Assembly: GCF_004310395.1 (NCBI RefSeq)
Contig: NZ_BFAX01000003.1
Location: 239,333 to 303,332, forward strand
Direction of reading: 5' to 3'
DNA from: Methanofervidicoccus abyssi
GTDB taxonomy: Archaea; AGJL01; Methanococci; Methanococcales; Methanococcaceae
DNA length: 64,000 nucleotides
The notes beneath the pieces are model-generated. The model was not told the DNA's origin, did no database searches, and saw only the letters and a list, made by a program, of their open reading frames with translations. Shown one piece after another: positions 1 through 64,000 of this stretch. The first letter of the stretch is position 1, and every line of letters begins with the position of its first letter. The translations under genes were made by a program, and so were the position numbers.

Positions 1-1819
1 TAAATATAACTATAGGTATAATATTTGGATCCCTCCTGATGGCACTTTTAATAACCTCGTAGGATTTTAAGAAGGCCTTTGAAAGGGGTGTCCTACCTCC
101 AGTAGGAATATCCCTTAAACACTTCTCTGCCAGCTCCACCGAAGAGGTAAAGGGTAATATTATCTCGGCGTCTTTACCCCTAAATGCTATCATACCTACT
201 CTGTTCCTCTTCTGATAGGCATCCATGAGAATGGAGAGAATAGTCCCCTTAACAGCCTCCATTCTCTTCATGACTCCCATGGAACCACTTGCATCTACAA
301 CGAAGAGTATATTTGTAAGTATCTTCTTCTTTCTAACTTTCTCCCTTATATCCTCTTCTTTGATTATTAATTTCACATCTTTTCGGGATTTCTCTAACCT
401 ACTTCTCTGACAGGGAGCACTTGCCTTGATGGTGGCATCTAATGCTATATCTCTTACCTTACCTTTAGGTATCCTATAACTTACATACCTCCCCCTTCTA
501 CTTAGACTATCCACATGTCTCCCTTGGAAGTTTCTAAGGGTGTCGTCCCTAAGTTTAACCTTTAGTATATTCCTGGGATCTATCCCACCTTTGGCATCAA
601 ATACTCTTTCAGAGGAGCCTTTTTCATCTTCCCTATCCTTCCCTCCTTGAATATCCCTGTATCCCTCACCTCTATCCCCTTCACCCTCTCTATCCCTTTT
701 ATCCCCTTCATGCCCTCTACTTTCAGTACTTTCAACTTCTACACTTTCAGAGGAGTTTTTTTTTAGATCCTTCTCACTATCTTTATTCCCTGGATCATTT
801 CTATTTTTAAAATCTTCAATTATCTCATTTATTCTCTCATGGTTCAACTGTGGAGGTTCAAAAGGTTTTCTCCTCATCCTATGAGGTAGTGCCAACTCAC
901 AGGCCTCCTTAATATCATCGATATTTACGTAAGTTCTTCCATTGAAGGCTGCTATTGCCTTTGCAGTTCTCGCCACCGTTATATCTGCCCTACTTGTTGG
1001 AATGTTCAACTCAATACAGATCCTGGCGATCAACTCCAATAGATCATCTTTAATTATAACATCCTTTAGAATTTTCCTCCCATTTTCAATCTTTTTTCTT
1101 AGTTTGTTCTGTTCTTCCTCAAATTTCTTATAGAACCCCTCCGGGTCTCTGTTAAACTTTTCAACCCTCTTAACAACCTCCACTCTATCTTTAACATCCT
1201 CTAAACCTTCTACATCAACCATTAAACCGAACCTATCCAGTATCTGAGGTCTAAGTTCCCCCTCTTCGGGATTCATAGTACCTACAAGTATGAACCTTGA
1301 AGGATGCCTTATCTTTATACCTTCTCTTTCTATGATATTCCAACCCATAGCTGCAACATCCAACAGGATATCTACTATATGATCATCTAAGAGATTTACC
1401 TCGTCTATGTAGAGTATATTACCGTTAGCTTCTGCAAGTATTCCCGGTTCTAATGCTTTTACACCCTCTTTTATAGCCCTCTCTATGTCTAATGTGCCTA
1501 TTACCCTATCTTCTGTACAGCCTATCGGCAGATCTACAACTTTCATCTTCCTTTTAACAGTTTTTAGATTTCCCTTTTTAATATTCTCCCTACAGATATC
1601 ACATAGGTCTCCATCAATAGTACAGTTAAATGGACAATTTTCCACAACCTCTATCTCCGGTAGAAGATCTGCCAGAGCTCTAACTGCAGTGGATTTTGCA
1701 GTACCCTTTTCACCTCTTATTAAAACTCCACCGATCTTTGGATTAATAGCATTTAGGATTAACGCCTTCTTCATCTTCTCCTGTCCAACTATTGCAGTAA
1801 ATGGAAATACCTTGTTCAT
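1..1819 (-). CDS. Mg/Co-chelatase-like AAA+/VWA protein (ChlI-ChlD fusion type), partial at window edge
   Basis: This is a chelatase ATPase subunit, expected to power metal insertion into a tetrapyrrole together with a CobN/ChlH-type large subunit. The frame is open from an ATG at 1819 to the left edge, about 606 codons, so the C-terminus is missing. Walker [10 protein letters not shown] is at residues 36-44. It is followed by a Cys-rich insertion (CPFNC...CDIC) and the BchI-like stretch [15 protein letters not shown] highly charged low-complexity linker covers about residues 325-400. A von Willebrand A domain with a MIDAS motif DASGSMG begins near residue 508. A GGGAGGGT ribosome binding site sits just before the ATG. 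The gene diverges from cobN across a 150-bp AT-rich spacer, which suggests a joint complex. The exact metal (Co, Mg or other) cannot be read from the sequence. Confidence 0.85.
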
Positions 1820-1984
1820 ACCCTCCCTCTTTTTATTCTTTTTATGATATTTTTTATATGTATTTGTAATAATTAATAATTAACAATATTACTTTTTTGT
1901 ATATTTTAATATTACTATAATAAAAATTAATATTATTATAATATTTAATAATTATTTAAAATCAAAATTAAACTGGTGATTAGT

Positions 1985-4900
1985 ATGAAGAGTATTAAAA
2001 TCACCACCTTAATGTGGGCCTCTTACTGCTCCATACTGGATAGGGCCTATAAATCTCTAAAGAAGTTCTTGAGGGATAACTACAATGTAGATCTCCAAAT
2101 GAAGATATACTCTACAAGGGATATAGAGGAAAAATTTGAGAGATTTTTAAGAGATACTAAAGAATCTCATCTAGTACTTATCTATAGGATATCTTCAGAG
2201 ATTTACGATAGAATACCTATTTTAGAGAATTCTATAGTTATAGGACAGGATCCTCAATACTGGAACTCCAAGCTGTCTCCAAAGGCATATCTATATACTG
2301 TGTATGGGGGAATTGAGAACTTCAAGAATCTTATACTTTATTTATTAGCTAACAGTAGTGTGGTGGAAAGTATTGAATACAGTGAACCTCTGAAGTTTCC
2401 CTTCCAAGGTATATATCTAAAGGAAGATGGGAATATTAAAATATATGAGAATCTCCAGGACTTTTTAAAGGATAAAGAATTTAACAAGAAATACACTGTT
2501 GGAGTTTTATTCTCAAGGCACTACTTGATAAACGAGGATATGGAAGTTATAGATATGTTAATAGATAAGTTAGAGGAACACTTCAACGTTATTCCTGTAT
2601 TTACCTATGGAGCGAAGGATGAAGATTTAGGGGCATGGGGTAGTGGTGAATGTGTAATGAGATACTTTTTTAAAGATAATAAACCTGTTATCGATGCTCT
2701 AATCAACTTGCTGTCCTTTCCTTTAGGTACTACGAAAGAGGGAGGAGCACTTAAAAAGATGGATGGTGTAGATATTCTAAAGAAGTTAGATGTTCCAGTT
2801 TTTCATCCAGTTGTAAGTTATTATAAATCCTATGAGGAGTGGGAAAGAGATAAAAATGGGCTGTCCTTTGAAATAGGTTGGAATGTTGCACTTCCAGAGT
2901 TGGAAGGTGTTATTGAACCTATAATAGTGGGAACTACTGAGAAGGTAGGATGTTTAGAGAAGAAGAAACCTATTGAAGATAGAATAGATAAGTTAGTTAG
3001 AAGAATAAAGAGATGGACAGAGTTAAAGTATAAGGATAGGAGTGATAGAAAGGTAATATTTATACTCCACAGTAATGCCTGTGCCTCCCTCGAGGCTACC
3101 GTTGGTAGTGCTGCCCATTTAGACACCTTTCAGAGTCTAATTAACATTATGAGGAGATTGAAGGAGAATGGTTATACTGTAGAGAATATTCCAGAGAGTG
3201 GTGATCAACTGGCAAAGATGATACTGGAAAAAAAGGCTATCTCTGAATTTAGATGGACATCTGTAGAGGAGATAGTATCTAAGGGGGGAGCTCTCTACCT
3301 CATGGATGAATCTGAGTACTGGAAGTACTTCAACAGTCTCCCTGAAGAGGTTAAAAGGAAAGTGTTGGAAACCTGGAAGGATTTAAATACTGGAGGTATG
3401 GTGTATAGGGATAGGGATGGTAGGAAGAAGATAGTAATTACCGGTTTAAGATTTGGAAACATCTATGTTGCTGTACAGCCAAAGAGAGGCTGTGTAGGTG
3501 CTAGATGTGATGGAAGTGTATGTAAGATACTCCACGATCCAGAGTGTCCTCCAACCCATCACTACATCGCTACCTACAGGTACTTCAACGAAATTGGGGA
3601 TGTAATTGTCCATGTGGGTACCCATGGAAGTTTGGAATTCCTACCTGGTAAAAATGTGGGTCTTTCAGGCAAGTGTTATCCAGATATCTTAATAGATGAT
3701 ATACCACATATCTATATATATAACTCAGATAACCCTCCAGAAGGTACAGTAGCTAAGAGAAGAAGTTATTCTACTTTAATAGATCACATGCAGGTCCTCA
3801 TGATTGATGCCTTCCCTTCAGAGTTGGAGAAACTAAGTAATTACGTTGAAGAGTATCTGAAGGAGATGGATATATCTAGAAGGCATCAGTTGGAACATCT
3901 TATCCTTGAAGAAGTAAAGAGAGTCAATATAATAAATCTTTCTAAAAGGGTTAAAGAGATGGAGAAGAAAGGTACTCTTCATGAAGAGTTTAAAGAGATA
4001 TTCCAGGATATAAGAAATGCCTTAGAGATACTAAAATCTTCAAAGTGTAACGACGGTATGCATGTATTTGGTACCATCCCAGAAGGTGAGAGGAGGGTAG
4101 AATATATTTACTCCATACTGGAGTTTAAGCATGGCAGGAGTAAGAGGTTGAGAAAAGATATTGAAGATGTAATATCAGGTAGAAATATTGAAGATAGGGA
4201 GTTAAAAGAGAAGATATTGGATATAAACAAGAGGATAGAGGATTCAAGGGAGATAGATAGTCTATTGAGAGTATTTGATGGGAGATATATAGAACCAGGT
4301 CCTTCAGGTTTAATAACCCGTGGAAAGATAGATATACTTCCCACAGGGAGGAACTTCTACTCCTTAGATCCCTATACTATACCAACAGAGGCCAGTTATC
4401 GTGTAGGCTGTATTCTCGCTGAAAAGCTTATTCATAAGTATTTGGAGGAAGAGGGAAGATATCCAGAGAATGTGGCTATATACTGGATGTGTTCAGATAT
4501 CATGTGGTCAGATGGAGAGGTCATGGCTCAGATACTATATCTTTTAGGGGTGAAACCAAGGTGGAGAAAGGGTAAGGTGGTGGGAGTAGATATAATACCA
4601 TTAGAGGAGCTGAAGAGGCCAAGAATAGATGTAACCTTGAGAGTAAGTGGAATACTGAGGGATAACTTCCCAAACTGTATGGATATAGTTGATGAGGCTA
4701 TAGTTAAGGTTGCTAAACTTGAAGAACCTCCTGAGATGAACTTCGTAAGGAAACATGTGCTAGAGGGTATAAAAGAGGGCCTCTCATTTAGAGAAGCTAC
4801 CTACAGGATCTTTTCTTCGAAACCAGGTACCTATGGAAATGGTGTAAAGTACGCTATATACGCCAGTGCATGGGAGAACGAGGAGGATCTAAAGGATGCT

Positions 4901-5611
4901 TTTGTACTCTGGAACTCCTACGCCTATGGGAAGGGAGTATATGGAGAAAAGGCAAAGAGATCCTTTGAGATGTTATTGAAAACTGTAGATGTAACTTACA
5001 ACAAGGTTGTGAGTGACGAGTACGATCTCTTAGGATGTTGCTGTTACTTCGGTGTCCATGGGGGTTTAATTAACGCTGTAAAGGTTATCTCTGGTAAAGA
5101 TGTTAAATCCTACTACGGAGATACTAGAAGGTTGGAAAATATAACTGTAAGGACACTTAAGGAGGAGATTGAAAGGGTAACTTTATCGAAACTCTTAAAT
5201 CCAAAGTGGATAGAATCTATGGAAAGACATGGGTACAAGGGAGTAGGTGATATCTCCAAGAGGATAGGGAGGGTATTTGGATGGAGTGCAACAACTAAGG
5301 AGGTGGATAGTTGGATATTCGATGGAATATACTCCACCTTTATTAAAGATGAAAAAAATAGAGAGTTCTTTAAGAGAAACAACCCTTACGCACTTGAGGA
5401 GATTGGAAGGAGATTACTTGAGGCCTATCAGAGAGGTCTCTGGAATACGGATGAGGAGACTGTAGAGGATTTAAAGAGAATATATATGGAAGTTGAAGGA
5501 TATATCGAAGATACTTACGATGGAATAGACATGGGAGATATCCAGGGAGGAAGTATAGATATAAGTATGGAGTGGAAGGAGAAATTGATAGCATCATATA
5601 AAAATAGGTGA
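1985..5611 (+). CDS. cobN: CobN/ChlH-type chelatase large subunit
   Basis: This is the large subunit of an ATP-dependent metallochelatase, the porphyrin/corrin-binding partner of the divergent ChlI/D-like protein. At about 1208 residues it has full family length. Typical blocks are visible: a Cys cluster GCVGARCDGSVCKILHDPEC near residue 506, then VHVGTHGSLEFLPGK near 540, and the C-terminal CobN regions with YAYG and an HGG motif. A GTG at 1976 is possible, but GGTGAT at 1975-1980 is a good ribosome binding site for the ATG at 1985, so that start was chosen. Methanogens insert cobalt and nickel early with the small CbiX/CfbA chelatases. The job of a CobN-type complex here is therefore not settled; cobamide or another tetrapyrrole is possible. 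Confidence 0.88.
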   Translation: MKSIKITTLMWASYCSILDRAYKSLKKFLRDNYNVDLQMKIYSTRDIEEKFERFLRDTKESHLVLIYRISSEIYDRIPILENSIVIGQDPQYWNSKLSPKAYLYTVYGGIENFKNLILYLLANSSVVESIEYSEPLKFPFQGIYLKEDGNIKIYENLQDFLKDKEFNKKYTVGVLFSRHYLINEDMEVIDMLIDKLEEHFNVIPVFTYGAKDEDLGAWGSGECVMRYFFKDNKPVIDALINLLSFPLGTTKEGGALKKMDGVDILKKLDVPVFHPVVSYYKSYEEWERDKNGLSFEIGWNVALPELEGVIEPIIVGTTEKVGCLEKKKPIEDRIDKLVRRIKRWTELKYKDRSDRKVIFILHSNACASLEATVGSAAHLDTFQSLINIMRRLKENGYTVENIPESGDQLAKMILEKKAISEFRWTSVEEIVSKGGALYLMDESEYWKYFNSLPEEVKRKVLETWKDLNTGGMVYRDRDGRKKIVITGLRFGNIYVAVQPKRGCVGARCDGSVCKILHDPECPPTHHYIATYRYFNEIGDVIVHVGTHGSLEFLPGKNVGLSGKCYPDILIDDIPHIYIYNSDNPPEGTVAKRRSYSTLIDHMQVLMIDAFPSELEKLSNYVEEYLKEMDISRRHQLEHLILEEVKRVNIINLSKRVKEMEKKGTLHEEFKEIFQDIRNALEILKSSKCNDGMHVFGTIPEGERRVEYIYSILEFKHGRSKRLRKDIEDVISGRNIEDRELKEKILDINKRIEDSREIDSLLRVFDGRYIEPGPSGLITRGKIDILPTGRNFYSLDPYTIPTEASYRVGCILAEKLIHKYLEEEGRYPENVAIYWMCSDIMWSDGEVMAQILYLLGVKPRWRKGKVVGVDIIPLEELKRPRIDVTLRVSGILRDNFPNCMDIVDEAIVKVAKLEEPPEMNFVRKHVLEGIKEGLSFREATYRIFSSKPGTYGNGVKYAIYASAWENEEDLKDAFVLWNSYAYGKGVYGEKAKRSFEMLLKTVDVTYNKVVSDEYDLLGCCCYFGVHGGLINAVKVISGKDVKSYYGDTRRLENITVRTLKEEIERVTLSKLLNPKWIESMERHGYKGVGDISKRIGRVFGWSATTKEVDSWIFDGIYSTFIKDEKNREFFKRNNPYALEEIGRRLLEAYQRGLWNTDEETVEDLKRIYMEVEGYIEDTYDGIDMGDIQGGSIDISMEWKEKLIASYKNR

Positions 5612-5627
5612 AAAATTAGGTGAAAAT

Positions 5628-6287
5628 TTGAACCTGAGGGAAAAACTTAAACTCTACGTCATAACAGATAGGAGGCTTAGGAATGAGGTGGAAAGTGTAA
5701 AGGAGGCTTTAGAGGGAGGGGCAACTGCAATACAGTTGAGACTCAAAGGAGTACCAACAAGGGAAATGGTGGAAGTAGGTAAAAAGATTAGAAAACTAAC
5801 TGAAGATTACGACACTCTGTACATTGTAAATGATAGAGTAGATGTTGCCCTGGCTGTAGATGCTGATGGAGTGCATGTGGGACAGGAGGACATGCCGGTA
5901 GATGTAGTCAAGGAGATAGCACCAAATTTGATAGTAGGTGTTTCAGCATCAAACCTAAGAGAAGCTCTAGAAGGTGAGAGAAAGGGGGCAGACTATATAG
6001 GTGCTGGAAGTGTGTTTCCTACAAGGACCAAGGAAGATGCCAGACTTTTAGGTTTAGGGGGATTAAGAGAGATAGTAGAGAATGTTCATATCCCAGTTGT
6101 TGCAATAGGTGGTATAAACCATGAGAATATTAGGGAAGTTCTAAAAGTTGGTATAGATGGAGTGGCTGTCATCTCTGCAATAGTAGGGACTAAGAATATA
6201 GTTGAGGCTACGAGAAGGATGAAAGAAGTAATAGAAGAGTACAAGGGTAGAGGTACCAAACAACTTACGATAATCTTAATAAATTAA
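5628..6287 (+). CDS. thiE: Thiamine-phosphate synthase
   Basis: ThiE joins the pyrimidine (HMP-PP) and thiazole phosphate moieties to make thiamine phosphate in the cytoplasm. The 219-residue protein has the family blocks of a TIM barrel: YVITDR, AIQLRLK, VNDRVDVALAVDADGVHVGQ, VGVSASN, GAGSVFPTRTK and VAIGGI. It starts with TTG at 5628, directly behind AGGTGA at 5618-5623. The gap to cobN is only 16 bp, so the two genes are probably co-transcribed. The C-terminal dozen residues after RGRGT look like an unconserved tail. Confidence 0.93.
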   Translation: MNLREKLKLYVITDRRLRNEVESVKEALEGGATAIQLRLKGVPTREMVEVGKKIRKLTEDYDTLYIVNDRVDVALAVDADGVHVGQEDMPVDVVKEIAPNLIVGVSASNLREALEGERKGADYIGAGSVFPTRTKEDARLLGLGGLREIVENVHIPVVAIGGINHENIREVLKVGIDGVAVISAIVGTKNIVEATRRMKEVIEEYKGRGTKQLTIILIN

Positions 6288-6337
6288 TATTATATTAAAT
6301 TAAAATTATTTTATTAAATTAAATATTATTTCTTTTC

Positions 6338-6374
6338 TTTTAATCACTACTTTAATGATGGGAACTGGAACAGT
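6338..6374 (+). repeat. Copy A of a recurrent intergenic motif
   Basis: This AT-rich sequence upstream of cbiO reads TTTTAATCACTACTTTAATG followed by ATGGGAACTGGAACAGTT. Similar blocks occur at 23521, 29701 (minus), 37071, 44522, 20852 (minus) and 38605, all outside genes. Function is unknown; see the matching finding. Confidence 0.4.
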
Positions 6375-6414
6375 TAATTAGTTTAAGCATGTTTTAACTA
6401 ATAGAGGTGAATCT

Positions 6415-7275
6415 ATGTCAGAAGATAAAGTTATCTTAGAGGCAAGGGATGTATATTACAAATATCCAGATGGAACCTTAGCCCTGAAAGGGGTAAATTT
6501 TAAAGTTAAAAGAGGTGAAATGGTAGCACTCTTAGGTCCCAACGGTGCAGGAAAATCTACCCTATTTTTACACTTCAACGGGATATTAAAACCCCATAAG
6601 GGAGAGATTCTGATAAAGGACAAACCTATAAAGTACGACAGTGGATCCCTCTTAGAGGTTAGAAAAACTGTAGGGATAGTTTTTCAGAATCCAGATGATC
6701 AACTTTTTGCCCCAACTGTGATGGAAGATGTGGCATTTGGGCCCTTAAATCTGGGATACAGTGAGGAGGAAACTAAGAAAATAGTTAAAGAGGCCCTAAA
6801 AGCTGTAGGAATGGAAGAATATGAAGATAAACCTCCCCATCACCTAAGTGGAGGAGAAAAGAAGAGGGTAGCCATAGCAGGAATACTGGCTATGAAACCT
6901 GAAGTGATGGTACTCGATGAGCCTACAGCAGGTTTAGATCCCATAGGGGCCTCCAAGATTATGGAGTTGCTCTACAAGTTGAACAGGGAGGGAATGACTG
7001 TAATAATCTCCACTCATGATGTGGATCTAGTGCCTGTGTATGCAGATAGGGTTTATGTTATGAATGATGGAAAAATTATAACAGAAGGTACTCCATGGGA
7101 GGTGTTCAGTAAAATAGATCTGATAAGGAGGGCAAATTTAAGACTCCCCAGGGTAGCCCATCTAGTAGAGATACTGAACAAGAGGGATAACATACCTATA
7201 GAGATGGGGTACACTATTGGAGAGGTGAGAGACAATATATTGGAGTATCTTAAGAGAGAGTGTCAGAAAACATAA
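6415..7275 (+). CDS. cbiO: Energy-coupling factor ABC transporter ATPase, CbiO type (cobalt/nickel uptake)
   Basis: This is the ATP-binding subunit of an ECF-type transporter, most like cobalt CbiO. All nucleotide-binding motifs are present in the 286-residue protein. Walker A GPNGAGKST is near residue 42, the Q-loop FQNPDDQLF near 91, signature LSGGEKKR near 143, Walker B VMVLDEPTAGLDP near 163 and the H-loop STHD near 201. AGGTGA lies before the ATG. No membrane partner (CbiM/Q) is in the window, so the substrate is inferred from family resemblance only. The nearby chelatase, CooC-like and cobY genes make a metal role plausible. Its 3' end overlaps the upstream extension of the following ATPase gene. 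Confidence 0.85.
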   Translation: MSEDKVILEARDVYYKYPDGTLALKGVNFKVKRGEMVALLGPNGAGKSTLFLHFNGILKPHKGEILIKDKPIKYDSGSLLEVRKTVGIVFQNPDDQLFAPTVMEDVAFGPLNLGYSEEETKKIVKEALKAVGMEEYEDKPPHHLSGGEKKRVAIAGILAMKPEVMVLDEPTAGLDPIGASKIMELLYKLNREGMTVIISTHDVDLVPVYADRVYVMNDGKIITEGTPWEVFSKIDLIRRANLRLPRVAHLVEILNKRDNIPIEMGYTIGEVRDNILEYLKRECQKT

Positions 7276-7286
7276 TCGGTGATATC

Positions 7287-8069
7287 TTGAAGATAGCCAT
7301 CTCTGGGAAAGGGGGAGTTGGTAAAACCTTCATAGCCTCTACACTTGCTAGACTCTTTGAGAAAAGCAACTACAAGGTTATCGCAGTTGATGCAGATCCA
7401 GATATGAACCTCGCCTGTGCCTTAGGGATAGAAGAGGAAATCACTCCTATATCTAAGAGAGAGGACCTTATAGAGGAACGTACAGGTGCAAAGGTTGGAG
7501 AATATGGAAGTATATTTAAGATAAACCCCAAGGTAGATGATATAATAGATAAGTATTCCTACAAGATAGGTAATATATACCTCTTGGCAATGGGAACTAT
7601 AGAGCAGGGAGGAGAAGGGTGTGTATGTCCTGCATCAGTCCTTCTTAGGCGACTTTTAAGACATCTTATATTGAAGAGGGATGAAGTTGTAATTATGGAT
7701 ATGGAAGCAGGTATTGAACACCTGGGGAGAAAAACCACGGAGAACGTAGATATGATGCTGGTGGTGGTGGAGCCCTCTAAGAAGGCTACTCTAACTGCGA
7801 AGAGAATAAAGAAATTGGCAGAAGATCTAGGTATTCCAAGGATTTACGCCGTTGTAAATAAGGTAAGAGAGAATATAAACAGTGAAAAATTTAAGGAGAT
7901 CTTTGAGGAGGAGGTAGGTATTCCCATACTTAAATTCTTACCTTACAGTGAGGATGTTGTATATATGGATCTAAAGGGAAAACCTGTAGATCTAAACTCT
8001 CCTATTGGAAGGGAGATGGAAATCCTATTTAAGAAGATAGTGGAGGTTGTTCATGGGGAGAAAATTTAA
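7287..8069 (+). CDS. CooC-like nickel-insertion ATPase (MinD/SIMIBI family)
   Basis: This is a deviant-Walker P-loop ATPase of the SIMIBI class. The N-terminal KGGVGKT motif lies near residues 7-13, VDADPDMNL near 40, and EAGIEHLGR further on. A CVC motif falls at residues 112 and 114. CooC proteins that load nickel into carbon monoxide dehydrogenase use a CxC pair at just this place, so I read it as a CODH/acetyl-CoA synthase maturation ATPase. The frame could start at GTG 7260, inside cbiO. GGTGAT at 7278-7283 followed by TTG at 7287 is a better start and gives the usual MKIAISGKGGVGKT N-terminus. No CODH genes are in the window. Confidence 0.85.
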   Translation: MKIAISGKGGVGKTFIASTLARLFEKSNYKVIAVDADPDMNLACALGIEEEITPISKREDLIEERTGAKVGEYGSIFKINPKVDDIIDKYSYKIGNIYLLAMGTIEQGGEGCVCPASVLLRRLLRHLILKRDEVVIMDMEAGIEHLGRKTTENVDMMLVVVEPSKKATLTAKRIKKLAEDLGIPRIYAVVNKVRENINSEKFKEIFEEEVGIPILKFLPYSEDVVYMDLKGKPVDLNSPIGREMEILFKKIVEVVHGEKI

Positions 8070-8709
8070 GATATTCAGGATAAGGGGGATGATTACAGTC
8101 TCAGACTATCTCACGATGATAAATATCGTACTGGGGATGTTGGCAGTGTTCTTCCAGGACTTTAGATTTATATACCTCGCACTAGTGTTCGATGCCTTAG
8201 ATGGATATGTAGCCAGAAAAACCAATACAGTCACAGATTTTGGAGCCCAGTTAGACAGTTTATGTGACGTTGTCAGTTTTGGAGTAGCGCCTTCCTATCT
8301 ACTATACCACTACTTTGGGAGTACGTGGAGTTTAGTAACTTCTCTTATCTTCCTACTATGTGGAGCCCTAAGACTGGCAAGGTTTAATACACTGGATGTT
8401 AAGGATTTTGTAGGCCTACCTATACCTGCCGGAGCCCTTCTCCTCTCCACATTTTCTGAAATGATTTTAAAATATGATAAAATGTTGAGACATTATTACT
8501 GGGATATAGATATCTTCATCTTTGGAACACTGATAGGATTCCTAATGATAAGTGATATAATATATCCTAAGTATCCAAGAAGATGGTACCTGGTAATCTT
8601 TGGAATCTCCTTAGTATTATCTCTCTTTAACATTCCCGAAGGTTTATTTATCTGTGCTATAGGTTACGCACTTTATGGGGTGTTTCACCAGGTAAAATCT
8701 CATCTTTAG
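8053..8709 (+). CDS. pssA: CDP-alcohol phosphatidyltransferase, archaetidylserine synthase type
   Basis: This integral membrane enzyme transfers a CDP-activated lipid onto an alcohol, most likely L-serine, to make archaetidylserine. The defining motif DGxxARx8GxxxDxxxD is intact (from DGYVAR to DSLCD, about residues 53-75). Several hydrophobic spans follow, including a C-terminal group around residues 140-215. The 218-residue length fits PssA. GGAGGT at 8042-8047 favours ATG 8053 over TTG 8047. The start lies inside the end of the CooC-like gene, so the two are translationally coupled. Serine specificity is inferred from similarity to archaeal PssA. Confidence 0.85.
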   Translation: MGRKFKIFRIRGMITVSDYLTMINIVLGMLAVFFQDFRFIYLALVFDALDGYVARKTNTVTDFGAQLDSLCDVVSFGVAPSYLLYHYFGSTWSLVTSLIFLLCGALRLARFNTLDVKDFVGLPIPAGALLLSTFSEMILKYDKMLRHYYWDIDIFIFGTLIGFLMISDIIYPKYPRRWYLVIFGISLVLSLFNIPEGLFICAIGYALYGVFHQVKSHL

Positions 8710-9109
8710 GGTAGGTAGTAATTAGTTTCTCCTCTGGCTTTTATATTAATGTTTATTATTGGCAGGATTTTCTAATGGAAACCAAGATATTTTTTTAAAC
8801 TATTATTTGAGGAGAAATGGAATTATTTATAGAATTATAAAAAAGGAAATTAATAGACTGATAATTGTCTCTGAATACTCCTGAGTTCTTTAGGAAAAGG
8901 CTGATCTTTTTCCCAACAGGACAGATAATGAACTCATAATGACTAGAAATCTCTTCTTTTTATTGTGTATTTAATAAACTCTATACTTCCTATTATTTTA
9001 CAGTTTGATAAGTATTGATGTGTAGGTGATTTCCATATCCATAATTAATGACTTGTTTTAATTTATTATTAATTTAAGAGCCTGCTCCAGATGTGTGGAA
9101 AAATAATTT
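8710..9109. other. 400-bp intergenic spacer between convergent genes
   Basis: The spacer is AT-rich and lies between pssA (plus) and the cyclodeaminase-family gene (minus). It contains T-runs suited to archaeal termination, for example near 8790. At 8772-8786 there is a weak resemblance (AATGGAAACCA) to the recurrent motif described elsewhere. No coding sequence or RNA gene was recognised. Confidence 0.4.
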
Positions 9110-10435
9110 TTAACCTTTATTAACATTCTTTGCAAGTTCTTTAATCCGACTAAATTCTTTTTCATCCGTTTCTTTTTCAACTTTTTGGGAATTCTTCCTC
9201 TCCAGCCTTTCCAGTTCCTCCACCAGACAAGTGATAAATACTCCAACATCTGTAACAACCCCTATAGCCTGGGAAGTTCCCCTATCCATTAACTTCGTTA
9301 CAGCATCTGAATTGATATCTACACAGATAGTTTTTATATAAGAGGGCATCAAATTACCAGTTGCTATGGAGTGGAGCAGTGTAGCCATCATTAGGACCAT
9401 CTTCTTATCTAAAAGTAACTCTCTCATCTTATCCTGAGCTTCTACAACGTCGGTTATAACATCAGGAAGGGGTCCATCATCCCTTATACTCCCAGCTAAT
9501 ACATAGGGAATGTTGTTCTTTATACACTCGTACATTATACCTTTTTTTATTATTCCCTGTTCCACAGCCTTTCTGATACTCCCAGCTTTCATAATAGTAT
9601 TTATGGCGTATAGATGATGTTTATGTCCTCCCAATACAGGTTTTCCTGTTGAGATATCTACACCTAAGGAAGTACCATATAAGACACTCTCTATATCGTG
9701 AGTTGCAAGGGCATTACCTGCAAAGAGTGCTTGAACGTATCCCATCCTTATCAACTTTGCGAGTGCAGGACCTCCTCCAGTGTGTATCACCGCAGGACCT
9801 GCCACCACCACTATACCTCCCTTCCCACTTCTCCTGTATTCCTCCCTTATCTTATACATCTCCCTCGCTATCTTCTTTATAATAGCCTCTTTCGGTTTCT
9901 CCGCAGAGACCTCTGACTTCATAAACTCAAATAACTGTCCCTTTTCCCTAGGCCTTTCCGGTGGTATAACCCTTATACCTTTATGACCTACAACTACCAG
10001 ATCTCCCTTTTTAACCTCCCTTATAACTTTAGTCTCCGCCCTCATCTCCTCTGGATAAACAACGATAATCCCGTCCATCTTAGGTTTTTCAACTTCTATC
10101 CACTGTCCCTTGTACTTTATATAAGTTGGATGATTAGTTGTAGAGTAGAATCCATCTGGTAGTACCTTATCCCTCTCAACCTGCTTCACCTCAACATCTT
10201 CGATTTCTGGAATTTCCGCCCCAATATTCTGCAACTCCTCAAGTATCTTATCTAGATGTGCCTGATCCTTTCCTATTACAAGAATCCTCGCATAGGAAAT
10301 ATCAGTTTTCCTCTTACCTATGTTAAACTCCAATACTTTGTAATCCCCCCCTAGTTCCAATATAGTGTCAAATGCCTTTGGTAGAATAAGGTTGTCTATT
10401 ATATGTCCCTTTAACTCGATCTCCCTTGCAAACAT
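9110..10435 (-). CDS. Archaeal ornithine cyclodeaminase-family protein (LOR/SDH conserved domain, TIGR00300 type)
   Basis: The 441-residue protein has an N-terminal LOR/SDH-type region (starting MFAREIELKGHIIDN). A C-terminal dinucleotide-binding region follows, with VVVAGPAVIHTGGGPALAKL near residue 211, FAGNALATHDIES and GAIGVV-like stretches. This matches the archaeal family once called LOR/SDH bifunctional enzyme, a member of which was reported to convert ornithine to proline and ammonia. The C-terminal 30 residues are charged and poorly conserved. The start ATG follows AAGGTGATTCA. It diverges from the AMMECR1 gene over about 110 bp. Substrate assignment is by family only. Confidence 0.75.
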   Translation of the reverse strand: MFAREIELKGHIIDNLILPKAFDTILELGGDYKVLEFNIGKRKTDISYARILVIGKDQAHLDKILEELQNIGAEIPEIEDVEVKQVERDKVLPDGFYSTTNHPTYIKYKGQWIEVEKPKMDGIIVVYPEEMRAETKVIREVKKGDLVVVGHKGIRVIPPERPREKGQLFEFMKSEVSAEKPKEAIIKKIAREMYKIREEYRRSGKGGIVVVAGPAVIHTGGGPALAKLIRMGYVQALFAGNALATHDIESVLYGTSLGVDISTGKPVLGGHKHHLYAINTIMKAGSIRKAVEQGIIKKGIMYECIKNNIPYVLAGSIRDDGPLPDVITDVVEAQDKMRELLLDKKMVLMMATLLHSIATGNLMPSYIKTICVDINSDAVTKLMDRGTSQAIGVVTDVGVFITCLVEELERLERKNSQKVEKETDEKEFSRIKELAKNVNKG

Positions 10436-10545
10436 TGAATCACCTTATAAATAATAACAAATTAATAATAATCTTTATTATAAATATGACATACAATTAT
10501 AATATAATATTATAATAATTATTTCAAAAAAATTGGGGAGATAGT

Positions 10546-11148
10546 ATGGATAGATTAACCTTAGAAGAAGGTACATATGCTGTAAAGTACGCCAGGGCAG
10601 TTATTGAAAATTATCTAACTGGTAAGAATATCGTGGTAGTAAATTATCCCAAAAAATTTGATAAATATAGAGGAGTTTTTGTAACTCTTCATACTTATCC
10701 AGATCATACATTAAGAGGCTGTATTGGAGTACCTGAACCTACTATGCCCCTTATAGAAGCTCTCAAGGAGGCAGCGATAAGTGCTGCAGTTAACGATCCA
10801 AGATTTCCCCCTGTAACCATCGATGAGATGGACAACATAGTAGTGGAGGTTAGTGTATTAACTCCACCTAAGTTGATAGAGGTAGAAGATCCCTCGGAAT
10901 ATTTGGATAAAATAGAGATAGGGAGGGATGGATTGATAATAGAGTATGGTATCTATAGAGGCCTACTGCTACCTCAAGTTCCAGTGGAGCAGGAATGGGA
11001 AGTTCCTGAGTATCTATCCAACTTATGTCTCAAGGCATCCCTATCTCCAGATGCCTGGCTCAGGTATCCTGTAAAGATATACTCCTTCCAGGCCCAAATA
11101 TTTGAAGAGATCAGGCCCAGAGGACAGGTGGTTGAGAAGACTCTATAA
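10546..11148 (+). CDS. AMMECR1 domain protein
   Basis: This is a 200-residue AMMECR1-family protein. The signature LRGCIGVPEP lies near residue 57, followed by AAISAAVNDPRFPPV and VEVSVLTPP. The family is conserved from archaea to humans, but its biochemistry is unclear. In many prokaryotes AMMECR1 and Memo domains occur with a radical-SAM enzyme (the AmmeMemoRadiSam set). The radical-SAM member is 9 kb away in this window at 19162-20196, not adjacent. A GGGGAG ribosome binding site precedes the ATG. The next gene starts 14 bp downstream, so the two are likely co-transcribed. Confidence 0.9.
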   Translation: MDRLTLEEGTYAVKYARAVIENYLTGKNIVVVNYPKKFDKYRGVFVTLHTYPDHTLRGCIGVPEPTMPLIEALKEAAISAAVNDPRFPPVTIDEMDNIVVEVSVLTPPKLIEVEDPSEYLDKIEIGRDGLIIEYGIYRGLLLPQVPVEQEWEVPEYLSNLCLKASLSPDAWLRYPVKIYSFQAQIFEEIRPRGQVVEKTL

Positions 11149-11162
11149 GGTAAGGGGTGGTT

Positions 11163-12242
11163 ATGGAGGCTGGATTTTTACTTTTAAAGGAGCATGAAAC
11201 ACTTCCAGTATCTGAGTTAAAGGCACTCTTGGAGATCTATCCACTAGGAGGTAAGGTGGAGGTTCTTAACAACTACGGGACGGTATCATCTTCCTTAGAT
11301 AAACCCACCCTGGTTAAGTATATAAATAGAATTATTGAAAGAGGGGCCTATATTGAGGAAGGGCATCTTATAGTTACCGGGGTGAAATACAGTAGATCCC
11401 TAAAGGAAGGTCTTGAGAAACTTCTTAAGAGATTGGAGGAATTCTCATCTGAAGAACTCTTTAACTTTCTTCAGATAGATCCATCTAGGGATACCTTTGC
11501 AGTTAGGACTGTAAAAATAAATGGCAATGGAGATATAAGTTCGCCGACTATCGAGAGGATCGTTGGAGGTGTCCTAAAGGAGAAAACAGGTGCAAAGGTG
11601 AACCTCAAGGAACCCTCCAAGGTTATAAAAGTAGTGATACTTCAAAATAAGATATACTTAGGATTACTTGTGAGGAAGAGGGATAGAAAGTACTTCTACA
11701 ACAACAGGCCCCATCTAAGGACGTACTTCCATCCTGGAAGTATCCTCCCAAAACTTGCAAGAGGGATGGTAAACCTAGCCAGGTTGAAAGAGGGGGAAAT
11801 AATTTTAGATCCCTTCTGTGGAGTAGGTGGGTTTTTAATAGAGGGGGGGATGATAGGTTGTAAGTTGATAGGTTGTGATATAGACGGTAGGATGGTAAGA
11901 GGCACATTGATAAATTTAAAATCTTACAACTTGGAGGACAGTGTATTAGAGATAAAGAGGATGGATGCTAAAGATGTTGTAGATTACCTGAGATCTAAAG
12001 GTATTAACAGTGTAGATGCCATCGTTACAGATCCTCCCTATGGAATACTAACATCTGTAAAAGGAGATATTATAAGTATACTGGAAAAACTTGGAGATAT
12101 TCTGAAGGATGGAGGGTATATGGTATTTGCCTTTCCTAGAAAGGTAGATCTAAATCTGAAGTTGATGGAGATACATAAGTTGTATGTCCATGGTAGTTTA
12201 ACTAGACATATACATGTATATAAGAAGGAGTCTACTTCCTGA
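11163..12242 (+). CDS. tRNA (guanine10-N2)-methyltransferase, archaeal Trm-G10 type
   Basis: This SAM-dependent RNA methyltransferase has an N-terminal THUMP-like region and a C-terminal Rossmann fold. Motif I DPFCGVGGFLIEG is near residue 216, acidic loop CDIDGRM near 238 and catalytic DPPYGIL near 289. This arrangement is typical of the archaeal enzyme that makes m2G/m2,2G at position 10 of tRNA. GTG 11157 is an alternative start, but GGGGTGG sits well before ATG 11163. The last 11 bp overlap the convergent DUF192 gene. Assignment to G10 rather than another tRNA guanine rests on family resemblance. Confidence 0.83.
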   Translation: MEAGFLLLKEHETLPVSELKALLEIYPLGGKVEVLNNYGTVSSSLDKPTLVKYINRIIERGAYIEEGHLIVTGVKYSRSLKEGLEKLLKRLEEFSSEELFNFLQIDPSRDTFAVRTVKINGNGDISSPTIERIVGGVLKEKTGAKVNLKEPSKVIKVVILQNKIYLGLLVRKRDRKYFYNNRPHLRTYFHPGSILPKLARGMVNLARLKEGEIILDPFCGVGGFLIEGGMIGCKLIGCDIDGRMVRGTLINLKSYNLEDSVLEIKRMDAKDVVDYLRSKGINSVDAIVTDPPYGILTSVKGDIISILEKLGDILKDGGYMVFAFPRKVDLNLKLMEIHKLYVHGSLTRHIHVYKKESTS

Positions 12243-12576
12243 TCTCTATTTTATCTCCTACACTTATCTCTAACTTATCATCGCTCCTTATTTCTATCAT
12301 AGAGTTGGAGTACACCTTGGATTTATAAGTCCTCCAAGGTTTCAAATCTCTAACTACTTCTACAACTCTATTATCCAGCAAAAATATAACATCTATTGGA
12401 AATCTCATAAAAAATGTGTGGATGTGGAGTTTTCGCTTTTTATAGTAGAATATCATCCCCTCATTTTTCCCTATATCTCTAAACATTAAACCTAAGGCTC
12501 TCTTAAAAAAGTTATCTGCGACATGGAGATCGTATTCTTTATAACCTTCTTTACTTTTAAATCTTACCTTTAACAT
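12232..12576 (-). CDS. DUF192 protein
   Basis: This 114-residue protein belongs to the DUF192 family. The core motifs are ALGLMFR near residue 28, a hydrophobic block HTFFMRFPIDVIFLL near 53 and a C-terminal DKIEIRK. The biochemical function is unknown. Bacterial members usually carry a signal peptide; none is visible here, so the protein is probably cytoplasmic. Its start overlaps the end of the upstream SDH-protease gene by 20 bp, so the two genes are likely translated from one mRNA. Confidence 0.85.
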   Translation of the reverse strand: MLKVRFKSKEGYKEYDLHVADNFFKRALGLMFRDIGKNEGMIFYYKKRKLHIHTFFMRFPIDVIFLLDNRVVEVVRDLKPWRTYKSKVYSNSMIEIRSDDKLEISVGDKIEIRK

Positions 12577-13393
12577 GATCCACCTTTCTGTAAGGTACAG
12601 GTATGTACTGCACAGATGGTCTCTGAGTTGTTGGCTGCTTGTAGAGATCGAAGAGTTTGTATACTAACTTTGGAACGTTGGTATTTACTTCTATACCTAA
12701 CTCTCTCAACTTGTCCACAGTCAGTGGGTAGTCGTGGGTCCATCTTCCTGTAGATAGGATCTCTGCAACTTCTCTGGCTTTCTCCTCTGGCATTTTATCC
12801 TTCAGGAGGTTATATACAAACTCCTTCACTTGTGATATCGCTTTCCTGGATATATCTGCAAGTATCAAGGTCTCGTCATCAAGTTGATCTATGTACTTAG
12901 TCTCCACCACTTTTAAGATAGAAGCTGCTGGATAGTTACCTATCTGAGGATCCACAGGTCCCAATACAGCATTTTTATCCATAATAATCTCATCTGCAGC
13001 CAGGGCTATTAAAGTACCTCCACTCATGGCATAGTGCGGTACAATTACTGTAGTTTTGGCCTTGTGTTCCTTCAACGCCATAGCTATCTGCTCACTGGCT
13101 AATACTAATCCTCCTGGTGTATGTAGTATGAGATCTATAGGCATATCTTCAGGTGTCATTCTTATTGCCCTAAGTACTTCTTCACTGTCCTCTATAGTTA
13201 TAAATCTATAGATGGGGATACCAAAGAGTGTCAGTTGTTCCTGTCTATGTATCATTACAATTACTCTGGTTTTTCTCTCCTTCTCCAACCTCTTTATACA
13301 GCTATATCTCTGGATCAGTTTCATTCTAAAGGCAGTTTGGGAGTATAAGATAAGTAATATAAAGAAAATCCAAAAAATAACTGTAGGGTCCAT
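12557..13393 (-). CDS. Membrane-anchored SDH-family serine protease (ClpP class)
   Basis: This 278-residue protein belongs to the SDH_sah/ClpP-like serine peptidase family. An N-terminal membrane anchor (about residues 5-20) is followed by a crotonase-like fold. The oxyanion/strand region LHTPGGLVLASEQIA lies near residue 89, and the nucleophile is in YAMSGGTLIALAADEI near 122. A conserved LGPVDPQIG follows. The anchor suggests it works at the cytoplasmic face of the membrane. The divergent neighbour is an AAA ATPase, which may feed it substrates; that partnership is inference. The C-terminus ends in a basic tail. Confidence 0.85.
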   Translation of the reverse strand: MDPTVIFWIFFILLILYSQTAFRMKLIQRYSCIKRLEKERKTRVIVMIHRQEQLTLFGIPIYRFITIEDSEEVLRAIRMTPEDMPIDLILHTPGGLVLASEQIAMALKEHKAKTTVIVPHYAMSGGTLIALAADEIIMDKNAVLGPVDPQIGNYPAASILKVVETKYIDQLDDETLILADISRKAISQVKEFVYNLLKDKMPEEKAREVAEILSTGRWTHDYPLTVDKLRELGIEVNTNVPKLVYKLFDLYKQPTTQRPSVQYIPVPYRKVDHVKGKI

Positions 13394-13629
13394 ACTTACA
13401 CCGTAGGTATTGTTATTATTGTAATAATTATTTTATATGATTTTATATGATTATTGTTATTATCTAGATAATCTTATAAAATAGGTAATAAGAGGTTACT
13501 ATAGGATGACAATTAATTTTAATTATCTCATTTTTCATTATTAAATATCTCGTGTAGTAACTGTTGTAGGTAAAAGTTATATAAACTTATATAATAATTT
13601 TATATAATAAACGGAATTACTTATTTACT

Positions 13630-13662
13630 TTGATAATATCTTGATAATATCTTGATAATATC
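13630..13662 (+). repeat. Three perfect tandem 11-bp units
   Basis: The unit TTGATAATATC occurs three times in a row and ends about 15 bp before the ATG of the AAA ATPase gene, directly abutting its GAGGTG ribosome binding site. It could be replication slippage or a repeated protein-binding site in the leader. Confidence 0.75.
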
Positions 13663-13677
13663 TTTGAGGTGTTCTTC

Positions 13678-14796
13678 ATGAACAGGATAAACTTAAGCAC
13701 CATAAAGTTAAAATCCTTAGTTTCTGAAACTGCGAAGATATCTGACAAAGTTATAGCACTAAAGTATGTTATAATAAAACCTGTGGGATTCCCAATTAAA
13801 ATAAACAGTGAGAATCTAAAGGTTACTATAGACGATCCTACTTTATTTAACGTATATGCGAGAGAGCAGTGGGAAGGCGAGACTGTAAAGGAGGGGGATT
13901 ATCTCTTTGACAACACCATAATTCCAGATTATGCATTCAAAGTTGTATCTACATATCCATCTGATGGAGGTATAATCACAAGGGATACTCTATTTAAAAT
14001 TATAACTGAGAGAGATGTAGGAAATAAGCCCTTTAAAAAGGTAAGATTTGACGAGATAATAGGCCAGGAACACGCAAAGAAAAAGTGTAAAATCATTATA
14101 AAGTACCTTAAACAGCCTGAACTGTTTGGAGAGTGGGCTCCAAAGAACATCCTCTTCTACGGACCTCCAGGAACTGGAAAGACACTGATGGCAAGGGCTC
14201 TAGCAACTGAAACTGACGTACCTCTCTACTTAATAAAGGCCACCGAGCTGATAGGGGAGCACGTTGGAGACGGTGCCAAACAGATAGAACAACTGTACAG
14301 TAGGGCATTGGAGAACAAGCCATGTATTGTATTCATCGATGAATTAGATGCAATAGCCCTTAGTAGACAGTACCAATCCCTAAGAGGGGATGTGTCGGAG
14401 GTTGTAAATGCCCTATTAACAGAGTTAGATGGCATACATGATAACGACGGAGTGGTGACCATAGGAGCTACCAACAATCCAGATATCCTAGACAGTGCCA
14501 TAAGGAGTAGATTCGAGGAAGAGATAAAATTTGAACTACCAGATGACAAGGAGAGATTACAGATTATGGAACTCTATAGGAAAAAGATGCCTCTAGAGAT
14601 CAGGGCAGATTTGAGAAAGTATGTAGAGAAGACAAAAGGTATGAGTGGAAGAGATATAAAGGAGAAGTTCTTGAAACCAGCTCTCCACAGGGCTATACTA
14701 GAAGATAAAAAGTACATAGATGAGAAAGATCTAGATGCAGTGTTAGGGGAGTTGAACAAGTCTAAGAAGGAAGCACCTCTGCATCTCTACAGATAA
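13678..14796 (+). CDS. AAA-family ATPase (Cdc48/proteasomal-ATPase-like single module)
   Basis: This 372-residue AAA ATPase has a unique N-terminal domain of about 120 residues and one AAA module. Walker A is GPPGTGKT near residue 161, Walker B IVFIDELDAIA near 217, sensor 1 TIGATNNPD near 262 and the arginine-finger region IRSRFEEEI follows. Such proteins unfold or remodel proteins. GTG 13669 is possible, but GAGGTG at 13666-13671 favours ATG 13678. It is divergent from the membrane ClpP-class protease. An ATPase-protease pair is a reasonable guess, not shown by the sequence itself. Confidence 0.85.
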   Translation: MNRINLSTIKLKSLVSETAKISDKVIALKYVIIKPVGFPIKINSENLKVTIDDPTLFNVYAREQWEGETVKEGDYLFDNTIIPDYAFKVVSTYPSDGGIITRDTLFKIITERDVGNKPFKKVRFDEIIGQEHAKKKCKIIIKYLKQPELFGEWAPKNILFYGPPGTGKTLMARALATETDVPLYLIKATELIGEHVGDGAKQIEQLYSRALENKPCIVFIDELDAIALSRQYQSLRGDVSEVVNALLTELDGIHDNDGVVTIGATNNPDILDSAIRSRFEEEIKFELPDDKERLQIMELYRKKMPLEIRADLRKYVEKTKGMSGRDIKEKFLKPALHRAILEDKKYIDEKDLDAVLGELNKSKKEAPLHLYR

Positions 14797-14885
14797 TTTT
14801 GATAGGAATAATAAAAAAACCTTCATGGCCATTTGTAGAGAAAACTTTTTATTTTTCTTTTTATTGTTAAATCTGTCTGAAGTTA

Positions 14886-15800
14886 TTAATTTTTATCCAA
14901 TCTGTTCAAATACTTCACAACACCTACCATCGCAACAGCCCCCTCTCCAACAGCCTTTGACACCTGTAAGACCCCTCCTGTAATATCTCCACAAGCAAAT
15001 ATACCATCTATGTTAGTCCTACATCTCCTATCTACTTTTACAAATCCATTGATTAACTCCACCCCACTACCCTCTAAGAACTGGGAATTAGGTTCGTGCC
15101 CCATACTTATAAAGATCCCATCGCCTTTAATAACTCTTTCTTCACCGTCCAGAGATATCAATACACCTTCTGCCTTCTCCTCTCCAAGTATCTTTATAAT
15201 CTTTGCATTTTTTATTACGTCAATATTCTCTGCATCCTTTAACCTATCTAACATGATCCTCTCAGCAGATTTTAATTCCTTTTTATCTGTAATCACTGTT
15301 ACTTTCTTTGCAATATCCTTTAAATTCAGTGCAGACATGACGGCTGGTGTATCTCTACCGATTACTATTACATCCTTATTTAGATAGAAGAAGGCATCAC
15401 ATGTGGTACAATAGGAGACTCCTTTTCCAATAAATTCATCTTCATTCAATCCCAATTTCTTCTCTCTTGTTCCAGTTGCAATTACAACACTTTTAGTGAT
15501 ATAGGTGTTATTCTCTCCTATCACCTTAAAAGGCCTATCCTCTGTGTCTATCTTTACAATGGTATCATATACAATCTCTAAATTAAATTTCTTAGCATGT
15601 TTCACAAATCTCTCTGCCAATTCATACCCTTTAATATCTTCAAAACCTGGATAATTTTCTACAACACCTGCCTCCGCTATTTTCCCTCCTTCCCTTTCCT
15701 TCTCAATACATACGGTCTTTAACTTTGCCCTCATGGCATATATTCCTGCAGTCAATCCAGCAGGACCTCCCCCTATTATCACTACATCGTAGATATCCAT
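14886..15800 (-). CDS. trxB: Thioredoxin reductase family flavoprotein, probably not NADPH-dependent
   Basis: This 304-residue flavoprotein has the FAD-binding [14 protein letters not shown] at residues 9-22 and the redox-active CTTC near residue 134. The FAD-binding [11 protein letters not shown] is near 268. The second dinucleotide site, where NADPH reductases carry GGGDSA, reads [12 protein letters not shown]. Loss of the glycine-rich motif argues against NADPH. A Methanocaldococcus thioredoxin reductase that uses reduced F420 has been described, and this protein may be of that type (inference). An ATG start follows AAGGTG. Confidence 0.85.
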
Positions 15801-16019
15801 TTTTTACACCTTAGTTTTAACTCTTATTGGAAAGACTAGAAATTTTGTAATAACGTTTGTTTTTTAACGTTTTAATTTTATAGTTAAGCGACATATCTCT
15901 TTTGTATGTATTTAACAGTCCTAGGAGTTCTGTTTTTATTATTATTTTATTTTTTATAATTATTATACTTCTAATTTTTATTATCCATTTGGAAATATAG
16001 ATTGAGAAAGGAGATTTAA

Positions 16020-19000
16020 TTATTCCTTCTTACACCTTTCTATACCTATCTCCACCTTATACTTCCTGTTATCCGGTGTTTTTATCTCCCATACCTTTCT
16101 ATAATCTGCATCTACCTCGTCAAGAAACTTACCTCTTACCTCCCTCTCTATATATTCTAAGGTATCCCTATCGAAGGATACACCTTCCATCTTTATATTA
16201 ACCCACTCTTCGATATTCAGGTCCATATCCTTCCTCATAGCTTGTATTCTCCTTATAACTTCCCTCATAAGTCCTTCTTTAATGATATCTTCAGTTAATT
16301 TAATATCCATATATACACTTCCCTTGGAGAACTCCACTCCAATTATATTCTCCGGTATCTCCATCTTAAACTGTATATATTCAGGTTTTATCTCGTATTC
16401 TCCAATTTTAACAACACCTTCTTTTTCCAGTTTTTCCTTAAGTATCTTGGGATCTACAGACTTTATAACCTCTACAACCTTTGGAACCTCACTTTTGAAT
16501 ACCTTACCTAACTCTCTGTAGTTTGGTTTTACAGATATATTACCCTGGAACTCTGTAACTTCTATCTCCTTGACATTCCCTTGCTCCTTTATGATATGGC
16601 TGTATTTGCTTACTATATCTTCTACAGTTTTTGGCAATATTATCTTCCATATTGGATACCTGAGAGTATATTTTGCCTTATCCCTCCCTCTCAATATAGC
16701 ATCTACTATCTCTCTAATTACTTCCATCTCATTCTCTAAGGTTCTGTCTATATACTTTTCATCTACAGTTATCCTGTTCATGAATATACTCTCTGGCATT
16801 CCCTCAGTCTTCAAGTTCTGGTATATTTTCTCACTTATATGTGGAACCACTGGAGACAGTAAGAGTATCAGTTTCATCAGCACGTAGTACAGTGTCTGAT
16901 AGGCAGAGAGTTTTTCTGGATCCTCACTCTCCTTCCAGGTTCTACCCCTTATAAGTCTAATATACCATCTACTTAGATCCTCAAGTATGAAATCCCTCAA
17001 CTTCCAAGTATAGGAGTGGAGATGTGGTATTTCTAGATCCTCTACTATCTCCTTGGTTAATGTGTTTATCCTACTTATTATCCATCTATCTTCATCCTTA
17101 AGGTACTTCATATATTCATCATTAGGCTGAAAGTTGTCAAGTACCATGTAGTTAACCGCAAATGCGTAGGCGTTCCACAATGTGTTAAATAGATTTCTAA
17201 CATCCTTCAACTCAGTATAGGAGAACTTTATATCCTCCCATGCCTTGTTTGCACTTAGAAGGTAGAACCTCAGTATATCTGCCCCGTACTCTTCTACAAC
17301 ATCATCTGGATTAACTATGTTCCCTAAACTCTTACTCATCTTATTTCCTTTCTCGTCGAGGGCGAAACCATGCATCATACACTTCTTATATGGTACGTCG
17401 TTGAAGAGGATAGTGCTTAGGGCATGTTGGGAGTAAAACCACTTTGTAACCTGATCGTGTCCCTCCACTATGAAGTCAGCCTTTTTAAGTTTCCTCAGAT
17501 TCATAGAAGCGTAAGGTGCTAAACCTGAGTCAAACCATACATCTAAGACATCTGGCACTCTCTTCATAGTACCTCCACAATGACACCTGAGAAGCACCTT
17601 ATCTACAGTAGGTTTATGTAGATCCTCCAGATCTACTTCATTTATCATCTTCTCTTTCAACTCTTCGACACTTCCAATAACCTCGTAGGAACCACATTTC
17701 TCACAGATCCAGATTGGAATAGGTATACCCCAGTACCTCTGTCTACTTATGTTCCAGTCTCCTACGTACTTTACTCCATTTATATACCTAGTTTCTACCC
17801 AACCTGGTATCCAATGGACACTCTTAGCCTGTTCTATTATTTCATCCTTTATCTTAGATATCTTCAGGAACCACTGTTCTGTAGCTCTGAAAAGTAGTGG
17901 AGTTTTACACCTCCAACAGTGTGGATAGGAGTGTTTTATCTTACCCTCGGAGAGAAGTAGCCCTTTCTCCTTCAATCTCTCTATTATATACCTATCTGCC
18001 TCCTTTACGAAGATACCTTTCCATAATCCTTCAGTATATCTACCTCTATCATCTATTGGGGAGTATATAGGAATACTGTATCTCTCACCAACCTCAAAGT
18101 CTTCCTCACCAAAACCTGTTGCTGTATGTACCAAACCTGTACCCTCTTCTAGAGAAACATGCTCTCCCAATACTATAGTATGGACCTTCTCCATCTCGGA
18201 GAACTCTTTAAGTTTTTCGTTCTCTTCTAAGAGGGGAGTAATATACTTTAAACCCTCCAATTCACTACCTTTAACAGTTTTTACAACCTCGTAGTGTTTT
18301 ATGTTATAAATCTTCTCAGCCTTCTTTACAACACTCTCAACTAACGGTTCTCCTATTATCCAATACTCTTCAATCTCTTCCCCTCCAGTCTCTAAGGTTA
18401 CCTTAACATAGGCGTAGTTGAAGTCAGGATGGACGGCGACCAGCATGTTTGCTATTAAAGTCCAGGGAGTAGTTGTCCAGATTATAAGGTATGTATTCTC
18501 CTTATCCTTCAAGGGGAATTTAACGTAGATAGAAGGATCTACTACCTCCTTGTATTCTCCTCTTACTTCATGCTCTGCCAAGGATGTTTCACACCTTGGA
18601 CACCAATAACCTACCCTAAGATCCTTTGAGAGGAGGCCCCTCTTATGAGCCTTCTTTAAGGTCCACCATCCAGTTTCTATATAGTCCCTCTCTATCGGCA
18701 TATAGGCGTTTTCCCAGTCAAGCCATACCCCTAAGTTCTTGAACTGTCTTTCCATAACCTCTCTATTCCTCAGTGCAAACTCCTTACACTTTTCTATAAA
18801 TCTCTCAGTGCCAATTTTCTTCTCTATGTCCTTCTTTGAATTTATTTTAAACTCTTCCTCTACCTTCACCTCTATTGGAAGACCATGCATATCCCAGCCA
18901 GCTTTATCCAATACGTTATAACCTTGTAATCTCTTGAATCTCAATACAGTATCCTTTATTATCTTATTCCATGCTGTTCCGAGGTGTATGGCTCCTGAAC

Positions 19001-19145
19001 AGTATGGAGGTCCATCTACAAAGTAATATTCTGGACCATGTTCTAAAGATCTCTTTACCTTTCTATATATGTTATTCTTCTCCCAGAACTTCTTTATTTC
19101 CAGATCTATCTCCCTAAAATTGACCTCTGTCCTTACCTCCTCCAT
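16020..19145 (-). CDS. ileS: Isoleucyl-tRNA synthetase
   Basis: IleRS charges tRNA-Ile. The 1041-residue protein has the class I signatures PPYCSGAIHLGTAWN (HIGH equivalent, near residue 55) and KMSKSLGN near 600. A CP1 editing region (TTTPWTLIANMLVAV, GLVHTATGFGEEDF) is present. Cysteine pairs CWRC, CEKC and CHC indicate zinc sites. Length fits the archaeal/eukaryotic-type enzyme. The frame extends to 19178, but GGTGATGCT right before ATG 19145 fixes the start. The upstream radical-SAM gene ends at 19162, only about 17 bp away, so the genes are probably co-transcribed. Confidence 0.97.
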   Translation of the reverse strand: MEEVRTEVNFREIDLEIKKFWEKNNIYRKVKRSLEHGPEYYFVDGPPYCSGAIHLGTAWNKIIKDTVLRFKRLQGYNVLDKAGWDMHGLPIEVKVEEEFKINSKKDIEKKIGTERFIEKCKEFALRNREVMERQFKNLGVWLDWENAYMPIERDYIETGWWTLKKAHKRGLLSKDLRVGYWCPRCETSLAEHEVRGEYKEVVDPSIYVKFPLKDKENTYLIIWTTTPWTLIANMLVAVHPDFNYAYVKVTLETGGEEIEEYWIIGEPLVESVVKKAEKIYNIKHYEVVKTVKGSELEGLKYITPLLEENEKLKEFSEMEKVHTIVLGEHVSLEEGTGLVHTATGFGEEDFEVGERYSIPIYSPIDDRGRYTEGLWKGIFVKEADRYIIERLKEKGLLLSEGKIKHSYPHCWRCKTPLLFRATEQWFLKISKIKDEIIEQAKSVHWIPGWVETRYINGVKYVGDWNISRQRYWGIPIPIWICEKCGSYEVIGSVEELKEKMINEVDLEDLHKPTVDKVLLRCHCGGTMKRVPDVLDVWFDSGLAPYASMNLRKLKKADFIVEGHDQVTKWFYSQHALSTILFNDVPYKKCMMHGFALDEKGNKMSKSLGNIVNPDDVVEEYGADILRFYLLSANKAWEDIKFSYTELKDVRNLFNTLWNAYAFAVNYMVLDNFQPNDEYMKYLKDEDRWIISRINTLTKEIVEDLEIPHLHSYTWKLRDFILEDLSRWYIRLIRGRTWKESEDPEKLSAYQTLYYVLMKLILLLSPVVPHISEKIYQNLKTEGMPESIFMNRITVDEKYIDRTLENEMEVIREIVDAILRGRDKAKYTLRYPIWKIILPKTVEDIVSKYSHIIKEQGNVKEIEVTEFQGNISVKPNYRELGKVFKSEVPKVVEVIKSVDPKILKEKLEKEGVVKIGEYEIKPEYIQFKMEIPENIIGVEFSKGSVYMDIKLTEDIIKEGLMREVIRRIQAMRKDMDLNIEEWVNIKMEGVSFDRDTLEYIEREVRGKFLDEVDADYRKVWEIKTPDNRKYKVEIGIERCKKE

Positions 19146-19161
19146 AGCATCACCTTTTAGA

Positions 19162-20196
19162 TTATAGCACGATATCAATTATCTCTCCACAGTTAGGACA
19201 CTGTGGAACTCCAGAACTTGTATCGATGTTATTAACTATCACGGAAAATTTCGATCTATCAATAAGTAAAGTCTTACAGTTAGGACAGTAGGTATTCTCT
19301 CCTTCGTGCCCTGGGACGTTTCCTATGTAAACATACTTTAAACCTTCCTCCAGGGCTAAGTTTCTCGCACTTTCTAAAACTTCCAGAGGTGTTGGAGGAA
19401 TATCTAACAACTTATATCGTGGAAAGAATCTTGTGAAGTGGAGAGGGGTCTCTTTACCCAGGTAATCTCTTACGAAGTGTATGAGATTTAGAATATCTTC
19501 CATGTTGTCGTTGTAGGTAGGTATTATAAGGTTGGTTATCTCCACATGGATACCTATTTTCTTGGCTACTATAGCAGTCCTTAGAACTGGCTCTAAGGTT
19601 CCATGACATACTTCTCTGTAAAACTTTTCATTGCCCTTTATATCTATATTCATCCCATCTATCTTTAAGTTTCTTAGAGGTTCCTCGTTTATATATCCAT
19701 TTGTTATCATGACGTTGTATAAGCCCTTTTTCCTAGCGATACTCACAGTGTCATACATAAGTTCGTAGAAGACAGTAGGTTCAGTATAGGTATAGGCTAT
19801 ACCGTCACACCTGTATTCTAAGGCCATTCTTACTATATCCTCAGGGTATAGGGTATTGTAGATAATATCATCAGGAGAAACCTGACTGATCTCCCAGTTT
19901 TGACAGTGCTTACACCTAAAGTTACATCCTGCAGTAGCTATAGAGAATGTTATAGAACTAGGATGAAAGTGATAGAGGGGCTTTTTTTCAACAGGATCTA
20001 CAGCAGCTGAGCAAACCTTACCATAGTTTATGGTATAGAGTTTTCCACCTATGTTCTCCCTGCATCTACAGAAACCTCTCTTCCCAGGAGGAATTACGCA
20101 GTATCTAGGACATAAGGTACATTTAACTATCTTATTATCCATAGGTTCATAGTACATAGCTTCGTAGGATTCTCCGTAACTTCTGATGGCACTCAT
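19162..20196 (-). CDS. AmmeMemoRadiSam-system radical SAM enzyme
   Basis: This 344-residue radical SAM protein resembles pyruvate-formate-lyase activase. An N-terminal zinc/iron-type cluster CTLCPRYC lies near residue 27. The SAM [4Fe-4S] motif CNFRCKHC lies near residue 89 and is followed by QNWEIS. YTYTEPTVFYE, MITNGY and DIKG are typical of the AmmeMemoRadiSam subfamily. A C-terminal pair of CPNC motifs suggests a zinc ribbon. The chemistry is unknown; family context links it to AMMECR1 and Memo proteins. Confidence 0.88.
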   Translation of the reverse strand: MSAIRSYGESYEAMYYEPMDNKIVKCTLCPRYCVIPPGKRGFCRCRENIGGKLYTINYGKVCSAAVDPVEKKPLYHFHPSSITFSIATAGCNFRCKHCQNWEISQVSPDDIIYNTLYPEDIVRMALEYRCDGIAYTYTEPTVFYELMYDTVSIARKKGLYNVMITNGYINEEPLRNLKIDGMNIDIKGNEKFYREVCHGTLEPVLRTAIVAKKIGIHVEITNLIIPTYNDNMEDILNLIHFVRDYLGKETPLHFTRFFPRYKLLDIPPTPLEVLESARNLALEEGLKYVYIGNVPGHEGENTYCPNCKTLLIDRSKFSVIVNNIDTSSGVPQCPNCGEIIDIVL

Positions 20197-20208
20197 AGTA
20201 TCCCAACT

Positions 20209-20727
20209 CTATAGGTAATCCCCAATGTTAAAAATCTCGGTAATCTCCATAAGTACTTTACCTCTATATATAATATTGTAGGTTCTCTGAGGAAGGATTC
20301 TCCTCTCCGTATTTAGATACCTTCTAATTGATTCTTCTACCTCTTTATAGGATATATCCACTATTTCCCGCCGAGTTTCTAAGTTGTGCATCTTCAGAAT
20401 TTTCCCTATAGGTATATCTGCAGAGAGTAAATCTCTCTTAATACTGTCTCTCAGAGTTTCATCACCAATATTCTTCAGAGGTATCTTTGAAGTGGCGTAT
20501 ACTAAAGGAGTGTCTCCGATCTTGAGGATTACACTTCTGTAATTTACACCGTTTACTATTTTCTGACTGATAGTTTTTACAGTGATCTCACCGTTGAACA
20601 GTATCTCCAGAAGGTTGGTAACACTTCCGTCAGTACCTAATAACATCTTCTCTTCATTTCTAAGGGGGTACCTTTTGGATAACTCGTTTATAATTCTGTA
20701 AGGCTTTAACACCATTAGATACCTCAC
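20209..20727 (-). CDS. Chorismate pyruvate-lyase-like protein (DUF98)
   Basis: This 172-residue protein resembles the archaeal DUF98/chorismate-lyase-like family. Recognisable parts are LLGTDGSVTNLLE near residue 29, VILKIGDTPLVYATSKIPL near 69 and the C-terminal RTYNIIYRGKVLMEITEIF. Family members remove pyruvate from chorismate to give 4-hydroxybenzoate. In methanogens this could feed an aromatic precursor, but the product was not established here. The gene is followed 12 bp downstream by the radical SAM gene, giving a probable DUF98-radSAM-ileS transcript. Confidence 0.7.
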   Translation of the reverse strand: MRYLMVLKPYRIINELSKRYPLRNEEKMLLGTDGSVTNLLEILFNGEITVKTISQKIVNGVNYRSVILKIGDTPLVYATSKIPLKNIGDETLRDSIKRDLLSADIPIGKILKMHNLETRREIVDISYKEVEESIRRYLNTERRILPQRTYNIIYRGKVLMEITEIFNIGDYL

Positions 20728-21055
20728 CTAATTGGGAGAATTATTAATTTTCCTTATTATCTTGATAGATAGTATTTTTTATCTATTTTATCTTTTTAAG
20801 TATTTTATTTATACTATTTTTAATTTGTTATATAATTGATCCTAATATTATCTTAATTCCTACCAGAAGTAGCGATTAAAAGGATATCAATTATACAATA
20901 ATTATAACTAAAATTATAACTAATAGAATAAAATATATCCCAGAATGTTTTTTCGACATTGAAATAGGGTAGGAAATACCTTTTGTAATATCCACAGTTG
21001 TATCATTTAGAATTTTACTTATTTTATCTTATCTCAACAGTCCCAGCTAATTTAT
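20728..21055. other. 330-bp AT-rich spacer
   Basis: The spacer lies between cobY and the DUF98 gene. It is mostly A/T with T-runs. On the minus strand 20852-20881 reads TTTTAATCGCTACTTCTGGT followed by AGGAATTAAG, a possible member of the recurrent intergenic motif family. No gene was recognised. Confidence 0.4.
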
Positions 21056-21652
21056 TTATAGTCTATAACTACTAATAAACGACTCTACTATTTTCTTCTC
21101 TTCTAACGTATTCACATTTAATACGGGCTCCTTTAAGACATACAGCTTTTCCACCTGTTCTCTATTCACTGGACAAAGTATGTTTATACCTATAGGGATG
21201 TAATTATCAATTGCTATAGTAGAACTGCTTAGATATTTATTCTTCTCCACCACTACACAGAGGGTCTCCAAATTCATATTCTTAGACCTTAGAGTGTAAT
21301 ATTCATCTATAATTTCATCTATAACTTTAGGTGTTATAGTAGGTATATCACAGCATATTACCATGAAAGGCTCTGAGAAATATCTCATAGAATAGTTTAT
21401 ATCATGAATATAACCCTTACCAGGAGTGTCTATTATTTTTATTCTTTTTTTATTACAATATTTCTTAAATAGATACTTCTTAGTTTTCCTGGTATTCGGA
21501 GATACTGCGATATATATATTCTCTATCTTAGAGTTTAAAAGGGACTGGATTACATAGTCTATCATAGGTTTTTTTAAAATTGGTAGTAGTGGTTTTTCTA
21601 CATCAGCCTTTAACCTCGTACCTTTTCCACCAGCCATAAGTAAGGCGTCCAT
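21056..21652 (-). CDS. cobY: Adenosylcobinamide-phosphate guanylyltransferase
   Basis: CobY is the archaeal, non-orthologous replacement of CobU. It transfers GMP from GTP to adenosylcobinamide phosphate in cobamide assembly. The nucleotidyltransferase signature LLMAGGKGTRLKADVEKPLL is at residues 4-23. The 198-residue length matches the family. The frame runs upstream to 21733, but the extra residues are hydrophobic and AT-rich. The ATG at 21652 starts the conserved MDALLMAGG, so it was chosen. It stands alone between AT-rich spacers. Confidence 0.9.
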   Translation of the reverse strand: MDALLMAGGKGTRLKADVEKPLLPILKKPMIDYVIQSLLNSKIENIYIAVSPNTRKTKKYLFKKYCNKKRIKIIDTPGKGYIHDINYSMRYFSEPFMVICCDIPTITPKVIDEIIDEYYTLRSKNMNLETLCVVVEKNKYLSSSTIAIDNYIPIGINILCPVNREQVEKLYVLKEPVLNVNTLEEKKIVESFISSYRL

Positions 21653-21882
21653 ATTTCCACGTAAGTAGATAGCTAGTTTTATCAAAATTAATGGATTTAA
21701 AAGAGGATTAATAAAAATAATAAAGAGTATCATAACAAAAAATATAATCTATGGTAATAACATTTTTAAGCTATATAAATATATAAATTATAATATTATA
21801 ATATATTTAATTATATGATTTAATTATTTTTTCAACTTATTTTTTTATTGAGATCTCGAAGTTGTTATTGCTATAACACAAA

Positions 21883-23286
21883 TTATCCTAAGGTTTCCCG
21901 AATCGCATCGTAGAGATTTCTACACAGGATTTCTATTTCATTCTCTGTAATAGTTAGAGGAGGAACTAATATTATAGTGTTAAGAATAGGTCTCATATAT
22001 ATGCCCCTCTTAAGTAGGTTCTCTGCAACCCTATACGCTACCTTCTCCCTGTATGAATATGGTTCCTTGGTCTTCTTATCCTTCACCAACTCAATACCTA
22101 CCATAAAACCCTTCTTCCTGACATCGCCCACATGTTCCAACTCCTTCAATTTGTCTAACTCTCTATGAAACATCTCTATCTTCTTATTTACTTTCTTAAA
22201 GAAGTCCTTCTCTCCCAGTATTTCCAAGGTAGCAAGTGCTGAAGTACATAATAACTGATTTCCCGTATAAGTGTGCCCATGGAAGAAGTGTCTGAGCTCT
22301 TCAAAGTCCCCTAAGAATTGGTTGTATATCTCGTCAGTTGTCATGGTAACTGCCAAGGGCAGATAACCTCCAGTTATACCCTTCCCGATTGTAATTATAT
22401 CTGGTTTAGATATACTTTTTAACTCCTCCCTCTCTGAATAAAGATATCTACCAAGTCTCCCAAAGGTTGCAACTTCATCTAATATAAATACTATACCTTC
22501 TTCCTTAGATCTCCTTGCCAACTCCTCTATATAGTTATCAGGGTATGGAATCATCCCGGCAGAACCCATTATTCCCCCTTCCAGTATTATACAGAAGAGC
22601 TCATCCTTAGCCTCCTCTAAGAGTTTCAGCATATCTTCGAGACAGTCCATACTGCATCCCATCTCCATCCTCTCATCTGTATCCCTGAAGTTGTGGCCGT
22701 ATCTACACCTGTAGCAGTAGGGAGGGTTTCCATGGTATCCCTTAAATAGGAGGGGCTTAAATAAACCATGGAAAATCTCACTACCCCCTACACTCATGGC
22801 TCCAAAGGTATCTCCATGATAGCCATCCTTTACAGAGAGGAACTTAGTCCTCTTTTTATTACCTTCAGGATCCTTTAACTGGTAATACTGAAAGGCTATC
22901 TTAAGAGCAATTTCAACAGCCTCTGAACCATCCTCCGAGTAGAACACCTTAGTTAGATGGGGGGGAGTGATCTCAACAAGTTTCTTTGCCAGGAGTATAG
23001 AAGGTACATTACCACATCCTAACAGTGTAGAGTGACATATCTTATCTGCCTGTCTCTTTATTTCCTCAATAATCCTCCTCTCACTGTGGCCAAAGAGATT
23101 ACACCATATAGAAGACACAGCATCTAGGTATTTATTTCCATAGATATCTATAAGGTAGTTACCTTCACCTCTCTCTATTATCAGATTTTTAAAGGGAGGA
23201 TCGTACTCCCTCATTTGAGTATATGGATGCCATAGGTATTTTTTATCCCATTCAACAAGTTCTTTGGGAGTGTAACCTTTAGCCAT
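21883..23286 (-). CDS. bioA: Adenosylmethionine-8-amino-7-oxononanoate aminotransferase
   Basis: BioA makes 7,8-diaminononanoate in biotin synthesis, using PLP. The 467-residue class III aminotransferase has FILDEVATFGRLG near residue 256 and the PLP lysine in TIGKGITGGYLPLA near residue 300. PNPHTYTGNQLLC-like HGHTYTGNQLLC follows. A Cys-rich insertion with four cysteines (CYRC...GCSMDC, about residues 186-210) is present, as in some BioA relatives. AGGTGAT lies just before the ATG. No other biotin genes are nearby. Confidence 0.92.
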   Translation of the reverse strand: MAKGYTPKELVEWDKKYLWHPYTQMREYDPPFKNLIIERGEGNYLIDIYGNKYLDAVSSIWCNLFGHSERRIIEEIKRQADKICHSTLLGCGNVPSILLAKKLVEITPPHLTKVFYSEDGSEAVEIALKIAFQYYQLKDPEGNKKRTKFLSVKDGYHGDTFGAMSVGGSEIFHGLFKPLLFKGYHGNPPYCYRCRYGHNFRDTDERMEMGCSMDCLEDMLKLLEEAKDELFCIILEGGIMGSAGMIPYPDNYIEELARRSKEEGIVFILDEVATFGRLGRYLYSEREELKSISKPDIITIGKGITGGYLPLAVTMTTDEIYNQFLGDFEELRHFFHGHTYTGNQLLCTSALATLEILGEKDFFKKVNKKIEMFHRELDKLKELEHVGDVRKKGFMVGIELVKDKKTKEPYSYREKVAYRVAENLLKRGIYMRPILNTIILVPPLTITENEIEILCRNLYDAIRETLG

Positions 23287-23520
23287 AATCTATCACCTTT
23301 ATATCCTGTTAAATGGATCGTATAAAAATTTAATATAAAAATAATAGTAATAAAATAATAGTAATATGGATAAAACTATTCGTACTAAACAACAACTATC
23401 GAGAACCTTGAATAAAAATAATAATTATAAAAATAATAAAGAAGAATTTAAAGAGCTAATACCGTTAAAAAGTAAAATGTTATTATTTGTAGGAGATTGA
23501 TACATCTTTTAAGAATATTC

Positions 23521-23555
23521 TTTTAATCTCTCCTTTAATGGAAACCAGAATTGTT
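23521..23555 (+). repeat. Copy C of a recurrent intergenic motif
   Basis: Between bioA and rpiA the sequence reads TTTTAATCTCTCCTTTAATG then GAAACCAGAATTGTTG. It resembles the copies upstream of cbiO, eno and mobB. GGAGATT about 30 bp upstream is complementary to its AATCTC, so a hairpin is possible. Confidence 0.4.
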
Positions 23556-23574
23556 GAAAATCAGGATTTTGTAT

Positions 23575-24294
23575 CTACTCTTTCTGTAGTATCTCCACCT
23601 TATTTTTATGTCCAACGATAACTTTATTCACCTTTGTAAAGATACCGTTCTCCACAACTCCCGGTATGGTATTTAACTCCATCTCCATCTTTTCAGGCTC
23701 CTTCAGGTCCATGAATACATCTATTATTATATTACCGTTATCTGTGATTACTGGGCCTCTCTTCCTCTCAGCCATCCTTATAGAAGGTGCCGCATCCCTT
23801 CTAAGTAACTCCTTTAATACAAAAGAATACGCAGAAGGTAGTACCTCTAGGGGCACAGGTGTCTTATTTCCCAGCATATCCACGACTTTACTACTATCTA
23901 CTATGACTACAAACTCCTCTGCGTAGTAATCCACTATTTTCTCCATCGTATGGCAGCCTCCTCCCCCTTTTATGAGATTTAGGGATTTTCTCTCAACCTC
24001 GTCGGCACCATCTACTGCAATATCTATAACATCACACTGATCTAAGGACACTATCGGTATTCCATTTTTGATGGCCAATATACGGGATTCAAAGGATGTA
24101 GGCACTCCAAATATACTTAACTCTTCTTCGGTGATCTTCTTACCTAACTCCTCTATAAATATGTTGGTTGTTGTACCTGAACCTAAACCTACTATCATCC
24201 CATCTTTTATAAGATTAAGAGCCTCCCTTGCGGCCATGTATTTCTCATGTTCAGTATTTGTAGTTTTTGACTTCGATCTTCTACCCTTAGCCAT
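23575..24294 (-). CDS. rpiA: Ribose-5-phosphate isomerase A
   Basis: RpiA interconverts ribose 5-phosphate and ribulose 5-phosphate, supplying ribose for nucleotides. The 239-residue protein has GLGSGTTTNIFIEELG near residue 36, DGADEVE near 96, and the active-site GGGGCHTMEKIVD near 109. A basic N-terminal tail of about 18 residues (MAKGRRSKSKTTNTEHEK) precedes the usual start. It is retained because GGGGGT precedes this ATG while the internal ATG has no ribosome binding site. hisF ends 11 bp upstream of this start, so hisF and rpiA are likely one transcript. Confidence 0.94.
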   Translation of the reverse strand: MAKGRRSKSKTTNTEHEKYMAAREALNLIKDGMIVGLGSGTTTNIFIEELGKKITEEELSIFGVPTSFESRILAIKNGIPIVSLDQCDVIDIAVDGADEVERKSLNLIKGGGGCHTMEKIVDYYAEEFVVIVDSSKVVDMLGNKTPVPLEVLPSAYSFVLKELLRRDAAPSIRMAERKRGPVITDNGNIIIDVFMDLKEPEKMEMELNTIPGVVENGIFTKVNKVIVGHKNKVEILQKE

Positions 24295-24304
24295 ATCTAC
24301 CCCC

Positions 24305-25129
24305 TTATAATCTAACTGGAATCCCTCTATTTAACAGATACTCTTTAATCTCCCTGATGGAATATTCCCTGTAGTGAAGAATACTTGCCATTAATGCAGC
24401 ATCTGCCTTTCCATATTCAAATACCTCGTAGATATGTTCCAGTGTTCCACAGCCTCCACTTGCTATAACAGGTATTCCAACGTTCTCAGACATTAATCTT
24501 GTTAATTGGATATCGTAGCCCTTCTTAGTACCGTCTGCATCTATACTGGTAAGGAGTATCTCTCCAGCACCCAACTCCCATACCTTCCTACCCCACTCTA
24601 TAGCATCTATTCCAGTCCCCTTTCTACCTCCATATATATAAACCTCAAACCAGCAGTATCTACTATCAACTTTTACAACGTTTCTACCCCTCTCCCTAGC
24701 AGCATCTACCTCTTCTCCTTCTACATATCTCCTTTTTGCATCTATAGCAACTACAACACACTGGGAACCAAAAATCTCACTGGCTTCCTTTATCAGCTCA
24801 GGAGTCTTAACTGCAGCTGTATTTACAGATACCTTATCAGCACCTGCTCTAAGTAGTCTCCGGAAATCTTCAACTGTCCTAACACCACCTCCAACAGTTA
24901 AAGGTATAAATACCTGCTCAGCTGTCTTCTCAACTAAATCTATAAGTATACGTCTCTTCTCGTAAGATGCGGTAATATCTAGAAATACCAACTCATCTGC
25001 ACCTTCTTCATCATATACCTTGGACAATTCTACAGGATCTCCTGCATCCTTTAAGTGGACGAATTTAGTCCCCTTTACAACCCTGCCCTCCTTTATATCT
25101 AGACAGGGAATTATCCTCTTCGTTAAGAT
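24305..25129 (-). CDS. hisF: Imidazole glycerol phosphate synthase subunit HisF, start codon uncertain
   Basis: HisF is the cyclase of imidazole glycerol phosphate synthase. It forms IGP and AICAR from PRFAR with ammonia from HisH. The TIM barrel is intact: [41 protein letters not shown] and [12 protein letters not shown]. The conserved N-terminus begins exactly at codon 25129. There the expected ATG is ATC, with a good GGTGAT at 25138-25133. The nearest ATG in frame is 25174 and would add 15 residues absent from the family, without a clear ribosome binding site. I give the ATC position as the likely start; 25174 is the conservative alternative. Confidence 0.9.
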
Positions 25130-25341
25130 TTTATCACCTATAATACTTATACCAGGAATTTTAAATAATAACATTATATATTTATGTATCTCCTTAGATG
25201 CTGTTTGATACTGAATTTTTAACTATCATTATTATTAATAATATTAACATAATAAATAACTTATTTGTAATATTTTTATTTGTAATATTTGGTCTATAAT
25301 TTATATTAACATCTTTACAACAAGGCACTGAGTAAGATACT

Positions 25342-25815
25342 ATGGACATCAATATACTGATAGGGGATTTAATAAGATATTATGGATACCTCGGCCTCTT
25401 TGTAGTAGCGTTCTCTGAGTCGATAATCCAACCTGTACCCCCAGATATCTTTATATTAGGTGCCTCTATCTTTGGTTTAGATCCCTTAATATGTGCGGTG
25501 ATCTCAACTGTAGGTTCGGTGTTGGGAGGAATAACTGGTTATATATTAGGTTATAAACTTGGGACGCCAGTTTTTATCAGATTGTTTGGAGAAAAGTACT
25601 TTAGAATGGGAGAAAGGTTTTTTGAAAAGTACGGTGTTTTGGGCGTGGTAATTGCAGGATTTACTCCTTTGCCGTATAAAATTGTAGCCTGGCTCTCAGG
25701 GATTTTTGACATGGGTGTTTTAAAATTTACAGTTGGGACCTTGATAGGGAGATTTTCCCGATTTCTCCTTATAGCTTATTTTGGACATGGAGTTTCTATG
25801 TATTTTGGTATTTAA
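25342..25815 (+). CDS. DedA/VTT-family membrane protein
   Basis: This 157-residue integral membrane protein belongs to the DedA/YqaA (VTT) superfamily. It shows the N-terminal [19 protein letters not shown], then [17 protein letters not shown] and the [16 protein letters not shown] re-entrant region. The C-terminal [13 protein letters not shown] is also typical. Related proteins are thought to move lipids or other small molecules across the membrane; no substrate can be assigned. The gene stands alone and diverges from hisF. Confidence 0.83.
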
Positions 25816-25933
25816 AGTTAGTATTTATTATAAATGGGGTAATAAATTTATTAATTGCAAAAATTATTAAAATATACTAAAATAAATTATATTATTTATT
25901 GAGGAAATGATATCGAAAAACGGTGGGTTTTTT

Positions 25934-28900
25934 ATGAATGCTTACAATTATAATACCTCTGCTAATAGGGAACTTTCACAACTTTTCCTTGAATATTACA
26001 AACAAGACTGGAAGAAACGATCTGAAGCTGCTAGGATATTAGGATATATCAATGATCAGGAAACAATAGAAAAATTAACTCCATATATTGTCGAGTTAGC
26101 CTTAGATACAAATAGATTCATTAGAATAAATCTAGCCCACTCCTTAAAGAAAATAGTGTTGGAATACAATATTGTAAATGAAGATATTTTTTTCCTGTTG
26201 TATTCTTTGGCCTACGATTCCTACGAGCCTGTCTCCAGTTTAATGATAAATATTATAAAATCGATGGAGGATTATAAAGTAATCAAATTCGTTTCATCTA
26301 TCTCTAAGAAGTTGGGATCTTCAAATAACTATGAAATACTCTACTCCCTAGTATCCATAGGGTTGATATCCAGTATAACACCGGAATATCTTGTAGATGC
26401 ACTGCCTAAACTTATGTTGTTGGCAAATACCAACAGGTATAAAATAATTCAGATCATCGCTGTTGAAATACTGGGAGAATTTAAATCTTTAAATAGAGAG
26501 TACTTAACTGAGCTGTACTATTTCTACTATATAAGATATCGTTACAAAGAGATATTTCAAAACTTAAGGGGTGATGATTTTAATAAGTACTTTGACAAAA
26601 TTAAATATTACGACATCTATTTAAAAAAGAATGTTTCTAAAGACGATATTGTAGAAGTTATTAATACAATAAAAGATAGTAAATATGAATATGACGATAC
26701 GTTGAAAACCCTTAAGATGTCCATTTTATACACCCACTTCAAGCCTCTCAGGGAGTTGTTAAATGAAGATGAAAACCTCGGTAAGGTACTACTGGAGGAA
26801 GTTCTAAACAATATAGAAAGTGACAACTTTCTCGTCAAACTCTCTGCAATACTACTCTTCTCAAAAATCATAACTGTAGAAAAAGTCTATAAAAATCTAA
26901 GTAAAAATGATATTGACAATTTCTTTAAGGTGATAGAAGATAATTTAGTTAAGGGAAATTATCTCCTCAAAGGATTTTCCCTTGAGGCACTGTGCAATCT
27001 TGTGAAATGGGGTAATTCTCAATATATGCTGAAGAAGATAGAGGAAGTGATTGATAAGGTTGATATGGAGAAGGTTATGAGTGAGGGTTATCTATGTTAC
27101 TATTACGGTATATATTTAATGTACTATTTTAAAAAATTACAGTGTATCTCTGCTAGACATTCACCAAATATAACTAAAGAACTTCTTGAAAAGTTCAGAG
27201 ATTTAGGACTTTATAAATTGCAGGAACTTATCAAAAGTATCTATTTAGGCATAAAAAAGAGAGAATGGTTAGATAGGTTCTACTCTGGGAAGTTTTTAGG
27301 CAATATACTATGTTCACGAATAAGATACAATCCACAGATGTTTGAGATAGTTAATAGGTTGTTATACGATTCCAATTACTTGAATAGAAACATTGGGATA
27401 TGGTTATTTAGATTGATAATAGAGATTGAAGATAAACCTCCTTCCAATATTAATCCAATAATTAAGACCACATTTCTCTTCGATGACTGGTATTTTGGGA
27501 CTAGGGTAGAGTACTTGTTGTTTTACAGTACTTTAATCAGTAAATTTCCTAAGAATATCCAAGTAAATAGTATAAAGACAGGTCTGATCTCAACAATTTT
27601 AACAAAGTGTTTAACTGATAAAAATAGATTTATAAAATACATAAGTAGAGAGTTGTTCTATAAACTTGTAGATGATGTATCTGAGTACTTTGAACTGTTA
27701 GACTACCACAACAGAGAATCTGAAGAACGAATCTCTATAATCGATAAATATATTAGATATCCTGAAACAAGAAAGGCTGCAATAATGTTAATTAAAAATG
27801 AATTAGAAAGATACATCAAAAATAAAAAAGGAGATAAAAAATATATCGAAACACTCTTAAGAATAATTTACAACAACATCTGTGAAGAGACTATCTATGT
27901 CCTCTTTGAAATTATAAAGTTAAAGAAGAGAAATTTCCCACTCTCTGCAGAAATTGTCAAATCCTATATAGAGAGGTATCCTAAGTTACCTAGGACTATG
28001 GCAGACGTTCTCTACAAGTTCGTAAACGAGCATGTTTTTAGGATAAGATGTATCCACCTACTTGAAGTGTTGGCATATGTTGAGGAGAGAATTATAATAC
28101 AGAGGAGAATACTAAATAGAATTAAAGAGTTGGTTGTATATGCAGATTCTTATTCCCAAGATATTAAAATAGCGATGAAGATACTTAATAGAATAGAAGA
28201 ACCTGAATGTAAGGCTATAGTAGAAGAAAAAGAAAGGATATTCAGTAAATATTTTAAAGATGGATTTATAGAGATACATCTTAATTCAGTTGAGATAAGA
28301 TACATACCAGTATTGGATATCATTGAAATTATGAATAGTGAAAATACCCCTATATCTGAAATAATTATCCAGATATTAGAGTCTGAGGGAATGACAATTC
28401 CAAAAATAATGGTTCTTGATTATTTTATTAACGAAATTATATCTGACGATAATCTATTAGATGAAATTTTATCCATTAAAAACATCTTTGACATACTGGC
28501 AAAGTTAGCGATACTTCCTGGTTACAGTCTAATATCCAAGAAGGCTCTAACTATACTTGAAGAGATAAGTATTAAAAAAAGCGACTGGCTAAAAGACAAT
28601 TTAATAAGTAATTTTGATAAAAAATCTACTCCATCTCTTATAAAAAGACTTTTAAAATCTGTGTCAAGCCCTTTTGTCGAATTAGAGATTATAGAAGCGT
28701 ATAACTACCTAATAGATAAAAACATGTTAAAATGCAGTGAATCTAAAAACATGAAAAAAGGATTGTATAGAGTTATACATGATACTTATAGTGAGCAGCC
28801 CTGGGTAATATTCAGAAAAATAGTTGATATTGTAAAGAAGTGTCCTGAATTAAAAGAAGATAGGGAATTTTTAAACGTTCTATCTAAGAAAATAATGAAT

Positions 28901-29011
28901 TTTATAGAATGGGAAACTTCCCCTACTGCCAAGACATACTTACTTAGTATATTAGAGAAGTTACATGAAGAAGAGATAGAATATGTAGAGAAAGAGACTA
29001 TTAATCTCTAA
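25934..29011 (+). CDS. Large alpha-helical repeat (HEAT-like) protein of unknown function
   Basis: I do not recognise a named family. The protein of about 1025 residues is almost entirely predicted helix-turn-helix units rich in Leu, Ile, Lys, Glu and Tyr. The N-terminal part ([32 protein letters not shown]) looks like HEAT/armadillo repeats, which usually form protein-binding scaffolds. No signal peptide, membrane segment or catalytic motif is visible. The start is a choice between ATG 25907 (GAGG close by) and ATG 25934 with GGTGGG about 6 bp upstream; the latter was preferred. The 3' end overlaps the convergent pdxT gene by 11 bp. Confidence 0.65.
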
Positions 29012-29564
29012 CGTTACAAACCTTCTCTACAAAGTAGTTGTATACTTTATATCCATCATCTGACAACTCTGGGTGGAAGGCAACTGCCATATATCTCTCT
29101 TCTTTTACACCTACTATGTTATCATTTTCTTTTGCAATTATCTCCACCTTGTCATTTAAAATCCTATCAACTATAGGAGCCCTTATAAATATTCCTTTAA
29201 TCTTCTCTCCATTGAAGTATACATCATCCTCGAAACTCTCCCTCTGACTACCGTAGGCGTTTCTTTTTACTGTTATATCCATTAATCCCAGTAGAGGCTG
29301 TTTTTTCCCAGTACCTTTTGATAACAGTACCATCCCTGCACAGATACCTAAGATAGGCATATCTGAATTTCTCAATACCTCCATAAACCCGTACTTTTCC
29401 ATCAGTTTTCCTATAGTTGTGCTCTCACCACCAGGTATTATTAGAGCATCTATCTTAGATAGATCCTCCACCCTTCTAATTCTTATAGGGTTATGGCCGA
29501 TTTTTCTAATCATCTCTTCCTGTTCGTCAATATCTCCCTGAATTCCCAATACACCTATGTTCAT
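29001..29564 (-). CDS. pdxT: Glutaminase subunit of pyridoxal 5'-phosphate synthase
   Basis: PdxT hydrolyses glutamine and passes ammonia to PdxS to make PLP. The 187-residue class I amidotransferase has [12 protein letters not shown] near residue 46, nucleophile Cys in GICAGM near residue 75, and the catalytic HPELSDD near 165. A GGTGGAATC ribosome binding site precedes the ATG. pdxS is not in the window. Confidence 0.94.
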
Positions 29565-29991
29565 GATTCCACCATTTGTTGTTGATTCATTTTTAAAATT
29601 AGGGAAAAATATTATTTATTTTTTATTTTTTATTTTTAAGTAATTTATAGTAAATAAGATAAAGAAGACATCTATAGAACAGGAATGAAAAACCCAATCT
29701 ACACAATAGTTTCAATTAAATGATAGTTAAAATTATTATAAAAATAATAAGGTAAAAATAATGGAGAAATCGTTAAAAAAATAATGATCTTCCCAACAAG
29801 ATTAGTATTATTTTTCCCTTTAGTGTTCAATAAATACCGTGAAATATTCGATGATTTATTTTATCATTATTTATTATTAGCCCTGAACAAACATTTTTTA
29901 AATTAACAATTACTATGAAAATCTCTACAATAAAAACAATAATTATAATTAAATTAATGTAGGACAGGATTTTTTCTATTAATCTAATTTC
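29565..29991. other. AT-rich spacer with a recurrent motif copy
   Basis: This stretch lies upstream of pdxT, and next to a flavoprotein remnant on its other side. On the minus strand, 29701-29732 reads TTTTAACTATCATTTAATTG then AAACTATTGTGT, close to the copy upstream of mobB. Nothing else was recognised. Confidence 0.4.
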
Positions 29992-30175
29992 TTAAAAATC
30001 CCTCATGATCTTATTCATGGGAGTTTTTGACACATTGTATATATTAACTTCAACCCCACTTTCCATTAAACCATTTCCTATACTGTAAGCCATCTTCTTC
30101 GTGGAGTTATACATGGTGTCATATACAATTTTTCTATTGTTTTTTTACCCATATTATCCCACTTACTCCTTAAAA
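29992..30175 (-). pseudogene. Remnant of an FprA-type (F420H2 oxidase/diiron flavoprotein) C-terminus
   Basis: The minus strand encodes the piece KIVYDTMYNSTKKMAYSIGN followed by GLMESGVEVNIYNVSKT and a stop at 29992. This is the flavodoxin-like FMN-binding end of A-type flavoproteins (YDTMxxSTxxMA). Just upstream the reading continues in another frame with SKWDNMGKKT, so there is a frameshift near 30135. The metallo-lactamase-like N-terminal domain is absent. It sits beside peroxiredoxin and rubredoxin genes, which are typical partners, so it is most likely a decayed oxygen-detoxifying FprA gene. Confidence 0.7.
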
Positions 30176-30247
30176 TGCTGATAATAAAAATAATAAAATA
30201 ATAATATAAAAAAATAAAAATAAAAAAATAAAAAATTTATAAAGAAC

Positions 30248-30940
30248 TTATTCTAATTTCTTGTAGCAGAACCACCAGTCGTAGCATTCGATTTCTCCCT
30301 TTTCAGCAGCCTTCTTTCTCTTTTCTGCCTCCTGGATAGTTGATGCTGGTGGTATGATTACCTTATCTCCTATTAACTCGTTATTGGGCCAGTTCTCTGG
30401 AGTTGCAACTCCTTTCTCATCTGCAGTTTGGAGTGCCTTAACTAATCTTACTATCTCTTCTACATTTCTACCTACTTCCTGTGGGTAATACACTATAGCT
30501 CTTATTATCCCATTGTTGTCTACAACAAATACTGCCCTAACTGTGTTGTTTCCCTTGTAAGGACTGATCATACCTAAGATCTCTGCTAACTCCCCCCTGT
30601 CATCCGCAATTACTGGAAATTCAATATCTACATTTAATTTTTCCTTTATCCACTCGATCCACTTTATATGGCTGAATACCTGATCTATACTCAATCCAAT
30701 TAACTCTGTATTTAACTCTCTGAATTTATCATACTTCTTCTGGAATGCTACAAACTCCGTAGTACATACAGGTGTAAAATCTGCTGGATGGCTGAAGAGT
30801 ACAAACCACTTACCTTTCTCTACGTAGTAGTCTGGCAACTTTATTGTTCCCAGAGTTGTATGTACTTCTATCTCTGGGAACTTTTCACCTATTACAGGCA
30901 TTCCTATGTAGCTTTCTAATCCATTTTCTTCTCCGCACAT
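30248..30940 (-). CDS. Peroxiredoxin (Prx6/1-Cys-like, AhpC/TSA family)
   Basis: This thiol peroxidase reduces hydrogen peroxide and alkyl peroxides. The 230-residue protein has the peroxidatic cysteine in [13 protein letters not shown] near residue 57, followed by [15 protein letters not shown]. The extended C-terminal domain ([18 protein letters not shown]) is seen in Prx6-type archaeal enzymes. [10 protein letters not shown] tail carries two more cysteines. GGAGGATAAC precedes the ATG. It lies downstream of the rubredoxin genes on the same strand; rubredoxin could supply electrons, which is an inference. Confidence 0.92.
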
Positions 30941-30960
30941 TGTTATCCTCCTTTTATTTT

Positions 30961-31151
30961 TTAGAATCTACTTTCATTGGAAGGAGATCTTGCAACTAAC
31001 TTGGGATCGTACCCTGTAAACCCACATTCAGGGGTGTAACAGGATACGTCAAAAAAGGTGCACTCCTCTCCACAGTTAGGACACCTATCAGGTAAGGTAT
31101 CCCCTTAAAGATATATCCACAGTTAGAACATTTCCACCATGTCATAAACAT
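30961..31151 (-). pseudogene. Rubredoxin-like small iron/zinc protein with a frameshift
   Basis: The frame starts [17 protein letters not shown] and then breaks. In the next frame it continues [37 protein letters not shown], and ends at TAA 30961-30963. Restoring one base in the four-C run (plus strand 31101-31104) would give a protein of about 63 residues. It would have two CxxC pairs of a rubredoxin knuckle and an extra CYTPEC. Either the gene is broken or the run was misread. It lies between rubredoxin and peroxiredoxin on the same strand. Confidence 0.7.
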
Positions 31152-31156
31152 CCCGA

Positions 31157-31312
31157 TTAGATCTTTCTAAATGCATTCTTCCCCAAGCCACACTGGGGAC
31201 ATTGGAAGGTTTCAGGTAGATCTTCAAATTTAGTACCTGGTGATATATTTTGAGAAGGTTCTCCTTCATTCTCGTCGTATATCCATCCACACATACACTG
31301 GTACTTTGCCAT
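31157..31312 (-). CDS. Rubredoxin
   Basis: This 51-residue electron carrier has the classic motifs: CMCGWIYDENEG at residues 6-17 and CPQCGLGKNAFRKI at 38-51, four cysteines for one iron. GGAGGATTAAGG precedes the ATG at 31312. It is the first gene of a short run with the frameshifted rubredoxin-like gene and peroxiredoxin. This fits electron delivery to oxygen- or peroxide-reducing enzymes. Confidence 0.93.
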   Translation of the reverse strand: MAKYQCMCGWIYDENEGEPSQNISPGTKFEDLPETFQCPQCGLGKNAFRKI

Positions 31313-31423
31313 ACCTTAATCCTCCTATTCAATTTTTATTACGATAAAAATATTTATCTCCACTTTTTTGTTATATATAATTAATTATGCAGATTTCGGT
31401 ATATATTTCCAAATCTGAGACGA

Positions 31424-31738
31424 TTATAATTCATTTAATATCCTTACAGCCTTGATAAAGGAAGGCATCCCAGAGGTTAAAAGTACTACCTTTAAGGCGT
31501 CAAATATCTCTTCCTTTGTAATGCCTAACTCAGAGATACCACTGGACATCTGTTTTTTAGTAGCTCTTTCATCCCCTGAAGCTGCAGTTATGGCTATCGC
31601 TATTAATTTCTGGGTTTTATAATCCAGTACTTTTCCAGTATATACCTCGTTATTTAGATCTACTATTATTTTGTACAATTCGGGATAATGCTCCTTGACG
31701 TATTTCATCCCCTCTCCTACGAATACCTCATTTTTCAT
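31424..31738 (-). CDS. Carboxymuconolactone decarboxylase (CMD/AhpD-like) family protein
   Basis: This small helical protein of about 104 residues belongs to the CMD/AhpD fold family. It shows LDYKTQKLIAIAITAASGDE and EIFDALKVVLLTSGMPSF. AhpD-type members use a CxxC pair in the middle of the fold. Here that place reads ERATKKQMSSGISELG with no cysteine at all, so it is unlikely to be a thiol peroxidase. AGGTGA precedes ATG 31738. Its location beside rubredoxin and peroxiredoxin suggests a stress-related role, but the function is open. Confidence 0.82.
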   Translation of the reverse strand: MKNEVFVGEGMKYVKEHYPELYKIIVDLNNEVYTGKVLDYKTQKLIAIAITAASGDERATKKQMSSGISELGITKEEIFDALKVVLLTSGMPSFIKAVRILNEL

Positions 31739-31948
31739 ATTTTTCACCTATTTGTACATCTTTTGGTTAATTAGTTTGTAAATATCACTATAAATAGTTT
31801 TTGATATTTTTTTAGATGAATTTAAAATTTTTGAATGCATTAAAATTTTTTAATTATAGATAATAATTAAAAATAACGGTTAAAATGGAAATCTTTTATT
31901 TTTATTGATTTTATAATAATTAATAACAAAAAAAATAGGTGAAAGTTT

Positions 31949-33685
31949 ATGCTATTTTTAGATGTTTGTAAAATATTCAAAAAGATAGAGGATACTACAA
32001 AAAGAATAAACAAGATGTATCACTTTATGAAGTTAATAAGGATGGCGGAGAAAGAAAACTCCCCATCGAGTTTAAGAAAGATATGTTATCTCTCCATCGG
32101 TAGAGTATACCCAGAGTATGAAAATAAGGAATTAGGTATAGGCCCAAATATGTTAATAGAGGCGGTTAAAGGCATAGGCATTAAGGAAAAAGATTTACTA
32201 GAATCCATTAAAAAAACTGGAGATATAGCCCTATCCATTGAGAAGTTAAGCCCCCAGATAAAACAGGTTTCTCTCTTCCAAAGACAGTTAACCCTTCACG
32301 ATGTATACGATACCTTGAAGAAGGTAGGTGAGATAGAAGGAGAGAGTTCCCAGAAAAAAAAGATAAGGTATATTTCTAACTTATTATTAACGGCAACACC
32401 TCTTGAAAGGAGGTATATTGCCAGGATCATCTTAGAAGATATGAGGATAGGAATGAACGTCCCAACTATTCTAAGTGCCTTCTCAAAATACTTCAGTATT
32501 CCAAAAGAGAAGTTGGAGAAGATTTATGCAGTTGTGAATGATATCGGTCTCGTTGGAGAGAAGTTATTAATGGGAGTCGATATAGACAGGGACGAGGATC
32601 TAAAGTTAAAACTCTTTAGACCTATAAGGCCCATGTTGGCCCAGATTGCCCCATCTATAAAGGAGGCTATAGAAGAGATAGGTACTCCACAGTTTGAGAC
32701 GAAGTACGACGGTGCAAGAGTACAGATACACAGGAGTGGAGATGAGGTTAAAATATACACCAGGAAATTAGAGGATATCACCAACTCACTACCTGAGATT
32801 GTAGAAGAGATAAAGAAGATAGACAGGGATAACTTTATAATGGAAGGAGAATGTGTAGCCATAGATCTAAATACTGGACATCCAAGACCCTTCCAGGATA
32901 TTCTCAGGAGACTTAGACGGAAGTATAACATCGAGAAAATGAAGGAGGAGGTTAATCTAAGGGTTTATCTCTTTGATATTTTATATTACAATGAACCTCT
33001 GTTAGATGTTCCGCTGAAGGAACGGAGGAAGGTTTTGGAGGAGATTCTCTCTGAGGATAACGACTGGGAGAAGAAGAGGGAGAAGATAGAGAGGGAGATC
33101 AGATCGGATAAGAAGATAGATATATCCTACAAGTTAGTAACTAGGGATGTGGAGAAGGCAGAGGAGTTCTATAAGTGGAGTTTAGGCATAGGGCATGAAG
33201 GTGTTATGATAAAAAACCTAAAGGCTCCATATACCCCTGGAAGTAGAGTTAGAACTATGTATAAGTTTAAACCTACACTGGAGAGTCTAGACGTAGTTAT
33301 TACAAAGGCAAAAATAGGGATGGGGAAGAGGAAGGACTGGTATGGATCCTTTGAGATAGCAGTTAAGGACGAGGATGGAAACCTTCACCCTATAGGACAT
33401 GTTGGTAGTGGTTTAAGTGAGGATGAGTTAGATAGGTTGAGTAAAATGATAGAGTCTATAAAGGTAAAGGAGGTAGGAGATGAAGTAATAGTAGAGCCAA
33501 AGATTGTATTGGAAGTTACCTACGAAGAGATACAGGAGTCTGATAAATACAGTTGTGGTTATGCATTGAGATTCCCAAGGGTTGTGGAAATAAGGGAAGA
33601 TCGATCTCCAGAGGATATAAACACCTTGGAAGATGTTAAAAGGATATTCCAGATACAGAAAGGAAGAAGTAGTAATAAATTTTAA
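31949..33685 (+). CDS. lig: ATP-dependent DNA ligase
   Basis: This replicative-type archaeal DNA ligase seals nicks with ATP. The 578-residue protein has an N-terminal DNA-binding domain and the adenylation motif KYDGARVQIH with the catalytic lysine near residue 252. Motifs IYTRKLEDIT, MEGECVAID and HEGVMIKN follow, and the C-terminal motif is MYKFKP. Length and order match the family. AGGTGA lies 6 bp before the ATG. The gene is monocistronic, flanked by AT-rich spacers. Confidence 0.96.
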   Translation: MLFLDVCKIFKKIEDTTKRINKMYHFMKLIRMAEKENSPSSLRKICYLSIGRVYPEYENKELGIGPNMLIEAVKGIGIKEKDLLESIKKTGDIALSIEKLSPQIKQVSLFQRQLTLHDVYDTLKKVGEIEGESSQKKKIRYISNLLLTATPLERRYIARIILEDMRIGMNVPTILSAFSKYFSIPKEKLEKIYAVVNDIGLVGEKLLMGVDIDRDEDLKLKLFRPIRPMLAQIAPSIKEAIEEIGTPQFETKYDGARVQIHRSGDEVKIYTRKLEDITNSLPEIVEEIKKIDRDNFIMEGECVAIDLNTGHPRPFQDILRRLRRKYNIEKMKEEVNLRVYLFDILYYNEPLLDVPLKERRKVLEEILSEDNDWEKKREKIEREIRSDKKIDISYKLVTRDVEKAEEFYKWSLGIGHEGVMIKNLKAPYTPGSRVRTMYKFKPTLESLDVVITKAKIGMGKRKDWYGSFEIAVKDEDGNLHPIGHVGSGLSEDELDRLSKMIESIKVKEVGDEVIVEPKIVLEVTYEEIQESDKYSCGYALRFPRVVEIREDRSPEDINTLEDVKRIFQIQKGRSSNKF

Positions 33686-34030
33686 ATTATAAATATATCT
33701 GCAAGTCATAATAATAAAAATAGAAAATTAATAACAAAACAATATCTGCCCTTTATTCACTCTTTACTAGTTTTCAAGGATTCAGAACCATATCTCTTTT
33801 CTTGACAAAAGTTTTTATTTATTAATTCCAAGAAAATAAGCTTAATTTATTTCTCCAAACAACTTCTCTTTTAAAAAATCCTTCATTAGTATAGAGATAA
33901 TTATAAATTTCCATCAAAGTTGGTTATTTTTCTAATCATATTTTTTCACTAAGTACTAAAAAATAGGCTGAATTCAACGGTGTTCTTACTTGGAATAAAA
34001 AAGAAGGATTTTTAGAAAAAAATTATAAAA
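33686..34030. other. 345-bp spacer between convergent genes
   Basis: AT-rich sequence between the converging lig and ilvC genes. Several T-runs could terminate either transcript. No coding or structured element was recognised. Confidence 0.4.
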
Positions 34031-35029
34031 TTATTGATCGTCCTTCTCCAATCCACACATCTTTCTAAGTTTTTTCCCTACTGTCTCAATTAAATGCTCC
34101 CTCTCCAATCTTCTCATTGCATTTAAATGTGCCCTGCCACTCATGTTCTCCAATGCCCATTCTCTTGCAAACCTCCCATCCTGGATCTCTTTTAAGATTT
34201 CCTTCATAGCCTTCCTAGATTCCTCGTTTATTACCCTACTTCTCCTAGTTAATCCCCCATACTCTGCAGTATTGGAGACGTTCTCCCACATTCCACTGAG
34301 CCCCTTCTCATATATAAGATCTACAATTAACTTCAACTCGTTACATGTCTCGAAGTATGCCATCTCTGGAGAGTATCCAGCTTCAACAAGTGTTTCAAAG
34401 GCTGCCTTTATCAACTCAGTTACTCCTCCACAGAGTACGACCTGCTCTCCAAAGAGATCAGTCTCTGTCTCCTCCTTGAAGGTAGTTTTAATAACCCCTG
34501 CTCTAGTTAGACCCTGTGCCTTTGCCATTCCAAGGGCGATATCCCAGGCATCTCCAGTTTCATCCCTCTCAACACATACTAATCCAGGCACTCCGAACCC
34601 TTGGAGGTACATCTTTCTGACCATAACCCCTGGAGCCTTCGGGGCAACCATTATAACATTTATCCCGTTAGGTGGAACGATAAATCCATAGTGTATATTG
34701 TAGCCATGAGAGAATCCTAAGGTTTTTCCCTCCTTTAGGAAAGGTTTTATCTGTTTTTCATAGACTGTTGGCTGAACCTCATCTGGTATAAGTATGTGGA
34801 TTACATCTGCCTCTTTACTAGCTTCTTCTATAGTCATCACTGTATGTCCATCAGATTTTGCCTTCTCCCATGATGGGCCGTTGGGTCTTAGTCCTATTAT
34901 TACATTTAATCCACTATCTTTCATATTTAGAGACTGTGCTCTCCCCTGATTTCCATATCCTATAACTGCAATAACTTTGTCCTTTACTCCATCCAATGTA
35001 ACATCTTTGTCGTAGTATATCTCCACCAT
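34031..35029 (-). CDS. ilvC: Ketol-acid reductoisomerase
   Basis: IlvC converts acetolactate and acetohydroxybutyrate in branched-chain amino acid synthesis, using NAD(P)H. The 332-residue class I enzyme has the Rossmann motif [13 protein letters not shown] near residue 21, [16 protein letters not shown] near 105, MVAPKAPG, and the acidic metal site around [10 protein letters not shown]. The frame extends to 35071, but the family N-terminus [10 protein letters not shown] begins at ATG 35029 behind CAGGTG, so that start was chosen. Confidence 0.96.
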
Positions 35030-35159
35030 CTTATACACCTGCTTATTTTTATAATAATCTTGGAATTCCAAATTTTATTATTTAATCCTATCGGCGAGAA
35101 GTTAGCCAGAGCGTAATATCTCAAATCCTCCATACTGATATCTTACTGTCTACTTTCGG

Positions 35160-35330
35160 CTGTTATTAACTCTTTACATTTTCTCCTTTATCTTTTAGAC
35201 TTTTGAGTAATTTCTCTACTATATTCTTGAATACATCACCTACGATGACGGTAGTTTTCCACCCTTTTCTATCTAACTTTCATCTTTTCGAGAACTTCTT
35301 CCTAAGTTTCTAAATCAAATACTACTATTT
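35160..35330 (-). pseudogene. Decayed unidentified coding remnant
   Basis: Upstream of ilvC (spacer 35030-35566) the minus strand has coding-like scraps in more than one frame: VVFDLET, EEVLEKMKVR, then TTVIVGDVFKNIVEKLLKSL ending KDKGENVKS. Stops and a frameshift separate them. The family was not recognised. The rest of the spacer toward 35566 is AT-rich, with the DUF63 promoter presumably near its end. Confidence 0.35.
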
Positions 35331-35566
35331 TATTTTTTAATATTATTTATATTATTAAAGTTATTAAAGTTTATTAATTTATGATTTTCCATATTAACTA
35401 AGTATTTAATAAATACGTTTGGCTTTTAAAAGTTATATTTTCAGTCTCAAAGTTAATATTAATGTTTTATACTATAATTCTTATATTCTTAGTGAATCTT
35501 TATAGTTAATAAAAATTTATAATTCCAATCCCTTGGAACTTAGACCAACAATAACTTGGTGAATAT

Positions 35567-36382
35567 ATGGGTTTATTGGATATCAAAAGTTTTATTTATA
35601 AGTACTATATAGAACCTATAGATAAACAGTCAGGTTATAACTATATCCAGGAAATAACTTATGGCATCTTACTGTTTTTTATGGTGTATCTGTTCTACAA
35701 GGTATGTAAAATATTCCATATTGAAATAGAGAGAAAGTTTGCAATTGTTACTGTATTTTACATAGTTCTTATATCTCTTATAAGGGCCCTCGTAGATGGT
35801 GGATACATCCCTCATACATACTACACTGTAACACCCGGTATTGTAGTAGTAGTAGGTATCTACTACATGATAGCAATAATTCTATCAGGTTTAATACTTA
35901 AAGAGAGATATTACATATTAGCAACAGTTATGGCAGTATTACCTATTACTTACTTGGCAGTTATCTTTTTAAAAAATACGGTTCATCTCGAGGCACTCTT
36001 GTACGTCTTATCTATAGTGATTTTAATATACAGTATCTTTAACTACCTTTGTGAAAAGATAAAGCCCCTAAAGGATACCTTACAGTTTCAATCCATAGAC
36101 AGATACGTTATACTATCCCAACTTATAGATGGTGTATCTACCGCCATTGGAATTGGATTGTACGGTTATTGGGAGCAGCATCCCTTACCAAGACTCTTCA
36201 TGGACTACTTTGGACCCTATATTATGATACCTTTAAAATTGGTAGCAGTTACAATTGTACTCTATGTCCTTAATAAAGAAGTAGAAAATAGAGATCTGAG
36301 AAATATCTTGAAAATTGCAATTATGGCCTTAGGTCTTGCCCCTGGACTTAGAGATCTATTTAGAATTATAATGGGTGTTTAA
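35567..36382 (+). CDS. DUF63 multi-pass membrane protein
   Basis: This 271-residue polytopic membrane protein has about seven or eight hydrophobic helices. Family landmarks are LIRALVDGGYIPHTYYTVTP near residue 73 and QLIDGVSTAIGIGLYGYWEQ near 181. DUF63 is an archaeal family without established function. A weak ribosome binding site (TTGGTGA) lies before the ATG. Its last 4 bp overlap the convergent DtxR-family gene. Confidence 0.8.
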   Translation: MGLLDIKSFIYKYYIEPIDKQSGYNYIQEITYGILLFFMVYLFYKVCKIFHIEIERKFAIVTVFYIVLISLIRALVDGGYIPHTYYTVTPGIVVVVGIYYMIAIILSGLILKERYYILATVMAVLPITYLAVIFLKNTVHLEALLYVLSIVILIYSIFNYLCEKIKPLKDTLQFQSIDRYVILSQLIDGVSTAIGIGLYGYWEQHPLPRLFMDYFGPYIMIPLKLVAVTIVLYVLNKEVENRDLRNILKIAIMALGLAPGLRDLFRIIMGV

Positions 36383-36762
36383 CTCTTCTTACACTTTATA
36401 CAATCCTCTACAAATTCTTTAAATCTCCTAAATACTCTATCAGACATGGCATGTTCCAATTTACAAGCCTCTCTATAGGCTACTTCCTTTTCCAATCCTA
36501 AACACTCGACTAAGAATGCCTCAATGATATTGTGTTTATCTATGATAACCTTTGCCTTCTTTATACCTTTTTCCGTTAGCCTTATACCTATATAAGGTTC
36601 ATACTCCACATAACCTAATTTATGGAGTTTTTTAGCCATGTTTGTAACAGCAGGAGGTTTTATATTCAGCAGTTTAGCCAATTCGGTAGTTTTTATAGGC
36701 CTGTTTTTATCCTTGGTAAATAGATAGACCTTCTCTAAGAAATTTTCTATACTCTCAGACAT
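36379..36762 (-). CDS. DtxR/MntR-family metal-dependent transcription regulator
   Basis: The 127-residue protein has an N-terminal winged helix-turn-helix (TTELAKLLNIKPPAVTNMAKK). A metal-sensing dimerisation region follows (IIEAFLVECLGLEKEVAYRE, CKLEHAMSDRV). This is the short DtxR form without an SH3 domain. It probably represses iron or manganese uptake genes when metal is bound. A C-terminal CIKCKKS adds two cysteines. A TTGGATCACC-like stretch near the start could be a poor ribosome binding site; the ATG at 36762 fits the family N-terminus. Confidence 0.88.
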   Translation of the reverse strand: MSESIENFLEKVYLFTKDKNRPIKTTELAKLLNIKPPAVTNMAKKLHKLGYVEYEPYIGIRLTEKGIKKAKVIIDKHNIIEAFLVECLGLEKEVAYREACKLEHAMSDRVFRRFKEFVEDCIKCKKS

Positions 36763-37000
36763 TGGATCACCATAAGGGTAGTATAAATTATTTTAATTTT
36801 AATCATTATAATTTTTTATACCTTAATTCTCATTAAAGCAGATAATCTAATCATAAAGATATTCTAAATAGAATAATGAATAAACCATTGAATATCTACA
36901 AATCCTAAACACTGAAATAAAGACGAAAATCTGAAATGGTATAAAAATATCTAACGGTTATAGTTATAAGGTATTCAGAGAACCCCTTTCCTCCAACGTT

Positions 37001-37100
37001 TAGAGGTAAGGAGAAAAATCTCCATCTGTTTTTTTTAATAACTATCACATTATTCTTAACCCTATTATTTCTAACTATCACCTTGATGGGAACCAGAGTT
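37001..37100 (+). repeat. Intergenic element with hairpin, T-run and recurrent motif (eno upstream copy)
   Basis: The spacer 36763-37198 separates two divergent genes. It holds a small hairpin (GGAG, loop, CTCC at 37010-37023) followed by ATCTGTTTTTTTT, and then, at 37071-37100, CTAACTATCACCTTGATGGG then AACCAGAGTT. The same two blocks in the same order occur at 44421-44554 upstream of mobB. No gene ends here on the plus strand, so a plain terminator is unlikely. A small RNA or leader element is possible. Confidence 0.45.
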
Positions 37101-37160
37101 AAATAAAATATATTTTTATTACATAACAATTATTTTTGAATTCTGGACTTATTAAAAAAG

Positions 37161-37174
37161 TATAAAAATTTAAA
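37161..37174 (+). promoter_or_regulatory. Probable TATA box of eno
   Basis: TATAAAAATTTAAA lies about 25 bp before the CTCTAATAAATGG region. This is the normal archaeal spacing from TATA box to start site. It implies a leaderless or very short leader transcript for eno. Confidence 0.45.
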
Positions 37175-37198
37175 GGATATTATAATAAACTCTAATAA

Positions 37199-38509
37199 AT
37201 GGAAACAGGTGATACATTGCTAAAAAACATAGATGAATCATTTGAAATAAAGGATATGATAGGTAGAGAAGTTATAGACTCCAGGGGAAATCCCACAGTA
37301 GAAGTTGAAGTTATAACAAAAGGTGGTGGATACGGTAGGGCTATAGTACCTAGTGGTGCCTCAAGAGGGGCTCATGAAGCTATAGAACTTAGAGATAAAG
37401 AGATGAGATTTGGAGGTAAAGGGGTGCTCCTAGCAGTGGATAATATTAACTCCATAATAAAACCTGAGTTGATAGGGTTTGATTCACGTATGCAGAGAGA
37501 GATCGACATGTTAATGAAGGAACTTGACTCCACAGAGAACAAGCGTAAATTAGGTGCTAACGCCATTCTTGCAGTATCTCTTGCAGTTGCAAAGGCTGCT
37601 GCAGATACCGCATCCCTCCCCCTCTACAAGTATATTGGAGGCTGCAACTCCTACGTTATGCCAGTTCCAATGATGAATATACTCAACGGAGGGGTTCATG
37701 GAGGTAATCAGTTGGAGTTCCAAGAGTTCATGATAATGCCTGTAGGTGCAGATTCTATCTCTGAGGCTATAAGAATATCTTCAGAGGTTTATCACACGTT
37801 AAAAAAAGTTATCTTAGATAAATATGGAAAAGATGCGATAAACGTTGGAGATGAAGGAGGATTTGCCCCACCTGTAAAGGAGATCAGAGAGGCGTTAGAT
37901 CTACTGGAGAGGGCTGTAAAGTTGGTAGGGTATGAAGATAAGATAGTATATGCTATAGACTGTGCAGCCACAGAGTTCTACAACAGAGAAAAAGACTGTT
38001 ATATCCTCCAGGGTAAGGAGTTGTCTACAGATGATCTTATATCTCTTTACAGAGAGATAGTAGATGAGTATAACATAGTCTCAATTGAAGATCCTCTTCA
38101 TGAGGATGACTTTGAAGGTTTTGCAAGGATTACAAAGGAGTTGAAGGGGATACAGATAGTAGGAGACGACTTATTTGTAACGAACACTGAGAGGTTGAGA
38201 GAAGGTATTAAAAAAGGTGCTGCAAATGCACTACTTTTGAAGGTGAATCAGATAGGGACGTTGACAGAGGCTATAGATGCGGCAAATTTAGCCTTTAGAA
38301 GTGGTTATGGGGTTATAGTATCCCATAGAAGTGGAGAATCTGAGGATACAACTATTGCAGATCTTTCAGTTGCTCTAAACACTGGCCAGATAAAAACTGG
38401 GGCACCTGCAAGGGGAGAAAGGACAGCAAAGTACAACCAACTTATAAGAATCGAGGAAGAGTTAGGGTGTCCCAAATACGCAGGGAAGAATTTCAGATGT
38501 CCATTTTAA
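37199..38509 (+). CDS. eno: Enolase
   Basis: Enolase interconverts 2-phosphoglycerate and phosphoenolpyruvate. The 436-residue protein has DSRGNPTVEVEV near residue 26, NGGVHGGNQLEFQEFMIMP near 160, the metal-binding aspartates/glutamates in SIEDPLHEDDFEG, and SHRSGESEDTTIADLSV near 376. ATG 37199 may be used by a leaderless mRNA. TTG 37217 behind GGTGAT at 37209-37214 is an equally good start and would give the more usual N-terminus. Confidence 0.96.
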   Translation: METGDTLLKNIDESFEIKDMIGREVIDSRGNPTVEVEVITKGGGYGRAIVPSGASRGAHEAIELRDKEMRFGGKGVLLAVDNINSIIKPELIGFDSRMQREIDMLMKELDSTENKRKLGANAILAVSLAVAKAAADTASLPLYKYIGGCNSYVMPVPMMNILNGGVHGGNQLEFQEFMIMPVGADSISEAIRISSEVYHTLKKVILDKYGKDAINVGDEGGFAPPVKEIREALDLLERAVKLVGYEDKIVYAIDCAATEFYNREKDCYILQGKELSTDDLISLYREIVDEYNIVSIEDPLHEDDFEGFARITKELKGIQIVGDDLFVTNTERLREGIKKGAANALLLKVNQIGTLTEAIDAANLAFRSGYGVIVSHRSGESEDTTIADLSVALNTGQIKTGAPARGERTAKYNQLIRIEEELGCPKYAGKNFRCPF

Positions 38510-38665
38510 ATATTTTTATCTCTCCAATTTATCTCTCCAAAAGGATTAGTTAAAAAAATAATAAAGAGTAAAGAATTATAATTAAGGAGAGAGATCTACT
38601 AAGGTTTTTTAATCATTAATAGCGATGGAGTTTGTTTTTTATTCTATCCATTTATAGGTGGAAGG

Positions 38666-39547
38666 ATGGGTGGCAAAAGTAGTAAAAAAATATCCATGTC
38701 TAAGTTTGCTCATATACTGAAGGTACATCCTTGTTACAACGAGAAGCTTCACGATAAGGTAGGTAGGGTCCATCTACCTGTTGCTCCTAAGTGTAACATT
38801 GCCTGTAAGTTCTGTAGGAGGAGCATAGATAAAGAGTGTTGTGAGGAGAGACCTGGAGTGGCAAAACGTATTATGAAACCTGAAGATGTTGAAGACTACC
38901 TACAAGAGTTAACCAAAAAGATGTCAAATTTAAAGGTTGTAGGTATAGCAGGTCCAGGAGATAGCTTATTCAATAAGGAAACCTTTGAAACCTTGGAGAT
39001 CATAGGTGAGAAGTTCCCAGATTTAATAAAGTGTATATCTACCAACGGCCTACTACTTCCAAAGTATGCCAAGAAACTTTCAGACTTAGAAGTTAAGACT
39101 GTAACAGTTACTGTAAATGCCATAGATCCAAAGATACTTAAGAATATTGTAGAGTGGATATACTACGATGGGAAGATATACAGGGGGGAGGAAGGGGCAT
39201 CTATCCTTATTAAGAATCAGATGGAAGGTATCAAGAAGGCTCATGATTTAGGACTGATAGTAAAGATAAACACTGTATTAATACCTGAGATAAATATGGA
39301 TCATATTGTAGATATTGCCAGAACCTTTAAGGATATTGCATATCTCCAGAATATAATCCCTCTTATACCACTGTACAAGATGGAGAATCTAAGACCCCCA
39401 ACCTGTGAAGAGATAAAGAGTATAAGGGAAAAATGTGAAAGATACCTGCCTCAGTTTAGGGCATGTCAACAGTGTAGATCAGATGCTGTAGGATTGATAT
39501 CCGAAAAGAGACTGAATATATTCGATCTAAAGCACTTCTCCCATTAA
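38666..39547 (+). CDS. nifB: NifB-type radical SAM protein (short methanogen form)
   Basis: NifB builds the 8Fe core (NifB-co) of the nitrogenase cofactor. The 293-residue protein has HPCYNEKLH near residue 21 and the SAM cluster CNIACKFC near residue 43. CCEERPGVAKR, VGIAGPGDSLFN and TVTVNAID are further landmarks. A C-terminal CQQCRSDAVG provides more cluster ligands. As in other methanogens it lacks the NifX-like C-terminal domain. Other nif genes are not in the window, so a role other than nitrogenase maturation cannot be excluded. GGTGGAAGG precedes the ATG. Confidence 0.88.
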   Translation: MGGKSSKKISMSKFAHILKVHPCYNEKLHDKVGRVHLPVAPKCNIACKFCRRSIDKECCEERPGVAKRIMKPEDVEDYLQELTKKMSNLKVVGIAGPGDSLFNKETFETLEIIGEKFPDLIKCISTNGLLLPKYAKKLSDLEVKTVTVTVNAIDPKILKNIVEWIYYDGKIYRGEEGASILIKNQMEGIKKAHDLGLIVKINTVLIPEINMDHIVDIARTFKDIAYLQNIIPLIPLYKMENLRPPTCEEIKSIREKCERYLPQFRACQQCRSDAVGLISEKRLNIFDLKHFSH

Positions 39548-39566
39548 AAGAATTAGGTGGTATTTA

Positions 39567-39839
39567 ATGGAAAGGGTTGTTATAACGGTAACTGGGAGGG
39601 ATAAGGTAGGGATTGTAGCAAAAATAGCCTCTACACTTGCAGAGAACAATGTGAATATATTGGATATAAGGCAGTCTATTATGGAAGATCTGTTCACCAT
39701 GATAATGCTCGTGGATATATCAAAGTCAAAAAGTGAATTTGAGGAGTTAATAAAGGAGTTACATGCTGTTGGTGAGGAGATAGGAGTAAAGGTGATCGTA
39801 CAACATGAAAATATATTTAAGTATATGCATAGAATATAA
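39567..39839 (+). CDS. ACT domain protein (UPF0237 type)
   Basis: This stand-alone 90-residue ACT domain begins VITVTGRDKVGIVAKIASTL with LDIRQSIMEDLFTMIMLVDI in the middle. It matches the UPF0237 family of small regulatory ACT proteins. ACT domains bind amino acids or other small effectors; the ligand is unknown. It starts 20 bp after nifB behind AGGTGG, so it is probably in the same transcript. Confidence 0.88.
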   Translation: MERVVITVTGRDKVGIVAKIASTLAENNVNILDIRQSIMEDLFTMIMLVDISKSKSEFEELIKELHAVGEEIGVKVIVQHENIFKYMHRI

Positions 39840-40132
39840 GCAATATTTTAAATTTTTAAATCTATTTTATATTTATTATTTTATATTTTATCTTTCTATA
39901 GAAGCTCTTAAAAATTAGAGTTAAGAATTCTCAAAAAAGGAATAGATTTCCCTATTCTTCAACTATATAATATTTTACCAACTATATTTCATAATTTGGA
40001 ATCTTAACACCCTACTAATGAGATTTAAGTATCTTTACTGTATAAAAAACCAAAAATTATATTAATTAGTTTATAATAATATTTAATATTGTTATTAATT
40101 TAATTAAATAGAAAATATAGAGGTGGGGAGGA

Positions 40133-41284
40133 ATGGTGAGGGTTGTTATACTTGGGCAAGGATACGTGGGAAGTGTATTTGCAATAGGTGTTGAGAGGAT
40201 TAAAAATGGAGAATTAGGATACTACGGAATCCCCCTGGCAAATGAGTTACCTATAAAAGTAGAAAACATTAAGATAGTTGGTTCTTACGATGTAGATACA
40301 GATAAAATTGGAAAGAACCTCTATGAAGTTGTAAAAAGATACGATGGAAATAAGATCCCAGAAAGTCTTAAAAATATAGTGGTAAGAAAAGGAATACACC
40401 TGAAAAGTCTCCGTAATCTACCAATTAGAGCAGAAGGTTTAGAAGACGATAGATCTCTTACAGAAGCCATAGATAAGATCGTTGAAGAATGGAAAAAGAT
40501 GAAGGCTGATGTTATCATTAACGTTTGTACAACTGAAGCATTTAGGCCGTTTAACAATAAAGAGGAATTGATTAAAGCCATAGAAAATGACGATAGAGAG
40601 AGACTAACCGCAACACAGGCATATACTTACGCTGCTTCACTCTACGCCAAGGATGTAGGTGGAGCTGTATTTATAAATGCAATTCCAACTCTTATAGCAA
40701 ATGATAATGCATTCCTCGAACTTGCCAAGGAGAGTAATTTAATTATCTTTGGTGACGATGGGGCTACTGGTGCAACACCTTTAACGGCAGATGTCTTAGC
40801 CCACTTGGCTCAGAGAAATAGATACGTGAGAAGTATAGTCCAGTTTAACATAGGTGGAAATACGGACTTCTTAGCATTGACACATAAGGAGAGAAATAGA
40901 AGTAAAGAGTATACAAAATCAAGCATTGTAAAGGATATCTTAGGTTATGAAGTACCTCACTATATAAAACCAACTGGATACCTTGAGCCTCTTGGAGATA
41001 GGAAGTTTATATCTATGCATATTGAATACGTCAGTTTCAACGGTGCCTTAGATGAACTTGTTATAAATGGAAGGATAAATGATAGTCCAGCATTAGCCGG
41101 GTTACTCGTTGATTTAGTAAGATTAGGAAAGATAGCTATTGAGAGAGAAGAGTGGGGTACTGTGTATGAGGTTAATGCATTCTATATGAAGAACCCAGGA
41201 CCTGCAGAGAAGGGTAACATACCAAGGATTATAGCCTATGAAAAGATGCGCCAGTGGGCAGGACTTAAAACTAAGTGGTTGTAA
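40133..41284 (+). CDS. ino1: Myo-inositol-1-phosphate synthase
   Basis: Ino1 converts glucose 6-phosphate to inositol 1-phosphate, which archaea use for inositol lipids. The 383-residue protein has the NAD site ILGQGYVGSVFAIGVERIK at residues 6-24 and the active-site block FGDDGATGATPLTADVLAHL near residue 204. FNIGGNTDFLALT follows near 239. GGTGGGGAGGA precedes the ATG. The gene is monocistronic between AT-rich spacers. Confidence 0.9.
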   Translation: MVRVVILGQGYVGSVFAIGVERIKNGELGYYGIPLANELPIKVENIKIVGSYDVDTDKIGKNLYEVVKRYDGNKIPESLKNIVVRKGIHLKSLRNLPIRAEGLEDDRSLTEAIDKIVEEWKKMKADVIINVCTTEAFRPFNNKEELIKAIENDDRERLTATQAYTYAASLYAKDVGGAVFINAIPTLIANDNAFLELAKESNLIIFGDDGATGATPLTADVLAHLAQRNRYVRSIVQFNIGGNTDFLALTHKERNRSKEYTKSSIVKDILGYEVPHYIKPTGYLEPLGDRKFISMHIEYVSFNGALDELVINGRINDSPALAGLLVDLVRLGKIAIEREEWGTVYEVNAFYMKNPGPAEKGNIPRIIAYEKMRQWAGLKTKWL

Positions 41285-41785
41285 CTTCTCCAATTTCTAT
41301 TTTTTGATATACACAATCTTTTATCCTCTGTTTTTAGAGAAGGAAACTTAATTTAACTAAACTTCTACACCTGAAGATTTTTGACACCTAAATCCAATTT
41401 AAGATTTTTTAGAGTATTGAATAACCATGGGCTTTATAGTAATATCGGGAACCTATTTACTGGATCTCGAAAATCCAGACAAATGAATTTCTTTTTTAAT
41501 TTTTTTTTTAATTATAACTAACTTCAGAAAAGAGAAGGATATAACCACTCAGATCTAATGAACTGTTCAAATAATAGTAGTATGCATGAAAACTGGATTT
41601 ATACACATCATGGATATAGCCATGAACAAAAGGAGAATACAAACCATGTGGAAATCGGAGCTAGGAAAATTCCCCATGTTAATAGAGAACAATGAGAAGA
41701 GATAAGAGAATGATATTTAATCTTCTTAGAACTTGTGAAATCTCCTCTTTTTTAGATGTATTTAAGAATAGATAGTTTCTACAAT
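41285..41785. other. 500-bp spacer between convergent genes with a minor open frame
   Basis: The spacer lies between ino1 (plus) and thrS (minus). A poly-T run near 41500 could end the ino1 transcript. At 41584-41703 there is a short plus-strand frame (MKTGFIHIMDIAMNKRRIQT and about 20 more residues) with no clear ribosome binding site and no recognised family. It may be a remnant or chance. Confidence 0.35.
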
Positions 41786-43666
41786 TCACTTGAATATCGG
41801 CTGTAAAGAGCAGTATTTAGGTAAGGTTAAGGGCCTATATGGATATTCTTTAGTTTCTTCCTTTATCCTTTTTATTAACTCATCAACTTTCATCTTCTCT
41901 TTATGGTTACTCTTCAAGGTAGATTTTTCCCTAACTGTAACAGTTAAAATATTCTCCTCCACTTCCCTGTTTCCTATCACTATTACATAGGGGATCCAGT
42001 CCTTTCCAGCATTTCTTATCTTTTTACCAACACTTTCATCCCTATCGTCCAAATCTGCCCTGATATTGTTCTCTCTTAATTTATTAACGATCTCTAAGGC
42101 GTAGTTCTTATGGGTTTCAGATACAGGTATTACCCTAACCTGGACAGGAGATAGCCAGAGGGGTAGTATTGGAAGTTTACCCTTCTCAAGATCCTTATAG
42201 GCCTTCTCTAATAATGCACATATTACTCTCTCGATACTTCCAGTTGGGGAACAGTGAAGTATCACAGGGTATACCTCTTTATCTCCATCATGCACCTTTA
42301 TCTCGAACCTTTTGGCACTTTCAATATCTATCTGTACAGTTGGATTTTCAATAGGCCTACCGAGACTGTCAATTACAGCCATATCCGCCTTTCCAACCCA
42401 GTAGTGCTTCCTCTCAGGTAGTAATTCAATAAGTACGTCTTTTTTGTATTTTTCTTTATATTTCTTAGCCAGTTTAAAGAACCACTTCCTATTTTCCTGG
42501 AAGAAATCCTCTGTGAATCTGAATATTACAGAGTAAGGTATATTTAGATCTTCTCCAGTTTTCAAACACATCCAGAATTGATTCTCAAACTCCTCCATAG
42601 CCTGTTCCATATCTAAGCATACAGTATGCATGTCAGGCATTGTGAAGGCCCTAAGTCTCTTTAAACCTACAAGTTCCCCCCTCTGTTCATATCTAAAACT
42701 ATATGTTGAGAGTTCGTACAACTTAAGAGGTAGATACCTTGGAAGGATATACATGTCTCTCTTCATCATAAACTGTCCGAAGCATGCTGCAAATCTAAGC
42801 ATCAACTCCCTATCTCCCTGGGTAAATCTATACTGTCTCTCTCCAAACTTATCTGCATGTTCCCTTATTGCCCTGTTCTCTAAGTTATACATAACTGGTG
42901 TCTCTACAGGCATCCCTCCATATTCTACAACTATCTTATATACGTAATCTTCTAAGAGATCCCTAATAAGTTTCCCCTTTGGATACCACCTGAAGTGACC
43001 TGAATCTGAAGAAGGTTCGTAATCACAGATTTCTTTTTCCCTTATATACTTTACATGAGGTGGCTCTCCCTTTTCCTCTCCTTTTCCTTTTATACCAAGT
43101 TCTTTATAGGCGAGAGCTTTTAAATCCTCATCTTTTATAACTTCATCGATATTATCCTCTCTTAACTCAACAAGTTCCTCCCCATCAACATCTAAGAGAT
43201 ATATTTTTGATTCACTTTTTTCTTTCTCTTTTTCATCTCTTTCTTTCATATCACAGGTAATTTTCCTGGACAACTCACTTAGTGGATGCCCCTTACAACT
43301 GATCTTAAATGACTTATACCATCCAAAGGGCGCCCTAAGTACGTTATAACCTACCTCCTTTAATCTCTTCTCCATCTCAATAAGTATCTCCTTAGCAACC
43401 TTTGGAGAAGCCAGATCACTTGATAGGTGAGCGTAGGGATAAACTACTATATTGTTAACTTTGAGATTTTTAGCAACCTTTATTATCTCATCTAGAGCAT
43501 TTTTTACAATTATCTCCTGATTTTTTTCGTCTCCTTTTTCAACTGCGGTGAATACTGTCAAACATTCCTCCATTTTTCCCTCTAATCTATCAGTATCCTC
43601 AGCAATTTTTGTCTTCTCTGTAGCTTTAAATTCTAGATAGTCAGAGTGTATCAGTAGTAATTTCAC
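41786..43666 (-). CDS. thrS: Threonyl-tRNA synthetase, archaeal type
   Basis: ThrRS charges tRNA-Thr. The 626-residue enzyme is the archaeal form. An N-terminal DTD-like editing domain (MKLLLIHSDYLEFKATEKT) is joined by a charged linker to a class II core. The core has motif 2 YRYEQ-like SFRYEQRGELVGLKRLRAFT near residue 318, TMPDMHTVC, and motif 3 HCSPTGSIERVI near 492. A C-terminal anticodon-binding domain (LPLWLSPVQVRVIPVSE) follows. An AGGGATAATGTG stretch precedes the ATG. It is a separate transcription unit. Confidence 0.96.
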   Translation of the reverse strand: MKLLLIHSDYLEFKATEKTKIAEDTDRLEGKMEECLTVFTAVEKGDEKNQEIIVKNALDEIIKVAKNLKVNNIVVYPYAHLSSDLASPKVAKEILIEMEKRLKEVGYNVLRAPFGWYKSFKISCKGHPLSELSRKITCDMKERDEKEKEKSESKIYLLDVDGEELVELREDNIDEVIKDEDLKALAYKELGIKGKGEEKGEPPHVKYIREKEICDYEPSSDSGHFRWYPKGKLIRDLLEDYVYKIVVEYGGMPVETPVMYNLENRAIREHADKFGERQYRFTQGDRELMLRFAACFGQFMMKRDMYILPRYLPLKLYELSTYSFRYEQRGELVGLKRLRAFTMPDMHTVCLDMEQAMEEFENQFWMCLKTGEDLNIPYSVIFRFTEDFFQENRKWFFKLAKKYKEKYKKDVLIELLPERKHYWVGKADMAVIDSLGRPIENPTVQIDIESAKRFEIKVHDGDKEVYPVILHCSPTGSIERVICALLEKAYKDLEKGKLPILPLWLSPVQVRVIPVSETHKNYALEIVNKLRENNIRADLDDRDESVGKKIRNAGKDWIPYVIVIGNREVEENILTVTVREKSTLKSNHKEKMKVDELIKRIKEETKEYPYRPLTLPKYCSLQPIFK

Positions 43667-43800
43667 ATTATCCCTCTGTCTTTGTAGATGTTTAGTTTAT
43701 ATTTTTTATAACAGGTTGTATCGGTGTTTCTTAGAGATCAATAACAACTTAGATTATTTTATATATCGACTCAAAGTGTTTAAGAATTTTTACGATTTTT

Positions 43801-44256
43801 TTATTCCTCAAACTCTCCTCTTTTCCATCTATCTATTACCTCCTTGACGATATCGTAGGAACTGTGGAAGGGACACTTTACATACTCTTTACACTTTACA
43901 ATATTTACATTTAGACCGTATCTTTTTAACTCTTCCTTTAGCTGTTCTGTATCAAAAGTCCTCTGATCAGGGCCTAAGACTATAATATCTGGTCTGATAT
44001 TTAATATTGGCTCCAATTTATTATTTAAACTTCCAAGTATAGCCTTATCTACAGGTTTAAGTGTCTCTACCATAAATCTACGTTGTTCTTCTGGTATAAT
44101 AGGTTTCCTACCTTTAATTTTTTTAACAGTCTCATCTCTTGCTACTATGACAATGAGTTTATCTCCCAAACTTTTAGCATATTTAAGGGTGTTATAGTGT
44201 CCTGGATGTAAGATATCAAAAGTACCTGCAGTTACTACTATCTTTTCTTTTTTCAT
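43801..44256 (-). CDS. ribL: FAD synthetase (archaeal RibL type)
   Basis: RibL adenylylates FMN to FAD. The small cytidylyltransferase-fold protein of about 151 residues has [20 protein letters not shown] near residue 9, with the HxGH signature. The C-terminal nucleotidyl motif is seen in [12 protein letters not shown], and two cysteines lie in CKEYVKC, as in archaeal RibL. GTGAG lies before ATG 44256, which is preferred over the upstream GTG. It diverges from mobB. Confidence 0.87.
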
Positions 44257-44420
44257 AATACTCACATAGAAGTTATGTGATATAAAAATATAGGTAAAAA
44301 ATTTTATTGATACAAATAGATTTTTATTAGGAATAAAAATTTTGTTATATCTTGAAGTATGTCTAAGTTGAAAGATAACAATATCAATCCAGTTAGGAAG
44401 TGTACTATTTCTTCAATCAA

Positions 44421-44554
44421 GAGTAGAGGAAAGATTTCTATCTGTTTTTTTTCTTTTTAATAACATCTCCATTATTTATAAAATTTATTATAATAATTTA
44501 TTACAATAAATTTTTATTATTTTTTTAACTATCATTGGATAGGAACTGGTGTTG
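44421..44554 (+). repeat. Intergenic element with T-run and recurrent motif (mobB upstream copy)
   Basis: In the divergent ribL-mobB spacer (44257-44576), AGAGGAAAGATTTC is followed by TATCTGTTTTTTTT. After about 70 bp, TTTTTAACTATCATTGGATA then GGAACTGGTGTTG ends just before mobB. The blocks and their order repeat those at 37001-37100. The rest of the spacer is nearly pure A/T. Confidence 0.45.
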
Positions 44555-44576
44555 ATTTATTTATATAGGTGATAAT

Positions 44577-45269
44577 GTGAGGGTTGTTGGGGTAATAGGT
44601 CCTAAGAACTCTGGTAAAACTACTTTAATATGTGATGTTTTAAAAGTCCTAAAGAAGAAAGGAATTGAAGTTGCTACAGTAAAACACAGTGGTCATCCTG
44701 TAGAGATGGATAGAGAAGGGACAGATACCTATAGATTTAAAAAATATACAAATATATCAGTTTTTTCAGATGTTAGAGGTGAAACTACATTTTTCTATAG
44801 AAGTATGGGATTGGAAGAGATACTTTCTAAATTAGATAGTGATTTAGTGATAGTAGAAGGATTTAAAGAAAAGTTGAGGGAGTTAAATATACCGAAGATA
44901 GTGACAGTTAGGGATAGAAAAGGGAGAGAATTTGTAGATTCCCACACTATAATGGTAGTTGAGAATATGGAATACGAAGTGGAAGATGTTGTCAGAGAGA
45001 TTCTAAATAAGAGTGTTATCCCTACATACAACCTCAACTGTGGGCACTGTGGCTACAACTGTAAAGAATTTGTTGAGAGATTAATTAGAGGAGAGTTAAA
45101 TTGGAAGGATTGTGTGTTATCTACAGATGTAGAACTTGTAGTAAATGGAAAGACAATACCTTTAAATCCCTTTGTTTCAAAGATTATTAAAAATACCGTT
45201 GTTGGGCTGGTATCTTCTCTGAAAGGTGTTGAGGATACAAGAGATATCTCTATAAGGATAAAGAGATAA
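44577..45269 (+). CDS. mobB: MobB-like GTPase with C-terminal cysteine cluster
   Basis: MobB-type P-loop proteins assist molybdopterin guanine dinucleotide formation. The 230-residue protein has Walker A GPKNSGKTT at residues 8-16, VKHSGHPVEMDREGTDTYRF near 39 and VEGFKEKLRELNIPKIV near 97. A C-terminal extension carries CGHCGYNCKEF near residue 154, a likely Fe-S or zinc site seen in methanogen versions. It starts with GTG at 44577 behind GGTGATAAT. It is the last clear core gene before the defence island. Confidence 0.87.
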   Translation: MRVVGVIGPKNSGKTTLICDVLKVLKKKGIEVATVKHSGHPVEMDREGTDTYRFKKYTNISVFSDVRGETTFFYRSMGLEEILSKLDSDLVIVEGFKEKLRELNIPKIVTVRDRKGREFVDSHTIMVVENMEYEVEDVVREILNKSVIPTYNLNCGHCGYNCKEFVERLIRGELNWKDCVLSTDVELVVNGKTIPLNPFVSKIIKNTVVGLVSSLKGVEDTRDISIRIKR

Positions 45270-45465
45270 AACCAATATTGTAGATGATTTTGGTATTTAT
45301 AGAATTTTTGATTTTGATAAAGAAAAAAAGGATTAACATTCTAAAGTAAATTTCCCAATTAACATCGTACCAAGCTTTATCTACAATTAACTTAGCTGCT
45401 TGAGCTAGAAAGGCTCTCTCTAACCGTTCCTTTTCTGTAGCTGGCTTAAACTCGTCCTCAAACAT
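45250..45465 (-). pseudogene. Short, apparently truncated unknown gene
   Basis: A minus-strand frame starts at ATG 45465 behind GGTGACATC. The first 37 residues (MFEDEFKPATEKERLERAFL, AQAAKLIVDKAWYDVNW) look like a real soluble protein. The rest becomes Ile/Phe/Lys-rich translation of AT-rich spacer and runs into the end of mobB. It may be a gene cut off at the edge of the island that begins at about 45.5 kb. The family is unknown. Confidence 0.4.
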
Positions 45466-45670
45466 GATGTCACCAAGAATTAAAGACACTTAATATAAAC
45501 CTTACTTCCCACCAAAAGTAAATATAAATTAACAATAATCCAGTGGAATTATGGATTTAATGGATATAATGTATTATATATATTATTATAAAATTTCTTG
45601 TAATAACGTTATAATATAACAACTATTAATTAATAAAATTTATGAGTCTTATGCAAGAAAATTAAGTCAG

Positions 45671-48595
45671 GTGGTCAAAGTGTCTAATACAAAGAGACTT
45701 GTAGAGACTACGAAAATATATGAGGTCATTAATAAGATCAATGAGAAGTCTGGTAAGGAAAAGCAGGGTGGTGCTCGCCCTCCTCACTGGGAAATGGTCT
45801 TCTGGTGGACGAGGAAACCTTTGATAGGTGCAAGGGCAGTTATCGTTGCATCACTTTTGCCCGAACTTGTAGATATCAAAGATTTCAGGAGGATGATTCG
45901 TCTTGATGCAAATACACCGCATAGGGAACCTGTTTACATTCCCGAAAGCCTTAAGGGCTATTTTAATGAGATAAAGCTTCTTGATCCGTTTGCAGGCTTT
46001 GGCTCAATACCACTTGAAGCGATGAGGATGGGTCTGGATGTTACAGCTGTTGAGTTGTTGCCAACCGCTTACATTTTCCTTAAAGCTGTTTTGGAATACC
46101 CTGCGAAGTTTAGAGAAACTGTTGAGGCTGTAAAAGATAGAAGACGTGTGCTAATGAGCAGATTAATTTATGATGTCGAGAGATGGGGACAGTGGGTTAC
46201 TGAAAGGTTGAAAGAAGATGAAGATATAAGAGAGCTATACGATGAGGATGTAGCTGTTTACATAGGTAGCTGGGAGGTTAAGTGTCCGCATTGCAATAAA
46301 TGGACACCTGTCGTAGGAAACTGGTGGCTTGCGAGGGTAAAGGGTAACAGGGGCTATAAGAGGCTTGCATATATGGAACCAGTAAAGCAGGGAGATAGGA
46401 TAGAGATTAGAGTTGTTGATGTTAATAAGGAAGTTGGAAACGTTCAAACTGCTAAGGTAGATACAAAAAATGGAGTGATAGAGGTTAAAGGTAAGAAGTT
46501 TGTAGTCCCTAAGCCAAATATAGTAGCTAGAAGGAATGAGGCAAGATGTCTGCATTGCGGAAACGTGATTAAATACGTAGATGAGAGTGGAACTCATTAC
46601 GTTAGTAGAGGTAGTAGAAGAAACTTGGAATGGTATATAAAATGGGCTTTAAAGAAGTATAACGAAGGAGATGAGAGGTTTGCCAGGCAGAGGTTGCTTG
46701 TTAAGGTTAAGGTTGATAAAGAGCTTGTTTTCGAGCCGTGCAGCGATGAGGATAATTTAAAGCTTGAAAGGGCTAAGGAGAAGGTTAAGAAGTTGATTGA
46801 TGAAGGGGATGCGGATGTTCCATTAGAGGAAATTCCACAATATGACCCAAGAAGTATATGGGTTGTAAATTATGGATTTGTTAGATGGATGCACTTGTTT
46901 AATCCACGCCAGCTCCTCACCCTCGTCAAGCTGGTTAAGCTGATAAGAGAGGTCGGAAAGAGGGTTGAGAAGGAGAAGTTGGTTGAAGGCTGGAGTGAGG
47001 ATAAGGCTTTCAGTTATGCTGAGGCTATTGCTACTTATCTGGCTATTGCTTTGTGTAAATATGCGGATTTTCTTACTCTTTCAACAGCATATAACGTTGG
47101 TTTTCTTATAGTACAACATACCTTAGCTTTGAGAGGAATTGCCATGAATTGGAATTGGACAGATGCAAATCCATTTGCCAACATCACTGGCTCACTTATT
47201 CGGTCATTAAATAACTCTTTTAACGGCTTAGATTACATTGTCTCTTCGCTGAATTCAGCCACTCCTCACAATCAAGAAAAAGAAATCCAAATTAAAACAC
47301 TACTCGATGACGCCACAACCCTAAACAAACTCAACGAAAAGTTCGACATCATCGTAACAGATCCTCCATATGCTTACGATGTAGCTTACACAGAGCTCTC
47401 AGACTTCTACTACGTCTGGCTTAAGCGAGCTTTGAGCGATTCAGATGGCAAAAAACTCATTCCACGCTTCCATAAAGAAGCTTTCTTTAAGAAGGTAGGA
47501 GCAAAGCTTGTTGAAATCAAGACTCAATGGCAAGAGTTTGCGAAGAGGGAGATTTCAGAGAATCCAGGTAGATTTCTTGATGAAGAGAACAGAAGTGAAG
47601 TGGCAAGGAAGCACTTTGGAGAACTCTTCTCTCAAGCCCTCATTTCAATCAGAGAACATCTAAAAGAGGATGGAATAATCGCTCTTTACTACGCTCACAC
47701 ATCCTTTGAAGCGTGGGCGAATCTGATAGATGCTGTCAGGAAAGCTGGACTTCAGATCGTCAATACCTTCCCCCTCACGACTGAGTCACAGCAGAGCATC
47801 GTTAGGAGAGGCAAACTCTCCCTCGATACATCTATCGTAGTCGTTTGCAGGAGATTAACCGAAAAGAAAGAGGCTATGCTCACCGACATTTTACCAGAGC
47901 TCGAAAGAGAGACGAGGAAATACGCAGAATTCCTTGTTAGTAGAAACTTCGTCGGTGCCGACGTTCTGGTCGGGACTATGACTGGTGCGCTTAAGATCCT
48001 AACCAAATACTCCAGAATACTGACTCCCGCTGGAGAAATTTCCACTGTCAAGATTCTGGAAGAATACGTCTATCCTTACGTCGGTCAGGCTATAGCCTAC
48101 GCTTACAGCAGAAAGTCAGACGTATCTCCCATCCAAGACTCCAACGCTCTACTCTACACGCTTGCAAAGGTCTTGTTCGGTAGCAACGGAGTTAAGGCGA
48201 GAAAGATGGGAAGTGGAGAAATAGTCTTACTCTGCCTTTCGACCAAAGTCGAGAGAGCCAAAGCCATGCAGTTCTTCGATAGAAACAGGGAGGAATACAC
48301 GCTAAAGGAGATAAAGACGACGAATCCAAAAGAGCTAAGGAGGTTCCTAATTAGCAAAAAGATTAACCCAGACAATCCAATAATAAAGAATCCCGTCGAT
48401 TTCCTGCACCTCATGTGCTACTACTCCCTTCTCATGACTCCAAACGAGCTTAGGGAAAAATACAACGAACTATCCTACAAGTATCCGAAGGAAGCGGATG
48501 AGGCTGTTAAGATGGCATACGTGTTATACTCCCTTAAAGATCCTGAAGGAGAGTTGTGTAGAAGATTTTTGAATACCCTCAGGCTTGTGAAGTGA
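45671..48595 (+). CDS. DUF1156-family DNA adenine-type methyltransferase
   Basis: This 974-residue protein begins with a DUF1156 region (GGARPPHWEMVFWWTRKPL near residue 33). It has a SAM-binding motif LLDPFAGFGSIPLEAMRMG near 102 and an amino-methyltransferase catalytic motif VTDPPYAYDVAY near residue 562. Between them two Cys pairs (CPHC near 205, CLHC near 295) suggest a zinc ribbon. Such proteins occur with DUF499 ATPases and helicases in predicted antiviral loci, where they would mark self DNA. GTG 45671 or GTG 45680 may start it. Codon and base use change inside the gene: the second half is richer in C. It opens the defence island. Confidence 0.85.
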   Translation: MVKVSNTKRLVETTKIYEVINKINEKSGKEKQGGARPPHWEMVFWWTRKPLIGARAVIVASLLPELVDIKDFRRMIRLDANTPHREPVYIPESLKGYFNEIKLLDPFAGFGSIPLEAMRMGLDVTAVELLPTAYIFLKAVLEYPAKFRETVEAVKDRRRVLMSRLIYDVERWGQWVTERLKEDEDIRELYDEDVAVYIGSWEVKCPHCNKWTPVVGNWWLARVKGNRGYKRLAYMEPVKQGDRIEIRVVDVNKEVGNVQTAKVDTKNGVIEVKGKKFVVPKPNIVARRNEARCLHCGNVIKYVDESGTHYVSRGSRRNLEWYIKWALKKYNEGDERFARQRLLVKVKVDKELVFEPCSDEDNLKLERAKEKVKKLIDEGDADVPLEEIPQYDPRSIWVVNYGFVRWMHLFNPRQLLTLVKLVKLIREVGKRVEKEKLVEGWSEDKAFSYAEAIATYLAIALCKYADFLTLSTAYNVGFLIVQHTLALRGIAMNWNWTDANPFANITGSLIRSLNNSFNGLDYIVSSLNSATPHNQEKEIQIKTLLDDATTLNKLNEKFDIIVTDPPYAYDVAYTELSDFYYVWLKRALSDSDGKKLIPRFHKEAFFKKVGAKLVEIKTQWQEFAKREISENPGRFLDEENRSEVARKHFGELFSQALISIREHLKEDGIIALYYAHTSFEAWANLIDAVRKAGLQIVNTFPLTTESQQSIVRRGKLSLDTSIVVVCRRLTEKKEAMLTDILPELERETRKYAEFLVSRNFVGADVLVGTMTGALKILTKYSRILTPAGEISTVKILEEYVYPYVGQAIAYAYSRKSDVSPIQDSNALLYTLAKVLFGSNGVKARKMGSGEIVLLCLSTKVERAKAMQFFDRNREEYTLKEIKTTNPKELRRFLISKKINPDNPIIKNPVDFLHLMCYYSLLMTPNELREKYNELSYKYPKEADEAVKMAYVLYSLKDPEGELCRRFLNTLRLVK

Positions 48596-48952
48596 TATTA
48601 AGGAAGAGATTTTATGAGTTCATCAAAGAAAATAGGGAATTAGTTTTGTAGAGATAGAGGGTAAGTTTGGGAGTGGAAATGCAACGATAGAATTAAAAAA
48701 TAATATTATTATTATATTATTATAATTATTAATATTATTATACAATGGGGACTAAAGTATGATGTAGTTGATGCCATAATTGAGCTAATCAATGAGGAAA
48801 AAATCTACGCTCAGTCGACATCATCAGTAATCTATACTTTAGATGGTAAAGCTCTAAGATTACCTATTGCTAAAGCTCCTCCAAAAGAGGGGCATAAGGA
48901 ACTACACTGGTTTGCCCGTTGTATTAGATATTGAACCGCCCAAAGGAGGGAG
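48596..48952 (+). pseudogene. Decayed coding remnant between DUF1156 and DUF499 genes
   Basis: Coding-like scraps lie here in different frames: RFYEFIKENRELV then VEIEGKFGSGNATIELK, an AT-only stretch at 48693-48742, then about 60 residues (KYDVVDAIIELINEEKIYAQ through KAPPKEGHKELHWFARCIRY) ending at 48934 with no start codon. They may be parts of one lost gene. I do not recognise the family. The last 20 bp hold the strong ribosome binding site of the DUF499 gene. Confidence 0.4.
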
Positions 48953-48961
48953 GTGGTATTT

Positions 48962-51900
48962 ATGGGTATTAAAGCCCTCAAGATTAGAGAAGATATCCAG
49001 AAAGGAATCGATCCAGCTCCAAAGCTTGGAGAGGTGTTAAGCGGTAAAGCGGATAAGGTTTACACAGATGCAAAAGAGTTCTTCAGAAGAACGTACTTCT
49101 CCCAAAACCTAATTGATCTCCTAAAGAGAGTGGTTCGAGCTATAAAGGGAGAAGAGAGCAGTAGGATCATCACCCTCTATTCATTCTACGGCGGAGGTAA
49201 GACCCACTCCATATTAGCAATCTATCACGCTTTTAAGAATCCGGACGCTTTGAAAGATGAAGAAGTACTGAGAGATTACGATGAAGTTATCAAGCAAGAA
49301 ATCTGCAAGCTTGCAGATGAAATAAAGGAGATTTCAAAGGATTTGAAGACCATCATAGCCACTGGAGACGATACCCGTTTCTTCGGACATCCCACCGAAC
49401 CGATAGACATGCCACCCTACAAGATTCACACTCTTTGGGGCTACATAGCACACAACCTCGGCAAATATGGGCTGGTAGAGAACTACGACAAAAACCTTTC
49501 AATCCCACCTCAAAACAAGATCAGCGATCTGCTCAGCGGTGAAAAGGCAATATTCATCATCGATGAGCTGATAGATTATGCTCATTCCATGATACATTCT
49601 AAGAACGAATACGAGAAAGGATACGTCAAAAGCTTACCACAGTTTATAGAGTATTTTGCAAAAGCGATCAGAGCATCTGATTCGATTTTAATAATCTCAT
49701 TACCCGTTGAATTAAAGAAGACCCGGTCTGAAACGGGGTTTGAAACGGATTGGAGATACGATAGGGGCTTCGTGCAGTCAGTGTGGAACGCCCTTAAAGA
49801 TTTTGCTCTTCCAATTTCACCGCTTAGAACCGAAGGAGTAAAAGATGATGTCGTCGAAGTTCTAAAGAAGAGAATCTTCGAAAAAATCCCTGAAAACATC
49901 AAAATGTCCGCTCTTCAAAAGTTGAGAGAGAAAGTAGTATCATACGAAGAGCACTTTGTCGGTTATGAAGATTTCCTCAGAAAGTTTGAGAGAACATACC
50001 CATTCCATCCCGACTACCTCGAAATCCTTGAAAAGTTGATATCCAGTCTAAAGCTTCAAAAGACGAGAGATGCCCTCAAGATAACGATTGAAGTTGTAAA
50101 GAGCATCATAAACTCCGGAGAAGATTCAGAGTACATAACGGTATGGCACATCGATCCATCACTCGATTCTCTTAAGCCCATGCTTTTCAGAGATCTATAT
50201 GCAGACTACGAGATGGTTTACAGGAAAGAGGTTGAAGGTATATCTGGCTTTACAGAGCCTGAACTCGTTAAAATAACGTTAAGAACTGTATTTCTCTCAA
50301 CATACATACATGACAGTCCAATAAGAAGAGATGACTTTCCTGATAGGAAAAAGCTTGTAAGGATGGTTTACGAACCAAGAAAGTTCACTGAAAACAACTG
50401 GGAACCTACAGATGTGTTATCTGCCCTTGAAGCGGCATACAGTAGTGAGGAAATTACACACCTAATGGAATCTGAAGGCAGATATTGGTTCTGGAGACAT
50501 GCAAATGTAAAGGAGCACATCGAAAATAGGGCAAGAACGTTGCTTGAACATGAAGATGACAGAATATATAATAAGATAGAAGAATACCTAAAGCTCAGTG
50601 AACATGGTAAGCTGAGCGATAGGGGAGTTACTAAGAAAGTCGGTAGAAGAAAAGAAAGAGAGGATATAGTGCAATTCTTTGATAAAATCATTTATCTTAA
50701 GACTACCTACGACGAGAGAAAAGTTGAAGATGATAGATCTCTAAAACTCGTCGTATTTGTCAAAAAGGATTTGATGATCGACTTAAGAAAAGATATATTT
50801 GAAAACTACGAAGATTCTGAGAGAACGTATAAGAACACTGTCGTTGTCTTGATGCCAAGCGAAGAATACTACGATAAGATAAAGATACAAGCTGCTAGAC
50901 TTGTCGCATGCGATTTGGTTGAGAAAGAAGTTTCAAGCTTTTACGCGGAACATGGGAAGAGTGTCGTAAAAACACAAAAAGCTTTAATTGAAGATTTTAG
51001 AGGGACATACGAAAAAGACTTAATAGAGGCTATTGTAAAAGGATACACACTCGTTTACTATCCAAGAGAGGTTGATTATAAATTTGATGTTTGTGAAGCG
51101 TTAATCCAAAATCCTTCGTATCACCTTCCAACAGCGGTTTACATTACATTATCAAAGGCACCAATACTAAAGATTAGTGATGTTCTAACGTTTGAAGCTC
51201 TCGTAAAACACATAAAGGACGTGATGGGTGTAGATATAACTGAATCTGACAGAATCTACACGGTAGAGCAGATAATAGACTGGTTTAAGCAAAGAGCAGC
51301 GTTTCCAATGGTAAAAGATGAGGTAATTAAAAATGCTTTAAAGGAAGGTGTTAGGCTAAAGAAGATAGGAGTGCTTGACGGAAATGAAATATACTTCAAG
51401 AAAGTCCACAAAAATACCCCACCACTCAGCCAAGAAATAGATGAGGGTGAAATACCAGACACGTTAAAAGATGATGCTAAAGTTCTACCGAGGAGAAAAG
51501 CTGTAGAAATACAATATAAAATGCTCAAAGAAAAGGAAAAAGTACTGAGAAGATTAGATGTTGTAGAAAAGATATGGTATGAAATAAAAGCTGAAGACAG
51601 TGTTCTAAGACTTGAGGAACTTCCAACTATGGATGACTGGCACTACACCTTCGTTAATGGATTGATTGTAGAAAAAAGAGAAAAGCTGAAGTCTGGTATA
51701 ACTGTCGAAGTGTATCCCGGAACTGGAATAGAAAAAGATGCTGGGAAAGAGGTAAGAATTACAATTAAAGCAATACCTATAAATTTAGAGGTCGAAAAAG
51801 TCGAAGTATCTGTAAAATGCAATGATAAAGAAATTTTAAGTCAAGAAATGGAGAGAAAGGATGATAGATTTGAGAGTGTTTTATACGTCAATGCTCCCAA

Positions 51901-52366
51901 GATGGAAGGTGAAAAGGATAATTATATAGCTGTAGTTAAAGCATATACTCCAAATGGAGTATTTGAAAAATCTATAAGGTTTACGATAGAGGCAAAAGTA
52001 AAGAGAAAGACTGTTAAGTTAAGAGAGATTAATGAGAAACACATAGGAGCAAAGTTAATAAAAATATTAGATATTAAGGATTACAGTATTCTTTCTGATA
52101 TTGAAAATATACCTGAATTTAAAGAAGCAAAGGTTACTGGTAATCTCATTGTAAAAGTCAATGCAGGAGAGATTAATGTAAACTATAGTAATGTAAGTAT
52201 CGATGTAGCAGCGAACTCATCGAAAGAAATTGCAGATTATGGTTTAGAGTCCTCAGGAACATTCGAAGTAGAACCTAATGAGTCTTTTGAACTAAAAGAG
52301 CTAACAGTTAGAAAGCTTATGAGATTAAATGGAAAAGTAGAATTTTTACTTGGACTGGAGGAGTGA
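48962..52366 (+). CDS. DUF499 P-loop ATPase of a defence cassette
   Basis: This 1134-residue ATPase belongs to the DUF499 family. The P-loop SFYGGGKTHSILAIYHAF lies near residue 75. An acidic Walker-B-like FIIDELIDYAHSM lies near 200. The C-terminal 250 residues look like beta-rich domains (about 920-1130). Family members occur in predicted phage-defence loci with DUF1156 methyltransferases and SNF2 helicases, perhaps as motor or sensor. GGAGGGAGGTGG before ATG 48962 is unusually strong. The first third is C-rich with Archaeoglobus-like codon use and the last third is AT-rich. The next gene starts 4 bp after its stop. Confidence 0.85.
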   Translation: MGIKALKIREDIQKGIDPAPKLGEVLSGKADKVYTDAKEFFRRTYFSQNLIDLLKRVVRAIKGEESSRIITLYSFYGGGKTHSILAIYHAFKNPDALKDEEVLRDYDEVIKQEICKLADEIKEISKDLKTIIATGDDTRFFGHPTEPIDMPPYKIHTLWGYIAHNLGKYGLVENYDKNLSIPPQNKISDLLSGEKAIFIIDELIDYAHSMIHSKNEYEKGYVKSLPQFIEYFAKAIRASDSILIISLPVELKKTRSETGFETDWRYDRGFVQSVWNALKDFALPISPLRTEGVKDDVVEVLKKRIFEKIPENIKMSALQKLREKVVSYEEHFVGYEDFLRKFERTYPFHPDYLEILEKLISSLKLQKTRDALKITIEVVKSIINSGEDSEYITVWHIDPSLDSLKPMLFRDLYADYEMVYRKEVEGISGFTEPELVKITLRTVFLSTYIHDSPIRRDDFPDRKKLVRMVYEPRKFTENNWEPTDVLSALEAAYSSEEITHLMESEGRYWFWRHANVKEHIENRARTLLEHEDDRIYNKIEEYLKLSEHGKLSDRGVTKKVGRRKEREDIVQFFDKIIYLKTTYDERKVEDDRSLKLVVFVKKDLMIDLRKDIFENYEDSERTYKNTVVVLMPSEEYYDKIKIQAARLVACDLVEKEVSSFYAEHGKSVVKTQKALIEDFRGTYEKDLIEAIVKGYTLVYYPREVDYKFDVCEALIQNPSYHLPTAVYITLSKAPILKISDVLTFEALVKHIKDVMGVDITESDRIYTVEQIIDWFKQRAAFPMVKDEVIKNALKEGVRLKKIGVLDGNEIYFKKVHKNTPPLSQEIDEGEIPDTLKDDAKVLPRRKAVEIQYKMLKEKEKVLRRLDVVEKIWYEIKAEDSVLRLEELPTMDDWHYTFVNGLIVEKREKLKSGITVEVYPGTGIEKDAGKEVRITIKAIPINLEVEKVEVSVKCNDKEILSQEMERKDDRFESVLYVNAPKMEGEKDNYIAVVKAYTPNGVFEKSIRFTIEAKVKRKTVKLREINEKHIGAKLIKILDIKDYSILSDIENIPEFKEAKVTGNLIVKVNAGEINVNYSNVSIDVAANSSKEIADYGLESSGTFEVEPNESFELKELTVRKLMRLNGKVEFLLGLEE

Positions 52367-52369
52367 GAT

Positions 52370-52807
52370 ATGAAGACCATGGTAGCATCTTCTTCTATTA
52401 TTTTATACTTACCTCTTCAAAACACCAACGTGTACTTTGTAGTAAAGAAAAAGCACAAGGGGAAAGTCAGATACGTATTCTCGAAAGTTCCTGACAAAAA
52501 AGAGGATTATGCAACAGCTGCCATTACCTGCAGTTATCCAGATGTCGAAAGGTTTGCAAGAAGACTGAAGTTTGAAAAAGATGGGAATGTTTTTGTAACA
52601 GATAGCAGAGATGCTTTTCTGAGACTTATGCTCTTTACAGCAGTGAGAAGGGTTATAAGGAATGAAAAGAGAGCGGAAAAGCTTGCAGATATCGTTTACG
52701 ATCTCCCATATTTTGAACTCGTATTTTGGATAGATAAGATGAGAAATACTTCATGGTGGGAGATGGATAGAATCGCCAGAGCCTTTCTGATGGTATACAA
52801 CGTGTAA
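52370..52807 (+). CDS. Unknown small protein of the defence cassette
   Basis: This 145-residue protein was not recognised. It begins with a beta-rich half (SSIILYLPLQNTNVYFVVKK, HKGKVRYVFSKVPDKKED) and ends in helices (AVRRVIRNEKRAEKLADIVY, MDRIARAFLMVYNV). It has no membrane segment and only one cysteine. It sits tightly between the DUF499 ATPase (3-bp gap) and the helicase (start within 11 bp), so it is surely co-translated with them. In related loci a small protein, sometimes DUF3780, occupies this slot; homology to it cannot be judged by eye. Confidence 0.75.
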   Translation: MKTMVASSSIILYLPLQNTNVYFVVKKKHKGKVRYVFSKVPDKKEDYATAAITCSYPDVERFARRLKFEKDGNVFVTDSRDAFLRLMLFTAVRRVIRNEKRAEKLADIVYDLPYFELVFWIDKMRNTSWWEMDRIARAFLMVYNV

Positions 52808-52817
52808 GGTGTGCTTC

Positions 52818-55646
52818 ATGTTTGTGAAAAATCTCATATCACGTTTCACTTTGGAATTATTAGAAAATGATCCCGCTTTCTTCTTCTATTCTCTTCAGCC
52901 TAGCATGCCTGGATATAAACCCGTAAAAATGCTCAAACATCAAGCTGCACTACTCTGGAGGATAGTTCCTGTAAATCCTGTTAGATGTCTCATAGGTGAT
53001 GAAATAGGACTTGGTAAAACTATAGAGGCTGCAGTAATTGCAAGATATTTAGAAAAAAGGGGTGTGAAAAGAGTACTCTTACTACTTCCAAGAATCTTGA
53101 TGAGGCAGTGGAAAGAAGAGCTAATGAGAGTAGGAATAGCGGAAGTATACATAAGAGAGCTTGAAAGATACACTTTCGATTACTTGAGGAGTGCTGGCTT
53201 TCCTGAAGGATATTATATTGCGTCGATCGATACTGTAAAGAAAGAAGATTTTAAGTCAAAAATAAGAGACATTGAGTGGGATCTTATCATCGTTGACGAG
53301 GCCCATAATATTGGTGGAGAGACTTTAAGGGACAGTCTTATCAGAGATCTTAAGGCAAAGAATATCCTTTTCCTCTCTGCTACACCACACAGAGGTAATG
53401 CAGCCCGTTATATAGGTATGCTTTCCCATCTTGATCCAAGCTTGAAGGCGATGGCAACAAAGCTTGATAACGTGGAATTTTATAGAGCTACACATAATTG
53501 TCTTGTCCATAGAAGGACAAAAGAAGTCGTGAATGAGCTTGAGGGTAGAGAAGTGTTTCCAAAGTGTCATATAAGAGCGGTCGTGGCTAAAGCAAGCATG
53601 GATGAAAAAGAATTTGCGGATGGTATAGTTGACTTCTTGAGAGAGCTAATCAGAGAGGTTAAGAAAAGTAGCGAAGATTTAGAGAAAACTCCAGAGGGAT
53701 TGCTGGCAGTTATCTTAAGAAAGAGGGTCTCTTCAAGCCCAAGAGCTGCAATAAAAACCCTTAAGACGATTATAGAAAACTTTGGGGCTAAAATCACTGG
53801 GAATGTTTCAAGTGATCATTCAAGAGTATCGAGGATTTTTGGAACTTCCTATGATGAGATGGATATTGAAGACGATGCTGATGAAAGACTTAATGAAATA
53901 GCAGCTAAGTATGCCGGAATTTTTGAGGAAAGACATATTAGAAGATTGCAGGAGTTTATAAATTTAGCTCGGAGAATAGAAGAACACGATAGTAAGCTCG
54001 AAACTCTGAGAGATATAATTGAATATCACATTGAGAAAGGTAGTAAGGTGATAGTTTTCACTGAATATAAAGATACCCTCGACTACCTTGAAGAGAAGCT
54101 TAAAGATCTTAACCCACTGACAATAAGTGGTGCCAACAGAGACGAATGGGGCTGCATTCTTGCTGATTTTGAGAGTAAAGAAAGAAGTCTTCTCATAGCA
54201 ACAGATGTAGCATCAGAAGGTCTCAATTTGCAGATTGCAAACGTCGTCGTAAACTATGAATCCCCATGGACACCGATAAAGCTCGAACAGAGGATAGGAA
54301 GAGTTTGGAGACTTGGGCAAGAAAAAGAAGTGTTTGTATATAACCTCTTCCTTGCAACGAGAGCAGATTTAGATATTGCTAACGCTCTTTATGTAAAGCT
54401 TCTTAACATACATGAAGCTTTGAGTGATACAAGAGCAATACTCGGAGAGAAGATTCATGCCGCGTATGAGAAGGATGTTGGTAGCGTGGATCAGATATTC
54501 GAACCAGTTTCTGAGCTTGGCGAGGTTAAAATAAAAGGTAGGAGAAGAAAGATAACAGAGTATAGGATAGCGCTTTCGCAGATCACTGGAGAATTTGACG
54601 AACTTATGGAACTTATAGCGAGGCAGATTGCAGATCTTAAAGATGAGATATTTAGAAAGAGAATATATCCGACAGAGATTGCAGAATTTATAAAAGAACA
54701 ACTTCAAAGACTTGGTGTAGGAGATTCAGAGAAGATAGAAAAGTTACTATTAGACGTGGTAAATTTGTGTTCTCTAGAAGTTAGGAATGTTCATGAAATT
54801 TATGAACTGCTGAAGACGATTGATGGAAGAATACCAGAAATACTTGTTATATTGGACGACAAAGAGGGCGTTGACTATATAGTGATTGCTACCGTAAAGT
54901 TTGCTGAGCATGAGATGAAGATTCCGCTCGTAGTCTTTGGAGATGATATTAAGATAGGTATAGATGCTTTGAAGTACATTATTGAACTTGTGAAAAGATC
55001 AATAGTCCCGGATAATATCTATTATGAAAAGCAAATAAGGCCTGGAATAGGTATTAAGAGCATGATCAAAATTAAGCTTGAAGAAAGATTTAACTCTCTC
55101 TTACGTCCTTACAGGGAATACTCTTCAAAATATGGGGGACTTTGGAAAGATGTTGGTATAAAAAATATAAGACTCGAAATTTTGACAACAGTCTTAAGAC
55201 TACCTTCTACACCTGGAAATCCAGAAGAGTACGATGAAAGTTTTAGGAAGAAAGTCGAAATGGCTGCTGTGGAGTTTGTAAAAAGATATGAAGAAAGAGA
55301 GGGTAGGGTAATAGAAGACAGGCAAGATACGATGAAGTATGACTTCTATACATATCCAAAAAATGAGAAGGATGTTCAGGAGGGTATGAGGAGAGGTGAA
55401 AGATATATAGAAGTAAAGGGGCATGCTAGGGGCGCTGTGTTCTCAATACTTCCAAAAGGCGAGTTTGAGTTCGCAAAGGGTAGGGGAGATAAATACTGGC
55501 TTTACGTTGTGTATAACGCTTTGAGTGATAATCCCATACTAGTTGCCATTAGGGATCCTATAAGCAAGCTTGCTATCGAGAAAGAAAAAAGGACTAAGGT
55601 TATTAAGGAAGAAGTCTATAAAGTTTATTTCAAACCCAGGATTTAA
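52818..55646 (+). CDS. SNF2/HepA-type superfamily 2 helicase with C-terminal DUF3883-like nuclease domain
   Basis: This 942-residue protein combines two parts. The helicase has GDEIGLGKTIEAAVIARYL near residue 60, DEAH-type box IIVDEAHNIGGETL near 160, LFLSATPHRG near 190, and the C-lobe LIATDVASEGLNLQIANVVV and QRIGRVWRLGQEKEV near 460-500. The C-terminus (about 840-930) contains RYIEVKGHARGAVFSILP and LYVVYNALSDNP. This resembles DUF3883, a predicted PD-(D/E)xK-like nuclease with an E-x-K core. It could be the effector of the DUF1156-DUF499 cassette. GGTG before ATG 52818 sets the start, 10 bp after the small gene. Confidence 0.85.
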   Translation: MFVKNLISRFTLELLENDPAFFFYSLQPSMPGYKPVKMLKHQAALLWRIVPVNPVRCLIGDEIGLGKTIEAAVIARYLEKRGVKRVLLLLPRILMRQWKEELMRVGIAEVYIRELERYTFDYLRSAGFPEGYYIASIDTVKKEDFKSKIRDIEWDLIIVDEAHNIGGETLRDSLIRDLKAKNILFLSATPHRGNAARYIGMLSHLDPSLKAMATKLDNVEFYRATHNCLVHRRTKEVVNELEGREVFPKCHIRAVVAKASMDEKEFADGIVDFLRELIREVKKSSEDLEKTPEGLLAVILRKRVSSSPRAAIKTLKTIIENFGAKITGNVSSDHSRVSRIFGTSYDEMDIEDDADERLNEIAAKYAGIFEERHIRRLQEFINLARRIEEHDSKLETLRDIIEYHIEKGSKVIVFTEYKDTLDYLEEKLKDLNPLTISGANRDEWGCILADFESKERSLLIATDVASEGLNLQIANVVVNYESPWTPIKLEQRIGRVWRLGQEKEVFVYNLFLATRADLDIANALYVKLLNIHEALSDTRAILGEKIHAAYEKDVGSVDQIFEPVSELGEVKIKGRRRKITEYRIALSQITGEFDELMELIARQIADLKDEIFRKRIYPTEIAEFIKEQLQRLGVGDSEKIEKLLLDVVNLCSLEVRNVHEIYELLKTIDGRIPEILVILDDKEGVDYIVIATVKFAEHEMKIPLVVFGDDIKIGIDALKYIIELVKRSIVPDNIYYEKQIRPGIGIKSMIKIKLEERFNSLLRPYREYSSKYGGLWKDVGIKNIRLEILTTVLRLPSTPGNPEEYDESFRKKVEMAAVEFVKRYEEREGRVIEDRQDTMKYDFYTYPKNEKDVQEGMRRGERYIEVKGHARGAVFSILPKGEFEFAKGRGDKYWLYVVYNALSDNPILVAIRDPISKLAIEKEKRTKVIKEEVYKVYFKPRI

Positions 55647-55808
55647 CAATTAAATAAATATATTGATCGCTATATTAAAGGTAATAGGGGCACTATACTA
55701 TTCGGAAAAAAGTTAAGTAAGGGATACAGGAATCCATCTTATGACTTCTTTGAATTTGGCAGAAAACTGAGACGAAAGATAAATAACTCATCCGGGTGTT
55801 GGTGATTT

Positions 55809-56591
55809 ATGAGAAGTCTGAATGAAATTTTGGAAATCTTCTCACAAATTCCTTTGGAAGTCTGGAACAAAATTGTTCAGGAAGAACCAGAATGGAAGAA
55901 TATGTGAGAATTTCTTGAAAAATATGGATTCAGCAGATTTGCAGTTCTCATGACAGCAGCCGGATTAAACGACTTTCAGCTCAAAGGAAAGGCCGAGGTA
56001 GCATACTGGCCAAAAATAAGAGAATTGCTGGAGTCCTGTAAACCTCCTGAAAGCCTGTCCGACCTAAAATTGATTCTTTCAGAATTTTACAGCAAAGAAA
56101 GACTGCCAGATCTAAAACTGAAGAGACTGAGTCGGTTCCTTTCAAGCAGACTCGCTGAATGGTTATGGGAATCAAGTGCAAAGGATGTTGCTGAGAATTT
56201 CGTCAAGATTTGGTATGAGCTTGCTACAACAATGAAACAGAATAGAAATGCAAAAACAATTGTCTTTGCGATGAAATGCCTCGGGATTGCACTTCTCATG
56301 GCTGGGGAGACTAATTTCAGTTTCGAGAGTATTCCCATTCCTGTGGATTACAGAGTCAGAGAATTCACGAGAAGACTCGGTATAGCCGTGAATACTGACG
56401 AGGACGTGCGAAGATTCTGGAACAAAGTTCTGGAGGGATTGAGAAGAAATGGTAAGAGAATAAACATGATCCACCTTGATTCTCTGATATGGCAGATTGG
56501 CGTGCTGAGAAATTCTGAGATAGTGGATTATTTTTCGAGATTAGGTTTGAAGGAAGTTGGAGAGAGAATATCGGAAGTGTTGAGAAGATGA
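55809..56591 (+). pseudogene. AGOG-type 8-oxoguanine DNA glycosylase/lyase interrupted by an in-frame UGA
   Basis: AGOG removes 8-oxoguanine and nicks the DNA. The frame from ATG 55809 (behind GGTGAT) matches the full family length, 260 codons. TGA at 55905-55907 (codon 33, context EEPEWKNM-stop-EFLEKYG) interrupts it. After the stop the frame is clean: GLNDFQLKGKAEVAYW, KTIVFAMKCLGIAL with a candidate catalytic Lys (codon 156), IPIPVDYRV with a candidate Asp (codon 180), and HLDSLIWQIG. An internal ATG at 55950 could make a 213-residue protein lacking the N-terminus. Trp TGG to TGA is the simplest cause. The stop overlaps the DUF6884-like start by ATGA. Confidence 0.8.
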
Positions 56592-56656
56592 GGCTATGTA
56601 TAGTCCCGTGTGGAAGTTTAAAAATCTGGCACAGAAATCCTGATACAGGACCCACA
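56588..56656 (+). pseudogene. 5' part of a DUF6884-like gene split by an inserted element
   Basis: ATG 56588 overlaps the glycosylase stop (ATGA). It begins MRLCIVPCGSLKIW and RNPDTGPT, typical of the N-terminus of small DUF6884-type proteins (a cysteine-containing PCGSxKIW start). The match ends at 56656. The rest of the gene resumes in frame at 58597 with KAKDVYIGPFAKAC. Joined, the two parts give 149 residues, which fits the family. Confidence 0.75.
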
Positions 56657-56993
56657 AGTTAAATAAAAGTTGTTGCAGGTCCCCAGGTACCTTAACTATG
56701 GTCCAATTACCCAACTTACTCAACTCTAAGAGGGAGTGTTTAGCCAGTTTGTTTAAAATAGCATAAAATTGCTTTCTTTTATTTTTGGCAGTTAGTTTAT
56801 TCTTTACTCTATTGTAAATATAAGCCGTAAAAATAGGGTTTCTTGGATAGTCTATAAACTCGGTATAAACGTAGCTAAGGATGGAGTACTCTATAGAGTG
56901 GTTTATATTGCTGATATTAAGTCTTTCTATGAGTAAAGTTTTTATATATTCAGTGACAATCTCATATATGGAGGGGTTCTTTAAGCCAGGCAT
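56657..56993 (-). pseudogene. N-terminal part of the element's Rep gene (separated by integration)
   Basis: ATG 56993 follows GGAGGT at 57007-57002. About 112 element-encoded residues start MPGLKNPSIYEIVTEYIKTL. They contain a mostly helical region rich in Lys, Asn and Tyr (YPRNPIFTAYIYNRVKNKLT, KQFYAILNKLAKHSLLELSK) that resembles a DNA-binding winged helix. The frame then continues past the junction through antisense glycosylase/DUF6884 sequence to 56541; those last 38 residues are not native. Joined to the part starting at 58596 it makes a full Rep. Confidence 0.7.
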
Positions 56994-57007
56994 ATTATTA
57001 ACACCTC

Positions 57008-57190
57008 CAACCTACCCAACCTACTGACAATTTCATATACGGAGGGGTCTTTCATACTATTAACACCTCCGGTAGTCTCGTATACGGTGGGGTTCTTTAG
57101 TGTCAGCATACTATTAACACCTCCAACTTGCTATAAGCCGCAAAAATAGGATTGTTGGGATAGTCTATAAACTCGGTATAAACATACCAT
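57008..57190 (-). repeat. Degenerate tandem copies of the rep 5' end
   Basis: The stretch upstream of the rep start repeats pieces of the gene. At 57024-57070 and 57071-57124 there are two more copies of the block GGAGGTGTTAATAGTATG followed by a KxPxVYE-coding sequence. At 57131-57186 there is a 55-bp copy of 56817-56873, which codes for YTEFIDYP. They are interrupted and cannot make a Rep. They look like remnants of earlier duplications, and they present three ribosome-binding-site/ATG units in a row. Confidence 0.75.
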
Positions 57191-57193
57191 TAG

Positions 57194-57216
57194 GGAAGGG
57201 GGATTTTCCCCCTTCC
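57194..57216. promoter_or_regulatory. Strong GC hairpin in the plasmid non-coding region
   Basis: A perfect 10-bp stem (GGAAGGGGGA / TCCCCCTTCC) with a TTT loop is followed by TTTT on the plus strand. In this AT-rich context it stands out. It could be the double- or single-strand origin hairpin of rolling-circle replication, or a terminator. Confidence 0.6.
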
Positions 57217-57296
57217 TTTTATCACTGTTTATTTTGTTTTAGTATATATATTTTTTTTTTATTCCCAGGGTATTTTACTAATTTTTTACATTTAAC

Positions 57297-57516
57297 CAAA
57301 TGCAAAAAATTCACTTAAGTGAATAAAACACCTACCTACTGGGGGTTATAGGGTATAGGAGTTTGCATTTATTAAAGTGCAAAAAATTCACTTAAGCAAA
57401 TAAATTGCTTAAGCAATTTTATTGCAAAATTAGTAAAGTGCAATAAAATTGCTTAAGCAATATTTAGTAAAGTGCAATATAAACACCTACCTACGGGAGG
57501 TTATAGAGTATAAGAG
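57297..57516. repeat. Iteron-like and palindromic region, candidate replication origin
   Basis: Palindromes centred on CTTAAG are TTCACTTAAGTGAA at 57310-57323, AAATTGCTTAAGCAATTT at 57402-57419 and ATTGCTTAAGCAAT at 57448-57461. AAAGTGCAA recurs at 57374, 57435 and 57469. A 35-bp direct repeat beginning AAACACCTACCTAC occurs at 57326 and 57481, flanking the palindromes. Such arrays upstream of or beside rep genes usually bind Rep. The region lies immediately 3' of the rep C-terminal part. Confidence 0.65.
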
Positions 57517-57526
57517 AATATCTTAA

Positions 57527-58596
57527 CTACCATACAAACCGCACACTATAAACAGGCTTCCCAGTATCAAAGGAGGAAACCCTGAAGTAATCAGGATAAT
57601 AATCACAATAATTCCGCCGTCTAAATCTAAATTTATCTTTGATATACTTTAAAATATCCGAAATACTGGAAAATTCAGGGAAAACAGATAAATCTATACT
57701 GGTTAAAAACTCATACTTAGGTATTTTAACTTTTATGCCTTTGTTAGTAGTCAAATCCCTGGAATATGTGAAAAACCTAAAGTTATAAACCCAGTAAAAC
57801 ATTAACTCTCTATCTTCATAAAACGCCTTTTTTAAGTATTTTGTAAGGTAATCACTTATATTTTTAGCTTTGCAGTTTTTAGGTTTATAATTTAGCCAAG
57901 TAAAGGTATTTTTTACCCTTTTGAGTGCATAAATATAAACTATCTTACCCATTCCATACCTGTCCCAGGTTTCACTAATCCACCTTTGAGATATTAACCA
58001 CTTCCAACCTTTACCCTTACCCCTACTATTACTGGCTTTTACCCTTATTTTGTCAGTAAATACCAGTAAATGGATATGAGGAACCCCCGCCTTAGTAAAT
58101 TCAAGGACTTTAATATAAGTTTTTATTCCGAATTTTCTCTTTAGCAAGTCCATAAATTTTTTAAAATTATAATACAACCCTTTTTTTATGGTTTTGTAAT
58201 TGTTTTTATTAGGATCTACCGTCAAAGTTATGAAAAAAGCATACTTATAGGATTTAGCCGCTAAGGTTATTTTTTCCTTAAATTCCTCTATTCTTTTTCT
58301 TAATTTGCTAGTGGAGTTAAATCTGGTAGTATAATCTAAAATAAGGAGATCATCTTCCTTTAAATCTTCAATACTAACCCCTTTTTTCTTCAAAATAATT
58401 TTAATGTCTTCACATTTGCTTAAATAGTAATTGAAAAGCATATAAATAAATTCTTTCTCAAAAAAGGTTAATCTACTTTTATCTTTGATGTAATTGATAG
58501 CAATTTTTTTAATATCGCTTAAAGTCAGGTCTCGTTTTTCTAAATCTTCATAAAACTGATTTAAGAAAAGTTCGAAATTTTGCACTGTATGGATCA
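57527..58596 (-). CDS. Rolling-circle replication initiator Rep (HUH endonuclease), C-terminal part
   Basis: About 355 residues carry the three HUH-Rep motifs: motif 1 FFITLTVDP, motif 2 GVPHIHLLVF (the metal-binding HIH), and motif 3 DYLTKYLKK with two tyrosines spaced YxxKY. In the open frame that extends to 58744 these lie at residues 170-178, 220-229 and 298-306. The first 50 codons of that longer frame are antisense to the DUF6884-like gene and are not native. Such proteins nick the plus strand at the origin and stay attached through tyrosine. The C-terminus (RFRRRNYCDYYPDYFRVSSF) is basic and aromatic. The true N-terminal part is at 56993-56657. Confidence 0.82.
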
Positions 58597-58977
58597 AAGG
58601 CAAAGGACGTTTACATTGGTCCCTTTGCAAAAGCATGTATTGATTATGCTGAGAGATTTTATCCCGGAAGATATGTGATTCTATCTGCCAAATACGGTTT
58701 TCTCTTTCCGGATGAACTGATTCCCGGAAATTATAACGTGACATTCAACAATCCAAAAACAAACCCGATAGGGGTTGAAGAACTGAGAAAGCAGGCAGAG
58801 CATAAAGGATTAATGAAATATGACGAGATAGTTGTTGTTGCGGGTAGCAATTACGTGAAAATAGTCAGAAAGGTGTTCGCAGTAAAGAAGATCATAACTC
58901 CGCTCAAGGGGCTTGGGGGAATGGGTCCAATGATATCTGCTATAAGGAGAGCCATAAGAGATGAAAGGGAGCTTTAA
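58597..58977 (+). pseudogene. 3' part of the split DUF6884-like gene
   Basis: The frame resumes KAKDVYIGPFAKACIDYAER then YPGRYVILSAKYGFLFPDEL, PGNYNVTFNNP and ends near RRAIRDEREL. YILSAKYGLL-type cores are typical of DUF6884/YaaA-like proteins. An ATG at 58675 could start a 100-residue product, but the PCGSxKIW N-terminus is 1.9 kb away at 56588. The gene is therefore broken by the plasmid insertion. It and the glycosylase gene were probably an operon. Confidence 0.75.
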
Positions 58978-59044
58978 ATTATTTTTAATTATTTGTGTAA
59001 AAAGCATGTTGGGAGCTGATCTGAATGGTCAGGTAAACCTTTAA

Positions 59045-59381
59045 AAAAGCTATACTCACTCCACAGCCTGAAAAGGTTGGAGAAATTAAAATTCAAAAAT
59101 TTGAAGCAGGTAGAGTAAAAAAATTGCCAGGCTTTTCATAGAAGGCAATTTCAGCAGAAGATTTGTATGCAAGAAAAGCACTGGAAAAAGTTTCAGAACT
59201 GGATTTCAAAGCGGACTATTTTCTGACTCCAGGTGGATTTTTAATAATTCCTTGGAAGTTTAGAAGATTTGAAGAGGCTGCAGAAGAAGGAAAGTTATGG
59301 GTTGAGAAACTGTTTAATCTCTTGTTCAGCGAAGTTTCGCCAAGCACAAATTTTAAGGGTGTTGTGGGGCTTTGGAGGTAA
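59045..59381 (+). pseudogene. Decayed unidentified gene
   Basis: The plus strand reads LTPQPEKVGEIKIQKFEAGR and then KKLPGFS, a TAG at 59139-59141, and KAISAEDLYARKALEKVSEL, YFLTPGGFLIIPWKFRRFEE to a stop at 59381. The frame is intact apart from the TAG, and no start is visible. The family was not recognised. It abuts a TauE/SafE fragment on the opposite strand, so this stretch (58978-59794) looks like a graveyard of broken genes. Confidence 0.45.
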
Positions 59382-59384
59382 TTG

Positions 59385-59631
59385 CTTCCCTCCACAACAC
59401 AGCATTCTTTCTACTATGTCCCAATGCTCCACTTATTGCTGTAGGAAGAACTACAAGAAGGTTAGTACCGAAGACAGCAAGGATTGCAATCTTTGGATTT
59501 ATTCCAATTGATGTTTATACCCAGTATTGAACAGGTATCATGATAAAGCATCCACCCACTCCCAAAAGTCCAGATGCAAAACCAACGCATATTCCAGTGA
59601 TTAATAGAATTATAATGTGAATAAGCTGCAT
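59385..59631 (-). pseudogene. N-terminal fragment of a TauE/SafE-family membrane exporter
   Basis: ATG 59631 starts MQLIHIIILLITGICVGFAS and GLLGVGGCFIMIPVQYWV, then TAA at 59515-59517. The same frame continues GINPKIAILAVFGTNLLVVL and ALGHSRKNAVLWREA before being cut off. GxxSGxLGVGGG is the hallmark of TauE/SafE sulfite/anion exporters. Less than a third of the gene remains and it carries a stop, so it is not functional. GGAGGGAATAA precedes the ATG. Confidence 0.75.
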
Positions 59632-59702
59632 TTCTATGTTATTCCCTCCTTTCATTTAAAAATGATTGCGTAGTTATAAATTTTGCTAAAGCATTTGGGT
59701 GA

Positions 59703-59780
59703 AGCGCCGAAGGCACGGAGCCATGTATTCTCATGTTATCCGAGTGCGATAGCACCGAAGCGAAGTTAAACTCACCCTTT
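59703..59780. ncRNA. GC-rich candidate structured RNA
   Basis: This roughly 75-bp island is far richer in GC than its surroundings. It can be drawn as an outer stem GGGTGA...TCACCC enclosing hairpins: GCC-GAA-GGC, CGGA...TCCG, and GTGC-GATA-GCAC with a GNRA-like tetraloop. In AT-rich hyperthermophiles such islands are often structured RNAs. It could equally be leftover foreign DNA or a terminator of hsdS. Strand is undecided. Confidence 0.4.
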
Positions 59781-59794
59781 AAAAAAATATAAAA

Positions 59795-61048
59795 TCACCT
59801 AGCCTTATCATGCCTAAACACCTCATCCAAAATACTTTCCTTTAATTCTTCAAGTTGAATTATTTGATTTTGGATTTTTTCTTTTAAAGTTTTGATTTTT
59901 TGGTAAACATTATCAAGGTATTGGGCTATTTCTTTTTGTTTTTCAAGGTCTGGTTGGTTGTTGTGGAAAGGGAGGGGGATTTTTAGGTTTTTGAGAAAAT
60001 TTTTATTTACATGTGGTGTTGCAGTATATTTACTTTTATTAAGATGTTCAAAGTAAGTATTCAAAAACCAAAACACATACTTTTTACTAAGGTCATGCTC
60101 CTTGATTTCAAGTTTTGCCATGGTTGATACCAATACTCCTTCTATATCACAAAAAAACAATTCTCCAGAACGGGATCCATCGGCTATTATGACCAAGTCT
60201 CCTTTTTGTACTCTTAAAATTTTATTTTCTTCAATTGGAATATATTCTTTAATTTTTTTCTCTCTAAAATAATCCAATGTTAAATAAGGTAATGCGTTTT
60301 TTTGTTTTTGTTTTAGGACTTCTTTAGGTTTTTTTCCTTTTAATAGATCAATTTTGTCTAAAAACCTCACCTCTCTCCACTCCTCACCCTCCTTCGGCTT
60401 AAAGGCATGCTCCAAAACACTTTCCCATAGTTCATCCAAAAACTCAAGTTCTTTCTTTTTCTTTTCCAGAATTCTGTCAATTTTTTCAAAGTTTGTTTCT
60501 ATGTATTCAACGATTTTCTTTTGCGTTTCTAAATCTGGCTTGCCGTTGCGGAAGGGGATGGGGATTTTTAGGTTTTTAAGGAAAGTTAAATTAACATTAT
60601 TTTGAGCTCCTCCCCTTCCCCTTTCTTTAAGTTCTTGTCCAAATTTAAGCAATACCCAATAAAGATATTTATTATCATATTCTTTTTTAGGTATAATTCC
60701 TGCAATAGCTTGATTTGTGGTAGCTTCTATATTAAGTATACCAACATGACCAATTGTAGCAAAAATAGTAAATAGTATAGTGCCTTTTGGCAATAATTTT
60801 GCTGAAGAATTGTTTAAACCTTTTTCAGTTATTTTTTCTTCAGTATCATTCACATATCCTTCTTCTGGGATATCTTTTATTTTAACCCATGGTATTGTTC
60901 CATTCTCCCAATATTCTTTGTTTTTTCTACTAGGTGTTCCTCCACTTTTAATCTCTTTTGCAATCTCCCCCAACCTCACCTCTTTCCACTCAACTCCCTC
61001 AACTTCCCAAGGTTTCTTGGCTTTTATCAAGTTTTTTACATCACTCAT
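59795..61048 (-). CDS. hsdS: Type I restriction-modification specificity subunit
   Basis: HsdS recognises the split DNA target of a type I system. The 417-residue protein has two target-recognition domains, each followed by a conserved helix. The first half ends KNLKIPIPFRNGKPDLETQK, the second KNLKIPLPFHNNQPDLEKQK. The two repeats share an 18-bp identical DNA block (59975-59992 and 60560-60577). The start ATG overlaps the end of hsdM by 4 bp (ATGA). The last residues are DEVFRHDKAR. The recognition sequence cannot be deduced. Confidence 0.93.
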   Translation of the reverse strand: MSDVKNLIKAKKPWEVEGVEWKEVRLGEIAKEIKSGGTPSRKNKEYWENGTIPWVKIKDIPEEGYVNDTEEKITEKGLNNSSAKLLPKGTILFTIFATIGHVGILNIEATTNQAIAGIIPKKEYDNKYLYWVLLKFGQELKERGRGGAQNNVNLTFLKNLKIPIPFRNGKPDLETQKKIVEYIETNFEKIDRILEKKKKELEFLDELWESVLEHAFKPKEGEEWREVRFLDKIDLLKGKKPKEVLKQKQKNALPYLTLDYFREKKIKEYIPIEENKILRVQKGDLVIIADGSRSGELFFCDIEGVLVSTMAKLEIKEHDLSKKYVFWFLNTYFEHLNKSKYTATPHVNKNFLKNLKIPLPFHNNQPDLEKQKEIAQYLDNVYQKIKTLKEKIQNQIIQLEELKESILDEVFRHDKAR

Positions 61049-62511
61049 CTTAACACCCCTCTCAACTCCTCAAGTAATTTCATAACCTCCCTTTCCTCTC
61101 TCAAAACATCTTCTAAAATCTCCGTTGATGGTCTGTATTCCTTTTTCTTAAACTTGTTGGGATTTCTTGGCGTAAGCTCATAGGTTTCCTTATCTATTTC
61201 ATCAATCTTAACAATCCAGGAGTTTTCGCTTATTCCCCTGTTTTTCCATTTTTCATAACAATCTAATAAATATTCATCTTTTATAGGATCTGTTTTAGTA
61301 TATTGTTTTTCTACCCATTTTCCATAACGTGTTTTTACCATACCCAACGGGTGTTTATGTTCATAATACCATATCTCTTCTGTTGGTCCTGTTTTATCAA
61401 AGAACAGCAAATCAGTTTTTACAGGAGTTTTCCCGGAGGCTATAAATACCCCTTTTGGTAAAGAGATAATAGTATGAACATTATAATTCTCAAGAAGTTC
61501 CTTTCTAACTCTTACAAATGGTCCAGTTGTATTGGACAAAACACCTTCCGGAACAACTATGCCAACCCTCCCACCCCGCTTTATTTTCCTCATTACATAC
61601 TGTAGAGCCATTAACTCAGTTTTGGAACTTTTAACAGGAAAATTAACCTTAAACCTCTTATCAAACTTGCCTCCAAATGGAGGATTTGTGAGGATAACAT
61701 CAACCCTATCCTTTTCCTGGATTTTTCTGACATCCTCAGCAAATGTATCCACTTTGTAAATGTGAGATGTCGGTAAATTATGCAAAAGAAGGTTCATTAT
61801 TCCAATAAGATAAGGAACGTCCTTCTTTTCTTGTCCATAAAACATGTTATACAAAATTTTGGTTTCTTTTGTGGTAAAAACTTCCTTATTTCTCAATATA
61901 TGATTATAACTCTCAATCAAGAACCCGGCAGAGCCTAAAAATGGATCCAGAATCTTTTCGCCAAGCTTAGGATTAACAATCTTAACCATCAACCTGATTA
62001 TGGGCCTGGGAGTGTAATACTCCCCAGCATATTTACCCATCTCCCCAATCTCTGGCAAAAGCTCTTCATAAAGAGTAGAAATAATGTAAATATCTTCTCT
62101 TGTTCTGAACTCGAGTTCATCAAGGAGCAGAGCAACTTCTCTCAGCTTATAACCATCTCTCAGGAAATTCTGAATTTCTTTACCGCTGAAAATTGTGGCG
62201 ATTAACTCTTTCTCCCCATCTCCATCGAGTTTTGAAAGAAAAGGAAAAAGCTCATTGTTAATAAAGTTTATAAGTTCTTCACTTCTCCAATCCTTATGAA
62301 CCCAGTCTTTCCACCGGTATGGAGAAGGTATATTCCTTTGGTATGTTTCTCCCTTCAACTTAGACTTTAACTCCCTTTCATCTTCAAGATCATCGTAAAG
62401 CTTTAAGAAAAGCATCCAGGATAGTTGAATTATGTAGTTTACAGAGGCGATCTCATTCCTCAGTAAATCGCATGCCTGTTTGAACTTTGATTTTAATGTT
62501 TGCCTATCCAT
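61045..62511 (-). CDS. hsdM: Type I restriction-modification DNA methyltransferase subunit
   Basis: HsdM methylates adenine in the host target. The 488-residue N6-adenine methyltransferase has an N-terminal helical domain, then GEYYTPRPIIRLMVKIVNPK near residue 162. SAM motif I ILDPFLGSAGFLIESY lies near 190 and the catalytic NPPFGGKFD near 278. GRVGIVVPEGVL is near 312. It overlaps hsdS by 4 bp and meets hsdR at its start, so the three are one operon transcribed leftward. Confidence 0.95.
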   Translation of the reverse strand: MDRQTLKSKFKQACDLLRNEIASVNYIIQLSWMLFLKLYDDLEDERELKSKLKGETYQRNIPSPYRWKDWVHKDWRSEELINFINNELFPFLSKLDGDGEKELIATIFSGKEIQNFLRDGYKLREVALLLDELEFRTREDIYIISTLYEELLPEIGEMGKYAGEYYTPRPIIRLMVKIVNPKLGEKILDPFLGSAGFLIESYNHILRNKEVFTTKETKILYNMFYGQEKKDVPYLIGIMNLLLHNLPTSHIYKVDTFAEDVRKIQEKDRVDVILTNPPFGGKFDKRFKVNFPVKSSKTELMALQYVMRKIKRGGRVGIVVPEGVLSNTTGPFVRVRKELLENYNVHTIISLPKGVFIASGKTPVKTDLLFFDKTGPTEEIWYYEHKHPLGMVKTRYGKWVEKQYTKTDPIKDEYLLDCYEKWKNRGISENSWIVKIDEIDKETYELTPRNPNKFKKKEYRPSTEILEDVLREEREVMKLLEELRGVLR

Positions 62512-64000
62512 TATCCAACACCTCCCGACTCATAAAGACCTCGAGAAATACTTTCAAGGGTACGAATGAGGTTGTCTATACCACCAAAAGAATCTATGAT
62601 CTCTTTCAGTTTGCCAATCTTCTGGATATCAGGTGATTCTAAGGCTTCAGGTGAAATCTCCTCAATACCGCCTATCTTGTATTTTTCTATGAGGTTTAGT
62701 ACAACTTTCTTTGCAGTTTCATTGAAAGAGTTTATAATTTGTTGTTTCTTGTTCAATAATGCTTGAGCTCTGTCGTCTCTACTCAAAATTGGGGCATCAA
62801 AGGCAACATGAGCAATAATATCAAAGGCGTCTGCATCAGGTCTATCAAGTAATTGGGCTATTAACTCAGGATTTATACTCCTTGCCTTTAAATCTTCCAA
62901 AAATCTTTTTCTTTTCTCTTTGTTTATCCAGATTTTCCTTAAATCGTCCAACGTAAGAACTTTTTTTCTAACATTTTCCCTCGCATATTCAATATATTTT
63001 GCTTTATTGAGTTTTTTACCCTCAACCTCAACATATAATTCCTCCTCAATGTAAACATTAATTCCCTTAACTACAATCTTGCCTTCCTTTGGTTTTTTCT
63101 TCTTTAACTCAACTACAACAGCAATTTTATCCTTGAAAGGTATAGGATCAACGCTTACCTCTTTTGTTTTGTAGTTCTTTGCCTCAACTTTTACCCTTAC
63201 AGGAGAATGGGGACAACCATCAATAATAAACTCCCCATTCTCATTTGTTCTTGCTGGTTTAACCATGTTAACGCCTAATTTTGCTGTTATCCTTGCATTT
63301 GAAATAGGAGTTCCATCCTCGCTATCCACAACCTTCCCTTTTATGAAGAAATCAAATGGACCTTCAGGCATATCAGGTATATATTCTTCAGGAGGCAAAT
63401 CCCATGGATCCAAAAGTCGGGTGGCGTCTACAAAATCTATTATCCTGAAAAAGAATTTGCCAGCATCCTCACTTATCCTACTTCCTCTACCTATGATTTG
63501 CTTGAACAATACCTTTGATGCAATGGGTTTCATGAAAACTATGTTTTTTACAGGTGGAATATCTACACCCGTGCTTAGTAGATCTACTGTTACGGCAATA
63601 ACAGGTACTTGAGATTCCGGATCTGCCATTTTTTCAGCTAACTCTATAGCATTTGGTTCTTCGTCAACAATCCTTACCACGAAATCATCTGCATTCATTC
63701 CAGTTGAAGCGATTTCAGAAGCTAATTCATTCTGTAAAATCTTTACAACATCCAGAGCATGTTCTTTGGTTACACAAAATACAATAGTTTTCTCTGTAGG
63801 ACCATAAATCTTCAATATCTCAGCAAGTTTCTTTGTCATAGCCTCTGTTCTATCTGGTAAAGTTATAACCTTTTCAAACTCACCTACGGAATAGAATTCC
63901 TTAACTTCCACATCTTCGGGAGCTTCAATAACAGCACCTTCGCTTGCTACATCAGTAAGAGATATCCCTCCTTCTTTATCAACGTTTATATAAATCTTGT
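62511..64000 (-). CDS. hsdR: Type I restriction enzyme motor/nuclease subunit, C-terminal part (cut by window edge)
   Basis: The frame is open to the right edge, so only the last 496 residues are seen. The second helicase lobe shows TIVFCVTKEHALDVVKIL, STGVDIPPVKNIVFMKP and KQIIGRGSRIS. After it comes an unusual stretch, FFIKGKVVDSEDGTPISNAR through GEFIIDGCPHSPVRVKVEAK, that looks like a carboxypeptidase-regulatory/transthyretin-like beta domain. An EcoEI-type C-terminal region (LDDLRKIWINKEKRKRFLED, GGIDNLIRTLESISRGLYES) ends the protein. The nuclease domain and first helicase lobe lie outside the window. Confidence 0.9.
   Translation of the reverse strand, partial: KIYINVDKEGGISLTDVASEGAVIEAPEDVEVKEFYSVGEFEKVITLPDRTEAMTKKLAEILKIYGPTEKTIVFCVTKEHALDVVKILQNELASEIASTGMNADDFVVRIVDEEPNAIELAEKMADPESQVPVIAVTVDLLSTGVDIPPVKNIVFMKPIASKVLFKQIIGRGSRISEDAGKFFFRIIDFVDATRLLDPWDLPPEEYIPDMPEGPFDFFIKGKVVDSEDGTPISNARITAKLGVNMVKPARTNENGEFIIDGCPHSPVRVKVEAKNYKTKEVSVDPIPFKDKIAVVVELKKKKPKEGKIVVKGINVYIEEELYVEVEGKKLNKAKYIEYARENVRKKVLTLDDLRKIWINKEKRKRFLEDLKARSINPELIAQLLDRPDADAFDIIAHVAFDAPILSRDDRAQALLNKKQQIINSFNETAKKVVLNLIEKYKIGGIEEISPEALESPDIQKIGKLKEIIDSFGGIDNLIRTLESISRGLYESGGVG

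Follow-up and report, generated by a model that had tools for sequence, protein, structure and literature searches.

A pTP2-like element in Methanofervidicoccus abyssi is split within rep at a presumed replication nick and was probably integrated by its own HUH Rep

In the archaeon Methanofervidicoccus abyssi, a DUF6884 gene is interrupted by a small element whose rep gene lies in two pieces, one at each end. The point at which the circle was opened looks like a replication nick and lies inside rep, and we consider it likely that a plasmid of the pTP2 family integrated at its origin by means of its own Y2-type HUH Rep, in a manner resembling IS91 and Helitrons, and split rep in doing so. The element was found in a 64,000-nucleotide stretch of contig NZ_BFAX01000003.1, the whole of which we call the window; the genome (G000; 1.31 Mb, 99.67% complete) was assembled with only the integrated form of the element.

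Joining the host flanks without the 1,940-bp insert gave a 450-nt frame (149 aa plus stop). The rejoined protein matched Pfam DUF6884 (PF21818) over residues 21–133, across the junction, with an E-value of 8.6e-14 and 52.3 bits (cut-off 30), and alignments with bacterial DUF6884 proteins covered 88–97% of its length. This bears out an earlier note on the same DNA, which had claimed that a 1,940-bp insert splits a DUF6884-like gene; the boundaries given there, 56588–56656 and 58597–58977, held for the split itself, and the ends were refined to 56588–56654 and 58595–58977 (Table 1). The 3-bp ambiguity at the ends, CAA, can be placed by means of the nick motif and two congener copies, and the element spans 56655–58594 when the cut is counted at that motif. 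On the rep strand this core is TTG, which appears to equal the 3′ side of the presumed nick, and the shared core would be only 3 bp because of the nick motif. Restoration of the host gene is exact, with neither base loss nor filler at the joints. Integration at a tRNA gene or through a long-core attachment site was rejected because no tRNA gene is present within the 64-kb window and the core is 3 bp.

The element is flanked on one side by an Hma-like cluster, comprising a DUF1156 methylase, a DUF499 ATPase and an SNF2 helicase, and on the other by a type I restriction-modification locus. The interrupted gene is within a defence island, with the Hma-like side at 45671–55646 and the restriction-modification side at 59795–63911. 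Just upstream of the DUF6884 gene, an AGOG-type DNA glycosylase gene (PF09171; 55809–56591) has an in-frame TGA at 55905–55907; because the frame before and after this TGA fits one protein, either the gene is disrupted or that base is in error.

Table 1. Features of the interrupted gene and the integrated element, in window coordinates
Feature	Position	Strand	Basis
DUF6884 host gene, 5′ part	56588..56654	+	joined frame, PF21818 match
Whole integrated element (1,940 bp; pTP2-like, rolling-circle type), open at presumed nick	56655..58594	-	sequence comparison
Element 3′ end on rep strand, ...TTTAACTTG^, 3′ side of presumed nick	56655..56663	-	end comparison
rep 5′ part, 113-codon N-terminal domain (ATG up to presumed nick)	56655..56993	-	circular frame
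Non-coding palindromic repeats TTCACTTAAGTGAA, TTGCTTAAGCAA, with TGCAAAA-type flanks	57292..57461	.	repeat comparison
rep 3′ part, linker and Y2-type HUH nuclease	57527..58594	-	circular frame, Pfam, motifs
Element 5′ end on rep strand, ^ATCCATACAGTG, 5′ side of presumed nick and internal start codon	58583..58594	-	end comparison
Possible GTG start in rep 3′ part	58585-58583	-	would give 352 aa
Target triplet CAA (TTG on rep strand)	58595-58597	+	right-hand CAA
DUF6884 host gene, 3′ part, starting with target triplet CAA	58595..58977	+	joined frame, PF21818

Closed into a circle, the insert has one continuous open frame on its minus strand, 468 codons long when counted from ATG; recomputed from the closed insert, its make-up is the 112 + 1 + 355 codons that had been proposed. 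The right-hand part carries the three HUH motifs previously assigned to it (FITLT, HIHLLVF and Y246-LTK-Y250), and the HIH and the YxxxY tyrosines (Y246, Y250) are invariant among five proteins compared. PF23343 (REP_ORF2-G2P) is the best-scoring family for the nuclease part and is matched above its cut-off, with Helitron_like_N at 21.4 bits, under a cut-off of 28.9. The N-terminal domain is tentatively presumed, from its layout, to be a winged helix; a Pfam search with the N-domains gave no reliable match, and an AlphaFold2 model of the domain alone was set aside for its mean pLDDT of 54.5. The window N-domain is weakly colinear with the N-domains of pTP2 and pleolipoviruses (hhalign P 0.006, probability 6%). 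The palindromic repeats in the non-coding part may serve as binding sites for Rep or as single-strand origins. Stretches of the rep 5′ region, from its N-domain coding sequence and its leader, recur in the non-coding part, at 56819–56873 / 57132–57186 and, as a second pair, at 56960–57011 / 57076–57127.

On the rep strand, the opening point reads TTTAACTTG^ATCC and the joined ends read TTTATTTAACTTG^ATCCATACAGTGCAAAA, with TTTATTTAACTTGATCCATACAG as the sequence spanning the presumed nick. The homologous opening base is identical in three separate copies (the window and two congeners, G001 and G004) and in a 122-bp solo 5′ end at C3:353502–353623 of G000. The split appears to fall inside rep because the nick motif sits there, and the proposal that the circle was opened within its own rep gene gains from this coincidence with a conserved RCR-type motif. 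In the window, G004, G001 and C3:353 copies alike, the fourth codon past the presumed nick is a start codon (GTG or ATG), from which a shortened, HUH-only protein could be made. Among four DNA foldings tested, a clear hairpin at the nick was seen in G001 only. In the joined G001 circle (L036 176–184 plus L035 from 3606), the nick motif is looped out by a perfect 7-bp hairpin, TGCTTAA-CTTGA-TTAAGCA, with a stem similar to the TTGCTTAAGCAA palindromes of the window element.

The G004 copy is 3.39 kb long, lies between the same two ends, ^ATAAGTATAGTGCAAAA and CTTAACTTG^, and is adjoined by SepSecS-like and homoaconitase-type genes; its rep N-part is decayed. This copy also has a 36-bp repeat array of about 11 copies (L022 4320–4879) and, separating rep from the N-domain remnant, an additional ORF of 169 aa. 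The description of the element as having one gene is right for the window copy; the G004 copy has at least one further ORF. The ends of the G001 copy lie on different contigs, with ^ATTAAGCACATGCAAAA close to where one contig stops and CTTAACTTG^ close to where another begins. They join in frame across the final stretch of the N-domain; the N-part is frameshifted and extends past the contig end, and neither congener copy has a whole rep frame. A single intergenic region of G000, without the element, matches the two G001 flanks, one of them at only 76% over 119 bp. Comparison with empty sites resolves the exact base in the window only, the G001 site not being fixable and G004 being too diverged. 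The solo 5′ end in G000, belonging to a second copy, is 93% identical to the 5′ end of the element, halts at the same base and is preceded by GATTCACTTG; it is sharply bounded on both sides and may stem from an insertion that aborted with one end in place, or be what a deletion left behind. An older remnant of the element lies near C2:177.4 kb of G000.

The inserted AT is preceded by CCTTTG in the window, TTATCTTG in G001, TTCACTTG at C3:353 and TTTTTTTA in G004. The target thus ends in TTG for three of the four insertions, and in TTA for G004, where it may have mutated since or where a different target may have been used. TTG begins at 1.6% of window positions, and the chance of at least three TTG targets in four is about 2e-5 with the cases taken as independent. 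The target loci are unrelated to each other, sharing a core of 3–4 bases, and do not represent one attachment site.

Continuous N-domain–HUH genes are present in G020 (477 aa), G316 (455 aa), G242 (464 aa) and Methanomassiliicoccaceae UBA370, so that the search for unbroken homologues of the 468-residue frame, which the earlier note had proposed, returned proteins of 455–477 aa. The fused rep frame is probably the ancestral layout. A chance in-frame joining of two ORFs was discarded because three copies share the breakpoint and continuous homologues exist. Among free replicons, the nearest one found was pTP2 of Thermococcus prieurii, whose HUH Rep is matched at 2e-24 over 219 residues; N-domain and HUH follow in the same order, and the path between them shifts frame in the deposited sequence. 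A tandem repeat in that deposited sequence was not recovered by later work (PMC5988781). The pTP2 nick motif is present twice (322 and 525), about 200 bp apart, because this repeat contains it. The pTP2-like Reps are a recognised cluster that includes pleolipoviruses (PMC6668415), and a 2018 paper described chromosomal homologues in methanogens as suspected integrated elements, with no synteny found (PMC5988781). Our scan of genome contigs for Rep relatives gave a single locus. Viral contigs scanned with four Rep queries gave no relative, nor did the DUF6884 query, and no chromosomal pTP2-type relative was found in 94 Thermococcaceae genomes, a set without a positive control.

The motif ACTTGA[TC] occurs at the N-domain/HUH linker in pTP2, UBA370, G316 and, among haloarchaeal pleolipoviruses, HRPV1, HRPV2 and Halfgib1. 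It is missing at the linker in two of the nine reps examined (G242 and G020 C2), and we therefore do not claim that it is universal. Where it is in frame, the residue preceding Leu is N, Y, H or D, precisely the four residues coded by NAC, and UBA370 has identical motif bases in a different reading frame; because of these two observations, selection at the linker seems to act on DNA rather than on protein. When synonymous codons were shuffled within each gene, the motif fell at the exact place with P 0.012–0.085, and it holds the sole TTG Leu codon of HRPV2 (1/60) and of G316 (1/41). This evidence comes mostly from a few small families, the three viral genes are mutually related, and the motif was picked after the window and pTP2 had been inspected. 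The Halfgib1 rep (L067, about 1050–1065) has two overlapping nick-like motifs at the linker, CTACTTGACTTGAT.

From sequence comparison, we infer the motif to be the nick and Rep to be the enzyme that cuts there and that, rather than host repair, joins the ends; nick-and-join as modelled for IS91 and Helitrons is the most economical account. The donor would be the circle of a small pTP2-family rolling-circle plasmid that has no integrase gene. Rep would nick it at ACTTG^A inside rep, between the N-terminal and nuclease domains, and would remain attached to the 5′ AT end after the cut. This end would then be handed to a 3′-OH where the minus strand of the DUF6884 gene has a target ending in TTG, one unit length would be displaced, and the CTTG end would be joined on the far side of that target. 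The product would be a full circle opened at its own nick, its N-domain and its nuclease part lying at opposite ends. With a circular donor, one site would serve as both origin and terminus, and because the nick lies within its gene, Rep probably doubled as integrase.

Rep might instead only cut, with host microhomology-mediated repair joining the ends to a chromosomal break via TTG. We regard this as rather unlikely: the overlap is just 3–4 bases, G004 lacks TTG, and the copies are few and old, all of which would suit repair, but both ends are base-exact in three copies, where trimming would be expected in some, and the window host gene is restored with nothing lost or filled in. Site-specific integration of the circle by a recombinase acting in trans from another element would account for the fixed breakpoint, and the enzyme could have been lost later; yet the unrelated targets, the 3–4-base core and the lack of a tRNA in the window speak against it. 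So does the search for tyrosine recombinases (PF00589), which had no match in G000 (99.67% complete) and was positive in 14 of 14 control genomes; this result covers the tyrosine type in the element's own genome and agrees with the earlier statement that no tyrosine integrase is present. We give such a recombinase hardly any credence.

The start codon past the 5′ end in four copies, and element ends that act like transposon termini, would also fit a chromosomal IS91/Helitron-like transposon with two separate genes, in which the joined frame is coincidental and no plasmid was involved. In several of the continuous N-domain–HUH homologues, however, the motif falls within the gene itself; the N-domain frame runs up to the nick without meeting a stop codon; and the ends join in frame in the window and partly in G001. 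With pTP2, the closest named relative, being a free plasmid, and with no multicopy family among the genomes searched, we consider a two-gene transposon very unlikely. Integration of a plasmid by its own Rep remains our preferred reading.

The element resembles pTP2 in its homologous HUH Rep, its size of about 2 kb, its order of N-domain then HUH, and ACTTG^AT at the same linker, and differs in that pTP2 is a free plasmid. A further parallel is phiX174, whose origin CAACTTG^ATA lies within gene A (annotated at the A after the cut) and in which an internal start yields a short form, A*. The gene A protein also has YxxxY tyrosines. Unlike the element, phiX174 is a lytic phage that does not integrate, and its A* start is about 190 nt past the nick, versus 10–12 nt for the start codon of the element. 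In SSV, integration breaks up a gene that the circle restores. For SNJ2, likewise, a gene or operon is disrupted on integration and made whole again in the circle (PMC13107129), but SSV and SNJ2 both use tyrosine recombinases and long attachment sites; the analogy to SSV integrases that had been drawn for the element thus fits the outcome, a gene split by integration, and not the mechanism, which would be nick-and-join rather than tyrosine recombination. In IS91 and Helitrons, a Y2 HUH enzyme cuts one strand, which is carried and joined at a short target motif, and circles can act as donors (PMC4778049, PMC5714925). The element is like them in its Y2 HUH enzyme and may be like them in joining at a short target motif, which does not imply membership of their protein families; they are chromosomal transposons whose ori and ter ends are distinct and whose transposase gene is intact, whereas in the element a single site forms both ends and the gene is split. 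AAV Rep78/68 and the TrwC relaxase are HUH enzymes that integrate DNA at origin-like sites (PMC5714925), but they belong to other protein families and the event leaves their rep gene unsplit.

A bolder reading, which we regard as doubtful, also in view of the decayed N-part of G004, is that the replication nick is the attachment site of a reversible switch, an integrase-free counterpart of SSV and SNJ2 in which an HUH-only Rep excises the element, and that a nick inside rep is ancestral to pTP2 plasmids and alphapleolipoviruses. If this were true, a short Rep, as A* is to A in phiX174, would excise the element and full Rep would be regained. In the literature searched, which excluded the 2013 description of pTP2, we found neither a nick within rep reported for this family nor an account of rep being split by integration at the nick site, and we provisionally take both to be new. 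The entry route of the pTP2-related rep-like genes of methanogens (PMC5988781) was previously unexplained, and a concrete mechanism can now be proposed for it, together with a candidate nick site for pTP2-like and alphapleolipovirus Reps. Such a mechanism would connect the replication of a plasmid with rolling-circle transposition, and one enzyme plus a few oligonucleotides would suffice to test the connection.

Follow-up and report, generated by a model that had tools for sequence, protein, structure and literature searches.

The small rolling-circle plasmid pTP2 of Thermococcus prieurii (NC_021208.1) is the prototype of the pTP2 family. Relatives of its rep gene are scattered in methanogen chromosomes without synteny, a matter that PMC5988781 leaves as an open question in its excerpted text; the same excerpts describe no integrated pTP2 copies opened at the site discussed here. 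The published double-strand origin (dso) of the Rep74/Rep75 plasmids, GGGTTTATCTTG/ATA, lies in the rep coding region according to the available part of PMC9569500, and Rep_1 plasmids are nicked at CTTGATA (PMC10378824, in excerpt). Our search of the open PubMed Central literature found neither a mapped nick site for the Rep family of pTP2 and the alphapleolipoviruses nor a description of the nick site proposed below or of integration at it. Among transposable elements, Helitrons encode two-tyrosine HUH enzymes. The enzyme of IS91 is of the same two-tyrosine HUH kind (PMC5714925, in the part available).

Here, we analyzed a 64-kb stretch of DNA (the window, i.e., the whole stretch at its full length) that carries a small element related to these plasmids (Table 1). 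Its Rep is homologous to that of pTP2 (29.8% over 61%, E 2e-24) and, distantly, to those of the alphapleolipoviruses HRPV1 and HRPV2 and the pleolipovirus Halfgib1 (E 2e-6 to 4e-10, identity 22-25%), a kinship that fits the pTP2-like Rep cluster described in the excerpted text of PMC6668415. pTP2 and the window element are alike in size (about 2 kb), in an in-gene CTTG^AT and in a GC hairpin just before rep, whereas pTP2 is a free circle with further small ORFs. The three viruses have CTTG^A at the corresponding place of rep and differ by their larger viral genomes. pGT5/pTN1 (Rep75/Rep74) likewise have the dso in the rep coding region but belong to a different Rep family. IS91/IS801 and Helitrons share with the element the lack of a target duplication, with tetranucleotide targets for IS801; they are, however, transposons, and the window Rep has no Helitron helicase domain. 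SNJ2 differs in having Rep-Arvir, which is Rep_trans-like rather than HUH, together with an integrase; HUH motifs are present in the window Rep.

Table 1. Coordinates of the integrated element, the interrupted host gene and the features of the repeat/hairpin array (window positions)
Feature	Coordinates	Strand	Basis
Whole integrated element, 1,940 bp	56655..58594	-	Excision restores host frame; intact homologue L076 without indel
Interrupted host DUF6884 gene, 5' fragment	56588..56654	+	PF21818 on intact homologue L076
Interrupted host DUF6884 gene, 3' fragment	58595..58977	+	Joined flanks versus intact homologue
3' terminus TTTAACTTG, left half of proposed dso nick site	56655..56663	-	TTAACTTG ends 3/3 readable elements
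5' terminus ATCCATACAGTGCAAAATT, right half of proposed nick site, with TGCAAAAT box	58576..58594	-	Box recurs in relatives
rep N-terminal part, 113 codons, severed from HUH part	56655..56993	-	In frame across circle junction
HUH part of rep, 352 aa, GTG start when integrated	57527..58585	-	PF23343, E 4.7e-10
GC hairpin in rep leader, perfect 10 bp GGAAGGGGGA/TCCCCCTTCC, 3-nt loop	57194..57216	.	Sequence scan
TATA-like box of presumed rep promoter	57243..57252	-	Read directly in sequence
Four CTTAAG palindromes and three AAAGTGCAA units; presumed operator, Rep-binding sites or single-strand origin	57292..57480	.	Repeat/fold analysis
36-nt direct repeat, copy 1	57326..57361	.	
36-nt direct repeat, copy 2, 89% identical to copy 1	57481..57516	.	
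Degenerate copy of rep start region (ribosome-binding site and ATG)	57076..57127	-	81% to 56960-57011
Degenerate copy of internal N-terminal coding piece	57132..57186	-	89% to 56819-56873

When the element is taken out, the joined host flanks form a 149-aa DUF6884 reading frame, a protein matched in 11 of the 297 genomes of our genome search. The best match outside genome G000 (L076 in G231, 77% amino acid identity over all 149 residues) aligns with the joined flanks free of gaps across the join. Since CAA stands at both junctions, the element ends are ambiguous by 3 bp, and beyond this ambiguity there is no target duplication. On the rep-sense strand the element starts with ATCCATACAG at 58594 (ATCCATACAGTGCAAAAT in the longer reading) and ends with TTTAACTTG at 56655. 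No tRNA gene was found in the 64-kb window. The element sits between two defence modules. The one at 45671-55646 contains, consecutively, a methylase (DUF1156), a DUF499 ATPase, a 145-aa protein and a SNF2-type helicase, and its genes match the PADLOC HmaB, HmaC and HmaA models, which makes it a candidate Hma-type defence system; the one on the other flank (59795-63911) contains type I restriction-modification genes for the specificity, methylase and restriction subunits.

The ends of the element and the split of rep are established by sequence, and the free form would be a circle of 1,940 bp. If the element is circularized, the small ORF runs on in the same frame into the HUH Rep ORF, which gives a single rep of 468 codons beginning at the ATG at 56993. 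The HUH part carries HxH and YxxxY motifs, i.e., motif I FFITLTVDP, HIH and Y246/Y250 (numbering of the 352-aa part), and H170, H172, Y246 and Y250 are invariant in alignments of four and of seven reps. The view of the sequence-only reading, made before this analysis, that this is a rolling-circle HUH-Rep element holds. Two other models of the Pfam scan stayed under their cut-offs on the window Rep: Rep_1 (PF01446) at 24.7 bits against a curated 33.2, and Helitron_like_N at 21.3 of 28.9 bits. In a fold search the model of the HUH part (mean pLDDT 54, the core better) is nearest to SIRV1 ORF119 (2x3g; Z 10.0, 114 residues, rmsd 3.0), a viral Rep nuclease. Rank 1 alone stands out; the next row has Z 7.0 and the rest are mostly ribosomal S6-like and similar folds. 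The N-terminal part gave a poor model (pLDDT 54), an HMM of nine Rep N-termini scores it no better than shuffles, and pairwise comparison with the N-terminus of the G020 Rep showed no similarity.

At the circle junction the sequence reads TTTAACTTG^ATCC. The AACTTG^AT at this point resembles the dso of the Rep74/Rep75 plasmids and the CTTGATA nick of Rep_1 (pC194-type) plasmids, as well as the phiX174 origin. Rep probably nicks here, i.e., at AACTTG^AT followed by the TGCAAAAT box, a point of rep where the N-terminal part gives way to the HUH domain, and the predicted nick substrate is TTTAACTTGATCC. An uncut CTTG^A stands ahead of the HUH part in pTP2, HRPV1, HRPV2, Halfgib1 and four relatives residing in chromosomes, L049 and L050 (both Methanomassiliicoccales), L051 (Aenigmatarchaeota) and L067 (G316). 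With the window circle counted, CTTGA is found 50-160 codons before motif I in 9 of 11 reps, compared with 3.5 in shuffled sequences; it is absent from the searched stretch of the G020 provirus Rep and of L068. Please note that the count of 11 leaves out the partial matches L070/L073 (G386) and L071 (G042), L006, whose rep start on contig 12 of G020 was not recovered, the integrated L004 of G004 and L063, which is identical in sequence to L050, and that a weak Rep match in G032 (E 6.8e-4, close to CRISPR-like repeats) was not used. DNA rather than protein seems to be conserved at the site, because L050 reads it in another frame, CTT GAT and not TTG AT. In L049 (5436-6801) the two parts of rep, N-terminal and HUH, share a stretch around the nick-like site but are read there in different frames; a frameshift, separate genes or decay may account for this. 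pTP2 has the site twice (318 and 521), within a tandem repeat of the record; the isolate of PMC5988781 lacked a tandem repeat that the record has (excerpted text).

A weight matrix made from the eight other replicons, whose sites were chosen partly for CTTG, ranks the junction 1st of 3,880 circle positions. Over both strands of the 64-kb window, however, six positions reach this score, and the junction could not have been located with the matrix alone. Downstream of CTTG^ several uncut rep genes have the same box as TGCAAAAT, and the box near the nick side and the array repeats have AGTGCAAAA in common. The GTGCAAAA motif noticed earlier inside rep near the integration point is indeed present at 58578-58585; the link that it was thought to make between origin and integration holds. 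As purely a separate recognition repeat, GTGCAAAA was rejected: the HUH ORF opens with these same letters, GTG CAA AA (GTG 58585-58583), so that the 9-mer in common with the array is suggestive at most.

Other copies are opened at the same point and lie at different host loci. The phase NL|I (LNL|I in the window, G004 and G001) is kept at the joins in all three elements, although in G004 a stop codon precedes the join by seven codons, and every element with a readable 3' end (3/3) ends in TTAACTTG. A homologous 5' box begins the element in the window, in G004, in G001 and in the relic L002, and a weaker one the relic L003; both relics are rep remnants in the window's own genome that start at the same point, L003 weakly. 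A gene in L003 suggests that the window's assembly is akin to other Methanococcales. The L002 relic (L018/L002) is a 123-bp rep start, 93% identical to the window element, beside a PP2C-like phosphatase gene, and its 3' end was not found. The G001 element is broken over two contigs, and its flanks are adjacent in an element-free G000 stretch (L084), with a lower similarity that does not fix the boundary to a single base. For the G004 element no empty site was found next to hacA, for which 10 orthologues from outside G004 were inspected. Three of the five 5' host flanks end in TTG (window, L002 and G001), the others in TTTA (G004) and TTTAG (the L003 relic); a host target rule YTTG is weak, and the CTTG of L002 and G001 may be the element's own. 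Scanning viral contigs with three queries gave no relative; scanning genome contigs gave none with a single Rep and three with an alignment query. Genome G020 has a provirus-like region (L020) with a packaging-ATPase-like and a tyrosine-recombinase-like gene, and the Rep encoded there, a relative of 477 aa, is intact over its full length and lacks the CTTG site.

We consider it probable, at roughly 75%, that a pTP2-type rolling-circle plasmid was integrated by Rep-catalysed strand transfer at its own double-strand origin, splitting rep. A free 1,940-bp plasmid with one gene, rep, and the dso nick site inside it would have entered the chromosome opened exactly at the nick site; Rep-catalysed strand transfer would have joined the opened plasmid to the host without target duplication, leaving rep halved. 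Strand transfer by Rep is the best explanation because different host sites receive an element opened at one point, and, as the nick lies inside rep, each integration would cut rep in two. Nicking at the junction and the role of Rep as integrase, like the function of the array discussed below, are what we infer from comparison of the sequences. More tentatively, and at somewhat less than even odds, the replication initiator of this archaeal family would also be the integrase and the origin also the attachment site, so that integration halts replication and excision would rebuild rep, i.e., a latency switch without a dedicated integrase.

Fixed ends, several host sites and the missing target duplication would suit an autonomous rolling-circle transposon of the IS91 or Helitron type that was never a plasmid. 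IS91 relatives insert at tetranucleotides, GAAC and CAAG among them (PMC3189936, in excerpt), and CAAG is the complement of CTTG. A transposon nevertheless seems unlikely to us: the closed circle has an intact rep with its own leader, which is split upon integration, pTP2, the closest of the named relatives, exists as a free plasmid, and the Pfam scan of the window Rep (E up to 1) brought up no IS91 transposase model. Host recombination could also have inserted the plasmid without Rep at short CTTG/CAA microhomology, given that just 3 bp are common to the two joins in the window and that AT-rich genomes offer many such sites. We hold this for improbable, since microhomology alone does not explain why the same plasmid point recurs in several elements at different loci; even then, a nick at the origin could still have guided the recombination.

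The repeat/hairpin array at 57190-57526 was the place where the sequence-only reading had expected the nick. Every feature described there is present, including the perfect 10-bp GC hairpin and three AAAGTGCAA units (57374, 57435 and 57469), whereas the CTTAAG palindromes number four and not three (57314, 57391, 57408 and 57452) and the duplicated block, given as 35 bp, is 36 nt long with 89% identity. The region is non-coding as stated, but the sizeable non-coding part is bigger, 56994-57526, since 56994-57189 holds degenerate copies of the small ORF's beginning and of an internal piece of the N-terminal part; these tandem copies look as if they were made by repeated slippage during copying. 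The folding of 57190-57526 goes far beyond chance, with energies of -64.8 and -65.0 kcal/mol for the two strands compared with means of -27.9 and -29.1 for shuffled sequences (z -9.6 and -10.3; none of 100 shuffles as good), and no hairpin with at least six GC pairs turned up when 305 further stretches of 400 nt in the window were scanned.

Strong secondary structure that might expose the nick by a hairpin, array positions ranked 2nd and 3rd by the nick matrix and the AGTGCAAAA held in common with the nick-side box would speak for the array as the double-strand origin. Both ranked positions are, however, without CTTG^A, which does not occur in the array at all; apart from one TTGCTTAAGC, the G004 element does not share the sequence of the array; and the element ends together with the uncut sites of the eight other replicons point inside rep. 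A nick in the array was thus rejected, a double-strand origin there being very unlikely, and the best candidate is split between the element ends at 56655 and 58594, inside the circular rep.

The likeliest role of the array is that of a rep control region (operator and leader), because in the closed circle it precedes the start of rep, where promoter, leader and operator are expected; its present place after the HUH part would be due solely to the opening of the circle within rep. Towards rep, the order in the circle is palindromes, TATA-like box, hairpin, repeated ribosome-binding site/start copies and rep. A sigma-70 promoter scan is uninformative for archaea. Free pTP2 and G004 have counterpart GC-rich leader hairpins of 9 and 10 bp, which stand 40 and 56 nt before the rep start, respectively, compared with 200 nt in the window, where the repeats intervene; before rep, G020 has no such hairpin and L050 a weak one. 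The TTGCTTAAGC palindrome recurs before the rep start of the G004 element (L016:5950), which also carries an extended minisatellite with many CAGTACTGGG-type palindromes (L016:5180-5910), located between the rep start and an ORF of 169 aa. The palindromes may be Rep-binding sites or a lagging-strand start. The next candidate is a lagging-strand (single-strand) origin instead of an operator, a reading with a reasonable chance that we would still bet against: rolling-circle plasmids need such an origin and the fold formed by the palindromes on the displaced strand has a z of -9.6, but the opposite strand folds equally well, and a TATA-like box and the leader hairpin stand on the rep side of the array.

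The junction of this element provides a concrete candidate nick site for the Rep family of pTP2 and the alphapleolipoviruses, and Rep-catalysed integration offers a chromosomal entry route for mini-plasmids without an integrase. Integration at the nick site would account for the rep relatives that are scattered without synteny in methanogen chromosomes. If true, rolling-circle replication and rolling-circle transposition would be joined in one small archaeal system.
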